Below, in pieces: positions 1 to 64,000 of a stretch of 64,000 nucleotides of DNA (within the stretch, counting starts at the first letter, position 1; each line of letters opens with the position of its first letter). The notes beneath the pieces were generated by a model. It ran no database searches. It worked only from the letters and a program-made list of their open reading frames with translations, and had not been told where the DNA came from. Source of the DNA: an uncultured Opitutia bacterium (GTDB lineage: Bacteria > Verrucomicrobiota > Verrucomicrobiia > Opitutales > Opitutaceae); the NCBI GenBank assembly GCA_903825285.1, contig CAIJZY010000003.1, forward strand, positions 1 to 64,000, read 5' to 3'. A program made the position numbers and the translations under genes.

Positions 1-2
1 CC

Positions 3-73
3 AGAGTGTCTGACATCTGGGTCCGCTCGAGGGCATTACGAACAGCGATCCTTCGCCTTTGCTCAGGATGACG
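3..73. repeat. Truncated copy of a dispersed palindromic repeat
   Basis: Positions 42-73 match the right arm of the element at 41527-41682 with two mismatches over 32 bases. The preceding 38 bases are also recognisably related (shared gagtgtctg, and ctcgaggg versus cttgaggg). Only the right half of the element is visible; the left half should lie outside the window. It sits 3' of speA. Confidence 0.75.
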
Positions 74-134
74 GCCTTGAGGTGGGGAGCGCGGGGGATG
101 CCGCCATGAGGCGGCGGGTGGTGGCGGCCGGGGG

Positions 135-2078
135 CTACGCCTTCTTCTTCCGGCCGCGCTTCGGCTGGATGTTCAGGTAGGTCTTGTTGAGCATCTGGCT
201 CTCGTAGAGCTCGAGCAGCCGGACGCCCTCGCGGGGCTTCACCATGTCCTTGCGCGTGGCGGCGTCGATCTGGGCCTTCATCTTCCGGCAGAGTTCCTCC
301 TGCTGGTACTGCACGCCCTCGATGACGTCGGCGATGCGGCTGCCGGTGAGCGCCTCCTCGATGTAGAAGCCGTTGGGCTCGTCGTCCTCGAGGAAGACGT
401 GCACCTCGTTCACGCGGCCGAAGAGGTTGTGCAGGTCGCCCATGATGTCCTGGTAGGCGCCGGTGAGGAACACGCCGAGGTAGTACGGCTTGTGGTTCAG
501 CGGGTGCAGCGTGATGTAGTCCTTCACGTCCTGCAGGTCGATGAACGAGGAGATCTTGCCGTCGGAGTCGCAGGTGATGTCCACCAGGATCGCGTTGACG
601 GACGGCTTCTCGTTGAGCCGGTGGAGCGGGGCGACGGGAAAGAGCTGCTTGAGGGCCCAGTGGTCGAGGAGCGACTGGAAGACGGAGAAGTTGCAGACGT
701 ACTGGTCGGCGAGGAGCTTGTCCAGGTCGTGCAGCTCCTCCGGCTGGTAGCCGGTCTTGCGGCCCTCCTTGGCGATCTGCTCGCAGATCTGCCAGAAGAT
801 CGACTCGGCGGCGGCGCGGTTCTCGAGGTCGAGGTAGCCGAGGTTGAAGAGCGAGAAGGCCTCCTCCTTCTTCTGCAGCGAGTCGTGGAAGCGCTCGAGG
901 CGGCCGAGCTTGGTCTTGTTCTTCAGCATGACCTCCAGGTCGGTGACGACCTTGTGCTTCACCTTCGGCTGGTGCTGGTGGCCGAGGGACTCGCGCTTGT
1001 TGATGCGCTCGAAGACCTCGACGACGAGGAGCGAGTGGGGGGCGACGACGGCGCGGCCGGACTCGCTCACGATGTCGGGCACGGGCACGTCGGAGGCATT
1101 GCAGATCTCGCGGATGTTGAACACCACGTCGCGGGCGTACTCCTCCATGGAGTAGTTCATCGAGCTCTCGAAGTTCGTGCGCGAGCCGTCGTAGTCGATG
1201 CCGAGGCCGCCGCCGACGTCGAGGTAGCCCATCGGGAAGCCCATCTTGGCGAGCTGGCAGTAGAACCGCGACGCCTCGATCACGGCGTTCTTGATCGTGA
1301 TGATGTTCGGCACCTGCGAGCCGATGTGAAAGTGGATGAGCCGCAGGGTGGTGCCGAGCTTGGCGGCCTTGAGCTTCTCGCAGGCGAAGAGGATTTCCGC
1401 GGTGTTGAGGCCGAACTTGGCGTTGTCGCCGGTGGACAGCGCCCATTTGCCCTCGCCGCGGGTCTGGAGCTTGCAGCGGAAGCCGATCATGGGCTTCACG
1501 CCCGTCTCCTGGGCGAGGCGGATGATGTCGTCGAGCTCGGCGAGCTGCTCGACGACCAGGATGATCTTCTTGCCCAGCTTGCGGCCGAGCAGGGCGAGCC
1601 GGATGTAGTCGTCGTCCTTGTAGCCGTTGCAGATGATGAGGCGCTGGGAGCCCTCGTGCATGGCCAGGGCGATCATGAGCTCGGGCTTGGAGCCGGCCTC
1701 CAGGCCGTAGCTGTAGTCCTTGCCGGCGAGGATGATCTCGTCGACGACCTCGCGGAGCTGGTTGACCTTGATGGGGAAGACGCCGCGGTAATTGCCCTTG
1801 TAGCCCTCCTCCTTGATGGCCTTGACGAAGCACTCGTTGAGCTGGATCACGCGGTGCCGGAGGAGGTCCTGGAACCGGATGACCATCGGGGCCTTCAGCC
1901 CCATGCCGAGCGCCTCGTCCACCACGTCCATGATCCGGATCCCCCGGCCGTCGCGGCGGGGCTGGACGTTCACGTAGCCCTCGTCGTCCACCGCGATGTG
2001 GCCGGAACCCCAGCGTTTAAACCCGTAGTGCTCCTCGGATTGGGCGGCGGACCAGGCGGATGCGGACTTGCTTTTCAA
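135..2078 (-). CDS. speA: Biosynthetic arginine decarboxylase
   Basis: PLP-dependent enzyme converting L-arginine to agmatine and CO2, the first step of the agmatine route to putrescine and polyamines; cytoplasmic. The 647-residue length fits SpeA. The PLP lysine is in FPIKVNQ (K104), followed by the barrel motifs EAGSKPEL, HIGSQ and DVGGGLG, and a C-terminal decarboxylase domain with GVFLTGAYQDIMGDLHN. The end is basic (KRGRKKKA). It is transcribed away from yajC-secDF, with under 100 bases between the two starts. No neighbouring agmatine-utilising gene is visible, so the rest of the polyamine pathway lies elsewhere. Identification is firm from sequence character; the ATG start gives a normal N-terminus. 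Confidence 0.97.
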   Translation of the reverse strand: MKSKSASAWSAAQSEEHYGFKRWGSGHIAVDDEGYVNVQPRRDGRGIRIMDVVDEALGMGLKAPMVIRFQDLLRHRVIQLNECFVKAIKEEGYKGNYRGVFPIKVNQLREVVDEIILAGKDYSYGLEAGSKPELMIALAMHEGSQRLIICNGYKDDDYIRLALLGRKLGKKIILVVEQLAELDDIIRLAQETGVKPMIGFRCKLQTRGEGKWALSTGDNAKFGLNTAEILFACEKLKAAKLGTTLRLIHFHIGSQVPNIITIKNAVIEASRFYCQLAKMGFPMGYLDVGGGLGIDYDGSRTNFESSMNYSMEEYARDVVFNIREICNASDVPVPDIVSESGRAVVAPHSLLVVEVFERINKRESLGHQHQPKVKHKVVTDLEVMLKNKTKLGRLERFHDSLQKKEEAFSLFNLGYLDLENRAAAESIFWQICEQIAKEGRKTGYQPEELHDLDKLLADQYVCNFSVFQSLLDHWALKQLFPVAPLHRLNEKPSVNAILVDITCDSDGKISSFIDLQDVKDYITLHPLNHKPYYLGVFLTGAYQDIMGDLHNLFGRVNEVHVFLEDDEPNGFYIEEALTGSRIADVIEGVQYQQEELCRKMKAQIDAATRKDMVKPREGVRLLELYESQMLNKTYLNIQPKRGRKKKA

Positions 2079-2171
2079 CGCGGGGAGGGGAGGGGGGAGT
2101 TATGGCTTGCTATGGATGGAGGACAACTCGTTAAGATGCATGTTTTCTTTTTTCAAAACCTCCAACACGCA

Positions 2172-2525
2172 ATGACGAAAATGTCCCTCAGCTCTGACGC
2201 CTTCACGTTTCTGGCCCAAACCGCTGCGCCCGCCGGCCCCGGCGGCATGGGTGGCGGCTTCATGATTGTGTTCTACGTGCTGCTCTTCGCCGCGATGTAT
2301 TTCCTGATGATCGCGCCGCAGCGCAAGAAGCAGAAGGAGCACGAGAAGATGCTCTCCACGCTGTCCACGGGCGACGAGATCGTCACCTCCGGCGGCATCT
2401 TCGGCACCATCACCAACGTGAAGGAGGACCGCTTCGTCGTGCGCGTCGCCGAGAACACCAAGATCGAGGTCGGCAAGTCCTTCGTCAGCACCGTGGTCAA
2501 GCAGGCCGGTGCCGAGAAGTCCTGA
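2172..2525 (+). CDS. yajC: Preprotein translocase subunit YajC
   Basis: Small single-span inner-membrane protein that associates with SecDF at the SecYEG translocon. One hydrophobic segment (about residues 25-45, MIVFYVLLFAAMYFLMIAPQ) is followed by the diagnostic basic QRKKQKEHEKML and then TGDEIVTSGGIFGTI, a conserved YajC signature. About 117 residues from the ATG at 2172. The ATG three codons on (2181) is an equally plausible start, and an in-frame ATG at 2136 lies about 13 bases after a GGAGG. It directly precedes secDF (63-base gap), the usual genetic context. Confidence 0.93.
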   Translation: MTKMSLSSDAFTFLAQTAAPAGPGGMGGGFMIVFYVLLFAAMYFLMIAPQRKKQKEHEKMLSTLSTGDEIVTSGGIFGTITNVKEDRFVVRVAENTKIEVGKSFVSTVVKQAGAEKS

Positions 2526-2540
2526 TCCGGCCCGTCCCGG

Positions 2541-2560
2541 GCCCGCGCGACCGCGCGGGC
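2541..2560 (+). other. Intercistronic GC-rich hairpin between yajC and secDF
   Basis: A perfect 8-bp stem (2541-2548 with 2553-2560) closes a 4-base loop. It is followed by an A-rich stretch, not a T-run, so it does not look like a rho-independent terminator. It may stabilise or attenuate the yajC-secDF transcript; that role is inference. Confidence 0.5.
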
Positions 2561-2588
2561 GCAGTCCGCTTTAAACCAAAAACCCACC

Positions 2589-5147
2589 ATGTTCAGACGC
2601 AACCTCTGGAAGATCGCGTTCAGCCTCATCATCGTCGGCTGGGCCGTGTCCAACCTGCTGCCCCTCCAAGACCAGGATTTCGCCACGTACGTCCGGGCCC
2701 ATGCCGGCGCCCGGCAGGCGGAGTTCTCCAAGCTGGTCGACGAGGCCGTGGCCCTCAAGAAATCGGGCGTCGTGCCCAGCGACTACGTCGCACTCCGGCA
2801 GATCGGCCGCGACCGCCACATCGACCTCACGCCGTACTTCCCTGACATCCAGCTCGAGAGCAAGCTGACCAACGTCGAGAAGCGGAACAACATCCTGCTC
2901 ACCGAGCTGCTCAGCCGCTCCAAGAGCCGCCTCCAGCTCGGCCTCGACCTCAAGGGCGGCGTCGCCTTCACCCTTGAGGTGGATCCCAAGGCCTCCGCCA
3001 AGTTCACCGACGACGCCCGCAAGGAGAAGCTCTCCAAGGCGATCGAGATCATCGGCGCCCGCATCAACTCCTTCGGCATCGCCGAGCCCATCATCCGCCC
3101 CGTGGGCGAGGGCCGCATCGAGGTCCAGCTCGCCGGCGTCAACACCAAGGACAACCCCGACGTCGTCGACAATGTCAAGAAGCCCGCCCGGCTCGACTTC
3201 CGCATCGTCCACCCGACCCTCACGCCGAGCATGGTGCAGGCGGGCGACGTGCCCCCGGGCTATGAGGTGCTGACGCTCGAGCAGGACGGCCCGCACGGCG
3301 AGGCCTTCTCCGAGGACCTCTTCGTCAAGCGCATCCCCGAGATGGGCGGCGAGGCGATCTCCGACTCCCGCGTCCAGCTTGACCTTTACGGCAAGCCCGA
3401 GGTCTCCCTCAACTTCACCAAGGAGGGCCGCAAGCGGTTCGCCGCGGTCACGAAGGAGATCGCCGACGGCGGCCGCCAGGCCGGCCGGCTCGGCCGCCTC
3501 GCCATCGTCCTCGACGGCAAGCTCTACTCCGCGCCGACCGTCAAGGAGGAGATCGACAGCCCCGCCGCCCAGATCAGCGGCGGCTCGATGACCGAGCGCG
3601 AGGCCTTCAACCTCGCCAACGTCCTCAACAACCCGCTCGACCTCCCGCTCGTCGTCAAGGAGCAGTACGAGGTCGGACCCTCGCTCGCCCAGGACGCCGT
3701 GGATAGCGGCGTGCGCGCCTCCATCATCGGCACCGCCCTCGTGGCGGCGTTCATGATCACCTTCTACACGACCGGCGGCCTCGTCGCGGTCTTCACGCTC
3801 GCCATCAACATCGTCGTCATCCTCGGCGTCATGGCGTTCTACCACGCCACCATGACGCTCCCCGGCCTCGCCGGCGTCGTGCTGACCATCGGCATGGCGG
3901 TGGACGCGAACATCCTGATCTTCGAGCGCATGCGCGAGGAAATCGCCGCGGGCAAAACGCTCGCGGTCGCCAACCAGAGCGGCTATATGAAGGCCCTCTG
4001 GACCATCATTGATGCGCACGCGGTCCAGTTGATCATCTGCGGCATCATGATCGGCCTCGGTACCGGCCCGATCAAGGGCTTCGGCGTCACGCTGCTCATC
4101 GGCGTGCTCGCGACGCTGTTCTCCGTCCTGATCACCGCGCACATGGTGCTCGAGATGCTGATCGAGGCGCAGTGGCTGAAGAAGATCACCATGCGCCGGA
4201 TGCTCAAGGACCTGCACCTGGACTTCGTCAAATACGGCAAGCCCGCGGCCATCGGCTCCGTCGCGCTCGTCGTGGTCAGCATCGCCTATGTGGTCTACCA
4301 GGGCCCGCGCATCTACGGCATCGACTTTGCCGGCGGCGACCTGGTCAGCATCGAGTACAAGCAGAAGGTCGACCTCAGCCGCATCAAGGAGATCGCCAAG
4401 TCCGCCGGCCTCACCGAGGTCAGCCCGACCTACGTCTCGCCCATCGGCGGCGGCAAGGAGACCCTCAACATCGAGACCCCGGAGGGCAAGGCCGGCGTCC
4501 TCATCTCGGCCTTGCAGCAGAACTTCCCCGCCGCCGGCCTTGAGGTCGTGGGCAAGAGCCACATCGGCGCCTCCATCGGCAAGGAGATCGAGTGGAACGC
4601 CCTGCTCGCCATCGGCGCCTCCATGGCGGTCATCCTCCTCTACATCGCCTTCCGCTTCGAGTTCGGCTTCGGCGTCGGCGCCATGGCCTCCACGCTGCAC
4701 GACGTGCTGATGAACATCGGCATCTTCGTGCTCTTCGGGCACCAGTTCTCCGCCCCCATGGTCGCGGCCATCCTCTGCGTTGTCGGTTACTCGATCAACG
4801 AGACCGTCGTCGTGTTCGACCGCATCCGCGAGGAGCTGAAGATCAACCCGACGGGCCACCTCCGCGACGTCATCAACTCGGCCATCAACAAGGTGTTCGC
4901 CCGCACGATCATGACGGCGACCACCACGTTCCTCGCTGCGCTGTCGCTTTTCGTGTTCGGCGGCGGCGTCCTCCGCGACATCTCGTTCACCTTCCTCGTG
5001 GGTATCGTCACCTCCACGTTCTCCGCCATCTTCATTGCCGCCCAGGTGTTCTACTGGTGGCACAAGGGTGACCGGAAGCACGTCGAGGCGCACGCCGACG
5101 TCGCCCCGAAGTACGAGTGGACGGGTTCGAGCAAGGCCTCCGAATAA
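2589..5147 (+). CDS. secDF: Fused protein translocase subunit SecDF
   Basis: Proton-driven accessory motor of the Sec translocon, in the inner membrane. At 852 residues it covers both SecD and SecF. The SecD half has one N-terminal span, a periplasmic P1 region with LQLGLDLKGGVAFTLEV, and a membrane block with the conserved MAVDANILIFERMREE. The SecF half begins near residue 535 and includes YGIDFAGGDLVSIEY and GYSINETVVVFDRIREE. Separate secD and secF genes are the rule in many Gram-negatives, while fusions occur in Bacillus and some other lineages. It follows yajC. No Shine-Dalgarno is evident before the ATG. Confidence 0.96.
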   Translation: MFRRNLWKIAFSLIIVGWAVSNLLPLQDQDFATYVRAHAGARQAEFSKLVDEAVALKKSGVVPSDYVALRQIGRDRHIDLTPYFPDIQLESKLTNVEKRNNILLTELLSRSKSRLQLGLDLKGGVAFTLEVDPKASAKFTDDARKEKLSKAIEIIGARINSFGIAEPIIRPVGEGRIEVQLAGVNTKDNPDVVDNVKKPARLDFRIVHPTLTPSMVQAGDVPPGYEVLTLEQDGPHGEAFSEDLFVKRIPEMGGEAISDSRVQLDLYGKPEVSLNFTKEGRKRFAAVTKEIADGGRQAGRLGRLAIVLDGKLYSAPTVKEEIDSPAAQISGGSMTEREAFNLANVLNNPLDLPLVVKEQYEVGPSLAQDAVDSGVRASIIGTALVAAFMITFYTTGGLVAVFTLAINIVVILGVMAFYHATMTLPGLAGVVLTIGMAVDANILIFERMREEIAAGKTLAVANQSGYMKALWTIIDAHAVQLIICGIMIGLGTGPIKGFGVTLLIGVLATLFSVLITAHMVLEMLIEAQWLKKITMRRMLKDLHLDFVKYGKPAAIGSVALVVVSIAYVVYQGPRIYGIDFAGGDLVSIEYKQKVDLSRIKEIAKSAGLTEVSPTYVSPIGGGKETLNIETPEGKAGVLISALQQNFPAAGLEVVGKSHIGASIGKEIEWNALLAIGASMAVILLYIAFRFEFGFGVGAMASTLHDVLMNIGIFVLFGHQFSAPMVAAILCVVGYSINETVVVFDRIREELKINPTGHLRDVINSAINKVFARTIMTATTTFLAALSLFVFGGGVLRDISFTFLVGIVTSTFSAIFIAAQVFYWWHKGDRKHVEAHADVAPKYEWTGSSKASE

Positions 5148-5248
5148 ACGCGGCGTAAATTCGAGGGCGGACGGCTGGTTTCCGACGGTTCACCCCGCGG
5201 TCGCAGTCTTCCCCGCCTTCGGGTTGCGATTATCCGCCTTCGGGATCC

Positions 5249-6973
5249 ATGCGTTGGCTCTACACTCCCCCGCCGGCCGCCGAGGTCGAGGCGCTCAGCC
5301 GCGCCGTGGGCGTGAGCCCCGTGCTGGCCGAGCTGCTGCTGCGCAACGGGCACAGCGACCCCGCCACCACGGCCGCCTTCCTCGCCCCGGCCCTGGCCGG
5401 GCTCGGCGACCCGTTCCTCCTGCGCCGGCTGGAGGCCGCCGCCACCCGCCTGCGGGCGGCCATTGCGGGCCAGGAGTCGGTCGTCGTGCTGGGCGACTAC
5501 GACGTGGACGGCGTCAGCAGCACCGCGCTGCTGGTCAGCGTGCTGCGCTGCTTCGGCCTGCAGCCGCGCTTTGTCGTGCCGCGGCGGTCCGAGGACGGCT
5601 ACGGCCTTTCCCGCAGCGCCATTGACCGCGCGCTCGAGGGCGGACGCCCCGCGCTGTTCATCGCGCTCGACTGCGGCACCAATTCCCACGACGAGGTGGC
5701 CTACCTCATCGGCCAAGGCATCGACGTCATCGTCATCGACCATCACCGCTCGAAGGAGGCCGTGCTGAGCCAGGGCCTGCTGGTGAACCCGCACGTGGAC
5801 GGCGACACCTCCGGCGCCGACGCGCCGTGGCGCAACCTCTGCACCGTCGGCCTGGTCTTCAAGCTTGCCCACGGCCTCGTGAAGCAGCTCCGGCTTGAGC
5901 AGCACCCCGTGGCGCTCGCGCTCAAGCTCCGGGACTACCTCGACCTCGTCGCGCTTGGCACCGTCGCCGACCTCGTGCCGCTGCTGGGCGAGAACCGCAT
6001 TCTCGCGCGCCACGGCTTGCGCATCCTGCAGGAGACGCGCCGGCCCGGCCTTCGCGCCCTGATGGCCGTGGCGTCGGTCAAGCCCGCCAACGGCATCAAC
6101 CCGGTCGACATCTCCTTCCGCCTTGGGCCGCGCATCAACGCCTCGGGCCGCCTGGCCGACGCCGCGCTGTCGGTCGAGCTGCTGCTCAGCGACGACGACA
6201 CCTTCTGCGCCGAGACCGCCCGGCAGCTCGACGCCTTCAATCGCGAGCGCCAGGACATCGAGCGCCGCATCACGGAGGAGGCCGAGCGGCTCATCGAGAC
6301 GCAGTACGCCGAGTCTCCCGGGATCGTGCTCTACAGCGACGACTGGCATCCGGGCGTGGTTGGCATCGTCGCCGGCCGCGTCTCCCGGAAATACCACCGG
6401 CCCTGCATCGTCCTCGGCAACGAGGGCGAGCTCGCCAAGGGCTCCGGCCGCAGCATCGACGGCCTCAGCCTGGTGGACATCCTCGGCGTGTGCGGCGCCC
6501 CGCTGGCGAGCTGGGGCGGGCATCCCATGGCGGTCGGCATCGCGATCGAGAAGTCCCGCCTGCCGGCCTTCCGCGAGCAGTTTGCCGAGACGGTCCGGAT
6601 CCAGTCCGGCGGAAGCATTGGCCAGCGCGAGCTGGCGCTGTCGGCGTGGGTCGAGCCCGGCCAGCTGCACGAGCAATTCATGACTGAGCTGGAGGCGCTG
6701 CACCCCTTCGGCCAGGGCAACCCCGAGCCCGTGTTTGGGGTCAGCGGAGTGGTGCTCCGCCAGGCGCCGGAGGTCTTCAAGGGCCAGCATTTCCGGTTCA
6801 ACTTCGAGAACGGCCGCGGGCGCCGGCTTCATGGCGTGGCTTGGAAGCTCGCCGATCGCGTGCCGCCGGTGGGCATGCCGCTGGACCTCGCCGTGCAGGT
6901 CACCTGGAACCACTTCAACGATCGAAAACTGCTGCAGCTGGAGCTGATTGATTGGCGCCCGAGCGGCGGGTAA
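5249..6973 (+). CDS. recJ: Single-stranded-DNA-specific exonuclease RecJ
   Basis: 5'-3' ssDNA exonuclease used in recombination and repair; cytoplasmic. The DHH phosphoesterase motifs are present: GDYDVDGVSST, LDCGTNSHDE and VIDHHRSKE. They are followed by VALGTVADLVPL, the DHHA1 motif GGHPMAVGI and a C-terminal OB-like region (HPFGQGNPEPVF). The 574-residue length is normal. It starts 101 bases after secDF and may be cotranscribed. The ATG at 5249 lacks a Shine-Dalgarno but gives the canonical N-terminus. Confidence 0.96.
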   Translation: MRWLYTPPPAAEVEALSRAVGVSPVLAELLLRNGHSDPATTAAFLAPALAGLGDPFLLRRLEAAATRLRAAIAGQESVVVLGDYDVDGVSSTALLVSVLRCFGLQPRFVVPRRSEDGYGLSRSAIDRALEGGRPALFIALDCGTNSHDEVAYLIGQGIDVIVIDHHRSKEAVLSQGLLVNPHVDGDTSGADAPWRNLCTVGLVFKLAHGLVKQLRLEQHPVALALKLRDYLDLVALGTVADLVPLLGENRILARHGLRILQETRRPGLRALMAVASVKPANGINPVDISFRLGPRINASGRLADAALSVELLLSDDDTFCAETARQLDAFNRERQDIERRITEEAERLIETQYAESPGIVLYSDDWHPGVVGIVAGRVSRKYHRPCIVLGNEGELAKGSGRSIDGLSLVDILGVCGAPLASWGGHPMAVGIAIEKSRLPAFREQFAETVRIQSGGSIGQRELALSAWVEPGQLHEQFMTELEALHPFGQGNPEPVFGVSGVVLRQAPEVFKGQHFRFNFENGRGRRLHGVAWKLADRVPPVGMPLDLAVQVTWNHFNDRKLLQLELIDWRPSGG

Positions 6974-7021
6974 GTTCGCGCTTGCACTCGGGTATCAATC
7001 CCTGCTTTTTCGCACCCTCAC

Positions 7022-7098
7022 GCGGCCATAGCTCAACTGGATAGAGCGCCAGACTACGAATCTGGAGGTTTGGGGTTCGACTCCCTATGGCCGCACCA
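7022..7098 (+). tRNA. tRNA-Arg (anticodon ACG)
   Basis: Complete cloverleaf: the acceptor stem gcggcca pairs with tggccgc, the anticodon stem ccaga/tctgg encloses ctacgaa (anticodon ACG), a T-loop ggttcgactcc is present, and the genome encodes the CCA end at 7096-7098. It reads CGN arginine codons after A34 deamination. It lies just after recJ and marks the left border of an accessory-looking region. Confidence 0.96.
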
Positions 7099-7103
7099 CT
7101 TTC

Positions 7104-7137
7104 AAACTCCCTCTTTTCAGAGGGAGTTTTTTGTTTT
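7104..7137 (+). terminator. Rho-independent terminator after tRNA-Arg
   Basis: An 11-bp perfect stem (7104-7114 with 7119-7129), a 4-base loop and a T-rich tail (ttttttgttttt). It is six bases after the tRNA CCA end. Confidence 0.93.
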
Positions 7138-7318
7138 TGGGGCTCAAAACTGCATCAAAACACACCCCACTGTTTTACAGAAATTAGTCACTTTCTAGTC
7201 ATCTGAGTGATTACAGGAAACAGCCGCGACCTGGGGCATCTCACGGGACGCCAACTGGGATTCGGTCGTTCGGGAAATTCCTACGTATGGGAGATTTGGC
7301 GGCTTTGTCCTGCTTCGA

Positions 7319-7873
7319 CTAACTGCCCGCCCGGCCGCCGTTGGCCGACCGGTCCATCGCCTTTTCCCGATCGGTCAGGTTTCGGATGAACAACTCATCA
7401 ATGGCTTGCTCTAGCTTCCTGGCCTCAGCCGGCTGGCCCACCCGCTTGAGCGTCTCGGCGGCATCCTTGAGTTCATTCATGTTATGCAGGCGCACCTCGT
7501 CCCGGTGCATTCCGGCCGCGTAGTTGGACACATGGCGCTCGCTGGCGGACTGTCCCGGCAGGCTGGCCCCGGGAAAACGCTTCAGAAATGAATCGGACAA
7601 TCCCTTGTCCGTGAGGAGGGCATTCTCATCGAGCTTCGGCAGGGGAGCAGCCCGTACGGTCACCTTGGGCAGGAGATAGATGGAGTCGGCCAGGTAGGTT
7701 GAAGCCGGCCCGGTGCTTGGACCGCCTGGAGGGGCATAGGTGAAACTGGCCTTGAGCGAAGCCCGCGTTTCCCGGGCGACCTGGCCCGTGGATGAGGCGT
7801 CACCACTTCCCGGATCCGCCCGCAGGCATGCGCCCACCCGCAGGGCCAGTAGACAATAAGCCAGGATTCGCAT
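7319..7873 (-). CDS. Secreted hypothetical protein
   Basis: 184 residues, not recognised. The N-terminus is a short hydrophobic segment after MR (ILAYCLLALRVGACL) ending near an Ala/Asp, consistent with a signal peptide; a cysteine at residue 16 does not form a good lipobox. The body carries SIYLLPKVTVR and ENALLTDKGLSDSFLKRFPG, then a charged helical C-terminus (ARKLEQAIDELFIRNLTDREKAM). The 'LPKVTVR...LLT.KG' pattern resembles small envelope proteins I associate with Opitutaceae, but no function can be given. It is transcribed opposite to the cassette-like genes that follow. Confidence 0.65.
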   Translation of the reverse strand: MRILAYCLLALRVGACLRADPGSGDASSTGQVARETRASLKASFTYAPPGGPSTGPASTYLADSIYLLPKVTVRAAPLPKLDENALLTDKGLSDSFLKRFPGASLPGQSASERHVSNYAAGMHRDEVRLHNMNELKDAAETLKRVGQPAEARKLEQAIDELFIRNLTDREKAMDRSANGGRAGS

Positions 7874-8198
7874 GCGTTGCGCCGTTGTGGTTGGGACTGA
7901 GGCCGTGCGGGAGAAGTTCCCTCAGGAAAAAAATGCCTTCAGGATCCGCGCCCGGCAATAGCCATACGCGATGTTGGCGGGGCGGCGCGACGTGTGTTTT
8001 TGGACACGGTGGCGCGTCGCGTGCGATATCTATTTCACCAAGTCCGTGACACCCAGATCACCCACAATCAGGACATGCATGAAGACCTGTGGGGGAGGGC
8101 CTTCGCACCGCAAATGGATTGTAACGTGGAACTCTCAACCACACCTTTTCGCACCCAACGCCCCTCTCGCGTGGCGGATCTCTAACGTTCGGCGAAAA
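7874..8198. other. Intergenic stretch without a supported gene
   Basis: Between the divergent secreted-protein gene and the GNAT gene. Frames through it are short and compositionally random, and no terminator or repeat stands out. It presumably holds both promoters. The GNAT reading frame is open back to 7971, but that extension does not look like acetyltransferase sequence. Confidence 0.5.
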
Positions 8199-8735
8199 AT
8201 GAGTGCATTGATACTGCGTCAGTCGAAGGACACAGACTTTGAATTGTTCGCGGAGATGAACTCCGACCCGGAGGTCATGCATTACTTGTTGCCGATGACG
8301 CGGAGCGACTCGGTGGGTGCCTTTAGCCGCTTGCGAAATGAAATGACGCAGCGTGGCTGGGGGGTCTGGGCGGTTGAAGTCGATGGCATCTTTGCAGGAA
8401 TGGTCGGATTGCATGTCCCCGATTATCCTCTGCCATTTTCCCCCTGCACAGAAGTGCTCTGGCGCCTGCGAAAAGAGTTTTGGGGGCGTGGCATTGCGCA
8501 TGAGGCCGCCGGTAAAGCGATCGACTATGGATTCTCGAAGGCTGGCCAAGAAGAGATCGTCTCGTTCACGACTCCGCAAAATCTTCGGTCCATTCGTCTG
8601 ATGGAGCGTCTTGGTTTTGAACGAGACCATCAGGGAGATTTCGACCACCCCAAGGTTCCCATGGGACACCATCTTAGACGTCACGTTCTCTACAGAAAAC
8701 AGAAGCCGAACAAGTGGGTGGAGGCATCCGGCTGA
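8199..8735 (+). CDS. GNAT family N-acetyltransferase (RimJ/RimL-like)
   Basis: Acetyl-CoA-dependent N-acetyltransferase, 178 residues from the ATG at 8199. It begins with LILRQSKDTDFELFAEMNSDPEVM and has the acetyl-CoA loop in FWGRGIAHEAAGKAIDYGF and the late motif TTPQNLRSIRLMERLGFER, all typical of the RimJ/RimL-type branch. The substrate is unknown. The gene is less GC-rich than the housekeeping genes around it and lies in a row of short unrelated genes, so recent acquisition is possible. Confidence 0.88.
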   Translation: MSALILRQSKDTDFELFAEMNSDPEVMHYLLPMTRSDSVGAFSRLRNEMTQRGWGVWAVEVDGIFAGMVGLHVPDYPLPFSPCTEVLWRLRKEFWGRGIAHEAAGKAIDYGFSKAGQEEIVSFTTPQNLRSIRLMERLGFERDHQGDFDHPKVPMGHHLRRHVLYRKQKPNKWVEASG

Positions 8736-8795
8736 AGTCGGTGCCTCACGGTGGACGTTCGGTCGCGTAACCTGCATCACTTCGAGGAGGAAGTC

Positions 8796-9203
8796 ATGAC
8801 GATCGAAATCGAAGCCCTTGAACGGTTCTTCGCCGCGATCAATCGCAATGACATGCACGCGATCACGAGAGACTTTGATGAGCAGATTGTGCGCATCGAA
8901 CCGGAAGGCTTCCCCACTGCCGGTACCTACCGTGGCATCGCGGAAGTGCAGGCCCACGTCACGAGAGGACGCGGGAGCTGGGCCGAGGGCACCTGCGAGC
9001 CCGAGAAGTTCCTGGTGAACGGTGAAAAAGTGGTCGTGTTCCTCCATGCCCGGGTCCGCAAGAAGGGCTCAACCACATGGGGTGGCGGACGTTTCGCCGA
9101 TGGCTTTGTGTTCCGCAACGGAAAGATCACCCAGTATCTCTCCTTCGGGGAACGAACCGATGCCCTCAAGTGGGCCGGCATCGAGCAACCACCGACGACC
9201 TGA
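8796..9203 (+). CDS. SnoaL-like / NTF2-fold protein
   Basis: 135 residues with the NTF2-like pattern: EALERFFAAINRNDMHAITRDFDE at the start, YRGIAEVQAHV in the middle, and DGFVFRNGKITQYLSFGERTDALKWAGI at the end. Members include small isomerases, cyclases and many proteins of unknown role, so no reaction can be assigned. The start is fixed by a full Shine-Dalgarno GAGGAGG (8784-8790) five bases before the ATG. This is unusual in the window, where most genes lack one. Confidence 0.85.
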   Translation: MTIEIEALERFFAAINRNDMHAITRDFDEQIVRIEPEGFPTAGTYRGIAEVQAHVTRGRGSWAEGTCEPEKFLVNGEKVVVFLHARVRKKGSTTWGGGRFADGFVFRNGKITQYLSFGERTDALKWAGIEQPPTT

Positions 9204-9231
9204 GCGCAGGTACAACACAAACGTATTACGC

Positions 9232-9483
9232 ATGACAACTCCCAGACTCGCGGGCGGCACGGTGCATCTGCTCCCGGCCGACTTCCGCAAAGCCATCGGC
9301 GCTAACGGCACGGTCAGGAAGCTCTGGCCGGACCTCACGCCGCTGGCCCGCAACGAGTGGATCTGCTGGGTCACTTCGCCCAAGCAAGAGGCCACCCGGC
9401 AGCGGCGTATCGCGGTTGGCATCGACAAGCTGCAGGGAGGCATGCGCCGGCCCTGCTGCTGGCCGGGTTGCCCTCATCGCTAA
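9232..9483 (+). CDS. YdeI/OmdA-domain protein
   Basis: 83 residues resembling the YdeI or OmpD-associated family (OmdA, Pfam PF13376). It contains LPADFRKAI, LTPLARNEWICWVTSPKQ, then QRRIAVGIDKLQGGMRRPCC and the Cys-rich end CCWPGCPHR. The family is sometimes annotated as bacteriocin protection, but its biochemistry is unclear. The ATG at 9232 is chosen because the upstream part of the frame overlaps the SnoaL-like gene. It may be cotranscribed with that gene (28-base gap). Confidence 0.8.
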   Translation: MTTPRLAGGTVHLLPADFRKAIGANGTVRKLWPDLTPLARNEWICWVTSPKQEATRQRRIAVGIDKLQGGMRRPCCWPGCPHR

Positions 9484-9601
9484 CGAGCGCCCGATCTGCA
9501 AAGGCACGAGTCGCTCACAGTTGTCATGAGCGATGCGCTGAACGAGTGCGGGTTCGAGAGGGTGTTTGCCTTCTGCGCGAGTGCACCGGCGTGAAACTGC
9601 T

Positions 9602-9689
9602 CTCCAATCGGGGATATGACCGGTAACATTCGATGGATCACGCCCGGCAGCGTCAGCTGCGTCGCCCAGAAGCAGGCCCCTGATTGGAG
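9602..9689. repeat. Short inverted repeat in a gene-free gap
   Basis: The arm at 9602-9613 (ctccaatcgggg) pairs with 9677-9689 (cccctgattggag), with one bulged base. The 254 bases between the YdeI-like gene and the DoxX gene (9484-9737) hold no supported coding sequence. The repeat may be a remnant of a lost element; only the inverted repeat itself is certain. Confidence 0.45.
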
Positions 9690-9737
9690 ATTTGCCCCAA
9701 ATTGGATAGATACGTGCACGCATACCCCACTCTGACC

Positions 9738-10208
9738 ATGTCCTCTCAACCTCAAACAGCTCTCAAATGCACGGCCGCGCCATCAGTCATCCTCATTCGA
9801 CTGATGGTCGGCACGGTTTTCCTGTCGGAAGGCATCCAGAAATTTCTCTTTGTCGATCAACTGGGGGCGGGCCGATTCGCCAAAATTGGCCTGCCGTCAC
9901 CGCAGCTGCTTGCTCCCTTGGTGGGTGGCTTTGAAATCGTGTGCGGGGCGTTGCTCCTCGTTGGGTTTTTGACCCGTCTGGCGACGGTGCCGCTGCTGGT
10001 CATCATCACCACGGCCATCGTGACGACCAAGGTGCCCATGCTGATGCATGACGGATTCTGGAAAGCCGCCCACGAGGGGCGGCCTGATCTCGCGATGCTG
10101 TTGGGACTGCTGTTTATCCTCATCGCCGGCGCTGGGCCCTGGTCGCTTGATGGCCGCAAGTCCCAAACATGCGAGGCACCTGTCGCTGGCACGGGCACGT
10201 CGGGCTGA
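9738..10208 (+). CDS. DoxX family membrane protein
   Basis: 156 residues with the DoxX pattern: a first span with LIRLMVGTVFLSEGIQKFLF, a charged loop, KIGLPSPQLLAPLVGGFEIVCG, a span LLVGFLTRLATVPLLVI and a last span MLLGLLFILIAGAGPWSLD. DoxX proteins are small inner-membrane proteins; some act with thioredoxin-like partners or quinone metabolism, but this one's role is unknown. The ATG at 9738 is preferred over an upstream start at 9684, which would add a non-conserved tail. Confidence 0.9.
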   Translation: MSSQPQTALKCTAAPSVILIRLMVGTVFLSEGIQKFLFVDQLGAGRFAKIGLPSPQLLAPLVGGFEIVCGALLLVGFLTRLATVPLLVIITTAIVTTKVPMLMHDGFWKAAHEGRPDLAMLLGLLFILIAGAGPWSLDGRKSQTCEAPVAGTGTSG

Positions 10209-10240
10209 CTGCTGCGTTGTCCAACCGCCGCCCGCCCTTC

Positions 10241-10984
10241 ATGCCAAGACGTGCGCTGCTGGGATTGGTTATTCTGGGAGCCGCGACGCTCACCCAGGCG
10301 GGACCGCCTTTCGTGACCGATGATCCAGAACCGGTGGAGCTTCGGCATTGGGAGATTTATCTCGGTTCCCAATATGAACACCGCAGCGATGGCGCCAGTG
10401 GGACGCTGCCCCACGTCGAGGTAAACTACGGAGCGCTGCCCAACCTCCAACTGCACCTGATCGCGCCACTGGTGTTCGACGCACCCGCCGGCACGAACCG
10501 GCAATCCGGTTACGGCGACACCGAGCTTGGGGCAAAATACCGCTTCCTCGACGAAACCGATGACCGACCGCAGATCGGCGTGTTTCCGCTGGTCGAACTT
10601 CCAACCGGCGACAGCGCCCGGGGGCTCGGCAGTGGGCACACGCAATATTTTCTGCCGGTGTGGTTGCAGAAGAAATTCGACAGCTGGACGACCTATGGTG
10701 GGGCCGGATATTGGATCAATCCCGGCGCGGGTAACCGCAACTGGTGGTTCACGGGCTGGATCCTCCAGAAAGAGGTGCGCCCCGGTTTCACGGTTGGGGC
10801 GGAGATCTTCCACGAGACCGCCCAAACTGAAGGTGCAGGTTCGGACACGAAGATGAATGTCGGAATGATCTGGGACCTCGACGACAGCCGCCACATCCTG
10901 GCTTCGCTCGGACCCACAATCCAGGGGCCGGCTGGCTACCAAGCCTATCTCGCTTTCCAACTCACATTCGGCCCCGGGAAGTAA
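10241..10984 (+). CDS. Outer-membrane beta-barrel, MetA-pathway-like
   Basis: 247 residues with a signal peptide (RRALLGLVILGAATLTQA, cleavage near residue 21). The mature part is rich in alternating strands: LRHWEIYLGSQYEH, SGYGDTELGAKYRFLD, IGVFPLVELPTGD, and the terminal aromatic-rich AYLAFQLTF. This resembles the MetA-pathway-of-phenol-degradation family (PF13557) of small outer-membrane channels. Substrate unknown. It begins 32 bases after doxX and ends before a small membrane protein, possibly one unit. Confidence 0.8.
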   Translation: MPRRALLGLVILGAATLTQAGPPFVTDDPEPVELRHWEIYLGSQYEHRSDGASGTLPHVEVNYGALPNLQLHLIAPLVFDAPAGTNRQSGYGDTELGAKYRFLDETDDRPQIGVFPLVELPTGDSARGLGSGHTQYFLPVWLQKKFDSWTTYGGAGYWINPGAGNRNWWFTGWILQKEVRPGFTVGAEIFHETAQTEGAGSDTKMNVGMIWDLDDSRHILASLGPTIQGPAGYQAYLAFQLTFGPGK

Positions 10985-11107
10985 GCTGCCCAAAGGCTCG
11001 TCATCGCAAAGCTCAATCAAACCAAACGTGCTCCTAAATATCCTGCTCCTGCTGCTGCTCTTTGGAGCTCAGAAAAGAAGGTCAGTCCTTACATTGCGGG
11101 TCTGCTC

Positions 11108-11377
11108 TTGGGCGTGATCAAGCTCATCTTCTTTGCCGTGTTCACAAGGAGTTTCGCCTGGGCCGTGATCATGGGGCTGGCTTACGCCGGATTGGGCACA
11201 GCATTCATCTATTTTTTGAGGCGCCTCGACCAACGCGACGACCGCGAACGTCCCGAGGTGCCCACGTATCGTCCGGCCGGAACGGACAAGGTGAAGTTCA
11301 GATGGGAGTACTTCCCACTGGTGATACTTTTGATCCTGATTGTGTGGGGTGAGCCGATCGTGGTGTTGCTCAGCTAG
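11108..11377 (+). CDS. Small two-span membrane protein
   Basis: About 89 residues from a TTG at 11108; a GTG at 11114 is also possible and the frame is open upstream to 10985, so the start is uncertain. There are two hydrophobic segments: VIKLIFFAVFTRSFAWAVIM with its continuation to IYFL, and FPLVILLILIVWGEPIVVLL at the C-terminus. A charged loop between them contains RRLDQRDDRERPEVPTYRPA. Not recognised. It follows the MetA-like gene on the same strand. Confidence 0.55.
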   Translation: MGVIKLIFFAVFTRSFAWAVIMGLAYAGLGTAFIYFLRRLDQRDDRERPEVPTYRPAGTDKVKFRWEYFPLVILLILIVWGEPIVVLLS

Positions 11378-11403
11378 CACGCCAACGGATCTTCGACCGC
11401 TCG

Positions 11404-12528
11404 CTAGTACGGGCCGATTTGCCGCAGGAGGTCGTGAACCTCGGACTCGGTGCGGAAGTTGACAAGCAGGTAGACACCGTCGCGGCCGATGGCGTCGAGC
11501 AGGGGCGGGACCTCCGCGGGCTCGATGCCGACGACCTGGACGCATTTGCCGCCGGCGAGGATTCGCCGGTAAAGGTCGTACCAGCGCGGATGCCCGCCGC
11601 CCTCGAGCCCGGCCTGCGGCGTCCATTCGATCGCGTCGAGGGCCTCGATCCCCATCAGCGCGTCGAGGTGGCCCATCGCCTGCGTGCCGTCGAGGTGGTA
11701 GAGCGAGCAGTCGAGCCACTCGCACTGCTCGGTCAGGCCGGGCACGACAAACTCGCGGAACATGGCCGGCGAGAGCATGGCGGAGCTGTCGCACTGGAGC
11801 TTGGCGGTCTTGCCCGGGCCCAGCACGTAGAACGCATTGAACGCCGACCAGCCGTCGTACGTGCGGATCAGGTCGTAGATGCGCTGGTATGCCTCGAACC
11901 AGACCTGGTTGATCTCGTCGATCTTGGCGCGGACCCACGCCGGTCGCTCGATCAGGTCGAGGCACACGGTCTGGCCGCCGCGCAGCGACGAGAGCGTGTC
12001 GAGGTTCTCGATGAGGTCGGGACAGCCAACGAGATAACGTCCGCGGCCGCGCTCCACGCCGGCCCGGATCAGGTCCTCGGTCACGCGCCACCACGGGTGC
12101 GCGGGATCGAAGCGCAGCGGCGGCAGGCGCTCCGGCTCGGGCACATCCTCGATGCAGGAATGGAACCAGACGGTGTCCTCGGTGAAGCCGGGCTCGGAGC
12201 CGCACCACAGCGCGAGCGAGCCGGGGCCGAGGTCCACCGCGGCCAGCGGAAAGATCTCGGCAGGGAAGGCGTTGCCGGCGAGGTAGCGGTGGTTTTCCGC
12301 GGTGCGGTACGCCGCGCTGCAGTAGCGGTCGCGGAGCGTGGCCGGCGGCGGGGTCGGGGGCAGGTCCTCGCGCGGCGGACCTGCGCGTCGAGGCGAGCCC
12401 CACATGCCGACGAGGAGCCCCTCGCGCCGCCACCAGCGGGCGAAGCGCTGCTGGGTCTCGCGCCAGTTGTCCTTCCAGGCCGGGCCCGGGTTTCCGAGGG
12501 GAATGGGATTCATTGCAGGCGAAATCAT
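11404..12528 (-). CDS. Uroporphyrinogen decarboxylase-like methyltransferase
   Basis: 374 residues from the ATG at 12528 (a second ATG lies at 12513). The fold resembles the URO-D/MtaA-type superfamily: FREFVVPGLTEQCEWLDCSL, YHLDGTQAMGHLDALM, ALDAIEWTPQAGLEGG and a C-terminal GGKCVQVVGIEPAEVPPLLD. True HemE motifs are not seen, so a role in methyl transfer, possibly corrinoid-linked, is more likely than haem synthesis. That is inference, since no corrinoid protein or activating gene is adjacent. The next gene on the strand is a SAM methyltransferase, 214 bases upstream. Confidence 0.75.
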   Translation of the reverse strand: MISPAMNPIPLGNPGPAWKDNWRETQQRFARWWRREGLLVGMWGSPRRAGPPREDLPPTPPPATLRDRYCSAAYRTAENHRYLAGNAFPAEIFPLAAVDLGPGSLALWCGSEPGFTEDTVWFHSCIEDVPEPERLPPLRFDPAHPWWRVTEDLIRAGVERGRGRYLVGCPDLIENLDTLSSLRGGQTVCLDLIERPAWVRAKIDEINQVWFEAYQRIYDLIRTYDGWSAFNAFYVLGPGKTAKLQCDSSAMLSPAMFREFVVPGLTEQCEWLDCSLYHLDGTQAMGHLDALMGIEALDAIEWTPQAGLEGGGHPRWYDLYRRILAGGKCVQVVGIEPAEVPPLLDAIGRDGVYLLVNFRTESEVHDLLRQIGPY

Positions 12529-12742
12529 GACAACGGCTCGTCGCCGAGGCCCTTGCCCATACAGACGGCATGGATCCTCGTGCAGCAGGCATCGTGGTCC
12601 AGGGTCAGCTTCATCGGGAGAGGCCGGCGCGATGCGCCAGTCCCGACTCTGAGCGTGCGGACAGGACAGTCGATTCGGAAGTCCCCGGCGCGGTTCGCGG
12701 CACCTGAACAATCTTGCCGCTCGGGTGGGTGCGACGTCCGTC

Positions 12743-13993
12743 TCAGTACTTCACCGCGGTGAGCAGCCACCACTCGGCCTTGTCCTGCAGGCCGGTCGGG
12801 GGCAGGGGCACCTGGCAGAGCTGGCGGGTCGCCCGCGGCAGCTTCAGTCCGCCGCCGGCCGTCTGGAGAAAGGCGTGCTCCGGGGTCAGGAACTCTCGGC
12901 ACAGCTTGGCCAGCTTGGCGAAGGTGAAGACCTGATGATGCTGCGGGTTCGGGTCCTGCCCGTGCTCGTCCACCCAGAGGTTGGGCACCGAGCACACCAG
13001 CCGGCCGCCCCGCTTCAGCACGCGGCGGGCCTCGGCGAGAAAGGCCTCGGGCTCCCGCAGGCATTCCAGCAGCTCGAAGGCGACGACCAGGTCGATGGAG
13101 GCGTCGGCAAATCGCGAGAGGTCGCAGGGCTGCCCGACCTGGTAGTCGAGATTGTCCTGGCCGGGCTGATAGCAGGACCGGCTGTAGGCCACCGCAAAGT
13201 TGCTGGCCTCCAGGCCCATCACGCGCACGTCGCGACGCGCATCCGCGAGCAGCGCGGCACCGCCGCCGAGCCCGCAGGACACGTCCAGCACCCAGCCCGA
13301 CTCCGGGAGGTAGCGGCGCGCGAGTTGATAGCGCGCCAGGTGCGCGTCCGACCGCCGTCCGGTCTCGCGCGTCATGTCGAGGTGCAGGTCGCGCGCGGCC
13401 CGCAGCGCGGCCAGCGGGTAGCGGGCGAGGCCGGCGTCCGGGATTTTCTGCAGGAGCAGGACGAGCGTGTCGCCGTCGTCCTCGAGCGTCGCGTAGGGCA
13501 GCACCTCCAGCAGGCGCGGGTGCTTGCGGAAGCCGGCGGCGAAGCAGCGGGACTCCCACCAGGCGCGGCTGCGGCTCGCGGTCACGGGCAGGGACAGCCA
13601 GACATTGCCGCCGGAGACGCGGTACAGCTCGCCCAGCCAGCGACCGAGGCTGGCGTCGTCCAGGCTGACGAGCGAACCGAGGTTGAACAGGGTTTCGGTG
13701 GCGCCGTCGGTGAGCGGCAGGCGCAGGGCCGTGCCGCCGGCATGGTACTCCTGGATCTCCGGGGCGCCGGAGTCGGCCTCGAAGCGCGACAGCTGCAGAC
13801 AGCAGGGTTGGATCCATTCCAGCTGCACCACGCGGGGGGTGCCGAGCAGGCCGGCGAGCTGGGCGACAAACCCGAGCAGCTCGTCGTGTGACTCATCGAT
13901 CGCGTCGAGGGCGATGTCGGCCGGCGCAGGATCGCCCATGGCGGGGTCCGGGTTTTCAAGGACGGGGGTCGAGGTCTCGGCGGGAGTATTCAT
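12743..13993 (-). CDS. Class I SAM-dependent methyltransferase
   Basis: 416 residues. The C-terminal half is a Rossmann methyltransferase: motif I VLDVSCGLGGGAALLA, then VMGLEASNFAVAYS, the later motif ASIDLVVAFELLECL and EARRVLKRGGRLVCSVPN, a Methyltransf_11-type pattern. The N-terminal 200 residues (FNLGSLVSLDDASLGRWLGE, then AWWESRCFAAGFRKHP) may be a second degenerate methyltransferase or a recognition domain. The substrate is unknown. The ATG at 13993 starts MNTPAET; the frame upstream is open but looks non-coding. Confidence 0.85.
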   Translation of the reverse strand: MNTPAETSTPVLENPDPAMGDPAPADIALDAIDESHDELLGFVAQLAGLLGTPRVVQLEWIQPCCLQLSRFEADSGAPEIQEYHAGGTALRLPLTDGATETLFNLGSLVSLDDASLGRWLGELYRVSGGNVWLSLPVTASRSRAWWESRCFAAGFRKHPRLLEVLPYATLEDDGDTLVLLLQKIPDAGLARYPLAALRAARDLHLDMTRETGRRSDAHLARYQLARRYLPESGWVLDVSCGLGGGAALLADARRDVRVMGLEASNFAVAYSRSCYQPGQDNLDYQVGQPCDLSRFADASIDLVVAFELLECLREPEAFLAEARRVLKRGGRLVCSVPNLWVDEHGQDPNPQHHQVFTFAKLAKLCREFLTPEHAFLQTAGGGLKLPRATRQLCQVPLPPTGLQDKAEWWLLTAVKY

Positions 13994-14368
13994 GGGGATG
14001 GAATTCGCTGGGCGAGGAGCGGTGGGCCGCGGGATTGGGAAAACGGCACCAGCAAAAAGCATTAACCGATCCCCGCGGCTCGTCCCTGTGCCAAGCCGCG
14101 CTTCGGCATGCAGATAGGGTTTATTTTAGATTTCCATCGCGGCGCCTCGGACCCACGCCGACTCCGACCGGGCAGGATTTGCCGGCCGCGGCGGGCCGAG
14201 CGACTTTTAACCGGGCGAGCACAAGGGATGCGCAGCAATTCCAGTGGCGAAGGTCGGGTTCGGGGATTAAGCTTTCCCGTGAGGAAGCCCACTCGTGACG
14301 GGCGTCCTCCCGGCTGACGGCATCCGGCCGGGTCTTAACCCCATTCATCCTCAACGAAAGGGCACCCC
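13994..14368. other. Divergent intergenic region
   Basis: 375 bases between the methyltransferase and the cytidylate-kinase-like gene, which are transcribed away from each other. It is locally A/T-richer (for example tttattttaga near 14130) and should hold both promoters. Short frames exist but show no coding character. No terminator, known riboswitch or repeat from the other families was recognised. Confidence 0.5.
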
Positions 14369-15100
14369 ATGACGTCGCACACTTACCTCGACCACGGCCT
14401 CACGATCTTCAACACCCGGCTAGGCGTCCCGGGCTCGGCGCCGCGGGGCTCGCTGAGTGATCCGAGCCGGCCGTTCCTCACCATCTCCCGCGAATGCTGC
14501 GCCGGGGCGACCACGCTGGGCCTGCACCTCGTGCCGCTCTTTGACGCCGAGCTCGCCCAAGAGGGACACAGCTGGATCTTCCTCGACAAGAACCTGCTCA
14601 CGCACGCCCTCACGGCGCATCGCCTGCCTGCCCACCTCGCGAAGTTCCTGCCCGAGGAGCGCATGTCGGAGGTCAAGGCCCTGATCGGGGAGATCATCGG
14701 CCTGCATCCCCCGCTGTGGGAGCTGGAGCAGCGCGTGTCGGAGGCCATCTTCCAGCTGGCCCGCCGGGGCTGCGTGATCTTCGCCGGCCGCGCCGCGCAC
14801 ATCGTCACCCGCGGCCTCGCCGATGGCTTCCATCTCCGCCTCGTCGCACCGCGGGCGGTCCGCCTGGCCCGGATGCAGGAGCAGCAGCACTGCGACCGGA
14901 TCACGGCCGAGAAGCACCTGGACGAGTCCGATCGCGCCCGCCGCGGCTACGTGCTCTCCAACTTCGGCCAGGACATCGACGACCCGCACTCCTATGACCT
15001 GGTGATCAACACGGAGCATATCACGCCCGCCACCGCGGCGCAGCTGGTGCTCCGCGCCATGCAGGACAAGGTCCGGGCCATGGCGGCCCACGCCGGCTAG
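14369..15100 (+). CDS. Cytidylate kinase-like family protein
   Basis: 243 residues resembling the Cytidylate_kin2 family (PF13189). The P-loop-like start is FLTISRECCAGATTLGLHLV, followed by WIFLDKNLL, ARRGCVIFAGRAAHIVTRGL, a LID-like DESDRARRGYVLSNFGQD and YDLVINTEHITP. The usual G-x-G-K-[ST] P-loop is altered (CAGATT), as is common in this family. It may act as a small-molecule kinase, but the substrate is not known. A weak AAGGG lies upstream of the ATG. Confidence 0.85.
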   Translation: MTSHTYLDHGLTIFNTRLGVPGSAPRGSLSDPSRPFLTISRECCAGATTLGLHLVPLFDAELAQEGHSWIFLDKNLLTHALTAHRLPAHLAKFLPEERMSEVKALIGEIIGLHPPLWELEQRVSEAIFQLARRGCVIFAGRAAHIVTRGLADGFHLRLVAPRAVRLARMQEQQHCDRITAEKHLDESDRARRGYVLSNFGQDIDDPHSYDLVINTEHITPATAAQLVLRAMQDKVRAMAAHAG

Positions 15101-15122
15101 CCAGTTCCGGCCGGGGGGCGTA

Positions 15123-16370
15123 TCACACGGCTGCGCGGGGCCGTGTGGTCTCGAGGTTGGGCAGGAGGCCCGTGATGAGCCCGATCAGCGGCAGGAAGCC
15201 GCAGAGGAAGAACACGTGCTCGATGCTGGTGAGGTCGGCGAGCTTGCCGAGTGCGGCGGAGGACAGGCCGCTGATGCCGAAGGCGAAGCCGAAGAAGAGG
15301 CCGGCAATCAGGCCGACCTTGCCGGGAATCAGCTCCTGCGCGTAGACGAGGATGGCGGAGAAGGCCGACGACAGGATGCCGCCGATGATCACGCTCAGCA
15401 CGGCCGTCGCGGCCAGCCCGACATGGGGCAGCAGCATCGAGAACGGCGCCACGCCGAGGATGGAGAACCAGATCACGTACTTCCTTCCAAAGCGGTCGCC
15501 CAGCGGCCCGCCGAAGAACGTGCCGGCCGCCACGGCGAAGAGGAAGGCGAACAGGTACAGCTGCGACTGCGGGACGGTGAGGTGGAAGTGGTGGATGAGA
15601 TAGAACGTGTAGTAGTTGGTCAGGCTGACCAGGTAGACGTACTTCGAGAAGATCAGGATGAGCAGGATCGTGACGGAGAACACGACCGTCCGCCGCGAGC
15701 GCTGGCTGGCGGCCGCGCGCTGGCGGGCCTGGCTCCGCGCGATGTGGTGGGTGAGGTTGCGCCGGTACCACCCGCCGACGCGGTACAGGATGTAGATGCC
15801 GAGCGCGGCCAGGAATGAGAACCAGATGATGGCGGGCTGCCCGTGGGCCACGATGATCAGGCCGGCCAGCGGCCCGAGCGATGAGCCGAGGTTGCCGCCG
15901 ACCTGGAAGAGCGACTGCGCGAAGCCGTGGCGGCCGCCCGCCGCCATGTGCGCGATGCGTGAGGCCTCGGGATGGAAGATCGACGAGCCCATGCCCACCA
16001 GGCCCGCCGCCACCAGAATCATGGGGTAGTCCGTGGCCCGGGAGAGCAGCACGAGGCCGATCAGGGTCAGGCCCATGCCGATGGACAGCGAGTAGGGCTT
16101 CGGTTTCCGGTCCGTGTAGAAACCCACCAGCGGCTGCAGCAGCGAAGCCGTCGCCTGGAACGTCAGCGTGATCAGGCCGACCTGGGCGAAGGAGAGGTGA
16201 TAGTTCTCCTTCAGCATCGGATAGATCGCCGGCAGCAGCGACTGGATGGTGTCGTTGAGCAGGTGCGAGAAGCTCATCGCCAGCAGGACCCGCAGGACGG
16301 TCTGCTCGGTGGCGTTGGGACTCTCCGCCGGGGCGGCTTCGGCACTTTCCATGACCAGCGTGGTAATCAT
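15123..16370 (-). CDS. fsr: MFS transporter, fosmidomycin-resistance (Fsr) type
   Basis: 415 residues with about 12 predicted membrane segments. The family signature is early, FSHLLNDTIQSLLPAIYPML, with a loop FYTDRKPKPYSLSIGMG, SSIFHPEASRIAHMA and the second-half FGGPLGDRFGRKYVIW. Fsr-type exporters pump small drugs out in exchange for protons; the physiological substrate here is unknown. An ATG at 16352 is an alternative start. It is convergent with the cytidylate-kinase-like gene (22-base gap) and follows the DUF5703 gene on the same strand (53-base gap). Confidence 0.88.
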   Translation of the reverse strand: MITTLVMESAEAAPAESPNATEQTVLRVLLAMSFSHLLNDTIQSLLPAIYPMLKENYHLSFAQVGLITLTFQATASLLQPLVGFYTDRKPKPYSLSIGMGLTLIGLVLLSRATDYPMILVAAGLVGMGSSIFHPEASRIAHMAAGGRHGFAQSLFQVGGNLGSSLGPLAGLIIVAHGQPAIIWFSFLAALGIYILYRVGGWYRRNLTHHIARSQARQRAAASQRSRRTVVFSVTILLILIFSKYVYLVSLTNYYTFYLIHHFHLTVPQSQLYLFAFLFAVAAGTFFGGPLGDRFGRKYVIWFSILGVAPFSMLLPHVGLAATAVLSVIIGGILSSAFSAILVYAQELIPGKVGLIAGLFFGFAFGISGLSSAALGKLADLTSIEHVFFLCGFLPLIGLITGLLPNLETTRPRAAV

Positions 16371-16423
16371 CCCCGCGCCGCACGCAACGCCGGGATGAAA
16401 CCGCCCGCGGGAATATTCGGGTG

Positions 16424-18610
16424 TCAGGCGACGGGCGGAACCTGGTCCCGGCCGAGCAGCACGGTGACGTCCATCCGCCGCGACTCGGGCGTCACGGACA
16501 GCCGGACCAGCCGGCCGCCCGAGAGCTCGCCCTCGATGATGGTGGCGTGGGGCGCGTGGAGCTTGAAGGTGACATCCCACCGTTCGACGGGCCAGGCGGG
16601 GAAGAGGTAGATCCGCTCGCCCACGGCCTGCAGCAGCATGGTCTGCAGGGTGAGCTGGCTGACGCTGCCGTTGTCGAAGTCCGGCACCCAGTCGTAGTTC
16701 GGCCCCCAGAAGCCCTTGAAGCGAAACGCGGTGTTGCTCGGGTCGGTGAAGTTCTTGCCGACGTAAAATGCGGCCGCCTCGGTGAGCCCGAGCAGCGCCG
16801 CCTGCACCGCGTCCTGGCGCCAGCCGCCGGTGTCGGGAAACATGCGCCGGGCAAACGTCCACTGCGCCAGCTCCAGGTCGGGCCGGCCCAGGCCGTAGAG
16901 CCGGAAGGGAAACACCGCGTAAAGCTCGGGATTCTCCGAATTGCTGGGCACGTCCTCGTGGCGTTCCGCCGCGAGGAGCTTTTTCCGGCCGCCGCTCTCT
17001 CCCACCGGCAGGGGCGGCAGGCGCGTTGCGAGGGCCCGCCACGCGTCGCGATCGGCCGCGGTCACCGCCGGGCCGGGCAGGGCGAGCAGGCGCGGCAGGA
17101 GGAAATGCAGGCCGGCGATCTCGGGCTGCGGGTTCTCCGCCTCCCACCAGGTCTCGAGCGCCTGGGCCGGCGCGATGCGCAGGCGGCCGCCGGCATCGTC
17201 CGGATAGTGCTCGGCGTAAAACCGCAGCACGGCGCGCGCGATTGGCAGCAGCTCGGACTCGAGCAGCGCGGCGTCGCCGGTGTGCGCGTGCGTCTCGAGC
17301 ATCAGCGCGACCAGTTCGAGCCCGCTGGACCAGTGGCGCCGGATGTAGCGGTTCTCGATGTCGCCGGCGGCCTTGCCGGTGCGATCCCAGCCGTAGTTCG
17401 AGGGCAGGTGCGTGCCCCAGAAATAAAAGGTCTCGGGAAAGAACGCCCCGCCGTGCCCGAACCAAACTTTCGTGCGGTGCTCGGCGAGCGGCAACAGGTC
17501 GCGGAACATCCGGAACAGCGGCCGCGTGAGCTCATGGTCGCCGCTGGCCAGCACGGCCCAATAGATCAGCCGCGTGTTTTGAAACCAGTAGCCACCGCCC
17601 CAGCGGCGGTAGTCGGCGTCGAACGGCTCCTCCGGCCGGGCCCAGTCGGCCGTGAACAGCCCGCCATTGAACTTCACCGGGTACAGCCCGCGGCCGCAGC
17701 AGGTGACGAGGTAGCGCTGCCAGGCCGACTGCTCGGCGATCAGCGCGGCCTGGCCCCAGTCCGGGGCGCGGCAGACGGGCCGGATGTAGCTGCGGTCCCA
17801 GAATTCCTTCCACCACTGCACGTGGTCGCGCCAGTGATCCGCCGACGCCGTGGATGGCGCCGCGGCGCGCAGCTGGGTGAGCCATTCGCCGAGCGTCGCG
17901 GTCTGGGCCGACTGTGCGCTGAGCACGAGCGTGGCCGAGGTGACGCGGCTGGTCGTAGTAAGGGTGGAGTCTCCCTGGCGGACAAAACCCGCGCCGGTGA
18001 GGCGGCCGCCGAAGGTGTGGTGGAGCAGGGGATCCCGCGACTTGGCCTTGAACGCGCCCAGGGCCTGCTGATCCAGCGTCAGCGCCCAGACCGAGGTCTC
18101 GTTCCGCTGGTACCAGACCACCGCGTCCGGCTCGTCGGTCACGAGCCGGTCGGGCTGCGTGACCAGCGGCACCGGACCGCCCTCGAGCCCGCAGGCGCCG
18201 TGGGTCTCCCGGTCGGAAAGTGTCCGCGCCGCCGTGCGCCACGGGTCGAGGCTCGCCTCGATCTGGCAGGGAGTCCGGCTGGTCACGTCGATGACGAGGC
18301 GCGGCCAGTGGGCGTCGATCCAGAGGCGGACGGTGGTGTCGCCGTTCGTGACAGCCACGGAGGCGTCGGCCAGCGAGAGACTCTGCTCGAACTTTCCGCC
18401 CGGGGCGGTGAGACCCGGCGTGAGCCGCAGGCGGACGCGCCCGAGCTTGATGAGCCGGCCGAGGTGGTCCCAGGCGTCGTTCTTGGCCAGGTAGAAGACG
18501 AGGTCGCCCGCGGGCTCGGTCCAGACGTTCGCGGCCAGGTTGCCGTTGCCGAGCGGCAGGGAGTCGGCCGAGGTTTGGCCGGGGGAAGACCATCGCACGT
18601 CACCAATCAC
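16424..18610 (-). CDS. DUF5703-type six-hairpin glycosidase
   Basis: 728 residues. The N-terminal SLPLGNGNLAANVWTEPAGD and FYLAKNDAWDHLGRLIKLGR match the DUF5703 N-terminal domain, related to GH95 alpha-L-fucosidases. The middle has WWKEFWDRSYI and GLYPVKFNGGLFTADW, and the C-terminus FKGFWGPNYDWVPDFDNGS, typical of an (alpha/alpha)6 glycosidase core. Substrate is unproven. The start is GTG at 18610, the first possible after an in-frame TGA four codons upstream. It gives no signal peptide, which is odd because relatives are usually exported. Fsr lies downstream. Confidence 0.82.
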   Translation of the reverse strand: MIGDVRWSSPGQTSADSLPLGNGNLAANVWTEPAGDLVFYLAKNDAWDHLGRLIKLGRVRLRLTPGLTAPGGKFEQSLSLADASVAVTNGDTTVRLWIDAHWPRLVIDVTSRTPCQIEASLDPWRTAARTLSDRETHGACGLEGGPVPLVTQPDRLVTDEPDAVVWYQRNETSVWALTLDQQALGAFKAKSRDPLLHHTFGGRLTGAGFVRQGDSTLTTTSRVTSATLVLSAQSAQTATLGEWLTQLRAAAPSTASADHWRDHVQWWKEFWDRSYIRPVCRAPDWGQAALIAEQSAWQRYLVTCCGRGLYPVKFNGGLFTADWARPEEPFDADYRRWGGGYWFQNTRLIYWAVLASGDHELTRPLFRMFRDLLPLAEHRTKVWFGHGGAFFPETFYFWGTHLPSNYGWDRTGKAAGDIENRYIRRHWSSGLELVALMLETHAHTGDAALLESELLPIARAVLRFYAEHYPDDAGGRLRIAPAQALETWWEAENPQPEIAGLHFLLPRLLALPGPAVTAADRDAWRALATRLPPLPVGESGGRKKLLAAERHEDVPSNSENPELYAVFPFRLYGLGRPDLELAQWTFARRMFPDTGGWRQDAVQAALLGLTEAAAFYVGKNFTDPSNTAFRFKGFWGPNYDWVPDFDNGSVSQLTLQTMLLQAVGERIYLFPAWPVERWDVTFKLHAPHATIIEGELSGGRLVRLSVTPESRRMDVTVLLGRDQVPPVA

Positions 18611-18697
18611 GTGACTAGTTCACGACGGGGAGTGCGGGGAGGCAAGAAATCGTGGTCGGGGCGGGAGTGGACCGCCCGAGCGAGGCGCGGCCGGGTG

Positions 18698-18729
18698 AAC
18701 GCTCAACGCTCAACTCCCAACGCTCAACG
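18698..18729. repeat. Short tandem word repeat
   Basis: Three copies of the word cgctcaac (plus a variant actcccaac) lie within 32 bases, followed at 18765-18780 by gcgctccctgagcg. The 220-base gap 18611-18830 contains no gene. Similar low-complexity words are common in dispersed repeats of this group, but only one copy is in the window. Confidence 0.5.
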
Positions 18730-18830
18730 TCCAGGTGAATTTTCAGCGCGCGGGTGTGCCGCTAGGCGCTCCCTGAGCGTGCGCGTGGTTTGTGTTGGGA
18801 TGTGATCTGTGGGCGAGGCTCGGATCGCCT

Positions 18831-20435
18831 TCAATCCACCCAGGCGGGATCAAGTTCGATCCGCGGAGTTTCCTTTGGCGTCATTCCCGCAGTGAAAGAT
18901 TTTAGGGCCCGATGACGATTTCCGAGGCTGACTTTAACCAGTCGCCAATCCGCGATCGTGGCATCCGCTCCATTTGCAGGCGGCAACACGAACTGAAGCT
19001 TGGCCCGCATTAGCGCTATGCCGTAGGTCGTGGCACCCATCCCGGATGATGTTCGAGCCGGCATCAGGACAGTTTTCGTCTTTGGGTTAATGAGCGCATA
19101 ACCAAAGCCTGAAAGGGTTCTGTATTCCACGTCGATGCCCACAAACCAGCCGGGGTCCGGGTTCAGGCCGGAATCGCGCGCGTCGATCTCCACTCGTAGG
19201 ATGGTGCCGTCACTCGTGACGGAAGTAATCTCGGTTACGCCCAAAGCGGATCGAATGGTTGCTCCCCTGACTAATTCACTTTGTCCATCGATTCCAAAGT
19301 GCCGGACATCCATTGCCACTTGAAAATCATAAGATGCCTGGTGGCCGGCGATACGTGATACATCTGCTGCGGGGATGATTGATTCGAGTCCAAAGTCGGC
19401 GCTCCGATTGTCGGTTGAAGGCACAAAGTCAAAGGCGCGACTGATGAGCTGTTTCAGCAGGCCCACGTTGGAAGAATAGATGTTTCCCTTCGCGGGCGGG
19501 TGATCGGAATGCACTTCCGACCACGTCCCAGAATACGGATAAATCATCATGTCCGAAGGAATTTGCTCGAGCGAAATTCTGGTCAGGAATGTCGCATCGG
19601 AGCCGAGATTCGGTTTGGCGATGGTTGCCTGGGTGATTTGCGCCGGCAGCCCGGCAATCTCCTGATCCAAACGCCTCTGCCCAGGAAGCAGCGCCGCGCC
19701 CGAGTGCGTGGTTCCCATCGCCAAGAGCGAAAGTCCGAGGCCAATAGCGAGAAGGGCGATGGAGCGACTCCGCGACGGGTAAAGGTATTGGTTTAGGGTG
19801 ATTGCAATCCCCGTGACGATGCAGGCGAGATTCGCCCAGAAGAGCTGGGTGAAGCGGGTGGCGGGGGACAGGATCCCTAGAGTGTTAAGGTGCAATGCCT
19901 CGGGCGCCATGATGGGAATCGCAAGGACCATCGTGGCGCCGATCATCCAGAAGATCATGTGCCCTGAATTTTTGGTCAGCCCACCGAAGGCCAGAGCCAT
20001 CAGGCACAGGGCTAACTGCGCTTCTGCGGCCGAGGCCAAGGGCCAACCCAGCATGCTCGCTGGCAGTCCAATCTTAATCCAGGCCAGCGCCAGGGTGACG
20101 AGGGCGGGGATGACGCAAATGAGGAGGACGCCCAGGATTTTGGCCCCAAGGAGTTGCCGGCGGGAGATCGGGAGCGTTTCCCAAAATGCGCCAGGCTCGG
20201 ACACTGGGTCCTCCTGCACGACTGCCACGGCGACGAAGAAGGTTAAGATCCATTGGCCGACGAGCAGCAGCGCTTGATACCGCCCGGTCCGGCTTGACCA
20301 ATCGCGCGTCACTTCAGTGGTGGAGAAGATCTCGTGGATCAGGAAGACCTTTAAGGCGATGAAGCCGGTCAGGAACACGATTCCCAGCCAGAGTCGGCTG
20401 AGATCTTTTTTGATGATGTGCCAGATGAGGTTCAT
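18831..20435 (-). CDS. ABC-2 type permease with large extracytoplasmic domain
   Basis: 534 residues from the ATG at 20435. The first about 300 residues contain roughly seven spans (IIKKDLSRLWLGIVFLTGFI, LLLVGQWILTFFVAVAVVQE, ILGVLLICVIPALVTLALAW and others) with the ABC-2 loop FWETLPISRRQLLGAKIL. The remaining C-terminal part is soluble and beta-rich, with no recognised domain. It overlaps the ATPase stop by four bases (ATGA), so the two are translationally coupled. The cargo is unknown; GntR(YtrA)-linked exporters are often for antibiotics, peptides or lipids. Confidence 0.85.
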   Translation of the reverse strand: MNLIWHIIKKDLSRLWLGIVFLTGFIALKVFLIHEIFSTTEVTRDWSSRTGRYQALLLVGQWILTFFVAVAVVQEDPVSEPGAFWETLPISRRQLLGAKILGVLLICVIPALVTLALAWIKIGLPASMLGWPLASAAEAQLALCLMALAFGGLTKNSGHMIFWMIGATMVLAIPIMAPEALHLNTLGILSPATRFTQLFWANLACIVTGIAITLNQYLYPSRSRSIALLAIGLGLSLLAMGTTHSGAALLPGQRRLDQEIAGLPAQITQATIAKPNLGSDATFLTRISLEQIPSDMMIYPYSGTWSEVHSDHPPAKGNIYSSNVGLLKQLISRAFDFVPSTDNRSADFGLESIIPAADVSRIAGHQASYDFQVAMDVRHFGIDGQSELVRGATIRSALGVTEITSVTSDGTILRVEIDARDSGLNPDPGWFVGIDVEYRTLSGFGYALINPKTKTVLMPARTSSGMGATTYGIALMRAKLQFVLPPANGADATIADWRLVKVSLGNRHRALKSFTAGMTPKETPRIELDPAWVD

Positions 20436-21346
20436 AGCGCAGTTCCATTGGGGGTTTTCCGACTCGTCCGGGACAAGGTGAGGAAGATCTCGCGCAGGCT
20501 CATCGGAGCCGACGTCACCACCGCCCCCGGATACCGTTGCTGACATGCCGTCTCCGTGGCGGTGGGAGAATACTGGCTGTCGACGAAAACCATGCGATCG
20601 CCCACTTGGTCGGGGAGCAGCCACGCGGGCGGTAAGTCATGGAGCGCCGCAGCGGATCCCGGGAGGATCACCTCGAACCGCCGGAATCGGGTCAGGAGCG
20701 ATTCCGACGATTCATTCAGCTTGGTCCTGCCGCGATCGATCAGGCCAATATGATCGGCCAGTCGCTCAACCTCCTCAATGTCATGCGATGAAATGAAAAC
20801 CGTCCAGTTGCCGAGCTCAGTGGCTTCCAGGATGCCCTGCACAAACTCGTCGCGAATCACCGGGTCGAGGCCGCTGAATGGCTCGTCGAGCACGAGGAGC
20901 CTGGGCCGGTAGGCGAGGGCGCACAGCAAGGCGGCTTTCATCAGCATGCCGCGCGACAGGTCTTTCAAACGGCGGTCCTCGGGCAGGTCGAATTTACGGA
21001 GCAGCGTCTTTTCCAGTTCGCGATCGCACGTCGGATAGAACGGTCGGCAATAGTCGAGCAACCCCCGGACCGTCATCCACAGGGGCAGGATCTGGTTCTC
21101 GGAGACGTAACCGATTTGACTGCGTTCATTGCGCCCGAGTTTCTGCGAGTCGACTCCCAGCACCGTTGCCCGGCCTGAGGTCGGCGGGATGAAGTTCATC
21201 AGGATCTTGATGGTGGTTGTCTTCCCCGCGCCGTTCGGTCCCAGGAGCGCGAACACGCTGCCTTCCGGAACCATCAGACTCAGATCATCGATTGCAGTGG
21301 TGCGGCCAAAGCGGCGGGCGAGGTTTTGAATTTCGATGGTATTCAT
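20432..21346 (-). CDS. ABC transporter ATP-binding protein
   Basis: 304-residue ATPase partner of the downstream permease. Walker A is GPNGAGKT (residues 36-43), the signature is the variant LSRGM, Walker B and D-loop are LLVLDEPFSGLDP, and the H-loop is FISSHDIEEVERLADHIG. A C-terminal extension of about 90 residues is typical of ABC-2 exporters. The order GntR-ATPase-permease on one strand, with a 90-base gap to the regulator, indicates one operon. Confidence 0.93.
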   Translation of the reverse strand: MNTIEIQNLARRFGRTTAIDDLSLMVPEGSVFALLGPNGAGKTTTIKILMNFIPPTSGRATVLGVDSQKLGRNERSQIGYVSENQILPLWMTVRGLLDYCRPFYPTCDRELEKTLLRKFDLPEDRRLKDLSRGMLMKAALLCALAYRPRLLVLDEPFSGLDPVIRDEFVQGILEATELGNWTVFISSHDIEEVERLADHIGLIDRGRTKLNESSESLLTRFRRFEVILPGSAAALHDLPPAWLLPDQVGDRMVFVDSQYSPTATETACQQRYPGAVVTSAPMSLREIFLTLSRTSRKTPNGTAL

Positions 21347-21436
21347 GGATGCAGTGCTGCGAACGGGGCTAGATTCGGGTCTTTGCTGGGGTGGTGCGGG
21401 CGGTGTCGGCCAGATGAGGGATTTCGTCGAACACGG

Positions 21437-21820
21437 TCATTTTCCGCCCAGCCGCTGCCAGTGGGCCCACAGGCCCTTTTCGACATCGCTAAATTCCAAT
21501 CCGAGTTTCCGGGCCTCGACGACCACCCGTTCGAGGTCTGCGCCGAGCAATTCGGCCTTGTCGGCTTTGCCTCCCGCGGAGGGCTCGGCGACGATGCTGC
21601 CCACCGCGGGCGTCGTGACGAGGACGCCTTGGGTCACGAGCGTGGCAATGACCCGTTGGGCGGTGTTGTGATTGATGCTCAGTTCCAGGCTGAGCTGGCG
21701 GATGGAAGGGAATTTGTCCCCGGGCTTGAGTCGACCCGAGACGATCGCCTTCTTCGCATGATAAATGATCTGCTCCGCAACGGGCACACCGGGTTTGAGC
21801 TCAACCGCAAAAGGCAGCAT
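21437..21820 (-). CDS. GntR family transcriptional regulator, YtrA type
   Basis: 127 residues: a winged helix (VPVAEQIIYHAKKAIVSGRL, GDKFPSIRQLSLELSINHNT, then QRVIATLVTQGVLVTTPAVG) and a short C-terminal helical tail (VVVEARKLGLEFSDVEKGLW). This is the YtrA layout, which has no large effector domain. It is the first gene of the operon with the ABC exporter and probably represses it. A palindrome at 21824-21851 lies immediately before its ATG. AGAGG about seven bases before the start can serve as the ribosome site. Confidence 0.9.
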   Translation of the reverse strand: MLPFAVELKPGVPVAEQIIYHAKKAIVSGRLKPGDKFPSIRQLSLELSINHNTAQRVIATLVTQGVLVTTPAVGSIVAEPSAGGKADKAELLGADLERVVVEARKLGLEFSDVEKGLWAHWQRLGGK

Positions 21821-21823
21821 ACT

Positions 21824-21851
21824 GTACCCTCTGAACTAGGTCAGGAGGTAC
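21824..21851 (-). promoter_or_regulatory. Candidate GntR operator palindrome
   Basis: Arms gtaccctctga and tcaggaggtac are complementary at 10 of 11 positions around a 6-base centre. The site lies 4-31 bases upstream of the GntR start codon and contains its ribosome site. GntR proteins bind such palindromes, so autoregulation by steric block of initiation is likely. That is inference; the palindrome is directly visible. Confidence 0.6.
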
Positions 21852-21926
21852 GGTCAATCTTTTTCCGGTCCGGCCTGTTGCTCCAAGCCCGCACTGGCCA
21901 GTGCCGGGGAGTGGCTGCAGGCCCCC

Positions 21927-21961
21927 AAAACAAAACGGCGGAGTCTTTCGACCCCGCCGTT
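21927..21961 (-). terminator. Rho-independent terminator after hpf
   Basis: On the minus strand an 8-bp stem (aacggcgg/ccgccgtt, 21934-21941 with 21954-21961) is followed by a T-rich tail (ttgtttt). It is 23 bases beyond the hpf stop codon. Confidence 0.88.
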
Positions 21962-21984
21962 GCAATTAGAACGAATCGGGCGGC

Positions 21985-22359
21985 TCAGATGGCCTTGGGG
22001 AGCTCGACGCCGTTGAACTCCACGGGATGCGGGTGGTTCCGCTTCTCCTTGTGGAGCTGGTGGCGCTTCACGAGCATGCGGTCGAGCTTGTCGACCAGCT
22101 CGGAGACGGCCTTGTGGCACTCGTCCGCCTCCACCGTGGCGTTGATGTCCGGGCCGTGGATTTCGATGTGGCCCTTGGCCTTGAAGCGGTTGGTGACGTC
22201 CTGCTGCCGGTCGCATTCCAGTTCCACGCGGATGCGGACGATGCGCTCCTCGTGGCGGAACAATCGCTGGGCCTTCTCGCGGACAAAAAATTTAAGGGAC
22301 GGGGTGAGCTCGAGATGAATGCCTGAGACGATTAGTTCGTTGTTGTTTTGGCTGTTCAT
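21985..22359 (-). CDS. hpf: Ribosome hibernation-promoting factor (HPF/YfiA family)
   Basis: 124 residues with the HPF/RaiA fold: IVSGIHLELTPSLKFFVREK at the start, RIRVELECDRQQ, GHIEIHGPDINATVEADECH and AVSELVDKLDRMLVKRHQ. These proteins bind the 30S subunit and silence ribosomes in stationary phase or stress. It is the short form, lacking the C-terminal dimerisation domain of long HPF. It stands alone between its own terminator and a divergent SDR gene. Confidence 0.93.
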   Translation of the reverse strand: MNSQNNNELIVSGIHLELTPSLKFFVREKAQRLFRHEERIVRIRVELECDRQQDVTNRFKAKGHIEIHGPDINATVEADECHKAVSELVDKLDRMLVKRHQLHKEKRNHPHPVEFNGVELPKAI

Positions 22360-22431
22360 TGTTTCTGCGTGTTGTCTGGTTAACGAGCCAGGGTGGGGTA
22401 ATCGCCCTGACGAAAAACACTGCCCAATGTC

Positions 22432-23250
22432 ATGTCCTCACTAATCGGCGCCTTGGACCATTTCTCAATCGTGATTGTGACGGGGGGATCTTCCGGGATT
22501 GGAAAATCGTTCATTGAGCTTGGCTCGAAGCTGCAACCGGGAATTCAGTTTTGCAACCTCTCGCGGCGCGTCCCCGCGACATATAAGTTAGACATAAAAT
22601 TGAACCATTTCGGCTGCGATTTGTCGCGCGCGTCCGACATCGAGGCGGTGGTCCCGCAACTGACGGACTTCCTGCGACAAGCCGCCCCCACCGGCCGCAT
22701 CCTCCTGGTCAACAACAGCGGCTTCGGCGCCTACGGCGTCTTCCCGGAGCCCGGCCTGGAGCACCAGCTGGAGATGCTCGACGTCAACCTGCGCGGCCTG
22801 GTGCATCTGACCGGCCGCCTGCTTCCCCTCCTGCGTGCGCGGGGCGGCGCCATCATCAATGTTTCCTCCCTGGCGGGCTTCCAGCCGACGCCCTACATGG
22901 CGGCGTACGGCGCCTCGAAGGCCTTCGTGCTGCACTGGAGCCTCGCCCTGCACGAGGAGCTGCGCGGCACCGGCGTGCAGACCCTGGCGCTGTGCCCCGG
23001 CCCGACCGCCACCGAGTTCTTCCGCCGCGCCGGGCTGGCGCCGGGCAGCGTCAATGACGCCCTGAGCCTCACGAGCGAGGCCGTCGTGGAGGCTGCGCTG
23101 CGCGGGCTGGCCGCGGGCCGCCGCCAGGTCGTGCCGGGCTGGAAAAACAAACTCGCGGCCTTCGCGGTCTCCAAGCTGCCCAAGCCCCTGGCCGCGCGCC
23201 TCGCGGCCGGCGTGCTCCGGCGCTACCGGCTGCGGCAGGTGTCGCGATGA
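22432..23250 (+). CDS. Short-chain dehydrogenase/reductase
   Basis: 272 residues. The NAD(P)-binding motif is TGGSSGIGKS, followed by VNNSG, INVSS with the catalytic Ser region, and YGASKAF (the YxxxK active site). The fold is the classical SDR with a C-terminal basic tail. Substrate unknown. It overlaps the following pseudouridine synthase gene by four bases (ATGA), so they are coupled. No Shine-Dalgarno precedes the ATG. Confidence 0.92.
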   Translation: MSSLIGALDHFSIVIVTGGSSGIGKSFIELGSKLQPGIQFCNLSRRVPATYKLDIKLNHFGCDLSRASDIEAVVPQLTDFLRQAAPTGRILLVNNSGFGAYGVFPEPGLEHQLEMLDVNLRGLVHLTGRLLPLLRARGGAIINVSSLAGFQPTPYMAAYGASKAFVLHWSLALHEELRGTGVQTLALCPGPTATEFFRRAGLAPGSVNDALSLTSEAVVEAALRGLAAGRRQVVPGWKNKLAAFAVSKLPKPLAARLAAGVLRRYRLRQVSR

Positions 23251-24062
23251 GCGCCGACCCGGTCCCGGAGGATTTCCACGCCCATGCGCGCCGGGCGTGC
23301 GCCTGGCCGCGGCGGCCGCAGTCGGGCCGGGTGCGGATCATCGTCCCGGACGAGCTGCCGCAGTGGATCCTGCACGAGGACGATCGCCTGCTGGTGGTCG
23401 CGAAGCCCGGCGACGTCGTCTGCCACCCGTCGAAGGCCGGGCCGTGGTCGAGCCTGGTCGGCGCGGTGCGGGAATACACCCGGCTGCCGACGGTTCACCT
23501 GGTCTTCCGGCTCGACCGGGAGACGAGCGGGGTCGTGGTGCTGGCGAAGGACGCCCGCATGGCCAGCCGGCTCCAGACCGCGATGCAGGAGCGGAAGATC
23601 GGCAAGGCCTACCTCGCGCTCCTCACGGGCGATCTCGCGGGGCCCGTGACGGTGGATCAGCCGCTGGGCGACGATACCACGACGCCGGTCTTCGTGAAGT
23701 CCACCGTGCGGCCCGACGGCCAGAAGGCCGTGACGCATTTCACGCCGCTCGCGCAGGGCGGGGGCTTCACCTGGGTGCGGGTGGTCACGGAAACCGGCCG
23801 CAAGCACCAGATCCGGGCGCATGCCGAGTGGCTCGGTCACTCGCTGGTCGGGGACAAGATCTACGGTCCCGACCCTCGCCTCTACCTGGAGTTCATCGAG
23901 ACGGGCTGGACCCCGGCCCTCGCCGCGCGGCTGCTGTTCGAGCGGCAGGCGCTGCACTGCGCCGAGATCGACCTGCGCCCGGCGGGCCTGCCGCACGTGT
24001 TCTCCGCGCCCGTGCCGGCTGACCTGAAGGACTTCCTCGCGGCCCGCGGCATCGCTCCCTGA
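23247..24062 (+). CDS. RluA-family pseudouridine synthase
   Basis: 271 residues. It isomerises uridine to pseudouridine in rRNA or tRNA. The catalytic motif is RLDRETSGVVVLAK, preceded by DRLLVVAKPGDVVCHPS and followed by ETGRKHQIRAHAEWLGHSLV and GDKIYG. No S4 domain is seen, so it resembles RluA/TruC-like members more than RluC/D; the target uridine cannot be named. Coupled to the upstream SDR gene. Confidence 0.92.
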   Translation: MSADPVPEDFHAHARRACAWPRRPQSGRVRIIVPDELPQWILHEDDRLLVVAKPGDVVCHPSKAGPWSSLVGAVREYTRLPTVHLVFRLDRETSGVVVLAKDARMASRLQTAMQERKIGKAYLALLTGDLAGPVTVDQPLGDDTTTPVFVKSTVRPDGQKAVTHFTPLAQGGGFTWVRVVTETGRKHQIRAHAEWLGHSLVGDKIYGPDPRLYLEFIETGWTPALAARLLFERQALHCAEIDLRPAGLPHVFSAPVPADLKDFLAARGIAP

Positions 24063-24080
24063 GCCCGCGCCCTGTCCGGC

Positions 24081-24839
24081 TCACGCCGGCGCGATGGTCA
24101 GAGCGATCGCCGTCTCCAGCGCCCGCCGGTGGGTGGCGATGCGCTGGTCGAGCGGGAAGGCGGACGGGGATTCCAACGTGTAGGTGAGCGTGGCGTGATG
24201 GGCGCGCAGGTAGATCGACTCGGGCCACAGCTCCCGCTTCAGCGGGTCGCTCACCGGGCGCAGGATGCCGGCCCGCGCCTCGCGGCCGTCAATGAGCGGG
24301 CTGTGGTCGATCGGGCAGGCGGGCGCGACCGCCTGCAGGATCGGCTCGGCCAGGCTGGGACGCCCGGCGGGGTTCAGCTCGTAGAGGTAATAGCCTTTGG
24401 ACTCCCAGTCCTCATGGACGGAGAGCGTGACCGCGAAGTTCGGCTGCCGCTGGAGCCACCGGACATGCGCGGCGATCTCCGGGGAGCGCGGGGCCTTGTA
24501 GTCGCGGTTGAGGTCGAGCCCGCCGGGATTCTCGCGGGTCCCGCGGGCCAGTCCGCCCGGGTTCAGCAGCGGGCAGATGAACCAGTGGGCGCGATGGTCG
24601 AAGGCGCCCGACTCCAGCAGCGCGAGCAGCGTGAGGGGCGGGGCGGGCTCGTCGCCGTGGATGCCGGCCGAGAGATAGATCCGTGGCCGCGGCCCGGGCG
24701 TGCGCCGGGTGAGCGCCAGCAGCGGCAGGCCGTCGCACTCCCCGTAGGTCTCCACGCGAAAGCCCGCGGCGCGGCCGGCCGCCGCGAACCGGGCGGCGAG
24801 GGCGGGCACGTCGAGGGGAGCGGCTTTGACAGGGGACAC
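24081..24839 (-). CDS. M14-family metallocarboxypeptidase
   Basis: 252 residues from GTG at 24839; an in-frame ATG at 24899 would add 20 poorly conserved residues and overlap the divergent gltX start. Zinc ligands fit HGDE (H61, E64) and SVHED (H142), with the catalytic Glu in TLESPSAFP (E223). Substrate-binding residues are in [12 protein letters not shown] and LDLNRDY. Close relatives act on murein peptides or succinyl-amino acids; the specificity here is unproven. No signal peptide is visible. Confidence 0.83.
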
Positions 24840-24897
24840 GCGATGGTTCTTGCTGGGCGTTTTCCCCGAGCTCAAGCCACAATCCCCTTTCGCCGCC

Positions 24898-26271
24898 ATG
24901 TCCCAAGTCCGCGTCCGCTTCGCCCCCAGCCCCACGGGCTTCTTCCACATCGGGAGCGCCCGCACCGCGCTGTTCAACTGGCTCTACGCCCGCCACACGG
25001 GCGGCGTCTTCGTGCTGCGGATCGAGGACACGGACAAGGAGCGCAACAGCGAGCAGTTCCTCCAGGTGATTTACGACAGCCTATCATGGCTCGGGCTGAA
25101 CTGGGACGAGGGTCCGGGCGTCGGCGGGGCGTACGGTCCCTATCGGCAGAGCGAGCGGGCGGACATCTACCGGGAGTACCTCGCAAAGCTCAAGGCCACC
25201 GGCCGCACGTATGAGAAGGACGGGGCGGTCTGGTTCCGGCTGATCGGCGACCGCACCGAGGTGTTCGACGAGCACCGCAAGAAGACGGTCACCAAGGTCA
25301 AGGCCGCGCCCACCGTGATCCAGGACCTGATCCGCGGCCGCGTGGAACGGGTGGAGGACGAGGACTTCGTGATCTTCCGCTCGGACGGCAACCCGGTGTT
25401 CCATTTTGTGAACGTCGTGGACGACATCGCCATGGGCATCACGCACGTGATCCGCGGCGAGGACCATCTCTCGAACACCAGCAAGCACGTGGAGCTGTTC
25501 AAGGCCTTCGGCGTCCCGGTGCCGCACTTTGCGCACATTCCGCTGATCCTGAAGCAGCAGGGCGCGGGCAAGATGTCCAAGCGCGACCAGGGCGCGCTGA
25601 TCGAGGAATACCAGCGGCGCGGCTACCTGCCGGAGGCGCTGGTGAACTTCCTCTGCCTGCTCGGCTGGAATCCCGGCGGCGACCTCGAGAAGCTGCCGCT
25701 GGCGGAGATCATCCGGCTGTTCGATCTCCCGGGCGTGAACCAGAGCAACGCGCGCTTTGACGACAAGAAGCTCGCGCACATGAACATGGTCTATCTGCTC
25801 GCGCTGGCCCCGGACGAGTTTGTGGCGCGCGCGCGGGCCTACTTCGAGCGGCACCATCCCGCGGCGCCGGCGCTGCAGGCCGCGCCGGAGGTGTTCCAGG
25901 CAGTGATGCTGCTGGCCCAGCCCAAGATCAAGGGGCTGGAGGAGCTGCCGGCCTACACGGCGTACCTTTTCACCGAGGACTATCCAGTGGATGCCAAGGT
26001 GAAGGAGAAGGTCATGGGCAAGGGCGACCCGAAGACCCGCCTGACCGAGCTGATCGCGTCGCTGCCGGGCTTCGACTTCACGAGCGACGCGGCCATTGAG
26101 GAGGGAATCAAGGCCCTCGCGGCCAAGGGCAGCCTCGGCTTCGGTGACTACCAGGCGGTGGCGCGGCTCGCCGTCTCGGGCACCAACGCGGGCCCGAGCA
26201 TCACCAGCCTGTTCCGGCTCCTCGGCCGCGACCGTGTGCGGCAGCGGCTGGAGCGGTGCCTCGCCGGCTGA
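24898..26271 (+). CDS. gltX: Glutamyl-tRNA synthetase
   Basis: Class I synthetase charging tRNA-Glu; 457 residues. The HIGH-type motif is HIGS (17-20), with RFAPSPTGF before it and [15 protein letters not shown] after. The KMSKS loop is KMSKR (225-229). [20 protein letters not shown] is also canonical. The true start is the ATG at 24898; the frame upstream is open but overlaps the divergent peptidase gene. glnS nearby means glutaminyl-tRNA can be made directly, so GltX may be discriminating. Confidence 0.97.
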
Positions 26272-26358
26272 GCCGCGGCGCAAGTATCGGTCATAATTGG
26301 GTGTCCACCTCAATTCCGGCTGGTAACCCGGCGAGGGGCGTGTCGTCTTTCAGCCGAC

Positions 26359-26610
26359 ATGAAAAAACTGTCCCTCCTTTTGCTCCTCTCCGGCCTGACC
26401 GTCACGTGGGCCGTCGCCGAGGATTCCCCTGAGATCAAGCTGCCAACCCCGGCGCCCGCGCCGGTCACGGCTCCGGTGGAAACGCCCGCCGCCTCGTCGG
26501 GTCCGGCCACCTCGGCGCATGCCAGGAAGCACGCCAAGGGCCACAAGAAGGGGCACAAGAAGAAGACCCCGGCGGCGGCTCCGTCCGCGTCGGACTTGCC
26601 GAAGACCTGA
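26359..26610 (+). CDS. Small His/Lys-rich secreted protein
   Basis: 83 residues. A signal peptide (KKLSLLLLLSGLTVTWAVA, cleavage near residue 20) precedes a Pro/Ala-rich linker and a basic cluster HARKHAKGHKKGHKKK. No known domain. The His/Lys cluster could bind metal, nucleic acid or anionic cell-wall polymers; this is speculation. It is convergent with glnS (24-base gap). Confidence 0.7.
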   Translation: MKKLSLLLLLSGLTVTWAVAEDSPEIKLPTPAPAPVTAPVETPAASSGPATSAHARKHAKGHKKGHKKKTPAAAPSASDLPKT

Positions 26611-26634
26611 TCGCCGCTCCCGCCGGCCGCCGGC

Positions 26635-28434
26635 TTACTTCTCGCCGGCCTTCGCCCAGGTGTCCTTGAGCGTGATCGTGCGGTTGAAGACCGGCTTCGC
26701 GGACGAGGAGTCCTTGGGGTCCACCACGAAATAGCCGAGCCGCTCGAACTGGAGGAATTGTCCCGGGGCCGCATCCTTGAGCGCGGGCTCCAGGCGGGCG
26801 GTCACGACCTCGAGCGAGCGCGGGTTGATGTGCTTGAGGAAGTCGCCGTCGGCGTCGGGCTCGGGCACGGTGAAGAGCCGGTCGTAGAGCCGCACCTCGG
26901 CGGGGAAGGACTCCGTCGCGCTGACCCAGTGGATGGTGCCCTTGACCTTGCGGTCGACGTTCGGGCCGCCGGCGCGGGTGGTGAGGTCGGCGGTGCAACG
27001 CAGCTCGGTGAGGGCGCCCGCGGCGTCCTTCACGACCTCGTCGCACTTGATGATGCACGCGTACTTGAGCCGCACCTCGCCGCCGGGCTTGAGGCGGAAA
27101 TATTTTGGCGGCGGGACCTCGGCGAAGTCCTCGGACTCGATGAAGACCTCGCGCGTGAGGCGCATCGGGCGGCTGGTGGGCTGCTCGGACTGCGGGTCGT
27201 TGACGGCGGTGCACTCCAGCACCTCGCCGGGGGCGAGGTTGGTGAGCACGAGCTTGAGCGGGCGCACCACGGCGAGGCGGCGCTGGGCGAGGGGGTTGAG
27301 CTCCTCGCGGATCGCGTGCTCGAAGACGGCGATCTCGGTCGAGCTGATGAACTTGGTCACGCCCGCGCCGATGGCGAAGCGGCGCACCGCGCTGGCGGGC
27401 ACGCCCCGGCGGCGCAGGCCGCGCAGGGTCGGCAGCCGCGGGTCGTCCCAACCGCTGGCCACGCCGTCGTTGAGCAGCTGGATGAGCTTGCGCTTGGAGA
27501 CGAGCGTGTAGGTCGGGCGCAGCTTGGAGAACTCGTACTGGTGCGGCAGCGGGCGGGGCAGCGAGAGACTCTCGAGCACCCAGTCGTAGAGCGGGCGGTG
27601 GTCGGTGAACTCGAGCGAGCAGAGGCTGTGCGTGACGCCCTCGAGGTAGTCGCTCAGGCAGTGGGCGTAGTCGTAGAGCGGGTAGAGGCACCAGGTGTCG
27701 CCGGTCTGGTGGTGGGCCGTGTGCCGGATGCGGTAGAGCAGGGGGTCGCGCAGCCACATGTTGGGCGCGCTCATGTCGATCTTCGCCCGGAGCGAGCGGG
27801 CGCCGTCGGGAAACTCGCCCGCCTTCATGCGCGTGAACAGGTCGAGGTTCTCCGCCACGCTGCGGTCGCGGAACGGGCTGTTGCGGCCGGGCCGGTCGGG
27901 CGCGCCGCGGTACTCGTCCGTCTCCTGCGGCGAGAGGTCGCAGACGTAGGCCTTGCCCAGCTCGATCAGGCGCACCGCGTAGGCGTAGAGCTGGTCAAAA
28001 TAATGGCTCGCGAAGAACGGCTCGAGCCGGGCGGCCGGCGTGCCCGGCGCGGCGGCGGTCAGCAGGTAGTCGGTCTGCCCGGCGACGAGTGAGGTGGCGG
28101 GCTTGGCGCCCTTGGCCTTCAGGCCGAGGCAGTGGTCCGCCCAGCCGGCAATGAGCCAGTTCACGTCATCGAGGATGGCGTCCACGTACTCCACCTCCTC
28201 CTTGGCCGGGTTGGTGTCGTCCATCCGGAGGTTGCACTGCCCCTGGTTCTCCCGCGCGATGCCGAAATCGATGCAGATCGCCTTGGCGTGCCCGATGTGG
28301 AGATAGCCGTTGGGCTCGGGCGGAAACCGCGTCACGATCTTCGGGTAGCGCTTTTCCGCGACGTGCTGGGCGACGATGTCGCGGATGAAATCGCTCGGGG
28401 CCGGGCTGGCCGGCTCGGTGGGCTCGACGGTCAT
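26635..28434 (-). CDS. glnS: Glutaminyl-tRNA synthetase
   Basis: 599 residues from the ATG at 28434. Class I catalytic core: RFPPEPNGYLHIGHAKA (HIGH 46-49), FGIARENQGQCNLRMDDTNP, and the KMSKS equivalent LVSKRKLIQL. Two anticodon-binding beta-barrel domains follow, with LRCTADLTTR late. It charges tRNA-Gln directly. An upstream ATG would extend the N-terminus by 15 residues without support. Its reading strand faces gltX, so the two synthetase genes flank the small secreted protein. Confidence 0.97.
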   Translation of the reverse strand: MTVEPTEPASPAPSDFIRDIVAQHVAEKRYPKIVTRFPPEPNGYLHIGHAKAICIDFGIARENQGQCNLRMDDTNPAKEEVEYVDAILDDVNWLIAGWADHCLGLKAKGAKPATSLVAGQTDYLLTAAAPGTPAARLEPFFASHYFDQLYAYAVRLIELGKAYVCDLSPQETDEYRGAPDRPGRNSPFRDRSVAENLDLFTRMKAGEFPDGARSLRAKIDMSAPNMWLRDPLLYRIRHTAHHQTGDTWCLYPLYDYAHCLSDYLEGVTHSLCSLEFTDHRPLYDWVLESLSLPRPLPHQYEFSKLRPTYTLVSKRKLIQLLNDGVASGWDDPRLPTLRGLRRRGVPASAVRRFAIGAGVTKFISSTEIAVFEHAIREELNPLAQRRLAVVRPLKLVLTNLAPGEVLECTAVNDPQSEQPTSRPMRLTREVFIESEDFAEVPPPKYFRLKPGGEVRLKYACIIKCDEVVKDAAGALTELRCTADLTTRAGGPNVDRKVKGTIHWVSATESFPAEVRLYDRLFTVPEPDADGDFLKHINPRSLEVVTARLEPALKDAAPGQFLQFERLGYFVVDPKDSSSAKPVFNRTITLKDTWAKAGEK

Positions 28435-28524
28435 AACGCGGCAAATTGCGCGGCGCGCGGGCGCGAGGCAACAAGGCAATTTTCCCGTCGGTCAAATTGG
28501 CATGCTGGCGCTGCCCGGGACCGG

Positions 28525-30270
28525 TCAGCGCTTCTTCCGGAACGGCGGCGCCGACGGCCCGGCGGGCAGGGTCCCATCGGCGGCCATCTCGCGCAGCACG
28601 CTGCCGAGATAGGGGATGAGCTGCTTCTTGCGGCTGACGATGCCGGGGAGGTCGAAGATCTCGTCCTGCTCGACGTGCTTGTAGGAGATCCGGTTGATCA
28701 CGCCCGCGTCGCCCTTCACGAGCAGCAGCGAGTTCTGGGTGTTGATGTCGGTGACGAGCAGGCAGGCGAACGCCAGGCGCTCCTCCTCGCGCAGCTGCTG
28801 CAGCGCGGCGGTGATCGCCTTGGCGTGCTCCCAGAAGTTGCCGAAGCCGAGCTCCTCGACCTGCGAGACGGCGAAGCGCACGCCCTCCTCCTCGTAGATC
28901 TTGAAGTCGGAGCGGACGACCTTGGCCGGCGGATTCGCGAGGATGACCGAGCCGGAGCTGAAGATCTCGTCCGCGAGCTTGCGGGAGTCCACGCCGGCGA
29001 TCTTCGCCAGCCAGGCCAGGATCACGCCGTCCTTCGGCGTGGTGGTCGGGCTGTGGAGGTGCAGCGTGTCCGAGACCAGACCGGACATCATGATGCCCGC
29101 GATCTCGGGACTGGGCGTCAGGCCCTCGCGGCGGTAGAGGTCGGCCACGATCGTGCAGGTCGAGCCCACCGGCTCGTTGAGGAAAAGGATCGGCTGCTGG
29201 GTGTTGAGCGAGCCGAGGCGGTGGTGGTCGATGACTTCCGTCACCGTCACCTCGTCCGCGCCGGGCACCGCCTGCGTCATCTCGTTGTGATCCACCAGCA
29301 CGAGCCGGGTCTTCCCGGGCTTGAGCAGGTCGCTCTTGGTCAGGATGCCCTGGAGCGCGCCGTCGTCATCCGTCACCAGCAGGGCGTGCTGCGCGCCGGT
29401 CGTGAACTTCTGCCGGACCTCCGCGATGCGCACGTCGGCGCCGACCGTGAGGAACTTCCGGTCGATCACGCGCTCGATGGCCGAGGCCGTGCGCACGACC
29501 CAGGCGGTGGTGGCGGAGTCGTAGGGGCTGACGATCACGCTGACCTCCTTGGCCTGCGCGAGCGCCACGATCTCGGGGTCGGGGTCGAGGTTGCTGGTGA
29601 TGACCAGCGCGCGGACGCCGAGCTCGATGGAGCGCTTCTGCACGTCGCGGCGGTCGCCGACAATGACGATGGACTGGCTCGCGGGGATCTGTTCGCGCTC
29701 GGAGATGCTCCAGAAGGTCCGGATGTCCATTGTGCCGAGGCGGACGTAAAGTTCCTCGGTGCGCCGCTCGCCCACGACGTGCAGCGCCCGGGCGTGAAGC
29801 GCGCGCGTGATGCTGGCGAGGGAGGTCTTCACCTGGCGCATGAGGCGGGGCTCGTTGACGCGCGGGATGAAGATGCCGCCGAGGGCGGCGAGCGACACGG
29901 TGCCGACGATGCCGCGCTTGGCGGAGAGGACCGGCAGCAGGCGGATGTGGTGGCGGTCGATGAGCTCGAGCGCCTCGGCGCACGTGGCGCCCTCGGGCAC
30001 CGAGACGACGTCGCGCATCATCAGGTCCCGCACGCGCGGGCTGACATCGCTCAGGTAAAGCGGCAGGGGCTGGCGGAAGCGCGCGAGGATGGTGTCGATG
30101 CGGGCGTTGGAGTTGCCGCAGCGCGCCGCGACGTAGCCGTGCTCGCCCCGCAGTTCCTTGTAGGCGGCGTAGGCGATGGCCGAGCAGATGGCGTCGGCGT
30201 CGGGATTCCGGTGTCCGACGACATAGGTCGTGGTGTCGGACCGGGAAATCGGTTGGGCGGCAGTCGTCAT
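28525..30270 (-). CDS. Manganese-dependent inorganic pyrophosphatase with CBS and DRTGG domains
   Basis: 581 residues. The DHH phosphatase core is split: GHRNPDADAICSAIAYA at the N-terminus, then a regulatory insert, then VLVDHNEMTQAV and VIDHHRLGS, ending with the DHHA2 region and SRKKQLIPYL. The insert has CBS1 (VRDLMMRDVVSVPEG), a DRTGG-like domain (IVIVGDRRDVQ) and CBS2 (HALLVTDDDGALQGILTKSD). In characterised CBS-PPases such inserts sense AMP, ADP, ATP or Ap4A. It hydrolyses PPi to phosphate in the cytoplasm. It follows the prepilin-like gene on the same strand. Confidence 0.92.
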   Translation of the reverse strand: MTTAAQPISRSDTTTYVVGHRNPDADAICSAIAYAAYKELRGEHGYVAARCGNSNARIDTILARFRQPLPLYLSDVSPRVRDLMMRDVVSVPEGATCAEALELIDRHHIRLLPVLSAKRGIVGTVSLAALGGIFIPRVNEPRLMRQVKTSLASITRALHARALHVVGERRTEELYVRLGTMDIRTFWSISEREQIPASQSIVIVGDRRDVQKRSIELGVRALVITSNLDPDPEIVALAQAKEVSVIVSPYDSATTAWVVRTASAIERVIDRKFLTVGADVRIAEVRQKFTTGAQHALLVTDDDGALQGILTKSDLLKPGKTRLVLVDHNEMTQAVPGADEVTVTEVIDHHRLGSLNTQQPILFLNEPVGSTCTIVADLYRREGLTPSPEIAGIMMSGLVSDTLHLHSPTTTPKDGVILAWLAKIAGVDSRKLADEIFSSGSVILANPPAKVVRSDFKIYEEEGVRFAVSQVEELGFGNFWEHAKAITAALQQLREEERLAFACLLVTDINTQNSLLLVKGDAGVINRISYKHVEQDEIFDLPGIVSRKKQLIPYLGSVLREMAADGTLPAGPSAPPFRKKR

Positions 30271-30347
30271 GGGGGCCAGCGACCTTGGGGACCCGGTCGC
30301 GCCGGGGAAAGCGGGAAATCCGGGGCCGCCCCAAAAAGGCGCCGATT

Positions 30348-31097
30348 TCAGGGTCCGGCCTCGGCCGGGGCGCCCTCGGGGGTGCCGACCCCGCCGCTGG
30401 CGGTGGCGTAGACGCGGGCCGGGCCGGTGAGGGGGAGGGACTGGAGGACGTTGCCCGTCAGCTGGCCTGAGCGGTTCGAGACGAAGCGGTTCGCCATGTC
30501 GGGGTAGAAGGCGACGCTGCCACCGAGGAAGGCCACCAGCCCGCCGGTGTCGCGGTAGACGCCCCGCTCGGCGTCCCAGGTGCCGGCGGCGGTCAGGCCG
30601 CGGGAGAAGGCGATGGGGGTCGTCGCGGGATCCCCGGTCCGCAGCCCGCCGACGAATTCCCAGCTCAGCGCCGCGGCCGCGGCAAACGTCGGGTCGAGGC
30701 TCCGGCGCGCGGGGTCGGTCCGGGCGAGGATGGCCTCGGGATACGCGCCGTTGAAGAGCGGGTCGTTTTTCGCGAAGTAGAACGACGGGTCGCTCAGCAG
30801 GCCCTGGCGGGCGAGGATCATGGGCCAGAGGTGGGCGGGGGAGGGCGCCGTGAGGCTGCCCTGGGCCTGGAGGACCGCGGGGTCGGGCAGGCGGTCGTTG
30901 TTGTCGAGGGCGTAGATCATGGCCGCCTTCGCGAGCTCGCGGAGGTTGTTCGCGTCCACGGTCCGCTGCGCCTTCTCGCGGACGGCGCCGACGGTGGGGA
31001 TGAGGATGGCGGCGAGGATCCCGATGATCGCGATGACGGTCAGCAGCTCAATGAGGGTAAAGGCCGCGGGCTGCGCGCGGCGGGGGAACGACATCAT
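30348..31097 (-). CDS. Prepilin-type N-terminal cleavage/methylation protein
   Basis: 249 residues. A short basic leader ends before FTLIELLTVIAIIGILAAIL, the type III signal with the Glu at position 5 of the mature protein. The residue before cleavage is Ala, not the usual Gly. The rest resembles the verrucomicrobial pseudopilins of the DUF1559/GspG-like kind: AKAAMIYALDNNDRLPDP and a C-terminal AFLGGSVAFYPD. It is exported and cut by a prepilin peptidase; no secretion or pilus genes are adjacent. ATG at 31097 or 31094. Confidence 0.88.
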   Translation of the reverse strand: MMSFPRRAQPAAFTLIELLTVIAIIGILAAILIPTVGAVREKAQRTVDANNLRELAKAAMIYALDNNDRLPDPAVLQAQGSLTAPSPAHLWPMILARQGLLSDPSFYFAKNDPLFNGAYPEAILARTDPARRSLDPTFAAAAALSWEFVGGLRTGDPATTPIAFSRGLTAAGTWDAERGVYRDTGGLVAFLGGSVAFYPDMANRFVSNRSGQLTGNVLQSLPLTGPARVYATASGGVGTPEGAPAEAGP

Positions 31098-31189
31098 GAC
31101 CCGAGCGTCCGGGGCGCGCAACCGCGCCTCAAGGCGAAAGCCGGGCAGGACTCGACAAGCCTTTGCGAACTGACCTAGCGTTCGGAACC

Positions 31190-32056
31190 ATGAAAATTTA
31201 TCTGGATGGAAAGTACGTCGACCAGGCCGATGCCAAGGTTTCCGTGTTTGACCACGGCCTCCTCTACGGCGACGGCGTCTTCGAGGGCATCCGGCTTTAT
31301 GGCGGCAACATCTTCCGCCTCGACGAGCACCTGGAGCGCCTCGAGTACTCGGCCAAGGCCATCCTCCTCGACATGCCGCTCTCCCGCAAGGAGCTGACCG
31401 AGGTCACGTGCGAGACCTGCCGGCAGAACCAGCTCACCGACGCCTACATCCGCCTCGTCGTCACGCGCGGCGTGGGCGACCTTGGCCTCGCCCCCTGGCT
31501 GTGCGCGAAGCCCTCGATCTTCGTGATCGCGAGCAAGATCGCGCTCTATCCCCAGGAGCACTACGACAACGGCCTGGCCATCGTCACCGTGCCCACGCGC
31601 CGCATCAACCCCGCCGCGCTGCCGGCCACGGTCAAGTCGCTGAACTACCTCAACAACATCCTCGGCAAGATCGAGGCGCGGCAGTTCGGCGCGCTCGAGG
31701 CGATCATGCTCAACGACCAGGGCTACGTCGCGGAGTGCACCGCGGACAACGTCTTCATCGTCCACAAGGGCGAGCTCATCACCCCGGCCGCGTCGCAGGG
31801 CGCGCTCAAGGGCATCACCCGCGGCACGATCTTCGACATCGCGAAGGAGCTCAACGTGCCGATCCGCGAGGCGGACATGACCCGCTACGACATCTGGGTG
31901 GCGGACGAGTGCTTCCTCACCGGTTCCGGCGCGGAGGTCATCCCGGTGGTCAAGCTCGACGGCCGCGTGATCGGCTCCGGCAAGCCCGGGCCCATCACGG
32001 CGAAGGTCCTCGCGGCCTTCCGCCGCCGGGTGCTCGTCGAGGGCACGCGGATCTGA
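31190..32056 (+). CDS. ilvE: Branched-chain amino acid aminotransferase
   Basis: Class IV PLP aminotransferase, 288 residues. It catalyses the last step of leucine, isoleucine and valine synthesis. Signatures: DHGLLYGDGVFEGIRLYGG, the PLP lysine K149 in VKSLNYLNNILGK, EAIMLNDQGYVAECTADNVF and ITRGTIFDIAKEL. The exact branch (IlvE versus D-amino acid transaminase) is judged from the EGIR and KSLNYLNN motifs. It lies 5 kb before leuC-leuD but is not in one operon with them. Confidence 0.93.
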   Translation: MKIYLDGKYVDQADAKVSVFDHGLLYGDGVFEGIRLYGGNIFRLDEHLERLEYSAKAILLDMPLSRKELTEVTCETCRQNQLTDAYIRLVVTRGVGDLGLAPWLCAKPSIFVIASKIALYPQEHYDNGLAIVTVPTRRINPAALPATVKSLNYLNNILGKIEARQFGALEAIMLNDQGYVAECTADNVFIVHKGELITPAASQGALKGITRGTIFDIAKELNVPIREADMTRYDIWVADECFLTGSGAEVIPVVKLDGRVIGSGKPGPITAKVLAAFRRRVLVEGTRI

Positions 32057-32094
32057 CGCCCCGCCGCCCCGCGGCGGCACGTCCGGGGATTTGG

Positions 32095-32138
32095 TGCAGG
32101 CGCTTGCCAGCGCGCGGCGCTGTGGCATGGTGCCTGCA
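32095..32138 (+). promoter_or_regulatory. Candidate promoter/hairpin upstream of mcsA
   Basis: An imperfect inverted repeat (tgcaggcgcttgcca with tggcatggtgcctgca) lies 20-65 bases before mcsA. Its right arm, 32123-32138, also fits the sigma-54 -24/-12 spacing (tggcatg-gtgc-ctgca, GG-N10-GC). A sigma-70 reading with ttgcca as -35 is possible too. It is therefore a regulatory candidate rather than a proven promoter. Confidence 0.3.
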
Positions 32139-32159
32139 GGCAAAGCCCTCCCTCTACCC

Positions 32160-32666
32160 ATGGCCCACCCGCTCAAATGCGACCTCTGTACCAAGCCTGC
32201 GACCGTGCACCTCACGCAGATCGTGAATAACAAGGTGCACAAGGTCGACCTGTGCGAGGAGTGCGCCCAGGCGAAGGGGGTCACGGACCCCAGCGGCTTC
32301 TCGCTCGCCGACCTCCTGCTCAAGGCCTCGCTCAACCCCGAGCCCGTCGCGGCCGGCGTCCGCTGCGAGCAGTGCGGCTTCACCCAGGCCGACTTCAAGA
32401 AGCACGGCCGCTTCGGCTGCCCCGCCTGCTACGACACCTTCGGCGGGGTGGTCACGCCCATGCTCGACTCCATGCACAAGGGCACGGCCCACACGGGCAA
32501 GGTGCCGCAGAAGGCGCTCGCGCGGAAAACCCTGCACGACCGCCTGCAACGGCTGGAAGTGGACCTCGCCGCGGCCATCAAGGCCGAGCGCTACGAGGAC
32601 GCCGCCCGCACCCGCGATGAAATCAACCAAGTCAAACACACCTTCGGGCAGCAACCGGCGCGTTGA
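32160..32666 (+). CDS. mcsA: McsA, activator of protein-arginine kinase
   Basis: 168 residues. Zinc-finger-like Cys pairs CDLC (7,10), CEEC (32,35), CEQC (69,72) and CPAC (87,90) are all present, and a UVR-like helix pair ends the protein (LEVDLAAAIKAERYEDAART). In Firmicutes McsA activates McsB. It is followed after four bases by mcsB and then clpC, the classical order, but ctsR is missing. No Shine-Dalgarno precedes the ATG at 32160. Confidence 0.9.
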   Translation: MAHPLKCDLCTKPATVHLTQIVNNKVHKVDLCEECAQAKGVTDPSGFSLADLLLKASLNPEPVAAGVRCEQCGFTQADFKKHGRFGCPACYDTFGGVVTPMLDSMHKGTAHTGKVPQKALARKTLHDRLQRLEVDLAAAIKAERYEDAARTRDEINQVKHTFGQQPAR

Positions 32667-32670
32667 ACCC

Positions 32671-33762
32671 ATGACCATCGCGTCGCTCATTGACTCGCCA
32701 TCCGAGCTGACCGAGGCCTCCGGCAGCAAGACCGCCATCGTGCTGATGACGCGGGTGCGCCTGGCGCGGAACGTCGCGGGCAACCCGTTCCCCGGCTGGG
32801 CCAAGCCCGCCCAGCGCGAGGAGATCCTCGCCCTCTGCAAGGAGGCCGTCGCCGCGACCCCCGCGATGAAGCGCAGCCTGAGCCTCAGCGTCGACGAGCT
32901 CACCGAGCTCGAGAAGCAGATCCTCGTCGAGCGCCACCTCATCAGCCGCGAGCTCAGCGGCACCAAGGCCGGGGCCGGCGCCGTCATCAGCAAGGACCAG
33001 ACCGTTTCCGTGATGATCAACGAGGAGGACCACCTCCGCATCCAGGTCCTGCGCTCCGGCTTCCAGCTCAAGAAGACCTGGGCCGTGATCAACGAGCTCG
33101 ATTCCGCGATCGAGGACCGGCTGGACTACGCCTACTCCGCCACGCTCGGCTACCTGACCGCGTGCCCGACCAACCTCGGCACCGCCATGCGCGCCTCGGC
33201 CATGATGCACCTCCCGGCGCTCGTCATCGCGAGCCAGATGGAGAAGGTGGTCCGCGCGGTGAACCAGCTCGGCATGGTCGTGCGCGGGCTCTTCGGCGAG
33301 GGCTCCGACGCCTCCGGCAGCATCTTCCAGATCTCGAACCAGACCACCCTCGGCGAGTCCGAGGAGGAGATCATCAAGCGGCTGGGCAGCGTGCTCAGCT
33401 CGATCGTCGAGCACGAGCTCAACGCCCGGCAGAAGCTGCTCGAGACCGAGACGGGCAAGCTGCAGGACAAGATCGGCCGCGCCTACGGCATCCTCCAGCA
33501 CGGCCACCTGCTCAGCACGACGGAGGCGATGAACCTGCTCTCGCTCATCCGGCTCGGCGTCGACCTCGGGATCTTTCCCGACACGCACCGTTGCACCATT
33601 GACCGGCTCTTCATCGAGGCGCAGCCCGGCCACCTCCAGCACGCGCAGCACGGCGAGTTCGAGCCGGGCCAGCGCGACCTCCTCCGCGCCACGCGGCTCC
33701 GGGCGGAGTTTGCAAATTTCGCCAAACCCAACTTTACTCCGCGGTCAGACGGACCGAACTAA
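32671..33762 (+). CDS. mcsB: Protein-arginine kinase McsB
   Basis: 363 residues. ATP:guanido phosphotransferase fold, phosphorylating arginines of proteins to mark them for ClpC-ClpP. The catalytic Cys is C165 in TACPTNLGTAMRAS; the nucleotide/arginine region includes MTRVRLARNVAGNPFPGW, INEEDHLRIQ and GEGSDASGSIFQISNQ. Length fits McsB. The ATG at 32671 is chosen because an upstream ATG at 32617 would overlap mcsA by 50 bases. Between mcsA and clpC, so one operon is likely. Confidence 0.93.
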   Translation: MTIASLIDSPSELTEASGSKTAIVLMTRVRLARNVAGNPFPGWAKPAQREEILALCKEAVAATPAMKRSLSLSVDELTELEKQILVERHLISRELSGTKAGAGAVISKDQTVSVMINEEDHLRIQVLRSGFQLKKTWAVINELDSAIEDRLDYAYSATLGYLTACPTNLGTAMRASAMMHLPALVIASQMEKVVRAVNQLGMVVRGLFGEGSDASGSIFQISNQTTLGESEEEIIKRLGSVLSSIVEHELNARQKLLETETGKLQDKIGRAYGILQHGHLLSTTEAMNLLSLIRLGVDLGIFPDTHRCTIDRLFIEAQPGHLQHAQHGEFEPGQRDLLRATRLRAEFANFAKPNFTPRSDGPN

Positions 33763-33780
33763 TCTCCACCACTCACGCCT

Positions 33781-36300
33781 ATGTCTCAGGAGCCGATGAA
33801 CAATTTTACGCCCCGCGCCCAGCAGGTCCTCGCGCTGGCCCGCAAGGAAGCCGACCGCTTCCACCACAACTATGTGGGCACGGAGCACATCCTCCTCGGG
33901 CTCATCAAGCTGGGGCAGGGCGTCGCCGTCAGCGTCCTCCAGAAGATGGGGCTCGACCTTGAGACCGTCCGCGCCGCCGTCGAGAAGCAGGTCGGCACCG
34001 GCCAGGAGACCAAGACCCAGGGCAGCATTCCCTACACGCCGCGCGTGAAGAAGGTCCTCGCCCTTGCCGGCAAGGAGGCGAAGACCCTCAACCATTCCTA
34101 CGTGGGCACGGAGCACATCCTGCTCGGCCTGCTCCGCGAGGGGGAGGGCGTCGCCGCCCGCGTGCTGAAGTCGCTCGACATCGACATCGAGCGCACCCGC
34201 AACGAGATTCTCCGCGAGCTCGACCCGCAGTTCTCCGCCGGCGAGCAGGGCGGGGGCGAGGAGGCCGCCGCCGGCAACCCGCAGCGCCCGTCCGCCCAGG
34301 CCGAGGACAAGAAGGAGGTCAAGACCCCCGCCCTCAAGGCCTTTGGCCGCGACCTGACGGAGCTCGCCCGCAAGAGCGAGATGGACCCCGTCGTCGGCCG
34401 CAAGAACGAGATCCGCCGCGTCATCCAGATCCTCTGCCGCCGCACCAAGAACAACCCCGTCCTCATCGGCGAGGCCGGCGTCGGCAAGACCGCCATCGTC
34501 GAGGGCCTCGCCCAGGAAATCGCCGCCGGCAACGTCCCGGAGATCCTCGCCGAGAAGAAGGTCATCACCCTCGACCTCGCCCTCATGGTCGCCGGCACCA
34601 AGTACCGCGGCCAGTTCGAGGAGCGCATCAAGGCCGTGATGGACGAGATCAAGCGCGCCAAGAACGTCATCCTCTTCATTGACGAGCTCCACACCATCGT
34701 CGGCGCCGGCGCCGCCGAGGGCGCGATGGACGCCTCCAACATCTTCAAGCCCGCGCTGTCGCGCGGCGAGCTGCAGTGCGTCGGCGCGACCACCCTCAAC
34801 GAGTACCGCAAGTACATCGAGAAGGACTCCGCCCTCGACCGCCGCTTCCAGTCCGTGAAGGTCGAGGCGCCCTCCGTCGAGGACACCATCCTCATCCTCA
34901 AGGGCATCCGGTCCAAGTACGAGGACCACCACAAGGCCGTCTTCAGCGACAAGTCGCTCGAGTCCGCCGCCAAGCTGTCCGACCGCTACATCACCGGCCG
35001 CTTCCTGCCCGACAAGGCCATCGACGTCATGGACGAGGCCGGGTCACGCGCCCGCATCGGCGCCCTCAGCCGCCCGCCCGAGGTCGAGAGCATGACCAAG
35101 GAGATCGAGGCCGTCTGCGCCCTCAAGGAGAAGGCCATCGCCGAGCAGCACTTCGAGGAGGCCGCCAAGTTCCGCGACCAGGAGAAGCAGCTCCGCGCCA
35201 AGCAGGAGCAGATCACCGAGGACTGGAAGAAGGCCCGCGAGGAGAAGCGCGTCGAGATCGACGAGAACCTGATGATGCAGGTCGTCGCCGACTGGACCGG
35301 CATCCCGCTCAACCGCATGGAAAAGAAGGAGAGCGAGAAGCTCCTCTCCATGGAGGGCGAGCTCCAGAAGGCCGTCATCGGCCAGGACGTCGCCTGCAGC
35401 GCGGTCGCCCGCGCCCTGCGCCGCTCGCGCGCCGACCTCAAGGACCCGCGCCGCCCGATCGGCTCATTCATGTTCGTCGGCCCCACCGGCGTCGGCAAGA
35501 CGATGCTCGCGAAGCAGCTCGCCCAGCAGATGTTCGGCAACCAGGACGCGATCATCCAGATCGACATGTCCGAATACATGGAGAAGTTCTCCGTGTCCCG
35601 CCTGGTCGGTTCGCCCCCGGGCTATGTCGGCTACGACGAGGGCGGCCAGCTCACCGAGGCCGTGCGCCGCAAGCCCTACGCCGTCGTCCTCTTCGACGAG
35701 GTCGAGAAGGCCCACCCGGACGTCATCCAGATCCTCCTGCAGATCCTCGAGGACGGCCGCCTGACCGACTCGCTCGGCCGCTCCGTGGACTTCCGGAACA
35801 CGATCATCATCATGACGAGCAACGTCGGCGCGCAGCTCCTGCAGCGCCAGACCTCCATGGGCTTCGCCGCCGCGACGCTGAACTTCAACGACGCGGAGAA
35901 GATGCGCGAGAAGGTCCTCGAGGAGGCCAAGCGCGTCTTCAAGCCCGAGTTCCTGAACCGCATCTCCGACATCATCTTCTTCCGGCCGCTCGACAAGAAC
36001 GACCTCACGAAAATCGTCGAGCTCGAGACCGCCGGCTTCGCCAAGCGCATCTCGGAGCGGAAGATCTCCCTGACCTTCACCCCCGAGGCCAAGCTGCTCC
36101 TCATCGAGAAGGGCTACGACGAGAAGTACGGCGCGCGTCCGCTGCGCCGGGCCGTCGAGCACTACCTCGAGGACCCGCTGGCCGAGGCCATCCTCCGCGG
36201 CGACGTCAAGGACGGCGAGCCGTGCACGGTGGACCGCGAGGGGGACAAGCTGGTCTTTCGACAGAAGACGCCCACGGCCGACACCGGCGTGGCGCCCTAA
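33781..36300 (+). CDS. clpC: ATP-dependent Clp protease ATP-binding subunit ClpC
   Basis: 839 residues, an AAA+ unfoldase of ClpC type. Two Clp_N repeats ([38 protein letters not shown]) are followed by AAA-1 (GEAGVGKT, 230-237), a middle domain with a UVR-like helix ([16 protein letters not shown]), AAA-2 (GPTGVGKT, 567-574) and the C-terminal sensor. ClpC feeds ClpP; clpP is not in the window. It follows mcsB by 18 bases and ends at a strong terminator. Confidence 0.97.
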
Positions 36301-36328
36301 ACAAAAGGCGGCCACCCGCCGCCGCACG

Positions 36329-36365
36329 AAAGCCCCGGCCCCGAATAAAACGGACCGGGGCTTTT
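36329..36365 (+). terminator. Rho-independent terminator after clpC
   Basis: A 10-bp stem aaagccccgg/ccggggcttt (36329-36338 with 36355-36364) closes an A/T-containing loop and continues into a short T-run. It ends the mcsA-mcsB-clpC unit 28 bases after the clpC stop. Confidence 0.9.
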
Positions 36366-36407
36366 CATCCGGCACGAAGCGCCGGATGAAAGTTGCAAGC
36401 TGTCAGC

Positions 36408-36483
36408 GGAAAGTTGAAGGCGGCCTCAGGCCCGGCTGGCTGCGCCCGGTGTCCGTCTTTCAACTTTGAACCCTCAACTTTCC
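36408..36483. repeat. Inverted repeat overlapping the 3' end of the LysR gene
   Basis: The arm ggaaagttga (36408-36417) is perfectly repeated inverted as tcaactttcc (36474-36483), with a further copy ctttcaacttt at 36457-36467. The right arm lies inside the LysR gene and encodes its last residues (GKLRVQS) and stop codon. A separate 6-bp palindrome with a 7-base spacer (tccggc/gccgga) is at 36368-36386. Confidence 0.65.
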
Positions 36484-37392
36484 ACCCGCCCGCGGCGGCG
36501 CCGCGATCGTCAGAAACGACGCCAGCGCCGCATCGGGCTTCGGCTCCTTGCGCCATCCGATCACCAGCCGGCTCTCGGGCGCCGGGCCCTCGAGCGGCCG
36601 GAACACCACCTCCGGCGGCAGCTGCTGCGCCTCCGAGGGCGGCATGAGCGTCGCGCCCAGGCCCGCGCGCACCAGGCCGATGCCGTTGGCCCGCGGCCAG
36701 ACCTCGTCGGCGATGCGCGGCGTGACCCCGGCGCGGGCGAAGGCCGCCAGCACCCGGTCGTAGAAGCCGGAATTGTGGGCCCGCGGGAAGAGCACGAACG
36801 GCGTCGCGGCCAGGTCGCGCAGCCGCAGGGCGGGGCGGCCGGCGAGGGGATGGCTGGCCGGCAGCAGCACGCCGTTGCGCTCGCGCAGGAGCAGCCGGGT
36901 CTGCACGCCCGGGGCCGGGGCGTCGGGATGGAAAAAGCCGCACGCGATGTCCCCGGCGAGCAGCGCCGGCAGCTGCGCGGAGGTGGGAGACTCGTTGAGC
37001 TCGACCCGGATCCCCGGGAAGCGCGCGGTGAACTCGCGCAGGATGCGCGGCAGCACCGTCGCCATGGCCAGCCCGGTGAAGGCGATGCGCACGTGGCCGG
37101 ACTGCCCGCTGCCCAGCGCCTGCAGCTCCGCCGGGATCGCCGCCAGGCTGCGCAGGAGCGGTTCCGTCCGCTCCAGCAGCCGCCGGCCCGCCGGCGTCAG
37201 CTCCGCGCCGCGGCGCGTGCGGCGCAGCAGCGCCACGCCCAGCGCCCGCTCCAGTTGCGCCACCGCCCGGCTCAGGGCGGGCTGCGCGATCGCGAGCGAC
37301 TCCGCCGCCTTCCGGAAATGCAGCTGGCGGGCCACCTCGCGGAAATAGACGAGGTGGCGCAGCTCGAATGGATACTGATACTCCCGCGGCAT
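36460..37392 (-). CDS. LysR family transcriptional regulator
   Basis: 310 residues from the ATG at 37392. N-terminal winged helix: LRHLVYFREVARQLHFRKAA, ESLAIAQPALSRAVAQLE and LGVALLRRTRRGAELTPAG. The C-terminal co-inducer domain starts near residue 85 (GHVRIAFTGLAMATVLPRIL). It is divergent from leuC with 62 bases between start codons, the usual LysR arrangement, so leuCD control by a leucine-pathway metabolite is likely but inferred. The last residues are encoded by an intergenic-type repeat, suggesting the original C-terminus was replaced. Confidence 0.93.
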   Translation of the reverse strand: MPREYQYPFELRHLVYFREVARQLHFRKAAESLAIAQPALSRAVAQLERALGVALLRRTRRGAELTPAGRRLLERTEPLLRSLAAIPAELQALGSGQSGHVRIAFTGLAMATVLPRILREFTARFPGIRVELNESPTSAQLPALLAGDIACGFFHPDAPAPGVQTRLLLRERNGVLLPASHPLAGRPALRLRDLAATPFVLFPRAHNSGFYDRVLAAFARAGVTPRIADEVWPRANGIGLVRAGLGATLMPPSEAQQLPPEVVFRPLEGPAPESRLVIGWRKEPKPDAALASFLTIAAPPRAGGKLRVQS

Positions 37393-37454
37393 CACTGGGA
37401 GCCAATAAAGTATTTCCCGGTATGGCAACCCTCTGGTAGGCTCGGTGCGATTTC

Positions 37455-38867
37455 ATGGCCCAATCCCTCTTCCACAAAGTCTGGGACGCCCACCGCGTCC
37501 GCACCCTGGCCAACGGCCAGACGCAGCTCCTCATCGGCACGCACCTGATCCACGAGGTCACGACGCCGCAGGCGTTCGGCATGCTGCGCGACCTCGGCCT
37601 GAAGGTGGCGATGCCGCACCGGACGTTCGCCACGGTCGACCACATCGTGCCGACCGACCGGCGCACCGAGCCGTTCGCCGACCCGCTGGCCGACGCCATG
37701 ATCCGCGAGCTGCGCCGCAACTGCGCGGAGCACGGCATCGTCTGCTTCGACCTCAATTCCGGCCGGCAGGGCATCGTCCACATGGTCGGACCCGAGCAGG
37801 GCATCACCCAGCCGGGCACGACGATCGCCTGCGGCGACTCGCACACGAGCACGCACGGCGCGTTCGGCGCGATCGCACTGGGCATCGGCACGAGCCAGGT
37901 CCGCGACGTGCTCGCCACGCAGACCATCGCCCTCGGGCCGCTCAAGGTCCGCCGGATCAACGTCGAGGGCCGGCTGCGGCCCGGCGTCTATGCGAAGGAT
38001 GTCATTCTCCACCTCATCCGCACCCTGGGCGTGAACGGCGGCACCGGCTTCGCCTATGAGTACGGCGGCGCGGTGTTCGACCGCTTCTCGATGGAGGAGC
38101 GCATGACGGTCTGCAACATGTCCATCGAGGGCGGGGCCCGCGTGGGCTACGTGAACCCGGACGAGACCACGTTCGCCTACCTCAAGGGCCGGCCCTATTC
38201 TCCCGCCGGCGCGGCATGGGACGCCGCCGTGGCCCGCTGGAAGGCCGTCGCGAGCGACCCGGGCTGCCCGTACGACGACGTGGTCACCTTTCAGGGCGAG
38301 GACATCGCGCCGACGGTCACCTGGGGCATCAACCCGGGACAGGGCATCGCCATCACCGACAATGTGCCCGACCCGGCGCGGGCGACCGCGGTCGACGAGA
38401 AGGCCGCGATCGAGGAGGCCCTGGCGTACATGAAGCTCAAGCCGGGCGCGCCCCTCCGCGGCACCCGGATCGACGTCGCCTTCCTTGGCAGCTGCACCAA
38501 CGCGCGACTGTCCGACTTCCAGGAGGTCGCCCGCCACCTGCGCGGCCATCGTGTCGCCCCGGGCGTGAAGGCCATCGCCGTGCCCGGCTCGCAGCTGGTC
38601 AGCCTGGCCTGCGCCGCGCAGGGCATCGACCAGATCTTCCGCGACGCGGGCTTCGAGTGGCGCGAGGCGGGGTGCTCGATGTGCCTCGCGATGAACCCCG
38701 ACAAGCTCGTTGGCGACCAGCTCTGCGCCAGCTCGTCCAACCGCAACTTCAAGGGCCGCCAGGGCAGCCCCACCGGCCGCACGCTCCTGATGAGCCCGCT
38801 GATGGTCGCCGCCGCCGCCGTCACCGGCGCCGTGGCCGACGCCCGCGAAATTTTCCAAGTCCGCTAA
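37455..38867 (+). CDS. leuC: 3-isopropylmalate dehydratase large subunit
   Basis: 470 residues, leucine biosynthesis (2-isopropylmalate to 3-isopropylmalate). 4Fe-4S cysteines of the aconitase family are in [13 protein letters not shown] and [13 protein letters not shown]. Other signatures: [43 protein letters not shown] and [11 protein letters not shown]. The length fits LeuC. It is divergent from a LysR gene and separated from leuD by a repeat element. No Shine-Dalgarno precedes the ATG. Confidence 0.97.
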
Positions 38868-38875
38868 GTTTTAGG

Positions 38876-39043
38876 CCCACGGAATAACACGGAACACACG
38901 GAAGAGGGAGTATCACCACGAAATACGCGAAACACACGAAATGATGCCGGACCGGATTTCAGAACCAATCCGCGTACCCTTTCGTGTGCTTCGTGTTTTT
39001 CGTGGGGGAAAATCCGTTTCCGCGTGCTCCGTGTATTCCGTGG
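38876..39043. repeat. Nested inverted repeat between leuC and leuD
   Basis: The outer arms (38876-38903 with 39017-39043) begin cccacggaata and end tattccgtggg. The inner arms (38916-38941 with 38980-39005) carry ccacgaaatacgcgaaacac and gtgcttcgtgtttttcgtgg. Both pairs are near-complementary. The transcript of this 168-base element would form a long hairpin inside the presumed leuCD operon. Words of this cacgaa/cacgga kind are widespread palindromic repeats in many bacterial genomes. Confidence 0.85.
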
Positions 39044-39064
39044 GCACCTCATCCAATCACCTCC

Positions 39065-39676
39065 ATGTCGCTTGCTAAAATCACCTCCGTCTCCGGCCGC
39101 GGCGTGCCCGTGCCCGGCAATGACATCGACACCGACCGCATCATTCCCGCCCGCTTCCTGAAGGCCGTGACCTTCGACGGGCTGGGCGAGGGTCTCTTTG
39201 CCGACGCGCGCAAGGCGGCCATGGCGGCCGGATCGGTGCATCCACTCGACGACGCCCGGTATCGCGGCGCGGGGATCCTGCTCAGCGGGGCCAATTTCGG
39301 CTGCGGCAGCTCCCGCGAGCACGCCCCGCAGGCGATCCGGAAGTTCGGCCTGCAGGCGGTCGTGGCCGAGAGCTACGCCGAGATCTTCTTCGGCAACGCC
39401 ACCGCCATCGGCCTGGCCTGCGTCTGCGCCGCCCGGGAGGACATCGCCCGCATCACGGCGGCGGTGGAGCAGGATCCGGCGGTTGAACTGACGCTGGACC
39501 TGGTGGATCGGAAAATTCACTTCGGCGGGAAGTCGGTTCCGCTCACGCTGCGCGACTCGGCCCGGGACGCCCTGATCAACGGCCGCTGGGACCCGATTGG
39601 GGAGCTGCTGGAAGGCCGGGAGGCGGTGGCGGCGACGGCGTCCCGGCTGCCTTATCTGGCCCCGGTTAAAAAATAA
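39065..39676 (+). CDS. leuD: 3-isopropylmalate dehydratase small subunit
   Basis: 203 residues, partner of LeuC. Signatures: GNDIDTDRIIPARFLK, LLSGANFGCGSSREHAPQAI, VAESYAEIFFGNATAIGLACV. It starts at the ATG at 39065, 197 bases after leuC with the repeat between, so expression may be uncoupled. It is followed 47 bases on by exbB, which may be an independent unit. Confidence 0.96.
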   Translation: MSLAKITSVSGRGVPVPGNDIDTDRIIPARFLKAVTFDGLGEGLFADARKAAMAAGSVHPLDDARYRGAGILLSGANFGCGSSREHAPQAIRKFGLQAVVAESYAEIFFGNATAIGLACVCAAREDIARITAAVEQDPAVELTLDLVDRKIHFGGKSVPLTLRDSARDALINGRWDPIGELLEGREAVAATASRLPYLAPVKK

Positions 39677-39723
39677 CTTGAACCTTTTGGGCTAATTGCG
39701 CGTCTCAACAGGAACTTCTGCCT

Positions 39724-40296
39724 ATGTTTCTAGCCATGATTGAGGTCTTCAAGGGCGCGGGTCTGCTCATCTACCCGCTTGGCCTTTGCTCCGCTGCGGC
39801 GGTGTTCATTATCTTCGAACGCGCGTTCGCCCTCCGCCAGGCGGCGGTGATGCCCCACGATCTCGTGGACGCCGTGGTGGCGGGCAAGCCGCTCGTCGGC
39901 GGCAAGCACACCGTGCTGGCGCGCATCGTGGACTTTGCGGCCGAGCACAAGAACGACGACGACGCGGTGAAGGCCTTCGCCCGCCTCGAGATCAACCGCA
40001 TGGAGCGCGGCATCCCGTACCTCGACATCATCTACGCCGCCGCACCGCTGATCGGCCTCACCGGCACGGTCACCGGCCTGCTCCAGGTCTTCTCCCAGAT
40101 CGCCCCGGACACCGGCCTGCCCGACCCCGTCAACTTCACCAAGGGCGTCGCCCTGGCCCTGTCGGCCACGGTCATCGGCCTCTCCATCGCCATCCCGTCG
40201 CTGGTCGGCAGCGGTTATCTCCAGCGCAAGATCGAGAACTACGCGGCGCAGCTCGACGTGCTGCTCGAACGCATCCTCAAGCGCGGGCAGACATGA
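39724..40296 (+). CDS. exbB: ExbB/TolQ/MotA-family proton channel protein
   Basis: 190 residues with three spans: LLIYPLGLCSAAAVFIIFER, LDIIYAAAPLIGLTGTVTGL and a last KGVALALSATVIGLSIAIPS. This is the ExbB core with the cytoplasmic loop between spans 1 and 2. With ExbD it uses the proton motive force to drive TonB or Tol-Pal type envelope work. No TonB, TolA, TolB or Pal gene is adjacent. It overlaps exbD by four bases (ATGA). Confidence 0.92.
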   Translation: MFLAMIEVFKGAGLLIYPLGLCSAAAVFIIFERAFALRQAAVMPHDLVDAVVAGKPLVGGKHTVLARIVDFAAEHKNDDDAVKAFARLEINRMERGIPYLDIIYAAAPLIGLTGTVTGLLQVFSQIAPDTGLPDPVNFTKGVALALSATVIGLSIAIPSLVGSGYLQRKIENYAAQLDVLLERILKRGQT

Positions 40297-40691
40297 GCGT
40301 GCTTTACCAAAAGCGGCGCAAGCGGCCCGAGATGAACCTCGTGCCGCTGATCGACGTGCTCGTGATGCTGATCTTCTTCGCGTTCGTCACGATGCAGTTC
40401 AAGTCGGCCGCGACCCTCAACATCACGCTGCCCAAGGTCGAGACCGCGGGCAAAAACGAGTTCAAGGGCACCGTCACCATCGGCATCGACAAGGACGGCG
40501 TCGTCTCCTTCAACGGCAAGACCGTCACCGACGAGGCGCTGCTCCGCCTGCTCCAGGAGGTCCACAACGTGGACAAGGACATCCCGGTGCTGATCAAGGC
40601 TGACGAGACCACCCAGCTGAAGAAGCTCGCGTTCGTCATGGACGCCTGCCGCAAGACGGGCCTGAACAAGTTCAGCCTGCAGTCGCGCTAG
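40293..40691 (+). CDS. exbD: ExbD/TolR-family protein
   Basis: 132 residues. A basic cytoplasmic start (YQKRRKRPEMNLVPLIDVL) holds the conserved proton-path Asp at PLIDV, followed by the single span VMLIFFAFVTMQF and a periplasmic domain (VPVLIKADETTQLKKLAFVM). Partner of ExbB, from which it is translationally coupled. A perfect 7-bp hairpin lies 8 bases after the stop. Confidence 0.93.
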   Translation: MSVLYQKRRKRPEMNLVPLIDVLVMLIFFAFVTMQFKSAATLNITLPKVETAGKNEFKGTVTIGIDKDGVVSFNGKTVTDEALLRLLQEVHNVDKDIPVLIKADETTQLKKLAFVMDACRKTGLNKFSLQSR

Positions 40692-40699
40692 CCGCGTTG

Positions 40700-40809
40700 C
40701 CGCTTGTGACCAAGCGGAAGTGGCAAGGGACAAGGGGCAAGTATCACGAGGGTAAGCGCCGGACGGGCTCACACCTGGCTTGGCACGTGGTCCCTGCTAC
40801 TTGATACTT
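40700..40809. repeat. Repeat with hairpin and inverted arms after exbD
   Basis: A perfect hairpin (ccgcttg/caagcgg, 40700-40717) is followed by the word-repeat aagtggcaagggacaagg at 40718. Its first 13 bases are nearly complementary to tccctgctactt at 40791-40802, and aagtatca (40739-40746) pairs with tgatactt (40802-40809). It fills almost the whole gap between exbD and the SDR gene and lacks a T-run. Confidence 0.6.
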
Positions 40810-40814
40810 TCCCC

Positions 40815-41501
40815 ATGAAAATCGTCATCACCGGCGCAACCCGCGGCCTGGGCCGGGCCCTGGCGGAGGAATTCATTCGCGGCGGCCACACCGTGCTGGG
40901 CTGCGGTCGCGGCGGGGAGGCGGTGTTTGACCTGCGCATGACCTATCCGGCGCCACACGACTTCTCGGTCGTGGACGTCGCCCAGGACAGCAAGGTCGCG
41001 CTGTGGGCCGCCAAGGTGCTCGAGGCGGGCAGCCCGCCCGATCTGCTCATCAACAACGCCGGGCTCATGAACCGCCTCGCCCCGCTCTGGGAGCAGGACG
41101 ACCGCGAGTTCACCAAGGTCGTCGACGTCAATCTGCGCGGCGTCGCCAACGTCATCCGCCACTTCGTCCCGGCCATGGTCGCGGCCCAGAAGGGCGTGAT
41201 CGTCAACCTCAGCTCCGGCTGGGGACGCAGCGTGGCGCCGGACGTGGCGGCCTATTGCGCGACAAAATTCGCCATCGAGGGCCTGACCAAGGCGCTGGCC
41301 GCGGAGCTGCCCGCGGGCATGGCGGCGATTCCGCTCAATCCCGGGGTGATCGACACGGACATGCTGCGCCAGGCGTGGGCCGACGGCGCCGGGTCCTACC
41401 CGAAGGCGGGGGAGTGGGCGAAGCAGGCCGCGCCGTTCATCCTCGGCCTCGGCCCGCAGCACAATGGCCAGTCGCTGAGCGTCGGCGGGTCCGACGACTA
41501 G
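40815..41501 (+). CDS. Short-chain dehydrogenase/reductase
   Basis: 228 residues of the classical SDR family: VITGATRGLGRAL (cofactor motif), LINNAGLMN, IVNLSSGWG and YCATKFAIEGL (YxxxK). The C-terminus ends GQSLSVGGSDD. Substrate unknown. It sits alone between two repeat elements and is convergent with a lipoprotein gene. Confidence 0.92.
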   Translation: MKIVITGATRGLGRALAEEFIRGGHTVLGCGRGGEAVFDLRMTYPAPHDFSVVDVAQDSKVALWAAKVLEAGSPPDLLINNAGLMNRLAPLWEQDDREFTKVVDVNLRGVANVIRHFVPAMVAAQKGVIVNLSSGWGRSVAPDVAAYCATKFAIEGLTKALAAELPAGMAAIPLNPGVIDTDMLRQAWADGAGSYPKAGEWAKQAAPFILGLGPQHNGQSLSVGGSDD

Positions 41502-41526
41502 TGCGCCCTTGGCGAAACCCCATAAC

Positions 41527-41682
41527 CGTCATCCTGAGCGGATGCGAAGGATCGCTGTTCACCTGCCCGCCGATTCCGCGATCGACCAACGACATTGTCG
41601 CGACGTCGTCCGAGTGTCTGGTATCACGCCTCAGCTTGAGGGTAATGATCACAGCGATCCTTCGCATTCGCTCAGGATGACG
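41527..41682. repeat. Dispersed palindromic repeat, complete copy
   Basis: Arms 41527-41558 and 41651-41682 are complementary at 31 of 32 positions (arm begins cgtcatcctgagcgg). The 92-base interior is A/T-richer than the flanks. A right-half copy lies at 3-73, whose arm differs at two positions. It is non-coding and resembles MITE-like palindromic elements; no transposase is visible. Confidence 0.85.
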
Positions 41683-41711
41683 ACCAGGTGGTGGGCCGCC
41701 TGAAATCCACC

Positions 41712-42542
41712 CTAGCGCTGGCGGCGATCGATCCGTTCCGCGTGCAGGGCGGCCTCGTAGGCCTTGTTCGTCACGCGCTCGATGTTGAATTCCGACGCCA
41801 GCGTGCGTCCTTGGGCATCGCGGCACGAGAGCACGAACTCGACGGGGTGGGGCAGGCCCGCGTTCTCCAGCAGGCCGTGTCCGGCCGGCAGCAGGGCCTT
41901 GTGCCCGCCGCCCACCACCGAGCCGACCAGCGTCCGGCCCTTGGCGTGGAAGCACCAGATCTCCCCATTGGGATAGAGCTCGACGCGCACGTCGCGGAGC
42001 GGCCCCGCGTATTTCCGGCGGAAGCCCTCGTAGTCCGTGTACCGCGTGGAGGACAGCCGCGCCGGATTGCCGAAGTCGAGCTGCTCGTCGGCGGGCTCGG
42101 TCACGAGCGCCGCGTCGAGCTCGGGCAGCACCATCGCCAGCCGGTTCCGGATCAGGTCGTATTCGGCCGGGGTGAAGTCCCGCGGGCTCACGAAGACGGG
42201 CCAGTCGTCCGACCCGGGCCGCAGGTGCGAGTAGCGCTCGGCCGCAGTCGGCGGCGCGTAGAGGGTCATTCGCGGCTTGACGATGTCCACGATCCGGCGC
42301 GAGCCGTCCGCCTCGAATTCAATCCAGAGCTTCGCCTCGCTCGCGGCCCCCGGGTGCGTCGTCACATGCCGCGTCAGGATCAGCTTCCCGGCGCCGCAGG
42401 ATGTCTCGTAGACGGACTGCACGGCGGTGCGGGAGCATCCGGCCAGGCCCAGGACGAGGGCGGCCAGCAGGAGGACCGCCCCGGGCAGGCGAAACCGCGC
42501 AGGACGCGGGCCGGGACGGAAATGGAGGTCGGTCATGAACAT
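41712..42542 (-). CDS. Lipoprotein of unknown function
   Basis: 276 residues. A hydrophobic signal (LPGAVLLLAALVLGLAGC) ends in the lipobox LAGC with Cys36; the +2 residue is Ser, which favours outer-membrane sorting by the Lol rule. The mature part has no recognised domain: FVSPRDFTPAEYDLIRNRLA, then YTDYEGFRRKYAGPLRDVRV. An ATG two codons on is an alternative start. It is convergent with the SDR gene across the repeat. Confidence 0.8.
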   Translation of the reverse strand: MFMTDLHFRPGPRPARFRLPGAVLLLAALVLGLAGCSRTAVQSVYETSCGAGKLILTRHVTTHPGAASEAKLWIEFEADGSRRIVDIVKPRMTLYAPPTAAERYSHLRPGSDDWPVFVSPRDFTPAEYDLIRNRLAMVLPELDAALVTEPADEQLDFGNPARLSSTRYTDYEGFRRKYAGPLRDVRVELYPNGEIWCFHAKGRTLVGSVVGGGHKALLPAGHGLLENAGLPHPVEFVLSCRDAQGRTLASEFNIERVTNKAYEAALHAERIDRRQR

Positions 42543-42682
42543 GCCCTAAATCCATCGCTTTTTTCCTCCCCGCACAAGGCTGCCCATCGGTCGCAAACCT
42601 CTGAAAATGTAACATTCGGCGAGTTGCCCCGGCGGTGGAATGGGTCCAGATTCCGGATCCAAGCCCGAACGGCTCGGGTCCC

Positions 42683-43066
42683 ATGAAAGCCTCAGCAGCC
42701 CATGCCAAGGCCCCCGTGGCGGGAGCGAAGCGCCGGGAGCTCATCTCCCGCCTGGCGCTCGCCGAGCGGCGTCACGATGACGCCCGAAAAGCCGCGAAGG
42801 AGGCAAAGGCCGAGTTCAAGCGCGTCCGCAAGGCGCACCGCCTGGCCAAGCAGGCCGCGAAGGAGGCCCGCCGTGAGTTCAAGGCGCTCAAGAAGTCGCT
42901 CGCGGCGGCCCACACCGTCGCCAAGCGGAAGCCGCGCCGCGCCGCCGTGCGCGTGGCCAGGGTCCGGCCGCCGGCACCGGCTCCCGCGGTTGTCGTCCCG
43001 CCGCCCATCCCCGACACACCCGGGCCAGAGCCCGCACCGGTCCCGCCCGTTCCGCCGTCCGTCTGA
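42683..43066 (+). CDS. Lys/Ala-rich small protein with Pro-rich tail
   Basis: 127 residues from the ATG at 42683. A long amphipathic helix contains two similar blocks (DDARKAAKEAKAEFKRVRKA and AKQAAKEARREFKALKK). A basic stretch (AKRKPRRAAVRVARVR) and a proline-rich tail (PPAPAPAVVVPPPIPDTPG) follow. Composition resembles histone-H1-like nucleoid proteins, but there is no proof of DNA binding. It lies 99 bases before the HD-GYP gene on the same strand. Confidence 0.6.
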   Translation: MKASAAHAKAPVAGAKRRELISRLALAERRHDDARKAAKEAKAEFKRVRKAHRLAKQAAKEARREFKALKKSLAAAHTVAKRKPRRAAVRVARVRPPAPAPAVVVPPPIPDTPGPEPAPVPPVPPSV

Positions 43067-43165
43067 GCGCGGCGGGGAAATTGTAAAAACCCGGCCCACC
43101 GGAAGGCCGCGATTTTTGTCATATGCGGATTGAACCGTTTCCGGAAAATCCTCCATGCTGGCTGG

Positions 43166-44824
43166 ATGGAATCCTCCGGTAGCCACGACGGCCAGACGCC
43201 TGCAGACGATCTGATCCGCCGCCTGGCCGATCTCAACGAGATCGGCATCGCGCTCTCCCGGGAAAAGGACCTCAACCGCCTGCTCGAGGCCATCCTGGTG
43301 GCCGCGATGCGCATCACCCGCGCGGACGGCGGCACGCTCTACCGGCGTCCCGCCTCCGACAAGGACACGCTGAATTTCGAGATCGTCCGGACCGAGTCCC
43401 TCAAGCTGGCGCTCGGCGGCACCACCGGCACCAAGGCCCCGTTCGGGCCCATCCGCCTGCACGACGACGCCGGCCACGAGAACACGTCGATGGTCGTCGC
43501 CTACTCGGTGCTCAAGGACCAGACGATCGCGATCGCGGACGCCTACCGGGGCGAGGGCGGCTTCGACTTTTCCGGCACCAAGGCCTTCGACCAGCGCACG
43601 GGCTACCACTCCCAGTCCTTCCTCACCGTCCCGATGAAGAGCCACGAGGGCGACATCATCGGCGTCCTCCAGCTCATCAACGCCCAGGACCCCGCCACCG
43701 GGAAGATCGTCCCGTTCAGCGCGACGGACCAGCGCCTCGCCGAGTCGCTGGCCTCGCAGGCCGCGGTCGCGCTCACCAACCGGCTCCTCATCCTCCAGCT
43801 CGAGAAGCTCTTCGAGTCGTTCATCAAGCTCATCAACCAGGCGATCGACGACAAGTCGACCTACACGGGCGGGCACTGCGCCCGCGTGCCGGTGATCACC
43901 ATGCTGCTGGCCGAGGCCGCGGCCCGCACGAAGACGGGCCCGCTGGCCGGCTTCCACCTCACGGAGAAGGACCGCTACGAGCTGGAGATTGCGGCCCTGC
44001 TGCACGACTGCGGCAAGGTCACGACACCGGTCCACGTGGTGGACAAGGCGACGAAGCTCCAGACCATCTACGACCGCATCGACCTCGTGGAAACGCGCCT
44101 GGAGATCGTCAAGCGCGACGCCGAGATCAAGGCCCTCCGGGCCCGCGCCAGCGCGGCGACGCCCGAGGAGGCCGCCGCGGTCGAGGACGAATTTCACCGC
44201 CGCCTGGGCGAGATCGAGTCCGACCGCCGGTTCCTGCGCGCCTGCAACGTGGGCGGCGAGACCATGAAAACCACGGACCGCGACCGCGTGCAGGCGATCT
44301 CCAAGAAGTACCGCTGGAAGAACACCCACGGCGACCAGGTCGAGCTGCTGACCGCGGACGAGGTCGAGAACCTGACCATCTACTCCGGCACGCTTACCGC
44401 CGCCGAGCGCCGGATCATCAACCACCACGTCGAGGTCTCCATCCAGATGCTCGAGTCGCTGCCCTGGCCGCGGCACCTCGAGCACGTGCCCGAGTTCGCG
44501 GGCGGCCACCACGAGCGCATGGACGGGCGCGGCTATCCGCGCGGGCTCACGCGCGACCAGATGTCGGTCCAGGCCCGCATCCTCGGCATCGCGGACATCT
44601 TCGAGGCCCTCACCGCGCGCGACCGCCCGTACAAGCGCGGCAAGACGCTGGCCGAGTCGCTGTTCATCCTCGGCCAGATGAAGGTCAACGGGCACATCGA
44701 CCCCGACCTCTTCGACATCTTCATCCGCGAGCGCGTCTACGAGCGCTACGCCAAGGAGCACATGGCGCCCGAGCTGGTGGACGCGGTGGATGTCACGCAG
44801 ATCCCGGGCTACGCGGGGGACTGA
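43166..44824 (+). CDS. GAF and HD-GYP domain signalling protein
   Basis: 552 residues from the ATG at 43166. A GAF domain (about 15-200; LLEAILVAAMRITRADGGTL, SFLTVPMKSHEGDIIGVLQL) precedes an HD-GYP domain. Residues: HD at 280-281 in LLHDCGK, NHHVEV, and HHERMDGRGYP (448-458), so the GYP triad is intact. These domains hydrolyse cyclic di-GMP. About 100 residues are inserted between the HDCGK region and the NHH helix, partly helical and charged (RLEIVKRDAEIKALRARASA). The upstream TTG start at 43130 is less likely. Confidence 0.92.
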   Translation: MESSGSHDGQTPADDLIRRLADLNEIGIALSREKDLNRLLEAILVAAMRITRADGGTLYRRPASDKDTLNFEIVRTESLKLALGGTTGTKAPFGPIRLHDDAGHENTSMVVAYSVLKDQTIAIADAYRGEGGFDFSGTKAFDQRTGYHSQSFLTVPMKSHEGDIIGVLQLINAQDPATGKIVPFSATDQRLAESLASQAAVALTNRLLILQLEKLFESFIKLINQAIDDKSTYTGGHCARVPVITMLLAEAAARTKTGPLAGFHLTEKDRYELEIAALLHDCGKVTTPVHVVDKATKLQTIYDRIDLVETRLEIVKRDAEIKALRARASAATPEEAAAVEDEFHRRLGEIESDRRFLRACNVGGETMKTTDRDRVQAISKKYRWKNTHGDQVELLTADEVENLTIYSGTLTAAERRIINHHVEVSIQMLESLPWPRHLEHVPEFAGGHHERMDGRGYPRGLTRDQMSVQARILGIADIFEALTARDRPYKRGKTLAESLFILGQMKVNGHIDPDLFDIFIRERVYERYAKEHMAPELVDAVDVTQIPGYAGD

Positions 44825-44886
44825 GGCGCGTTTCCCGCCGCCGGTTTCCTCCTCGTCATCGCCGCGGCGCCGCGTACGTTGGGCGC

Positions 44887-45534
44887 ATGTCCCACGCCCC
44901 CCATGAGGCCTTTGACCACGCCGTATTGGACCTCATTGATCGCAGCCCCACCGGAGTCGTGCCGCACACGCCCGCCTACCAGGATGCCATCAAGCGCCTG
45001 TACGCCTCACACCAGGCCTATGCGAGCGCGGACCACAAGGACGGGCATGTGACCGCGCGGTCCCTGGCCCAGCAGCCGCTGTTTCACGCCCGAAACTTCG
45101 AGGAGCTCGTGGCCGGCAAGATCGCGGCGGAGGCGCTGGAGCCCGACGCGAGCATCTACGACCGCTACCTGCAGCACCTGCCCGAGGCGCGCCGGGCCAA
45201 GGCGGAGAGCCACCGCCTCACGGTCGTCGGCAAGGCGATCCACCACCGCGCCAAGCACGGGCATGAGGTCTTCCACGATCCCGTCCACACGCTCTTCCTG
45301 GTCCCGGGCGCGGGCCCGCATCCGGGGCTGCCGGGCAACTACCTTTACGGTTCGCTGTTCCAGGTGAGCGCGGACGCGACCGCGTGGGCGGTGCACGTGC
45401 ACGACAGCGACGACGGCGCCGCGCGCATCGACGCGCCGAACCTCGGCGAGGCGCTGGCGCACCTGCAGGAGATCCTGTCCTGCGCGCCGTTCCACCTCAG
45501 CGAGCTGGAGGCCCTGGGCTTCCGGATGAACTGA
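44887..45534 (+). CDS. Hypothetical protein
   Basis: 215 residues, not recognised. Soluble, with no signal peptide or membrane span. Features: SPTGVVPHTPAYQDAIKRL, a His-rich core HRAKHGHEVFHDPVHTLFLV and a C-terminal APNLGEALAHLQEILSCAPF. The His pattern does not match a known metal motif. It is on the same strand as, and 62 bases after, the HD-GYP gene and is convergent with the GH28 gene (3-base gap). Confidence 0.75.
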   Translation: MSHAPHEAFDHAVLDLIDRSPTGVVPHTPAYQDAIKRLYASHQAYASADHKDGHVTARSLAQQPLFHARNFEELVAGKIAAEALEPDASIYDRYLQHLPEARRAKAESHRLTVVGKAIHHRAKHGHEVFHDPVHTLFLVPGAGPHPGLPGNYLYGSLFQVSADATAWAVHVHDSDDGAARIDAPNLGEALAHLQEILSCAPFHLSELEALGFRMN

Positions 45535-45537
45535 GGG

Positions 45538-46854
45538 CTACTCGCGGTACGCGCGACGCGCCTGGGCATTGCCCGGGCGGATGTCGAACTTCACGTCGTC
45601 CAGCACGGGCGCGTCGGCATCCTTGACTTGCAGCTCATGCTCGGCGGCCAGCGTGACGTGGCGCAGCGTGACGCCGGTGATCGGGCTCTCGGGCAGGCCG
45701 ACGATGCGGCCGGCGTTGACCGCGCCCGTGACGCTCAGGCGCTCGATCACGACGTCGTGGATCGAGGGGATCTTCCTCGGGTTGCCGCGGAAATCGGGCC
45801 GGTTGTTGTCGACGTAATTGAGGTCGAGGAGGATCGCGGTGCCGACGCCCGTCATGCGCATGTCCTCGTACCGGACGTCCCGCACGGGCCCGCCGGCGCC
45901 GCGCATGGACTTGATGCGGATGCCGTTGTCGGTGCCCTCGAAGGAGCAGCGCCGGGCCAGCATGTGGTGCACGCCGCCCGTCGTGCCGGAGCCGATCGAG
46001 AGGCCGTGGCCGTGGCGGATCGCGCAGTCCTCGATCAGGACATTGGTGGCACCGGTCTTGATCACGATGTCGTCGTCGCCCGTGTCGATGTCGCAGCCGC
46101 GGATGATCGCGTTGACGACCGGGCCGGGGTCGATCGCGTCGGTGTTGGGGGCGTCGAACGGCGCCCGGACCTTCACGCGCTCAATGGTGAGGTCGATGAT
46201 CTCGCTGGGCACGAGGTGGAATTTCGACGAGTTGCGGAGCGTGATGTCCGCGACGAGGAGGCGCTCACAGTGGGCGATGACCACAAGGTGCGGGCGGTTG
46301 TAGACGAGCCGGCCCGGATGCGGGTCGTTGCGCGCGGCACGCTCGGACCAGGCCCACCAATGCGCCCCGCTGCCGTCGATGATGCCCGGCCCGGTCAGGG
46401 CGACGTCATGGAGGTAATGGCCGGAAATCAGCGGATCCGGCGTGTGGACGCGCGCCTCCACCTCGGCCTGCGAGTGCAGCGTGGCCGGGTCGGGCAGGCC
46501 CATCGCCTCGAAGGTCTCCGGCGCCTGGATCACGGCGCCCTCGTCGAGGTGGAGGTCCAGGCTGGAGCAGAGGGCAAACGGCTGGGTGACGTAGACCCCT
46601 TTCGGCACCACCAACTGGCCGCCACCGGCGTGGTCGACGGCGGCGATCGCGGACTTGAACGCGGAGGTGTTCATCGTGCGGCCGTCGCCGACGGCGCCGA
46701 AATCCCTGAGATTGAAGGTGCGCGCGGGAATCACCGGCCGGGCCACCGTGAAGCCCTCGGCAAGATTCACCGCCGCCGGGGAAGAATCGATCGCACCCGT
46801 GGCAGCCGTCAGCACAGCCATGCGGAAAAGGAGACGCAGGGGCAGGGTCTTCAT
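45538..46854 (-). CDS. Polygalacturonase-like glycoside hydrolase family 28
   Basis: 438 residues with a signal peptide (LPLRLLFRMAVLTAATGA). The four GH28 motifs are intact: NTD (237-239), GDDD (259-262), GHG in HGHG (281-284) and RIK (313-315), on a parallel beta-helix. It starts with FNLRDFGAVGDGRTMNTSAF, common to pectate and rhamnogalacturonan enzymes. It should cleave galacturonan-type pectin outside the cytoplasm; exo- or endo-action is not determinable. The ATG at 46854 gives the signal peptide. Confidence 0.92.
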   Translation of the reverse strand: MKTLPLRLLFRMAVLTAATGAIDSSPAAVNLAEGFTVARPVIPARTFNLRDFGAVGDGRTMNTSAFKSAIAAVDHAGGGQLVVPKGVYVTQPFALCSSLDLHLDEGAVIQAPETFEAMGLPDPATLHSQAEVEARVHTPDPLISGHYLHDVALTGPGIIDGSGAHWWAWSERAARNDPHPGRLVYNRPHLVVIAHCERLLVADITLRNSSKFHLVPSEIIDLTIERVKVRAPFDAPNTDAIDPGPVVNAIIRGCDIDTGDDDIVIKTGATNVLIEDCAIRHGHGLSIGSGTTGGVHHMLARRCSFEGTDNGIRIKSMRGAGGPVRDVRYEDMRMTGVGTAILLDLNYVDNNRPDFRGNPRKIPSIHDVVIERLSVTGAVNAGRIVGLPESPITGVTLRHVTLAAEHELQVKDADAPVLDDVKFDIRPGNAQARRAYRE

Positions 46855-46904
46855 GATGCGGCCATGCTGGCGCCTCCCGCGCGTCCGGGCGAGCGGGAAC
46901 GCGC

Positions 46905-48209
46905 TCAGGCCGCCGCGGGCGCACGCCCGAGCAGGCCGCGCAGTCCGTCCCGCGTGAACCGGGCCAGGAAGACCAGCAGGCAGCCGAAGAACGCCCAGGT
47001 CAGCGGCTGCTCGGCGAGGAAGCTCCACTTGAGGCCGAGGCGCAGGGTGTCGGGCGTGGCGTGGTCGCGGCAGGCGATGATGGTCCAGGTGTAGAGTGTA
47101 TCCAGCCAGAGCACGGCCAGCAGGAGCACGCGGGTGAGGGCGGCCAGCCGCCGCGCGGGCGCGGGCGCCGCGGCGTCCCCCGCGAGCCGCCAGAGAAACG
47201 GCGCCAGCCAGACCGCGAACACCCAGCGGTAGGCGAAGTTGGCGCTCGTGAAGAAGCAGCCCGTCAGGAGCACCGCCCCGAGGACAAAGTGCAGCCAGGA
47301 ATCGGACTGGTCGGTTGCGGGCGTCCACCCCTCCAGCCGCGGCGAATGCCACGCCCAGGTGAAGATCACCCCGCCGCCGGCGAGGGCGAGCAGCGTCGGG
47401 GCCATGCCCGTCCAGCCCAGCGTGGTCAGGCCGCTGGCCGCGCCGAAGCTCATCCAACCCGAGGGATGCGGCGCGAGCGGCCCGAAGAGCGCGAGGTCGG
47501 GCGCCACGCTCAGGGCCGTGGCCACCAGCAGCACGACGCCGAGGAACACGGACCAACGTCGTTCACCGGGTGCGGCTGGTGTGAGCAGGACGAGGCCCGC
47601 CGCGGCGGGATAATATTTCAGCCCGGCCGCCAGCGCGACCAGCACCGGAGCCAGCAGCCGCACTCCGCGTGAGGTGTGACGCAGGCAGGGAACGAGCGGG
47701 GTCAGCACCAGGAAGATCACGAGGTCGTTGTTGGCCCGGTCGAGCGCGAGCAGGATGGGCGGGGCCACGAGCAGCAGGAAATAGTAGCAGCCCTGCCGGA
47801 GGCTCCCGGGCCGCAGCGCCCGCAGCGTGGCGAGCCAGAACAGTCCGACCACCAGCGGGCCGAGCCAGGTGATGTCCGCCCGGGTCAGCCCAAGATGCCG
47901 CAGCTCCAGCCACCAGTGCGAGTACACGTGCGGCCGGCCGAAGTAATCGAGGGGATTGGGCGTGTAGGGATTGAGTCCCTGCCTGACGGCGTCACCCGAG
48001 GCGAGCAGGGCGGAGATGTCGGCAAACCAGATGGGGTAGTGCTGGACGCCGGCATACCAGAGCAGCCCGGGCTGCAGATAAAAGGTGAGGTAGACCGCCG
48101 CGGTGGCCAGTCCGAGCAGGACCCAGGGCCAGGGCGACGGCAGGGCAGGGCGCGGCGCCGGCAGGGTCGGGCTTCGAGGTTTCCGGGTGCGGCGCATGGC
48201 TTGACTCAC
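46905..48209 (-). CDS. DUF2029/GT87-like membrane protein
   Basis: 434 residues, about ten membrane spans. Starts GTG at 48209 or ATG at 48197. Glycosyltransferase-family-87-like pattern: ADISALLASGDAVRQGLNPY in the first loop, LLALDRANNDLVIFLVLTPL, and VLVALAAGLKYYPAAAGLVL. Members such as mycobacterial PimE are polyprenyl-phosphate-mannose mannosyltransferases, so a role in envelope glycan synthesis is possible, but the catalytic residue is not verified. It lies 50 bases upstream of the GH28 gene on the same strand. Confidence 0.8.
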   Translation of the reverse strand: MSQAMRRTRKPRSPTLPAPRPALPSPWPWVLLGLATAAVYLTFYLQPGLLWYAGVQHYPIWFADISALLASGDAVRQGLNPYTPNPLDYFGRPHVYSHWWLELRHLGLTRADITWLGPLVVGLFWLATLRALRPGSLRQGCYYFLLLVAPPILLALDRANNDLVIFLVLTPLVPCLRHTSRGVRLLAPVLVALAAGLKYYPAAAGLVLLTPAAPGERRWSVFLGVVLLVATALSVAPDLALFGPLAPHPSGWMSFGAASGLTTLGWTGMAPTLLALAGGGVIFTWAWHSPRLEGWTPATDQSDSWLHFVLGAVLLTGCFFTSANFAYRWVFAVWLAPFLWRLAGDAAAPAPARRLAALTRVLLLAVLWLDTLYTWTIIACRDHATPDTLRLGLKWSFLAEQPLTWAFFGCLLVFLARFTRDGLRGLLGRAPAAA

Positions 48210-48332
48210 GTTTCCCGGGGCGGGCGACGGGTGGCAAGAGCGCAGTGCGTGCCGGCGCAGGCTTTGGCCTCAGGTTTCGGGCGACTGCGCCGATGGAGAA
48301 GCAACCCGCTCTTCCCGGCCGGGTGCGGTTTC

Positions 48333-49532
48333 ATGCGCAAGAATCCCCTCGAGTACTTTCGCACGCTCGGCCTCAGCCCGGGCGCCTCCGCCGCTGACAT
48401 CAAGCAGGCCTACCGCCGGCTGATCCAGCGCTGGCATCCTGACCAGTTCAAGGCGGGTTCGCTCATGCAGACGACCGCGGAGGACATGTCGAAGGAGATC
48501 AACGAGGCGTACGAGCAGCTGTACAAGCGGCAGCTCCACAAGCGCTTCTTGTCCCAGCGGACGCCAAAGTTTTCGAAGCCCCCGTTCGCCGCGGCACGGG
48601 GTTCGGTCCGCCGCGCGCCGGCCGCGGACGCGCCGCCACGGAAAGCGCGGCCCGCGCGTCACCTCGCCCGCTGGCCCTGGATCCGCATCGTCGCAGCCAC
48701 CGGTGCCGCCCTGGCCGCATTTGCCCTCTGGCCCAGCCTGCCTTCACTCCGGCCGGCATGGCCGAAGTCCCAGCCGGAACGGACCGAGCTCGCCCACGGC
48801 CGCCAGGCACCACGCGCGCCGCGCCCAGCGACCCCCGATACTGGTCAGGTCGCAACGCAGGCTGACGTCACTGCCGTCGCAAACCCGCAGCCGCCTTCTC
48901 CGCGCACGAGCGCGCCGCCGCCGGGCGTGGTTCGGGACGAACTGGTTGGAAACATCTCCCTGCTGTCGTCGCCATCGGCCGAGCGAGTGGGGTTGACCGC
49001 GTGGCCGGTGATGGAGTCGCCGCGCTGGGTGGGGGCCGAACGCTGGCCGATGCCGAGCATCGGCCCAGAGCCGCGGTTGACGGCGGGGGACGCTGCGATC
49101 TTTGCCGACACGTCGTCCTTGCTTCGCACCTTTGAGCTGGGTGACTCGCGGGCGCTGGTGTTGGCGGTGCAGGGGGCGCCGGATGACGCCGGCGACACCA
49201 TCCTTCGCTATGGCTCGTCGGTCGTGTACCTGGCCGATGGCCGGGTCTCGGGCTGGTCCGACGGCGTGCCGCGCCTGCACGTGCGCGCGCTGCCCAGCCT
49301 CGATTACGACCTGCTCGCCAGCTTCACCTTGGGCTCGTCGCGGGCCGAGGTGGCGCGGCTGCAGGGACGGCCCACGGACAATGTGCTGGGCGCGTTTCTT
49401 TACGGTTCGTCCGTGATCAGGTTTGAGTCGGATCGCGTGAGCGGATGGCTCGAGGGCTCGGATTCGCTGCGGGTTCCGTTGCTTCAAACCTTCCAACGGA
49501 GCGACTTGGACGAGTCTCTGCTCCGCCAATAG
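48333..49532 (+). CDS. Membrane-anchored J-domain protein with duplicated C-terminal motif
   Basis: 399 residues. An N-terminal DnaJ domain (FRTLGLSPGASAADIKQAYR, HPD at 35-37) is followed by a basic linker and a single span at 114-136 (PWIRIVAATGAALAAFALWP). A long Pro-rich stretch leads to two copies of one motif: 267-309 (FELGDSRALVLAVQGAPDD ... YGSSVVYLADGRVSGW) and 331-373 (FTLGSSRAEVARLQGRPTD ... YGSSVIRFESDRVSGW). The latter resembles SmpA/OmlA/BamE-like folds (LG.xxxEV...Q/LG.P). The topology puts J and repeats on opposite sides. Function is unknown. Confidence 0.85.
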   Translation: MRKNPLEYFRTLGLSPGASAADIKQAYRRLIQRWHPDQFKAGSLMQTTAEDMSKEINEAYEQLYKRQLHKRFLSQRTPKFSKPPFAAARGSVRRAPAADAPPRKARPARHLARWPWIRIVAATGAALAAFALWPSLPSLRPAWPKSQPERTELAHGRQAPRAPRPATPDTGQVATQADVTAVANPQPPSPRTSAPPPGVVRDELVGNISLLSSPSAERVGLTAWPVMESPRWVGAERWPMPSIGPEPRLTAGDAAIFADTSSLLRTFELGDSRALVLAVQGAPDDAGDTILRYGSSVVYLADGRVSGWSDGVPRLHVRALPSLDYDLLASFTLGSSRAEVARLQGRPTDNVLGAFLYGSSVIRFESDRVSGWLEGSDSLRVPLLQTFQRSDLDESLLRQ

Positions 49533-49771
49533 GGCCCGGCGGACGGTTTTGGGAAGGAGAGTAGCCGCCTTAATAGGGCCTATCGCGCCGAGGCTTGGCC
49601 CCGGTTTTTCCGAGGGAAACCCGGGTGGCGGGGAATTGTCGCCGGTCGTGGGATACAGCGCCGATGCCGACGTTGGGTTGACGCCTGTGGGGCGCGGTGA
49701 CATTCACAATCAACGGTATCCCGATTTCAAAAACATTACCTCCCTAGGAAAATCGAGATGCCCTCCCCATC

Positions 49772-50350
49772 ATGAAAGACACCGAAGTCGACATCCCGAA
49801 AAAAACGCCGAAGGCGACCATTGTGATCATCGTCCTCGTCCTCGCGGTGCTGGCCCTCGTGGCCGCCTGCATCAGCCTGGGCAAGGACAGCCAGCGCTCG
49901 GAGCAGCAGGCCCAGGCGGCGATTGACCAAAGCAAGGCCGACGTGGCCAAGGCCAACACCGAACTCGATGCCGCGAGGGCCGAGGACCTGACCCTCCGCA
50001 AGCAACTGGGCGAGGCCAAGATCGCGACCGCCAAGGTGCAGCGCGACCTGGAGGATGCGAAGGCCAACACGGCCAGCTTCCAGAACCAGATCGCCGAGGC
50101 CAAGGCGGCGACGGCGGCGGTGCAGTCGAAGCTCGAGGAGGCCAATGCCCGCTACGGCGAGATCATGGTCCAGAACGAGGAGTTGAAGGCGTCGACCGAT
50201 GCGATCCGCAACCAGCTCGAGGATTCCCGCAACAACGGCATCGCGCTCCAGAAGCAGATCGAGGATCTCAACCGGAACATCAGCCGCCTGGAAATTCGCG
50301 CCCAACGCGCGGAGTCCGAGGTGGCGACGATGAAGCGGAACCAGAAGTAA
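49772..50350 (+). CDS. Membrane-anchored coiled-coil protein
   Basis: 192 residues. A short acidic/basic start (MKDTEVDIPKKTPK) is followed by one span (ATIVIIVLVLAVLALVAACI) and then a long coiled coil of Ala/Lys/Glu/Gln heptads from about 40 to the end. No domain is recognised. Orientation suggests the coil is outside the cytoplasm. The 239-base gap before it (49533-49771) has no gene but holds a hairpin-like stretch near 49600-49625. Confidence 0.75.
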   Translation: MKDTEVDIPKKTPKATIVIIVLVLAVLALVAACISLGKDSQRSEQQAQAAIDQSKADVAKANTELDAARAEDLTLRKQLGEAKIATAKVQRDLEDAKANTASFQNQIAEAKAATAAVQSKLEEANARYGEIMVQNEELKASTDAIRNQLEDSRNNGIALQKQIEDLNRNISRLEIRAQRAESEVATMKRNQK

Positions 50351-50375
50351 GGTCCGCCTTCCGTTGTCAGGTCAG

Positions 50376-50398
50376 CCCGGGCCGCGAATCGGCCCGGG
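50376..50398 (+). other. Perfect hairpin after the coiled-coil gene
   Basis: A 9-bp stem (cccgggccg/cggcccggg, 50376-50384 with 50390-50398) and 5-base loop, 26 bases after the stop. No T-run follows, so it is not a canonical terminator. Confidence 0.5.
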
Positions 50399-50456
50399 TA
50401 CGCGTGGCCGCATGCTTGGGCTAAGCTTTGGCCCGGCCGATCCGATAAGGGAGGGC

Positions 50457-50873
50457 ATGAACCGAGGCCTTTCCTGGCGGCACTGGCTGCTCCTGCTGGT
50501 GGTCACCGGCGCCGCGCGCGGCGCGGACCGCTGGGCGCAGCTGCGCCTGGGCATGACGACCAACGAGGCCGTCAGCGCACTCGGCGAGCCGCTCGTGCGG
50601 AGCGCCGGCCGGGGCTTCGAGCTGTGGATCTACGACCACGACGCCGAGGTGCTGTTTTTCGGGGACCTGGTTGGCTGGACCACCCCCGGCACAGGGCCAT
50701 CGGCCCGCCACTCGGCGGACGTCTGGCAGGCGAACCAGGGCCAGGACGATTTCCGCGCCGTGCTGGCACGCCTGCCGGCCCCGCGGTCCCGGCCGGCCCG
50801 CCGCGCAGCCACGGCTCCAGCGGCGGAGCAGCGTGCGATCGCCTGGCGGCCCGCGCTGCGTTTCCGTCCCTGA
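50457..50873 (+). CDS. Secreted SmpA/BamE-like protein
   Basis: 138 residues from the ATG at 50457, chosen because a purine-rich ribosome site (AAGGGAGGG, 50447-50455) lies just before it. A signal peptide (GLSWRHWLLLLVVTGAARGA) precedes WAQLRLGMTTNEAVSALGEP and ELWIYDHDAEVLFFGDLVGW, the 'LGMT..EV...G.P ... Y' pattern of SmpA/OmlA (BamE-like) proteins. The tail is Arg/Ala/Pro-rich. It shares the motif type with the repeats of the J-domain protein 1-2 kb upstream. Role unknown; no lipobox is visible. Confidence 0.75.
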   Translation: MNRGLSWRHWLLLLVVTGAARGADRWAQLRLGMTTNEAVSALGEPLVRSAGRGFELWIYDHDAEVLFFGDLVGWTTPGTGPSARHSADVWQANQGQDDFRAVLARLPAPRSRPARRAATAPAAEQRAIAWRPALRFRP

Positions 50874-50950
50874 CCGGGCTGGATGATCGCGCGATTCATG
50901 GTTTACGCTGCGGGGCCGGGTCGATTGCTTGGGGCATCCCGCCCATTCGC

Positions 50951-51334
50951 ATGGCTGACTCCATCCCGTATTTCCGTCTCGCGCTGAACCTCCCGCATGC
51001 CGGACGCATCGCGCGGCGGATCCTGCACCTGGTGCCGGCGGAGGACGCCTCGAGCGAGGCGCTCCGCCAGACCGCGCTGAGCCTGGAGGCGCTGCTCGCG
51101 CCCTATATGGATCTCGACGACAACCCCGGCGGCACGCTGGCCGTGCGGGTCCGGGACCAGGCGGCGGTGCTGGGCCGGAAGCTCGTGGACCAGATCGAGC
51201 GTGCAAAGGCCGGCCACGACCGGCTTGGCCAGTGCGTGCGCAATCTCTTCGAGTGCCTGGAGCTCGGCCAGGAGGGCGCCGCGATCTCGCTCCGCGCCGG
51301 TGAAGATCCCAAGTCTTTCCAGCGGCCGTTCTAA
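50951..51334 (+). CDS. Hypothetical protein
   Basis: 127 residues, unrecognised. Mostly helical: FRLALNLPHAGRIARRILHL, TALSLEALLAPYMDLDDNPG, VRDQAAVLGRKLVDQIERAK. No signal peptide or membrane span. It is followed after 30 bases by the AEC transporter gene on the same strand. Confidence 0.7.
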   Translation: MADSIPYFRLALNLPHAGRIARRILHLVPAEDASSEALRQTALSLEALLAPYMDLDDNPGGTLAVRVRDQAAVLGRKLVDQIERAKAGHDRLGQCVRNLFECLELGQEGAAISLRAGEDPKSFQRPF

Positions 51335-51364
51335 GCCGCGCAGTCGCGACTCGGCGATTTTTCC

Positions 51365-52297
51365 ATGCACATCCTCAACGTCCTCGCCCCGGTGTTCCTG
51401 CTGATCGCGGTCGGGGCCGGGCTGCAGCGCAGCCGGTTTGTCTCACCGGGCTTCCTGCTGGAGGCCAATCGCCTGTCCTACTGGCTGGGTCTGCCGGCGC
51501 TGCTTTTCTCGCAGCTGGTAGGCTCGTTTCACGAGCTTGGCGGGGCCAAGCTGATGCTGGGCGCGATGCTCACGGCGACGGCTCTCGTGATGGCGGTGGG
51601 CTACGTCGCCGCGTGGCTGCTGCGCGTGCCGGGCGGCGTGGTCGGCACGTTCGTGCAGGGCTGCTTCCGCGGCAACCTGGCCTTCGTCGGCCTCCCGATC
51701 ATCTTCTCGCTGCCGGACCGGCCCCTCGCCTGGGGCGTGTCCACGCGCACGGCGGCGGTCCTGACCGTCGCACCCATGCTGGTCTGCTACAACGTGGGTG
51801 GCGTGGTGGTGCTCCTGATCAGCCAGCAGCGCCTCGGCTGGGGCATGCTCCGCCCGCTGCTGCGCCAGCTGGTGACGAACCCGCCGCTGCTCGCCACGCT
51901 GGCGGGCATCGGGTGCGCGCTGGCCGGCTGGTCGCTGCCGCCGGCGCTCGACAAGACCTTCAACGCCCTCGGCGACATGGCGCTGCCGCTCGGCCTGCTC
52001 GGCGTGGGCGGCTCCCTCGTCACGGCGGAATTCGGCGGCCGGTGGCGGCTCCCGCTGTCCTGCGCGCTGGTGAAGGCCGTGGCCTCACCTCTGCTCGGCT
52101 GGCTCGTGGGCCGATGGTGCGGGCTGGGCGGGACCGAGCTCGCCATCGTGGTGATCTTCATGGCGTGCCCGACGGCGATCATCTCCTACACCATGGCGCT
52201 GGAGCTGAAGGGCGACGGGCCGCTCGCCTCCGGCGCGATCGTGCTGAGCGTGCTCACCTCACTGGTCTCGCTGGCCGTGGTGGTCGGGGCCATGTGA
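51365..52297 (+). CDS. AEC family transporter (auxin efflux carrier type)
   Basis: 310 residues with about ten membrane spans. Signatures: NVLAPVFLLIAVGAGLQRSR, NRLSYWLGLPALLFSQLVGS, GCFRGNLAFVGLPI and the C-terminal CPTAIISYTMALELKGD. AEC proteins in bacteria carry malonate, malate or other small acids; substrate not predictable. Convergent with dxs (12-base gap). Confidence 0.9.
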   Translation: MHILNVLAPVFLLIAVGAGLQRSRFVSPGFLLEANRLSYWLGLPALLFSQLVGSFHELGGAKLMLGAMLTATALVMAVGYVAAWLLRVPGGVVGTFVQGCFRGNLAFVGLPIIFSLPDRPLAWGVSTRTAAVLTVAPMLVCYNVGGVVVLLISQQRLGWGMLRPLLRQLVTNPPLLATLAGIGCALAGWSLPPALDKTFNALGDMALPLGLLGVGGSLVTAEFGGRWRLPLSCALVKAVASPLLGWLVGRWCGLGGTELAIVVIFMACPTAIISYTMALELKGDGPLASGAIVLSVLTSLVSLAVVVGAM

Positions 52298-52309
52298 CGC
52301 CCGCCGGGC

Positions 52310-54247
52310 TCAGACGTCGGCCGCGATGTGCTCGGTGCTGAGGTTGCGCCAGCGGGCAAGGACCCGGCGGTAGATGTCGTCGGGGGCGAGGCCGTAGGCC
52401 GCGCGGAGAATCTCCACGTTGCTGCCGTGCTCGACGAACTTGTCCGGCCAGCCAATGCGCTCGACGGCGACGGGGCAGTCGGCCTCCTGCAGGGCCTCGA
52501 GCACCGCGCTGCCGAAACCGCCGGCAATGACGTGGTCCTCCATCGTCACCAGCAGCGGAATGCAGGCGGCGTGGCTCAGCAGCAGGGTGCGGTCGAGCGG
52601 CTTCACAAAGCGCGCGTTGACGACGCCGACGGAGAGGTTCTCCTCGGCCTGGAGTCGCTCCGCGAGCCGGAGCGCGTCCTGCACCATGGGGCCGAGGGCC
52701 CAGATCATGAGGTTGGAGCCCTCGCGCAGCACCTCGGCGTGGCCGACGGGCAGGAGGGCGGGCTCCGCCTTGATCGGGACGCCGGTGCCGGCGCCGCGCG
52801 GATAGCGGATGAAGGCGGGGCCGCCGAGCTGGAGGCTGGTGTGGAGCATGTCCACCAGCTCGTCCTCGTCCTTCGGCTGCATCACGGTCGCGTTCGGCAC
52901 GCAGCGGAGGTAGGCGAGGTCGAACAGGCCGTGGTGCGTGGGGCCGTCGTTGGCGGAGAGCCCGGCGCGGTCGAGGCAGAAGGTGACGGGCAGGTTCTGC
53001 AGGGCGACGTCGTGGATGATCTGGTCGTAGCCGCGCTGGAGGAAGGTCGAGTAGATCGCGCAGACGGGCCGGATGCCCTTGGTGGCGAGGCCGGCGGCGA
53101 AGAGCACGGCATGCTCCTCCGCGATGCCGACATCGAAGAACTGCCCGGGCACGGCGGCGGCAAGATGGGCGAGGCCCGTGCCGCTGGGCATCGCGCCGGT
53201 GATGCCCACGATGCGGCGGTCGGCCAGGGCGAAGCGCGCGAGCGCGTGGCCGAAGACGTCCCCGTAGTTCGGCGGCGTGCCGGGGGCGGCCTTCTTGCTC
53301 TCGCCGGTGACGGGGTCGTAGGGGCTCGCGCCGTGGAATTTCTCGGGGGAGTTGATGGCAAACTCGAGGCCCTTGCCCTTCTTGGTGAGGACGTGGATCA
53401 GGACCGGGACGTCGCAGTGCTTGGCGAACTCGAGGTTCTTGACCAGCGCGTTGAAGTTGTGGCCGTCGACCGGCCCGAGGTAGCGCAGGCCGAACTTCTC
53501 GAAGAGCGAGGACTCGACGAAGAAGTCCTTCGTCTCGCGCTTCCACTTGTGGTACACCCGGTTCATCTCGACGCCGGTGGGGAAGCTCGTGAAGAACGCC
53601 TCCACGTCGTGATGGAGCTTGTTGTAGGTCTTGTTGGTGCTGATCCGGTTGAGGTAGCGGGAAATGGCGCCGACGTTCTTGGCGATGGACCACTCGTTGT
53701 CGTTGAGGATGACGATGAGCCGCTTGGTGGAGCTGACGACGTTGTTGAGGGCCTCGAGGGTGATGCCGCAGGTGAAGGCGGCGTCGCCGCAGACGGCCAC
53801 GACGTGCTCGTGGGAGCCGCGGAGGTCGCGGGCGGTGGCCATGCCCAGGGCGGCGGAGAGCGCGGTGCCCGCGTGCCCGGCGCCGAAGGCGTCGTGGGGG
53901 CTCTCGGCGCGGTAAAGGAAGCCGCTGGCGCCGCCGGTCTGGCGGAGCTTGCGGAAGAACTCGCCGCCGCGGCCGGTGAGGAGCTTGTGGACGTAGCCCT
54001 GGTGGGCGACGTCGAAGACAAACTGGTCCTCGGGCGTGGTGAAGACGCGGTGGAGGGCGATGGTGAGCTCGACGACGCCGAGGTTGGGGCCGATGTGGCC
54101 GCCGTTGCGGGCGGTCACGGCGATGAGCTCGTTGCGGATCTCCAGGGCCAGCTGCGGCAGCTGGTCCGGCGTGAGGGCCTGGACATCGGCGGGACCGCGG
54201 ATGGCGTCGAGTAGGCGGGGGGCGGGGGCGGGGGTGGAGGCGTTCAT
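52310..54247 (-). CDS. dxs: 1-deoxy-D-xylulose-5-phosphate synthase
   Basis: 645 residues, first step of the MEP isoprenoid pathway, TPP dependent. Signatures: GGHIGPNLGVVELTIALH, the TPP motif CGDAAFTCGITLEALNN, GPVDGHNFNALV, DVGIAEEHAVLFAAGLAT and RAGLSANDGPTHHG. Length is normal. Directly downstream of xseB (10-base gap), the common xseB-ispA-dxs order with ispA missing. Confidence 0.97.
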   Translation of the reverse strand: MNASTPAPAPRLLDAIRGPADVQALTPDQLPQLALEIRNELIAVTARNGGHIGPNLGVVELTIALHRVFTTPEDQFVFDVAHQGYVHKLLTGRGGEFFRKLRQTGGASGFLYRAESPHDAFGAGHAGTALSAALGMATARDLRGSHEHVVAVCGDAAFTCGITLEALNNVVSSTKRLIVILNDNEWSIAKNVGAISRYLNRISTNKTYNKLHHDVEAFFTSFPTGVEMNRVYHKWKRETKDFFVESSLFEKFGLRYLGPVDGHNFNALVKNLEFAKHCDVPVLIHVLTKKGKGLEFAINSPEKFHGASPYDPVTGESKKAAPGTPPNYGDVFGHALARFALADRRIVGITGAMPSGTGLAHLAAAVPGQFFDVGIAEEHAVLFAAGLATKGIRPVCAIYSTFLQRGYDQIIHDVALQNLPVTFCLDRAGLSANDGPTHHGLFDLAYLRCVPNATVMQPKDEDELVDMLHTSLQLGGPAFIRYPRGAGTGVPIKAEPALLPVGHAEVLREGSNLMIWALGPMVQDALRLAERLQAEENLSVGVVNARFVKPLDRTLLLSHAACIPLLVTMEDHVIAGGFGSAVLEALQEADCPVAVERIGWPDKFVEHGSNVEILRAAYGLAPDDIYRRVLARWRNLSTEHIAADV

Positions 54248-54257
54248 CTGGGTCGGA

Positions 54258-54500
54258 TCAGCCCTCGCGGCCAGCCTCGAACGGGGCGAACGCGGCGCCG
54301 TCCTTGGCTTTCTTGAGCTGCTCGATCTTCAGCTCGGCGTCCTTGAGGCGACCCTCGCAGACCTTGAGGAGCCGGTTGCCCTCCTCGAACTTGGCGAGCA
54401 GGTCCGCGAGGGGGACGTCACCCGATTCCATCGATTCGACGATGGTCTCGAGCTTGGTCAGCGCGGCCTCGAACGAGAGTTTGGCTTCTTTGGCTTCCAC
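54258..54500 (-). CDS. xseB: Exodeoxyribonuclease VII small subunit
   Basis: 80 residues from GTG at 54500. XseB pattern: KLSFEAALTKLETIVESMES, GDVPLADLLAKFEEGNRLLK and CEGRLKDAELKIEQLKK. It forms the small subunit of ExoVII with XseA, which is not in the window. An out-of-frame ATG at 54513 cannot be the start, and the open frame upstream is not conserved, so GTG is preferred. Divergent from the M48 protease gene. Confidence 0.9.
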   Translation of the reverse strand: MEAKEAKLSFEAALTKLETIVESMESGDVPLADLLAKFEEGNRLLKVCEGRLKDAELKIEQLKKAKDGAAFAPFEAGREG

Positions 54501-54583
54501 GCCGGGGAACCATGCCCGGGATGCGAACCTTTTCAAACAATCTTTGGGCTCGCGGCGCCACGCGAAACGGCTGGATTGGGCCA

Positions 54584-55834
54584 ATGAGTCTTGTGCGATG
54601 GATCACGGCCGCGCTGCTCGTCCTGCGCCTGGCCGCCGAGCTGGTGCTGGCGGCCCTCAACCGGGCGGAGGTCCGGCGCCACGCCGGCGCGCCGCCGCCC
54701 GCCGCGGCCGCGATCATGGACGCGCCCACCTACGCCCGCTCCGTGGCCTACACGCTCGCGAAGTCGCGCTACGGGGTGGTCCGCGAGGCCTTTGACACGC
54801 TGGTGGTCGCGCTGGCCGTCTTCAGCGGCGTGCTGCCCCGGCTGTTTGCGGACGTGACAACCTGGGGCGCGGCCGGGGCGGGCTGGACCCGCACGCTGTT
54901 CATCCTCGCGGCCGCCGTGCTGCTGTCCGTGCCGGCGCTGCCGTTCGACTGGTGGGAGCAGTTCCGGCTGGAGGCGAGGTTCGGCTTCAACCAAAGCACC
55001 CTCGGGCTCTGGGTCATGGACAAGCTCAAGGGCCTCGCCCTGACCTTTGCCATCGGCTTCCCGCTGCTCTGGCTGCTGCTCTCGCTCGTGGCCTGGGCGG
55101 GCGACGCCTGGTGGCTGTGGGGCTTCGCGCTGCTCTTCGGCTTCCAGCTGCTGATGCTGGTGCTGTACCCGAAGCTCATCCTGCCGCTCTTCAACAAGCT
55201 CACGCCGCTGCCCGAGGGCGAACTGCGCACCCGCCTGCTGGCGCTGGGCGACCGCACGGGGTTCCGGGCACAGACGATCGAGGTGATGGACGGCAGCAAG
55301 CGGTCGGGCCACTCGAACGCGTTCTTCACCGGTTTCGGCCGCTTCCGGCGCATCGTCCTTTTCGACACCCTGGTCAGCCAGCTCGCGCCGGACGAGCTGG
55401 AGGCCGTGCTGGCCCACGAGATCGGTCACTACCGGCGCGGGCACGTGCCCAAGATGATCGCATTGATGGCCGTCATGCTGTTCGCGGGCTTCGCCGCCGT
55501 CGCCTGGCTGGCGCGCAGCCCGTGGTTCAACCAGGCCTTCGGCTTCCCCGCCGGTGAGCTCGCGCCGGCCTTCCTGCTCTTCGGGCTGCTCAGCGGGCTG
55601 GTCACATTCTGGTTTTCACCGGTCATGAACGGCCTGTCCCGGAAGCATGAGTACGAGGCGGACACGTTCGCCCGCCAGGCCATGGGTGGTCCCGCCGCCA
55701 TGCTCGGCGCGCTGCGCAAGCTGGCCCAGAAGAACCTCAGCAACCTCACTCCGCACCCCTGGTACAGCGCGTTCAGCTACTCGCATCCGACCCTCGTGGA
55801 GCGGGAGCGCGCGCTGACGGCGGAGCGGGCGTAA
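54584..55834 (+). CDS. M48 family zinc metalloprotease (Ste24/CAAX type)
   Basis: 416 residues, about seven spans. HEIGH at 278-282 gives two zinc ligands and the catalytic Glu, and EYEAD (356-360) supplies the third ligand. FDWWEQFRLEARFGFNQSTL and SGHSNAFFTGFGRFRRIVLF match the Ste24-like subgroup. Its substrates in bacteria are unknown. It starts 84 bases from the divergent xseB start and ends 15 bases before the EEP gene. Confidence 0.93.
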   Translation: MSLVRWITAALLVLRLAAELVLAALNRAEVRRHAGAPPPAAAAIMDAPTYARSVAYTLAKSRYGVVREAFDTLVVALAVFSGVLPRLFADVTTWGAAGAGWTRTLFILAAAVLLSVPALPFDWWEQFRLEARFGFNQSTLGLWVMDKLKGLALTFAIGFPLLWLLLSLVAWAGDAWWLWGFALLFGFQLLMLVLYPKLILPLFNKLTPLPEGELRTRLLALGDRTGFRAQTIEVMDGSKRSGHSNAFFTGFGRFRRIVLFDTLVSQLAPDELEAVLAHEIGHYRRGHVPKMIALMAVMLFAGFAAVAWLARSPWFNQAFGFPAGELAPAFLLFGLLSGLVTFWFSPVMNGLSRKHEYEADTFARQAMGGPAAMLGALRKLAQKNLSNLTPHPWYSAFSYSHPTLVERERALTAERA

Positions 55835-55848
55835 CAACCGCGGCGGCG

Positions 55849-56775
55849 ATGACGGGGCGTGGCGTCAGTCAGCGGTGGTGGATTTTGGCCGTGGCGCTCG
55901 TCCTGGCCGCGGCCGGACGGGCGGAGACGCTGACCGTGGCGACGTACAACGTGGAGAACTACGGCGTGGCGGACCGGCTGACCCCGGAGGGATACCGCGA
56001 GGCGTATCCCAAGCCCGAGGCCGAGAAGCGCGCCCTGCGCGCGGCGATCCGCGGGCTCGATGCGGACATCCTGCTGCTGCAGGAGGTCGGCGGCGCGGCC
56101 TACCTCGAGGAACTGCGGCGGGACCTGCAGGCGGAGGGACTGGACTATCCCGTGGCCTACGTGCTGGAGGCGGACGACAAGGACCGCCATGTGGCCGTGC
56201 TGTCGCGCCGCCGGTTCAAGGCCGTGGTGCCGCATGCGGACCTGGCGATCCGGTACTTCGGGGCGACCACGCCGGTGAAGCGCGGCCTGCTCGAGCTCAC
56301 GGTGGCGACCGCGGGTGGCGACGTGACCCTGTTCGGCGTGCACCTCAAGAGCCAGTACACCGACCGGGCCGACGATCCCGCGTCGGCCCAGCGCCGCCTG
56401 GCGGAGGCAACGGCGGTGCGGGACGCGGTGCTGGCGAGGTTTCCCGATCCCGGGAGCGCCCGGTTCCTGATCCTTGGCGACTGCAACGACGGCCGCACCA
56501 GTCAGCCCTTGCAGCGGCTCCGGCGGCGCGGGCGCACCGAGGTGGCGTGGCTGCTGCCCGCGGCGGACAGCCGCGGCGAGACCTGGACGCATGCCTACCG
56601 GAAGCAGGACAAGTACTCGCGGCTCGACCATGTCCTGGTCTCACCCGGGCTCCGGTCCGCGGTGCGGGGTGGGGCGGCGCAGATCTTCGACGGCGCGGGT
56701 GTGCCCGAGGCCAGCGACCACCGGCCGGTGCGCGTGGCCCTGGTGCTGGACGGGACCGGGGCGCGCCAGCCATAA
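55849..56775 (+). CDS. Endonuclease/exonuclease/phosphatase family protein
   Basis: 308 residues with a signal peptide (WWILAVALVLAAAGRAE). The EEP (exonuclease III-like) residues are present: VATYNVENYG (Asn), LLLQEVGG (Glu), GVHLKSQYTD (His), ILGDCND (Asp/Asn) and SDHRPV (Asp-His). This predicts an exported metal-dependent nuclease or phosphodiesterase; the substrate is unknown. Convergent with the IPT lipoprotein gene. Confidence 0.9.
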   Translation: MTGRGVSQRWWILAVALVLAAAGRAETLTVATYNVENYGVADRLTPEGYREAYPKPEAEKRALRAAIRGLDADILLLQEVGGAAYLEELRRDLQAEGLDYPVAYVLEADDKDRHVAVLSRRRFKAVVPHADLAIRYFGATTPVKRGLLELTVATAGGDVTLFGVHLKSQYTDRADDPASAQRRLAEATAVRDAVLARFPDPGSARFLILGDCNDGRTSQPLQRLRRRGRTEVAWLLPAADSRGETWTHAYRKQDKYSRLDHVLVSPGLRSAVRGGAAQIFDGAGVPEASDHRPVRVALVLDGTGARQP

Positions 56776-56806
56776 AAAAGCCGCGCCCGGACGAACCGGG
56801 CGCGGC
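56774..56806 (-). terminator. Rho-independent terminator of the IPT lipoprotein gene
   Basis: An 11-bp perfect stem (gccgcgcccgg/ccgggcgcggc, 56780-56790 with 56796-56806) around a 5-base loop. On the minus strand it is followed by TTTTTTAT, so it terminates the lipoprotein gene; the plus-strand EEP gene stop overlaps its A-run. Confidence 0.9.
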
Positions 56807-56824
56807 GCAAAGGAGGGTGACGGC

Positions 56825-57748
56825 TTACTTGGCGGTGACGGTGACCGGCACGTTGACCTCGCCGGCGCCGTAGCCCTTGAGGAAGAGGCTGCCGGTGCCC
56901 GGCTTGCCGCCCTCGACCGTGATGGTGACGGACGTCTGGCCCTGCGGCACGATGACCTCCGGCATGATCACGGACTCCGGCACGTCGGTGGTGACGTCAA
57001 GGAGCAGGCCACCCGGGGCCGCCGCATTGGGGACGGTGAACGTGAGCGGCTGGCGCTCGCCCGTGCGCAGCGCGAGGGACGACGGCGCGACGGAGAGGTT
57101 GCTGGGATCGATGCGGAAGGTGCCGACCGGCGAGGTGCCGGCGGAGCTGCCGAGCGTGATCTTGTAGTTGCGGTTCGGCTCGAGAGCCGGGACGAACAGG
57201 CTGATGGAGTTGGGCGACTCGAACACCGTGCGCGCCGGCGTGCTGTCGAAGTAGAGGACGTCCTGCGGGGTGAAGCCGCGGCCGAGCACGCTGATGCGGG
57301 CGCCGACCGGACCGCGGTTGACCTCCAGCGAAAGCACGTAGCGGTGGACGATATGGGCGGAGGTGGCCTCGGTATAGGTCTCGCGCGTGACCCGCGAACC
57401 GTTGGACTCGTAGTCGTAGTTGACCAGGAAGTAGTAAGCGACTTGGTCGCGGCCGGTGGGCAGCTGGTAGTCAAACTCGTAGATCCCTTCCGCCAGGGCG
57501 CTCTTGTTCATCGGGAAGATCTGGCCGTCCACGACGATATGCGGCTTGACGGTCCCGGCGACCACCCCGTCGTTCTTTGCGGTGACGCGCAGCGTGATCG
57601 TGTAGATCTGCGACGGATTCTCGGGCAGGGAGGCCGGCGTGAGATTGGTCAGCACGACGGTGTCGCAGCCGCTCAGCATCGCAAGGGCGAGGACGGCGCC
57701 GAGTCCGAGGAGGATTTTTCTCGCGAGGGAAATTTGGTTGGTATGCAT
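56825..57748 (-). CDS. IPT/TIG-like lipoprotein
   Basis: 307 residues. A signal sequence (ILLGLGAVLALAMLSGCD) has the lipobox LSGC; the +2 residue is Asp, which in E. coli retains lipoproteins in the inner membrane. The mature part is beta-rich, with an IPT/TIG-like segment (VGARISVLGRGFTPQDVLYF) and a C-terminal Ig-like part (PEVIVPQGQTSVTITVEG). No enzyme motif. Divergent from hemW. Confidence 0.82.
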   Translation of the reverse strand: MHTNQISLARKILLGLGAVLALAMLSGCDTVVLTNLTPASLPENPSQIYTITLRVTAKNDGVVAGTVKPHIVVDGQIFPMNKSALAEGIYEFDYQLPTGRDQVAYYFLVNYDYESNGSRVTRETYTEATSAHIVHRYVLSLEVNRGPVGARISVLGRGFTPQDVLYFDSTPARTVFESPNSISLFVPALEPNRNYKITLGSSAGTSPVGTFRIDPSNLSVAPSSLALRTGERQPLTFTVPNAAAPGGLLLDVTTDVPESVIMPEVIVPQGQTSVTITVEGGKPGTGSLFLKGYGAGEVNVPVTVTAK

Positions 57749-57793
57749 TGGCGTATTAGCGTGAAAAAGCAGACGGTATAAAACCTGTTAGTA

Positions 57794-58978
57794 ATGAGCG
57801 ACGTTGCATCAGAGCAAGCCAAAGCTGAGGCGCCCAGACCACTGGGGCTCTACCTGCATGTGCCGTTTTGTGCCTCAACCTGTGATTTTTGCGCATTCTA
57901 CCAAACCAAGCCGACCGCGGCGGGGGTAGAAAGTTTCCTCTCCGGCATCGCGGACGAGGCGAAACTCGTCCGCTGGGGCCGTCCGGTGACCTCGGTGTTC
58001 TGGGGCGGCGGCACCCCGGGCCTGCTGGCGCCGCGGACGCTGACGCGCCTGGCCGAGACGGTGCGTGCCGTGTGCGGCGGGCAGCCGGAGGAATGGACCG
58101 TGGAGCTGGCGCCCGCGTCGGTGACCCCGCAGCGCCTGGCGGCGCTCCTCGCGGCGGGCGTGACGCGGATCTCGATGGGCGTGCAGAGCTTTCAGCCCGC
58201 ACTGCTCGACGCGCTGGGCCGCCAGCACTCCGTCGAGCAGATCTACCGCGCCTACGAGCTGGTGCGCGCCGCGGGGTTCGCGAGCGTGAACCTGGACCTG
58301 ATGTTCGCCCTCCCGGGTCAGACGGCGGAGGAATGGCGGCAGGACGTGGCGGAGGCCGTGCGGCTCGCCCCGGACCATCTCTCGACCTACTGCCTGACCT
58401 TCGAGGAGGACACGGCGCTGTGGATCAAGCTGTCAGAGGGCCGCGTGAAGCTCGACCCGGAGCATGAGGCCCGGCTCTACGAATCCACCTGGGACCAGCT
58501 CGCCGCGGCGGGCTACGCGCAGTACGAGGTCTCCAATTTCGCCCGTCCCGGGCAGGCCTGCCGGCACAACCTCGCGACCTGGCGCATGGGCGAGTGGGTC
58601 GGGCTGGGCCCGTCGGCCGCGTCGCAGCACGCGGGCCTGCGCGGCGCCAATATCGCGGACCTGGCCAAGTGGCTCGAGCGGGTGGCCGCCGGCCAGCGGG
58701 CCACCGAGGACCGCGTGGCGCTCACGCCGGCGCTGCTGGCGGAAGACGCGCTGGTGTTCGGCCTGCGCATGAACGAGGGCGTGGACCTCGCGGAGTGGCA
58801 GGCCCGCAGCCCGGAGGCGCCGTGGCCCGAGGTGGAGGCGCTGCTGGCACGGATGACGGCGGAGGGGCTCGCGCTGCGCACCGGCGCGCGCGTGCGCCTG
58901 ACCAACCGCGGCCGGCTGCTCGCGGACGCGGTGGGCGCGGAGATCATGGAAGCGTTTCGTCCCCTGATTCCCGCATGA
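57794..58978 (+). CDS. hemW: Radical SAM protein HemW-type (HemN-like)
   Basis: 394 residues. The radical SAM cluster motif is CASTCDFC (C26, C30, C33), with WGGGTPGLL, ISMGVQSF and NLDLMFALPGQT following. The fourth cysteine typical of true HemN (CxxxCxxCxC) is absent (CDFCAF), so it is HemW, a haem chaperone, rather than coproporphyrinogen dehydrogenase. The short TATAAA-like sequence 10-20 bases before the ATG may be a promoter. It overlaps the M23 gene by four bases. Confidence 0.9.
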   Translation: MSDVASEQAKAEAPRPLGLYLHVPFCASTCDFCAFYQTKPTAAGVESFLSGIADEAKLVRWGRPVTSVFWGGGTPGLLAPRTLTRLAETVRAVCGGQPEEWTVELAPASVTPQRLAALLAAGVTRISMGVQSFQPALLDALGRQHSVEQIYRAYELVRAAGFASVNLDLMFALPGQTAEEWRQDVAEAVRLAPDHLSTYCLTFEEDTALWIKLSEGRVKLDPEHEARLYESTWDQLAAAGYAQYEVSNFARPGQACRHNLATWRMGEWVGLGPSAASQHAGLRGANIADLAKWLERVAAGQRATEDRVALTPALLAEDALVFGLRMNEGVDLAEWQARSPEAPWPEVEALLARMTAEGLALRTGARVRLTNRGRLLADAVGAEIMEAFRPLIPA

Positions 58979-60024
58979 GTTGGCCGGGTGCGCATTCCTG
59001 GTTCCCGCGCCGCTGGCTGCGGGGGGTGATGCTGGGCACGGCCCTGCTCGGCGCGGTGCGCGGGGCCGCGGCCGACAAGATTGAATTCACCTGGCCGACG
59101 CCGAATCCGGCGTGGGCCGAGGGGCGGCCGATCAGCGAGTTTCTCCAGCAGGCGGGCTCGGGCGACCCGGAGTCGGGCGGCTTTGGCGGCGTCCGCAGCG
59201 GCGGCAGCCAGTTTCACGAGGGCATCGACATCAAGTGCCTGCGCCGCGACCGGCGCGGCGAGCCGATGGACAATGTCTTTGCCGCCATGGATGGCGTGGT
59301 GCGCCACATCAACGGCACCGCCGGCGAGAGCAATTACGGCCGCTACATCGTCCTGGAGCATCCCGCCCAGACCCCCGGCGTCTACACGCTCTACGCGCAC
59401 CTGGCGCGCATCGCGCCGGGCCTGCGGGAGGGTGAAACCGTGACGCGCGGCCAGGTGATCGGCCTGATGGGCCACAGCTCGAGCGGCAAGATCCCGCGCG
59501 ACCGCGCGCACCTCCATTTCGAGATCGGCCTCATGGTCACGCGCGAGTTCCAGCTCTGGTACAACGCCCGGAAATTCGGCAGCCCGAATGAGCAGGGGCT
59601 CTGGAACGGCATGAACCTGATGGGCTTCGACCCCCTCGACTTCCTCAACCGGTGGCGCGCGGGCCAGGTGCGGAGCTTCCAGGAGTACCTCTCCCGCGTG
59701 GAGCCGGCGGTGCGGCTGCGCGTCGCGACCACGCGGGTCCCGGATTTTGTCCTGCGCTACCCCGCGCTCCTGACCAAGCCGCTGCCGGCGGCGGTGAGCG
59801 GCTGGGAGATTGCCTTCGACTGGACCGGCATGCCGGTGCGCTGGACGCCGTTGACGGGCACGGAGGCGATCGGCCTGCCCGCCGGCCAGCCGCGGATCGT
59901 GGAGGTGAACGCGGAGCTCGTGCGGCGCGAGCGCAGCCGGATCCTGGTGGTGTCGCGGCGCGGCGGCTGGGTCGTGGCCCACGATCTCGACACCGTGCTC
60001 GAGCAGCTCTTCGGCCTGCGCTGA
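58975..60024 (+). CDS. M23 family metallopeptidase
   Basis: 349 residues with a signal peptide (WLRGVMLGTALLGAVRGAAA). LytM-type zinc ligands: H81 and D85 in FHEGIDIK, and HLHFE (H179, H181). VFAAMDGVVRHI and YGRYIVLEHP are typical. It should cut peptidoglycan peptides or bind them if inactive. Start overlaps the hemW stop (ATGA). The C-terminal about 120 residues have no recognised domain. Confidence 0.9.
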   Translation: MSWPGAHSWFPRRWLRGVMLGTALLGAVRGAAADKIEFTWPTPNPAWAEGRPISEFLQQAGSGDPESGGFGGVRSGGSQFHEGIDIKCLRRDRRGEPMDNVFAAMDGVVRHINGTAGESNYGRYIVLEHPAQTPGVYTLYAHLARIAPGLREGETVTRGQVIGLMGHSSSGKIPRDRAHLHFEIGLMVTREFQLWYNARKFGSPNEQGLWNGMNLMGFDPLDFLNRWRAGQVRSFQEYLSRVEPAVRLRVATTRVPDFVLRYPALLTKPLPAAVSGWEIAFDWTGMPVRWTPLTGTEAIGLPAGQPRIVEVNAELVRRERSRILVVSRRGGWVVAHDLDTVLEQLFGLR

Positions 60025-60041
60025 GGCGGAAAGTTTAGTTC

Positions 60042-60197
60042 ACCCCGAAGGGCACGAAGCTCACGAAGCCCAAGCCTGGCCCGCCTTAGCGGTCTTCGCG
60101 TTCCTGGCGGTAGCTGGTTAGACGAGAACTCCGTGTCATGGCCAAGACCGCAAAGCACGCGACGGTCCGGCTTCGTGAGCTTCGTGGCCTTCGGGGT
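60042..60197. repeat. Palindromic repeat after the M23 gene
   Basis: Arms 60042-60070 and 60169-60197 match inverted at 28 of 29 positions (right arm starts ggcttcgtgagcttcgtgg). An inner pair gcggtctt/aagaccgc (about 60089 and 60144) extends the palindrome. It shares the cacgaag vocabulary with the leuC-leuD element but is a separate sequence. It occupies most of the 200-base gap. Confidence 0.85.
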
Positions 60198-60224
60198 CTG
60201 CCAACAGCCGCGATGGCCCGCGCC

Positions 60225-60593
60225 CTAGCTCTGCGGCTTGAGCTGCGAGACCAGCGCGGTGTAGCCGGGTTCTGCCTTGAGGCCGTCCAGGTCGGGGTCC
60301 TGCTGCATCCAGTCGAAGTCGGAGTAGCCGAGCTCGACGGCGCGGTGGAGCGAGCGCAGCGCGTCACGCTTGCGGCGCGAGAGGGCGAGGCTGCAGGCGA
60401 GGTTGTAGTGGGCCGTGGCGTTCTCCGGCAGCAGGCGCACGAGCTTGCGGTCCATGCGGAGGCCGTCGGCGATGCGCCCGTGCTTCGTGTAGAGCCCGCC
60501 AAGGATCTCGACCACCTCGGTGTAGCCGGCGTCGCGCCTGAGCACGGACTCGAAGAACCGCATCTCAAAGTCGGGATCTTGGGCTTTGGCCAT
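60225..60593 (-). CDS. Small TPR-like protein
   Basis: 122 residues from the ATG at 60593. TPR-like helices: FFESVLRRDAGYTEVVEILG, LYTKHGRIADGLRMDRKLVR, NATAHYNLACSLALSRRKRD and DLDGLKAEPGYTALVSQL. About two to three repeats, with no signal peptide. Seven bases after the Fur-like gene, so cotranscribed; probably a protein-interaction module. Confidence 0.8.
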   Translation of the reverse strand: MAKAQDPDFEMRFFESVLRRDAGYTEVVEILGGLYTKHGRIADGLRMDRKLVRLLPENATAHYNLACSLALSRRKRDALRSLHRAVELGYSDFDWMQQDPDLDGLKAEPGYTALVSQLKPQS

Positions 60594-60600
60594 GGCCGGG

Positions 60601-61068
60601 TCAGGACGTGCGCCGCGGGCAGGTGCCGGTGAGGCGCAGGGTGTCGCAGCGCGCACTCACCTGCAGGCGCTGCGTGACGGGCCGGAGGCCGAGCTTGGAC
60701 GAGACGCTGTTGCCGTACCACTCCATGAACGGCGCGCTGACCTCGAAGATGCGGTCGCAGTCGAGGCAGACCACCTGGGCGACCTGCGTGCTGCCGCCCT
60801 CGCGGTTGGCGTGGTAGAACTTCTCGCCCGAGCCGATGTCCACCTCGCGCAGCAGCGCGCTCTTGGTCATGATCGGCAGGGTGCGGTAGACGGTGGCGCG
60901 GGAGACGGACGCGTCGAGGACGCGGGCGCGGTCGAGCAGCTGCTCGGCGGTGAAGTGCTCCTGCTGCGCGAAGGCCGCGTCGAAGATCGCCAGCCGCTGG
61001 TTCGTGACGCGCAGGCCTTTTTGCGCCAGGAATTTTCTGAACTTTTCGCGGGCCGCGGAGATGCTCAC
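60601..61068 (-). CDS. Fur family transcriptional regulator, atypical
   Basis: 155 residues from GTG at 61068. N-terminal winged helix: [58 protein letters not shown]. The structural zinc pair CLDC (C101, C104) is kept, and two later cysteines (C141, C150) remain. The usual HHxH cluster before CLDC is absent (only one His in [20 protein letters not shown]). The regulatory metal site may be lost or altered. Divergent from priA. Confidence 0.85.
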
Positions 61069-61193
61069 GGCGCGACTGTTTGAACCCCGCCCCGGGGTGT
61101 CAATGCGATCGTGGCCGGCGCGTCCGCGGAAACTTTCCCGCGGACGCCCGCATGCTTGCGCGCGGCGGGTGGGTGGGGCATGTCTGCAGGCGA

Positions 61194-63431
61194 ATGATCG
61201 TAGGCGTCCATCCGCTCGCCGGCTTCGACAAGCTGCTGCACTACCGCGTGCCGGAGTCGCTGCGCGCGTCCGTCGCCGTCGGCTCGCTCGTGCGCGTGCC
61301 CGTGCTGAACGCGCTGCGGCTGGGCATCGTCGGCGAGATCGGCGCGCCGCCGGACTTCCCGCTCGACCGGCTGAAGCCACTGGCGCAGGTCGTCCACCCG
61401 TTCCCCGCGCTGCCCCCGGACCTGCTGGAACTCGCGCGCTGGATGGCGCGGTACTATGCCTGCGGGCTCGACAGCATCATCGAGACGATGCTGCCCGCGG
61501 CGGTGCGCAACGGCGCCGGGCTCAAGCAGGAGAAGAGGCTCGAGCTGGTCCGCTCGCTGGCCCCCGACGAGGTGGCGGAGCTCGCCAAGCGCGCGCCGCA
61601 GCAGGCCCGGCTCTACCAGTTCCTGACCCAGCAGTTTCGGCCGCAGAAGAAGTCCCTCGTCCTCGCCCGCCTCGACCTCACCGCCGCGGTGGCCGCGGGG
61701 CTGGCGAAGCGCGGCGTGATCCGCGAGGTGGCGCTGCGCGTCGAGCGCGTGGCGTACGACGACGCGGTGGAGCAGGGCGAACTCGTCGCCTCGCAGCCGC
61801 ACCGGCTCAACGCCGAGCAGGAGGCCGCGGTCGCGGCGCTCGGCACCGCGCTGGGGGGGGAGAAGTTCGGCGTGTCGCTGTTGCACGGCGTGACCGGCTC
61901 GGGCAAGACCGAGGTGTACCTGCGCGCCATCGACCTCGCGCTGAAGGCCGGCGGCGGGGTGATTTTCCTGGTGCCCGAGGTGGCGCTCACGCCGCAGACG
62001 GTGGCGCGGCTGCGCGCGCGGCTCGAGGCGATCGCGCCCGGGCACCGCTGCGTGGTCTGGCACAGCCACCTGAGCGAGGGCGAGCGCCTCGACGGCTGGC
62101 TCGCGCTGGCCACGGGCGAGGCGCGCGTGGTGGTGGGCGCGCGGTCCGCGGTCTTCGCCCCCGTGCACAACCTGCGGCTCATCGTCGTGGACGAGGAGCA
62201 CGAGCCGGCCTACAAGCAGGACGAGACGCCGCGGTACCACGGCCGGGACGTGGCGGTGATGCGCGCGAAGCTCAACCGCGCGACCTGCGTGCTCGGCTCG
62301 GCGACGCCCTCGCTGGAAAGTTACGCCAACGCGCAGGCGGGGAAGTACCGGCTGCTGGAACTGCGGGAGCGCGTGGACGCGCGCAAGCTGCCGCACATCC
62401 ACGTGGTGGACCTCCGCGTCGAGGCGCTGAAGCAGCGCGCGATGCCGACGCTGTCCCAGGGGCTGGTGTCCGCCATGCGCGACCGGCTGGAGCGGCGCGA
62501 GCAGACGATCCTCTTCATCAACCGCCGCGGCTATTCCTCGGCCATGCTCTGCACCAAGTGCGGCCACACGGAGGAGTGCCCGCACTGCAGCATCGCGCTG
62601 ACCTACCACCGGGCCGACGAGACGCTGCGCTGCCACCTCTGCGGCGAGCAGCGACCGGCGCCGGTGCGCTGCCCGCAGTGCGGCGCGCCGGAGATCCGCT
62701 GGCGCGGCCTCGGCACGCAGCGGGTGGAGGAGGCCGTGCGGCGGCTGCTGCCGCGGGCGCGGATCGAGCGCATGGACACCGACACGATGTCGAAGAAGAA
62801 CCGCTTCCGCGAGGTGCTCTCCCAGTTCCGCGCCGGCCGGATCGACGTGCTCGTCGGCACCCAGATGATCGGCAAGGGCCTCGACTTCCCCAACGTCACG
62901 CTGGTGGGCCTGATCGACGCGGACATCTCCATGCACATCCCGGACTTCCGGGCCAACGAGCGCACCTTCCAGCTCCTCGTGCAGGTCGCGGGCCGGGCCG
63001 GCCGCGGCGACCGCGCGGGCGAGGTGATGGTGCAGACCTTCACGCCGCACGCCGAGGCGATCCAGTTCTCGCGCCACGCGGATTTCGCCGGCTTCGCCGC
63101 GGCCGAGCTGAAGATCCGGAAGGAGTTCCGCTACCCGCCGTACCGGCACCTGATCCACCACCTGTTCCGCGGGCCGAATCCCGAGAAGCTCAAGTTCTTC
63201 GCCGAGCAGTGGGCCCGGCTGGTGGAGCGCGAGCTCGGCAGCCGCCTCGAGGTGCGGGGACCGTCGCCGTCGCCGATCGAGAAGATCAAGGACGAGTACC
63301 GCTGGCAGGTGTGGTACTTCACCGCCGCGGTGACGCAGGTCGTGCCCGAGCTGGCCCGCCTGCGCGCAGCCTTCAAGTGGCCGGACGACCTCACGCAGGT
63401 GATGGACGTGGACCCGATGAGTCTGGTCTAA
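61194..63431 (+). CDS. priA: Primosomal protein N' (replication restart helicase PriA)
   Basis: 745 residues. 3'-5' helicase reloading the replisome at stalled forks. Walker A is [11 protein letters not shown], Walker B DEEH in [20 protein letters not shown], and the zinc-binding cluster [13 protein letters not shown] with CHLCGEQ and CPQCG. The C-terminus is normal. The ATG at 61194 begins [13 protein letters not shown], the canonical PriA start; the frame upstream is not conserved. Starts 126 bases from the divergent Fur-like gene. Confidence 0.96.
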
Positions 63432-63446
63432 ACCGGCGACGATTTG

Positions 63447-63530
63447 GGGAAACGCTAATGGACGCTCATTTTCGCTTATGCGTCGGCAGCTGACCGGATT
63501 TGCGGGCATTAGCGTCAATTAGTGGTTCCC
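63447..63530. repeat. Inverted repeat of gctaat/attagc words
   Basis: Arms 63447-63475 and 63502-63530 are complementary at 22 of 29 positions. Each contains the word pair attagcgtc.attag in opposite orientation. It fills the gap between priA and the YecH-like gene and likely forms a hairpin; no T-run follows. Confidence 0.6.
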
Positions 63531-63560
63531 ACCGGACCGGAACCAACTATGGTCGGCGGC

Positions 63561-63803
63561 ATGTCTTCCAGCATTCACGGGCACGACGTCATTGATATGA
63601 TCCAGGCGTCGGGCCTGTCCTACACCACCGAAACGCTGCAGGCGGCGATCGTCGCGCGGTTCGGCGCCGAGGCGCGGTTCCACACCTGCTCGGCGGAGGG
63701 CATGGATGCCGGCCAGCTGATCGCCTTCTTCGACCAGCGCGGCAAGTTCGCGGGGACCGCCGAGGGATTTACCATCCCTGCGGACCGGGTCTGCTCGCAC
63801 TGA
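63561..63803 (+). CDS. YecH family metal-binding protein
   Basis: 80 residues from the ATG at 63561. Pattern of the YecH/DUF2492 family: HGHDVIDMIQASG, ARFGAEARFHTCSAEGMDAG, LIAFFDQRGKF and a final CSH. Histidines and cysteines (HGHD, HTCS, CSH) suggest metal binding. Function unknown. The ATG at 63522 is less likely because MVPTGPEP is not conserved. Confidence 0.85.
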   Translation: MSSSIHGHDVIDMIQASGLSYTTETLQAAIVARFGAEARFHTCSAEGMDAGQLIAFFDQRGKFAGTAEGFTIPADRVCSH

Positions 63804-63929
63804 CGGCGCTTGAGGCGGGGTGGAGCACGCGGCCCGAGTCTGGGTTGCCGCGGATCACGCGGATGATCGCGGATCCGTGCACGGGCGGACCAGCTTGCCT
63901 CGACGCTTGACGCTTGCCATGACCGTTGC

Positions 63930-64000
63930 ATGAAGCGCCCTTGTCTCCCGTTGCTGCTCATGCCCGCGCTCCTGGCGTATCCCGTTTGCGCTTCAGCGGC
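63930..64000 (+). CDS. Start of a secreted protein, cut by the window edge
   Basis: The ATG at 63930 opens a frame of 23 visible codons: a basic start (MKR) and hydrophobic core (PLLLMPALLAYPV) then CASAA, a signal peptide with a likely cleavage site. The rest lies beyond the window. The 126 bases before it hold three cgcggat copies and a TTGAC-like -35 candidate. Confidence 0.6.
   Translation, partial: MKRPCLPLLLMPALLAYPVCASA

Follow-up and report, generated by a model that had tools for sequence, protein, structure and literature searches.

A J-domain protein with a predicted membrane helix and duplicated BLIP/BamE-like modules in an uncultured Opitutaceae bacterium

The window analysed here, a stretch of 64,000 nucleotides from an uncultured Opitutia bacterium of the Opitutaceae, encodes a protein (P0001) in which a J domain is followed by one predicted membrane helix and by two tandem modules distantly related to BamE. 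It is read as a variant of the class C membrane J proteins in which the ectodomain is BLIP/BamE-like; among the titles listed, which do not include the Barriot et al. 2020 survey of bacterial J proteins, none joins a J domain to a BamE/BLIP-like domain. On balance, the best explanation of the whole is a single-pass co-chaperone that positions DnaK by what its ectodomain binds. The features of the gene are as follows.

48333..49532, + strand: P0001, J-domain/membrane helix/two-module protein, 399 aa (ORF, Pfam, orthologues)
48351..48533, + strand: J domain, residues 7-67, with HPD at residues 35-37 (Pfam)
48687..48743, + strand: one predicted membrane helix, residues 119-137, with its basic side facing the J domain (hydropathy, charge)
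49116..49301, + strand: module 1, BLIP/BamE-like (self-alignment, profiles, fold model)
49308..49493, + strand: module 2, BLIP/BamE-like (self-alignment, profiles, fold model)

The J domain matches Pfam DnaJ (PF00226) over residues 7-67 at 48.9 bits, against a cut-off of 27.8, and its HPD is intact, as an earlier note made from the letters of the window had reported. PF00226 is the only Pfam family matched by P0001 at E <= 1, the zinc finger and DnaJ C-terminal domain being absent, and in NCBIfam it matches J-domain models, far under their cut-offs. Judged by its sequence, P0001 is therefore a class C protein, with an HPD-bearing J domain as the sole part in common with DnaJ. The spacing from HPD to AYE, counted by eye, is 21 residues, versus 17 in the DnaJ of the same genome.

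The single transmembrane helix described in the same note is recovered near residues 119-137, with a hydropathy of 1.55 (1.38 to 1.84 in four orthologues); it is moderately hydrophobic, and hence predicted rather than certain. The 30 residues preceding it carry a net charge of +8 or +9 in P0001 and the four orthologues, and this basic side, which lies towards the J domain, suggests an N-in, C-out topology. A long Pro/Ala-rich linker separates the helix from the tandem repeats. These begin at residues 266 and 330 and span about 52 residues each (the modules about 60 aa), close to the two motif copies noticed earlier at 267-309 and 331-373. Their local BLOSUM62 self-alignment scores 109, a value reached by none of 1000 shuffles (maximum 47). 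No direct repeat was found at the DNA level in the P0001 gene, so the duplication is old, and modules 1 and 2 hold distinct signatures across the aligned orthologues.

The kinship of the modules rests on a chain of profile matches. A profile built from the window-type repeats only (A2) detects a lipoprotein with two modules (L067) at E 3.5e-8, and this protein matches Pfam BamE (PF04355) at 47.2 bits, above the cut-off of 23.2. The A2 matches include three lipoproteins (by eye) from other families of the class (L067, L068 and L069); in six of ten genomes (L070 to L075) the match is to another protein, which in L070 is a polynucleotide phosphorylase (by eye) and in L071 to L075 is a frame of similar length to L070 matched over the same part of the profile. 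Compared directly with BamE, P0001 gives no match at E <= 1 in the Pfam scan; one of six window-type repeats matches, at E 0.11, and all lie under the cut-off, while three of 16 sequences in a wider set (A4) match, the best at 3.3e-7. Kinship is borne out through the chain from A2 to L067 to BamE, with the modules of P0001 themselves below the BamE cut-off.

The A4 set, built without G724, G802, G762 and G766 (found later), has matches in 15 of 384 genomes of the class. Among the proteins read, L067, L068, L069, L132, L133, L134 and L138 are secreted or are lipoproteins and have between one and five modules; the others are an anchored protein (L136), proteins in which a module accompanies a thioredoxin-like domain (L135, L140 and, later, L158) and a further J protein (L131, from G724). 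L137 yielded no frame through the motif filter. An order-level search gives matches in 13 of 372 genomes, the strong ones being those known already; L159 and L161 yielded no frame through the filter. A signal peptide, often with a lipobox (by eye), precedes the modules in L067, L068, L069, L132 and L133, and a plasmid protein of Paenibacillus peoriae (WP_060628934.1, L149:1969-3366) has three modules, a membrane helix (by eye) and an unassigned N-terminal part. Because the modules elsewhere stand behind signal peptides or a membrane helix, they are most likely extracytoplasmic. Paenibacillus has no outer membrane, and the presence of the module there means that it is not specific to outer-membrane assembly.

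Two arrangements among these relatives are recorded for their own sake. One secreted protein (L134:1387-3180, in G766) has five modules in tandem and ends in a repetitive tail. Three others (L135:1420-2181, L140:397-1791 and L158:985-1698) are secreted and join a BamE-like module to an apparent thioredoxin-like domain (by eye).

Structural comparison points in the same direction. A sequence search of the PDB gives nothing credible with A2, and with A4 it gives Bartonella BamE (E 0.005) and OmlA (E 0.033). A fold model of the two modules, made from 3 sequences (pLDDT 55, pTM 0.38), predicts helix-strand-strand-strand in each repeat. Foldseek finds no match to this model at E <= 0.001, and its top five ranks hold BLIP, a putative BLIP and BamE. 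In a second fold comparison most of the best 30 rows belong to the BLIP-like superfamily, with Z <= 6.1; BamE, BLIP, OsmE and DUF4309 proteins make up most of the top fold matches. A modelled fold match of this kind proves little by itself. The model and the fold rankings are each weak alone; with the sequence chain added, they make the modules members of the BLIP-like superfamily. The modules are accordingly assigned, from profile searches with a low-confidence fold model in support, to the BLIP/BamE superfamily of extracytoplasmic domains; they are distant kin of BamE by the sequence chain, and probably by fold as well. The domains of the BLIP-like superfamily are described in PMC2954215 as periplasmic and probably inhibitory, with tandem copies in BLIP and DUF2874.

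The J gene is rare and conserved. Matches to P0001 are present in 55 of 57 relatives' genomes (its own included), and extend past the end of the J domain only in G000 (the window), G001 and G033; the other matches inspected are mostly of DnaJ or CbpA type (by eye). With a profile of the two-repeat region, seven of 252 family genomes match when at most 15 candidates per genome are scored. An intact J domain, helix and both modules are found in five of the 252: the window genome, G001 (on two contigs), G033, G450 and G469. G461 has a gene of modules only (L082:1486-1878), the first one shortened and with no J domain within the surrounding 16 kb, and this is probably a remnant of the J protein. 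Between P0001 and its four orthologues, dN is 0.37-0.58 and dS 1.12-1.28, the latter near saturation; with dN well under dS in all four comparisons, P0001 is under purifying selection. Its intact occurrence in five of 252 family genomes counts against a housekeeping role. In a contig scan the P0001 query detects no relative, and a further profile (A3) detects two contigs that correspond to G001 and G033. A plasmid search with P0001 matches 64 records, none over 80% of its length, and among the matches listed (15 of the 64) all are to the J domain; the module of G377 has no plasmid match, and the modules of G724 match the one Paenibacillus protein.

The same architecture recurs in two further proteins. 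That of G377 (L083) has a J domain, a helix of hydropathy 2.25 and one module, and that of G724 (L131) has a J domain, a helix of hydropathy 2.18 and two modules; both J domains are clearly unlike the window type. By eye, the HPD-to-AYE spacing is 21 residues in the window type and in the G377/G724 type, as against 17 in DnaJ and most CbpA rows, with two CbpA rows at 19 and 20. When 31 J domains are placed in a tree, the 10 that belong to neither DnaJ nor CbpA separate from the remaining 21 (support 98/96), a grouping made uncertain by long branches. The helix was checked in nine of these ten proteins (all but that of G037). The G012 protein (L009, 203 aa) combines a J domain of this kind with a helix (by eye) and lacks a module, and the membrane J protein of G027 (L011:1175-2647) has an outer part with other repeats (FGMS motif, by eye) and no BamE match. 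We read these proteins as a membrane J-protein lineage in which the outer part can be exchanged. The feature that generalises is the J-helix-module fusion, not the gene cluster.

The cytoplasmic partner is suggested by the chaperone complement of the genome. The window genome has one full-length Hsp70 (a frame of 650 aa, 881 bits), the other match reaching 41 bits over 104 of 599 positions, and a PF00226 search of this genome (completeness 96%) finds two J proteins, DnaJ and P0001. With one full-length Hsp70 and two J proteins, the J domain of P0001 most likely serves DnaK. P0001 would then be a class C J-domain co-chaperone with a single pass through the inner membrane. The J domain, at the N-terminus and in the cytoplasm, would recruit and stimulate DnaK, and the Pro/Ala-rich linker outside the membrane would bear the two BLIP/BamE-like modules. 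These modules may bind an envelope partner, which would concentrate DnaK at the partner's sites on the inner membrane; sites of secretion, membrane-protein assembly or cell-wall assembly are candidates. Given a J domain inside and modules outside, the simplest function would be to hold DnaK near an envelope partner. The gene neighbours differ between genomes, and gene context names no binding partner.

The main rival is signalling across the membrane, in which the modules would sense the state of the envelope and alter how active or how clustered the J domain is, and DnaK would remodel a cytoplasmic regulator. The layout of sensor, helix and effector is that of many receptors, and there is a precedent in the membrane J protein DjlA, which according to PMC11709261 can remodel, on the cytoplasmic side, how membrane signalling proteins contact one another, loosening the contact between IgaA and RcsD. 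However, no regulator recurs beside the J gene: the G001 copy has a hybrid sensor kinase (by eye) upstream, but the copies in the window, G033 and G450 do not. There is also no sign of a ligand, and signalling is rather unlikely.

Positioning of DnaK by a bound ectodomain is the reading retained for P0001. It can be extended, tentatively and with more doubt than confidence, to a family of transmembrane co-chaperones that combine a cytoplasmic J domain with exchangeable envelope-binding ectodomains, consisting of one or two BLIP/BamE-like modules or of other repeats as in G027, so that the state of the envelope would decide where, or whether, DnaK acts on the inner membrane. Recognition of clients by DjlA is stated as unknown in PMC11709261. 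The duplicated, defined outer modules of P0001 offer a handle on client choice, with the ectodomain as bait and J activity compared with and without the modules.

P0001 differs from the nearest known membrane J proteins. In DjlA of E. coli a short periplasmic part precedes a helix near the N-terminus, and a TerB-like domain and, at the C-terminus, the J domain follow; in P0001 the J domain is the N-terminal part and the helix has about 260 residues after it. P0001 scores 37.7 against the NCBIfam DjlA model, with a cut-off of 162, and has no TerB match; its layout is not that of DjlA. DjlB and DjlC resemble P0001 in having the membrane anchor after the J domain, but are described as tail-anchored, with HPE in place of HPD, and as working with HscC (PMC8215388). 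P0001 has HPD, about 260 residues past the helix and one full-length Hsp70 in its genome, and does not belong with them.

On the outer side, the two tandem modules are reminiscent of the beta-lactamase inhibitor BLIP, which is likewise built of two (PMC2954215). They differ from BamE/SmpA_OmlA (PF04355) in scoring below the cut-off, in being joined to a J domain and in having a relative in Paenibacillus. The extracellular part of CopD from Streptococcus pneumoniae is also a tandem pair from the BLIP-like superfamily, but of PepSY rather than BamE-like domains, and the portion of PMC10653890 that describes it mentions no J domain.

Two genes follow that of P0001 on the same strand.

49772..50350, + strand: P0002, anchored coiled-coil protein, 192 aa (hydropathy, Pfam, relatives' loci)
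50457..50873, + strand: P0003, small BamE-like protein, 138 aa, with a signal peptide by eye (Pfam, homologues)

A TTG start at 50364 is possible for P0003, which has one BamE-like motif and no cysteine. BamE is an outer-membrane lipoprotein with a lipobox cysteine. P0003 differs from it in lacking that cysteine and in falling under the Pfam BamE cut-off (12.7 bits against 23.2). Among its homologues, 14 of 19 match BamE at E <= 1 (best 1.8e-4), these being the 19 of 31 listed relatives that were picked for a clear compact start and aligned as A6; against the PDB the family profile has BamE as its best match, at E 0.014 over just 24 positions. A fold predicted from the single sequence of P0003 has a pLDDT of 43.5 and is set aside. 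Direct pairwise kinship between P0003 and the repeats of P0001 was considered and is rejected: 635 of 1000 shuffles score as high as the single pair, which is not significant, and P0003 alone against A4 gives an hhalign probability of 1%. Family against family, hhalign gives E 1.8e-4 and a probability of 48%. The description of the third protein as secreted and BamE-like, with a motif akin to the repeats, therefore stands for the signal peptide (by eye), for the superfamily in common with the outer part of P0001 and for the comparison of families, and fails for the single pair and at the Pfam cut-off. One other protein of the window genome exceeds the BamE cut-off, a secreted BamE-like protein at C32 (25.0 bits, L152:1117-1698).

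It is conceivable, but improbable, that P0001 and P0003 form a two-part system, in which P0003 would bind in the periplasm, either to the modules or to what they bind. In G450, which belongs to a different genus from the window's, a P0003 homologue on the same strand ends 78 bases before the start of the J gene, and in the window the two are one gene apart; the chance of such adjacency for a single copy is about 0.0007, assuming 3000 genes, and the module families are related. However, two genomes with the J gene, G001 and G469, give no match to P0003 at E <= 0.001, and G033 has two weak matches only (E 4e-5 and 7e-4), on other contigs. A J-domain scan of 35 loci around P0003 relatives is positive for G450 alone, these loci spanning 1.5 kb on each side and the window's own leaving out its J domain. 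P0003 homologues are found in 41 of 252 family genomes, mostly without the J gene; three of these genomes have an intact J gene, one of them with a weak match. The chance of an overlap of three is 0.03 with the window counted and 0.12 without it (two of four), and a stringent, hand-picked P0003 list of 33 genomes gives an overlap of two, with a chance of 0.13. Given the G450 adjacency a loose link between the two genes is possible, and P0003 is a scattered gene that may at most be an occasional partner of the J protein.

The coiled-coil protein has its own conserved setting. P0002 was correctly noted as an anchored protein downstream of the J gene, its N-terminal helix being strong (hydropathy 3.33). 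It has matches in 24 of 57 relatives, a count inflated by coiled coils. Of the genus relatives, the six that match P0002 best (G001, G003, G005, G007, G008 and G009) all have a homologue of window gene 44887 upstream of the P0002 gene, and none has a J gene beside it, by a crude gene finder that missed the J gene of the window. A counterpart of window gene 50953 (by eye) adjoins the P0002 gene in G005, G008 and G009, without a J gene, and the permease of window 51365 is near it in G001 and G008. P0002 is a genus-conserved neighbour and probably lies outside the function of the J protein. Against the defence models of PADLOC, P0002 matches eight at E <= 0.01, which we take to be coiled-coil likeness, and P0001 and P0003 match no model at that threshold.

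These loci bear on the question of a three-gene system. The earlier note had read the J, coiled-coil and BamE-like proteins as a single envelope assembly or quality-control system, and had set that reading against the gene order of related genomes. The three genes are neighbours on one strand in the window, the J and BamE-like genes adjoin in G450, and in G007 the P0002 gene is followed by a P0003 homologue. However, among the five genomes with an intact J gene the order J, coiled-coil, BamE-like occurs in the window only. The other four (G001, G033, G450 and G469) have other genes downstream of the J gene, the G469 contig ending upstream of it, and none of them has all three together; the neighbours that the coiled-coil gene retains within the genus are different ones, the intergenic gaps are 239 and 106 bases (the second 13 if P0003 starts at 50364), and the counts of 41 and five genomes overlap no more than stated above. 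A three-gene cassette is rejected on this gene order and a three-gene system is unlikely; as an explanation of P0001, the single assembly or quality-control system is very improbable. The two downstream genes are probably separate from the J protein. Promoter-like and terminator-like sites over 48100-51400 show no excess over shuffles.

Two smaller observations concern the same region. The helix of P0002 ends in a lipobox-like VAAC, and the cysteine is absent at that place in the homologues of G007 and G005. The content of window 45538-49532, which lies between genes 44887 and 49772 (both genus-conserved), varies among genomes; here it consists of a polygalacturonase-like gene and a gene for a multi-span membrane protein (both on the minus strand, by eye), followed by the J gene.
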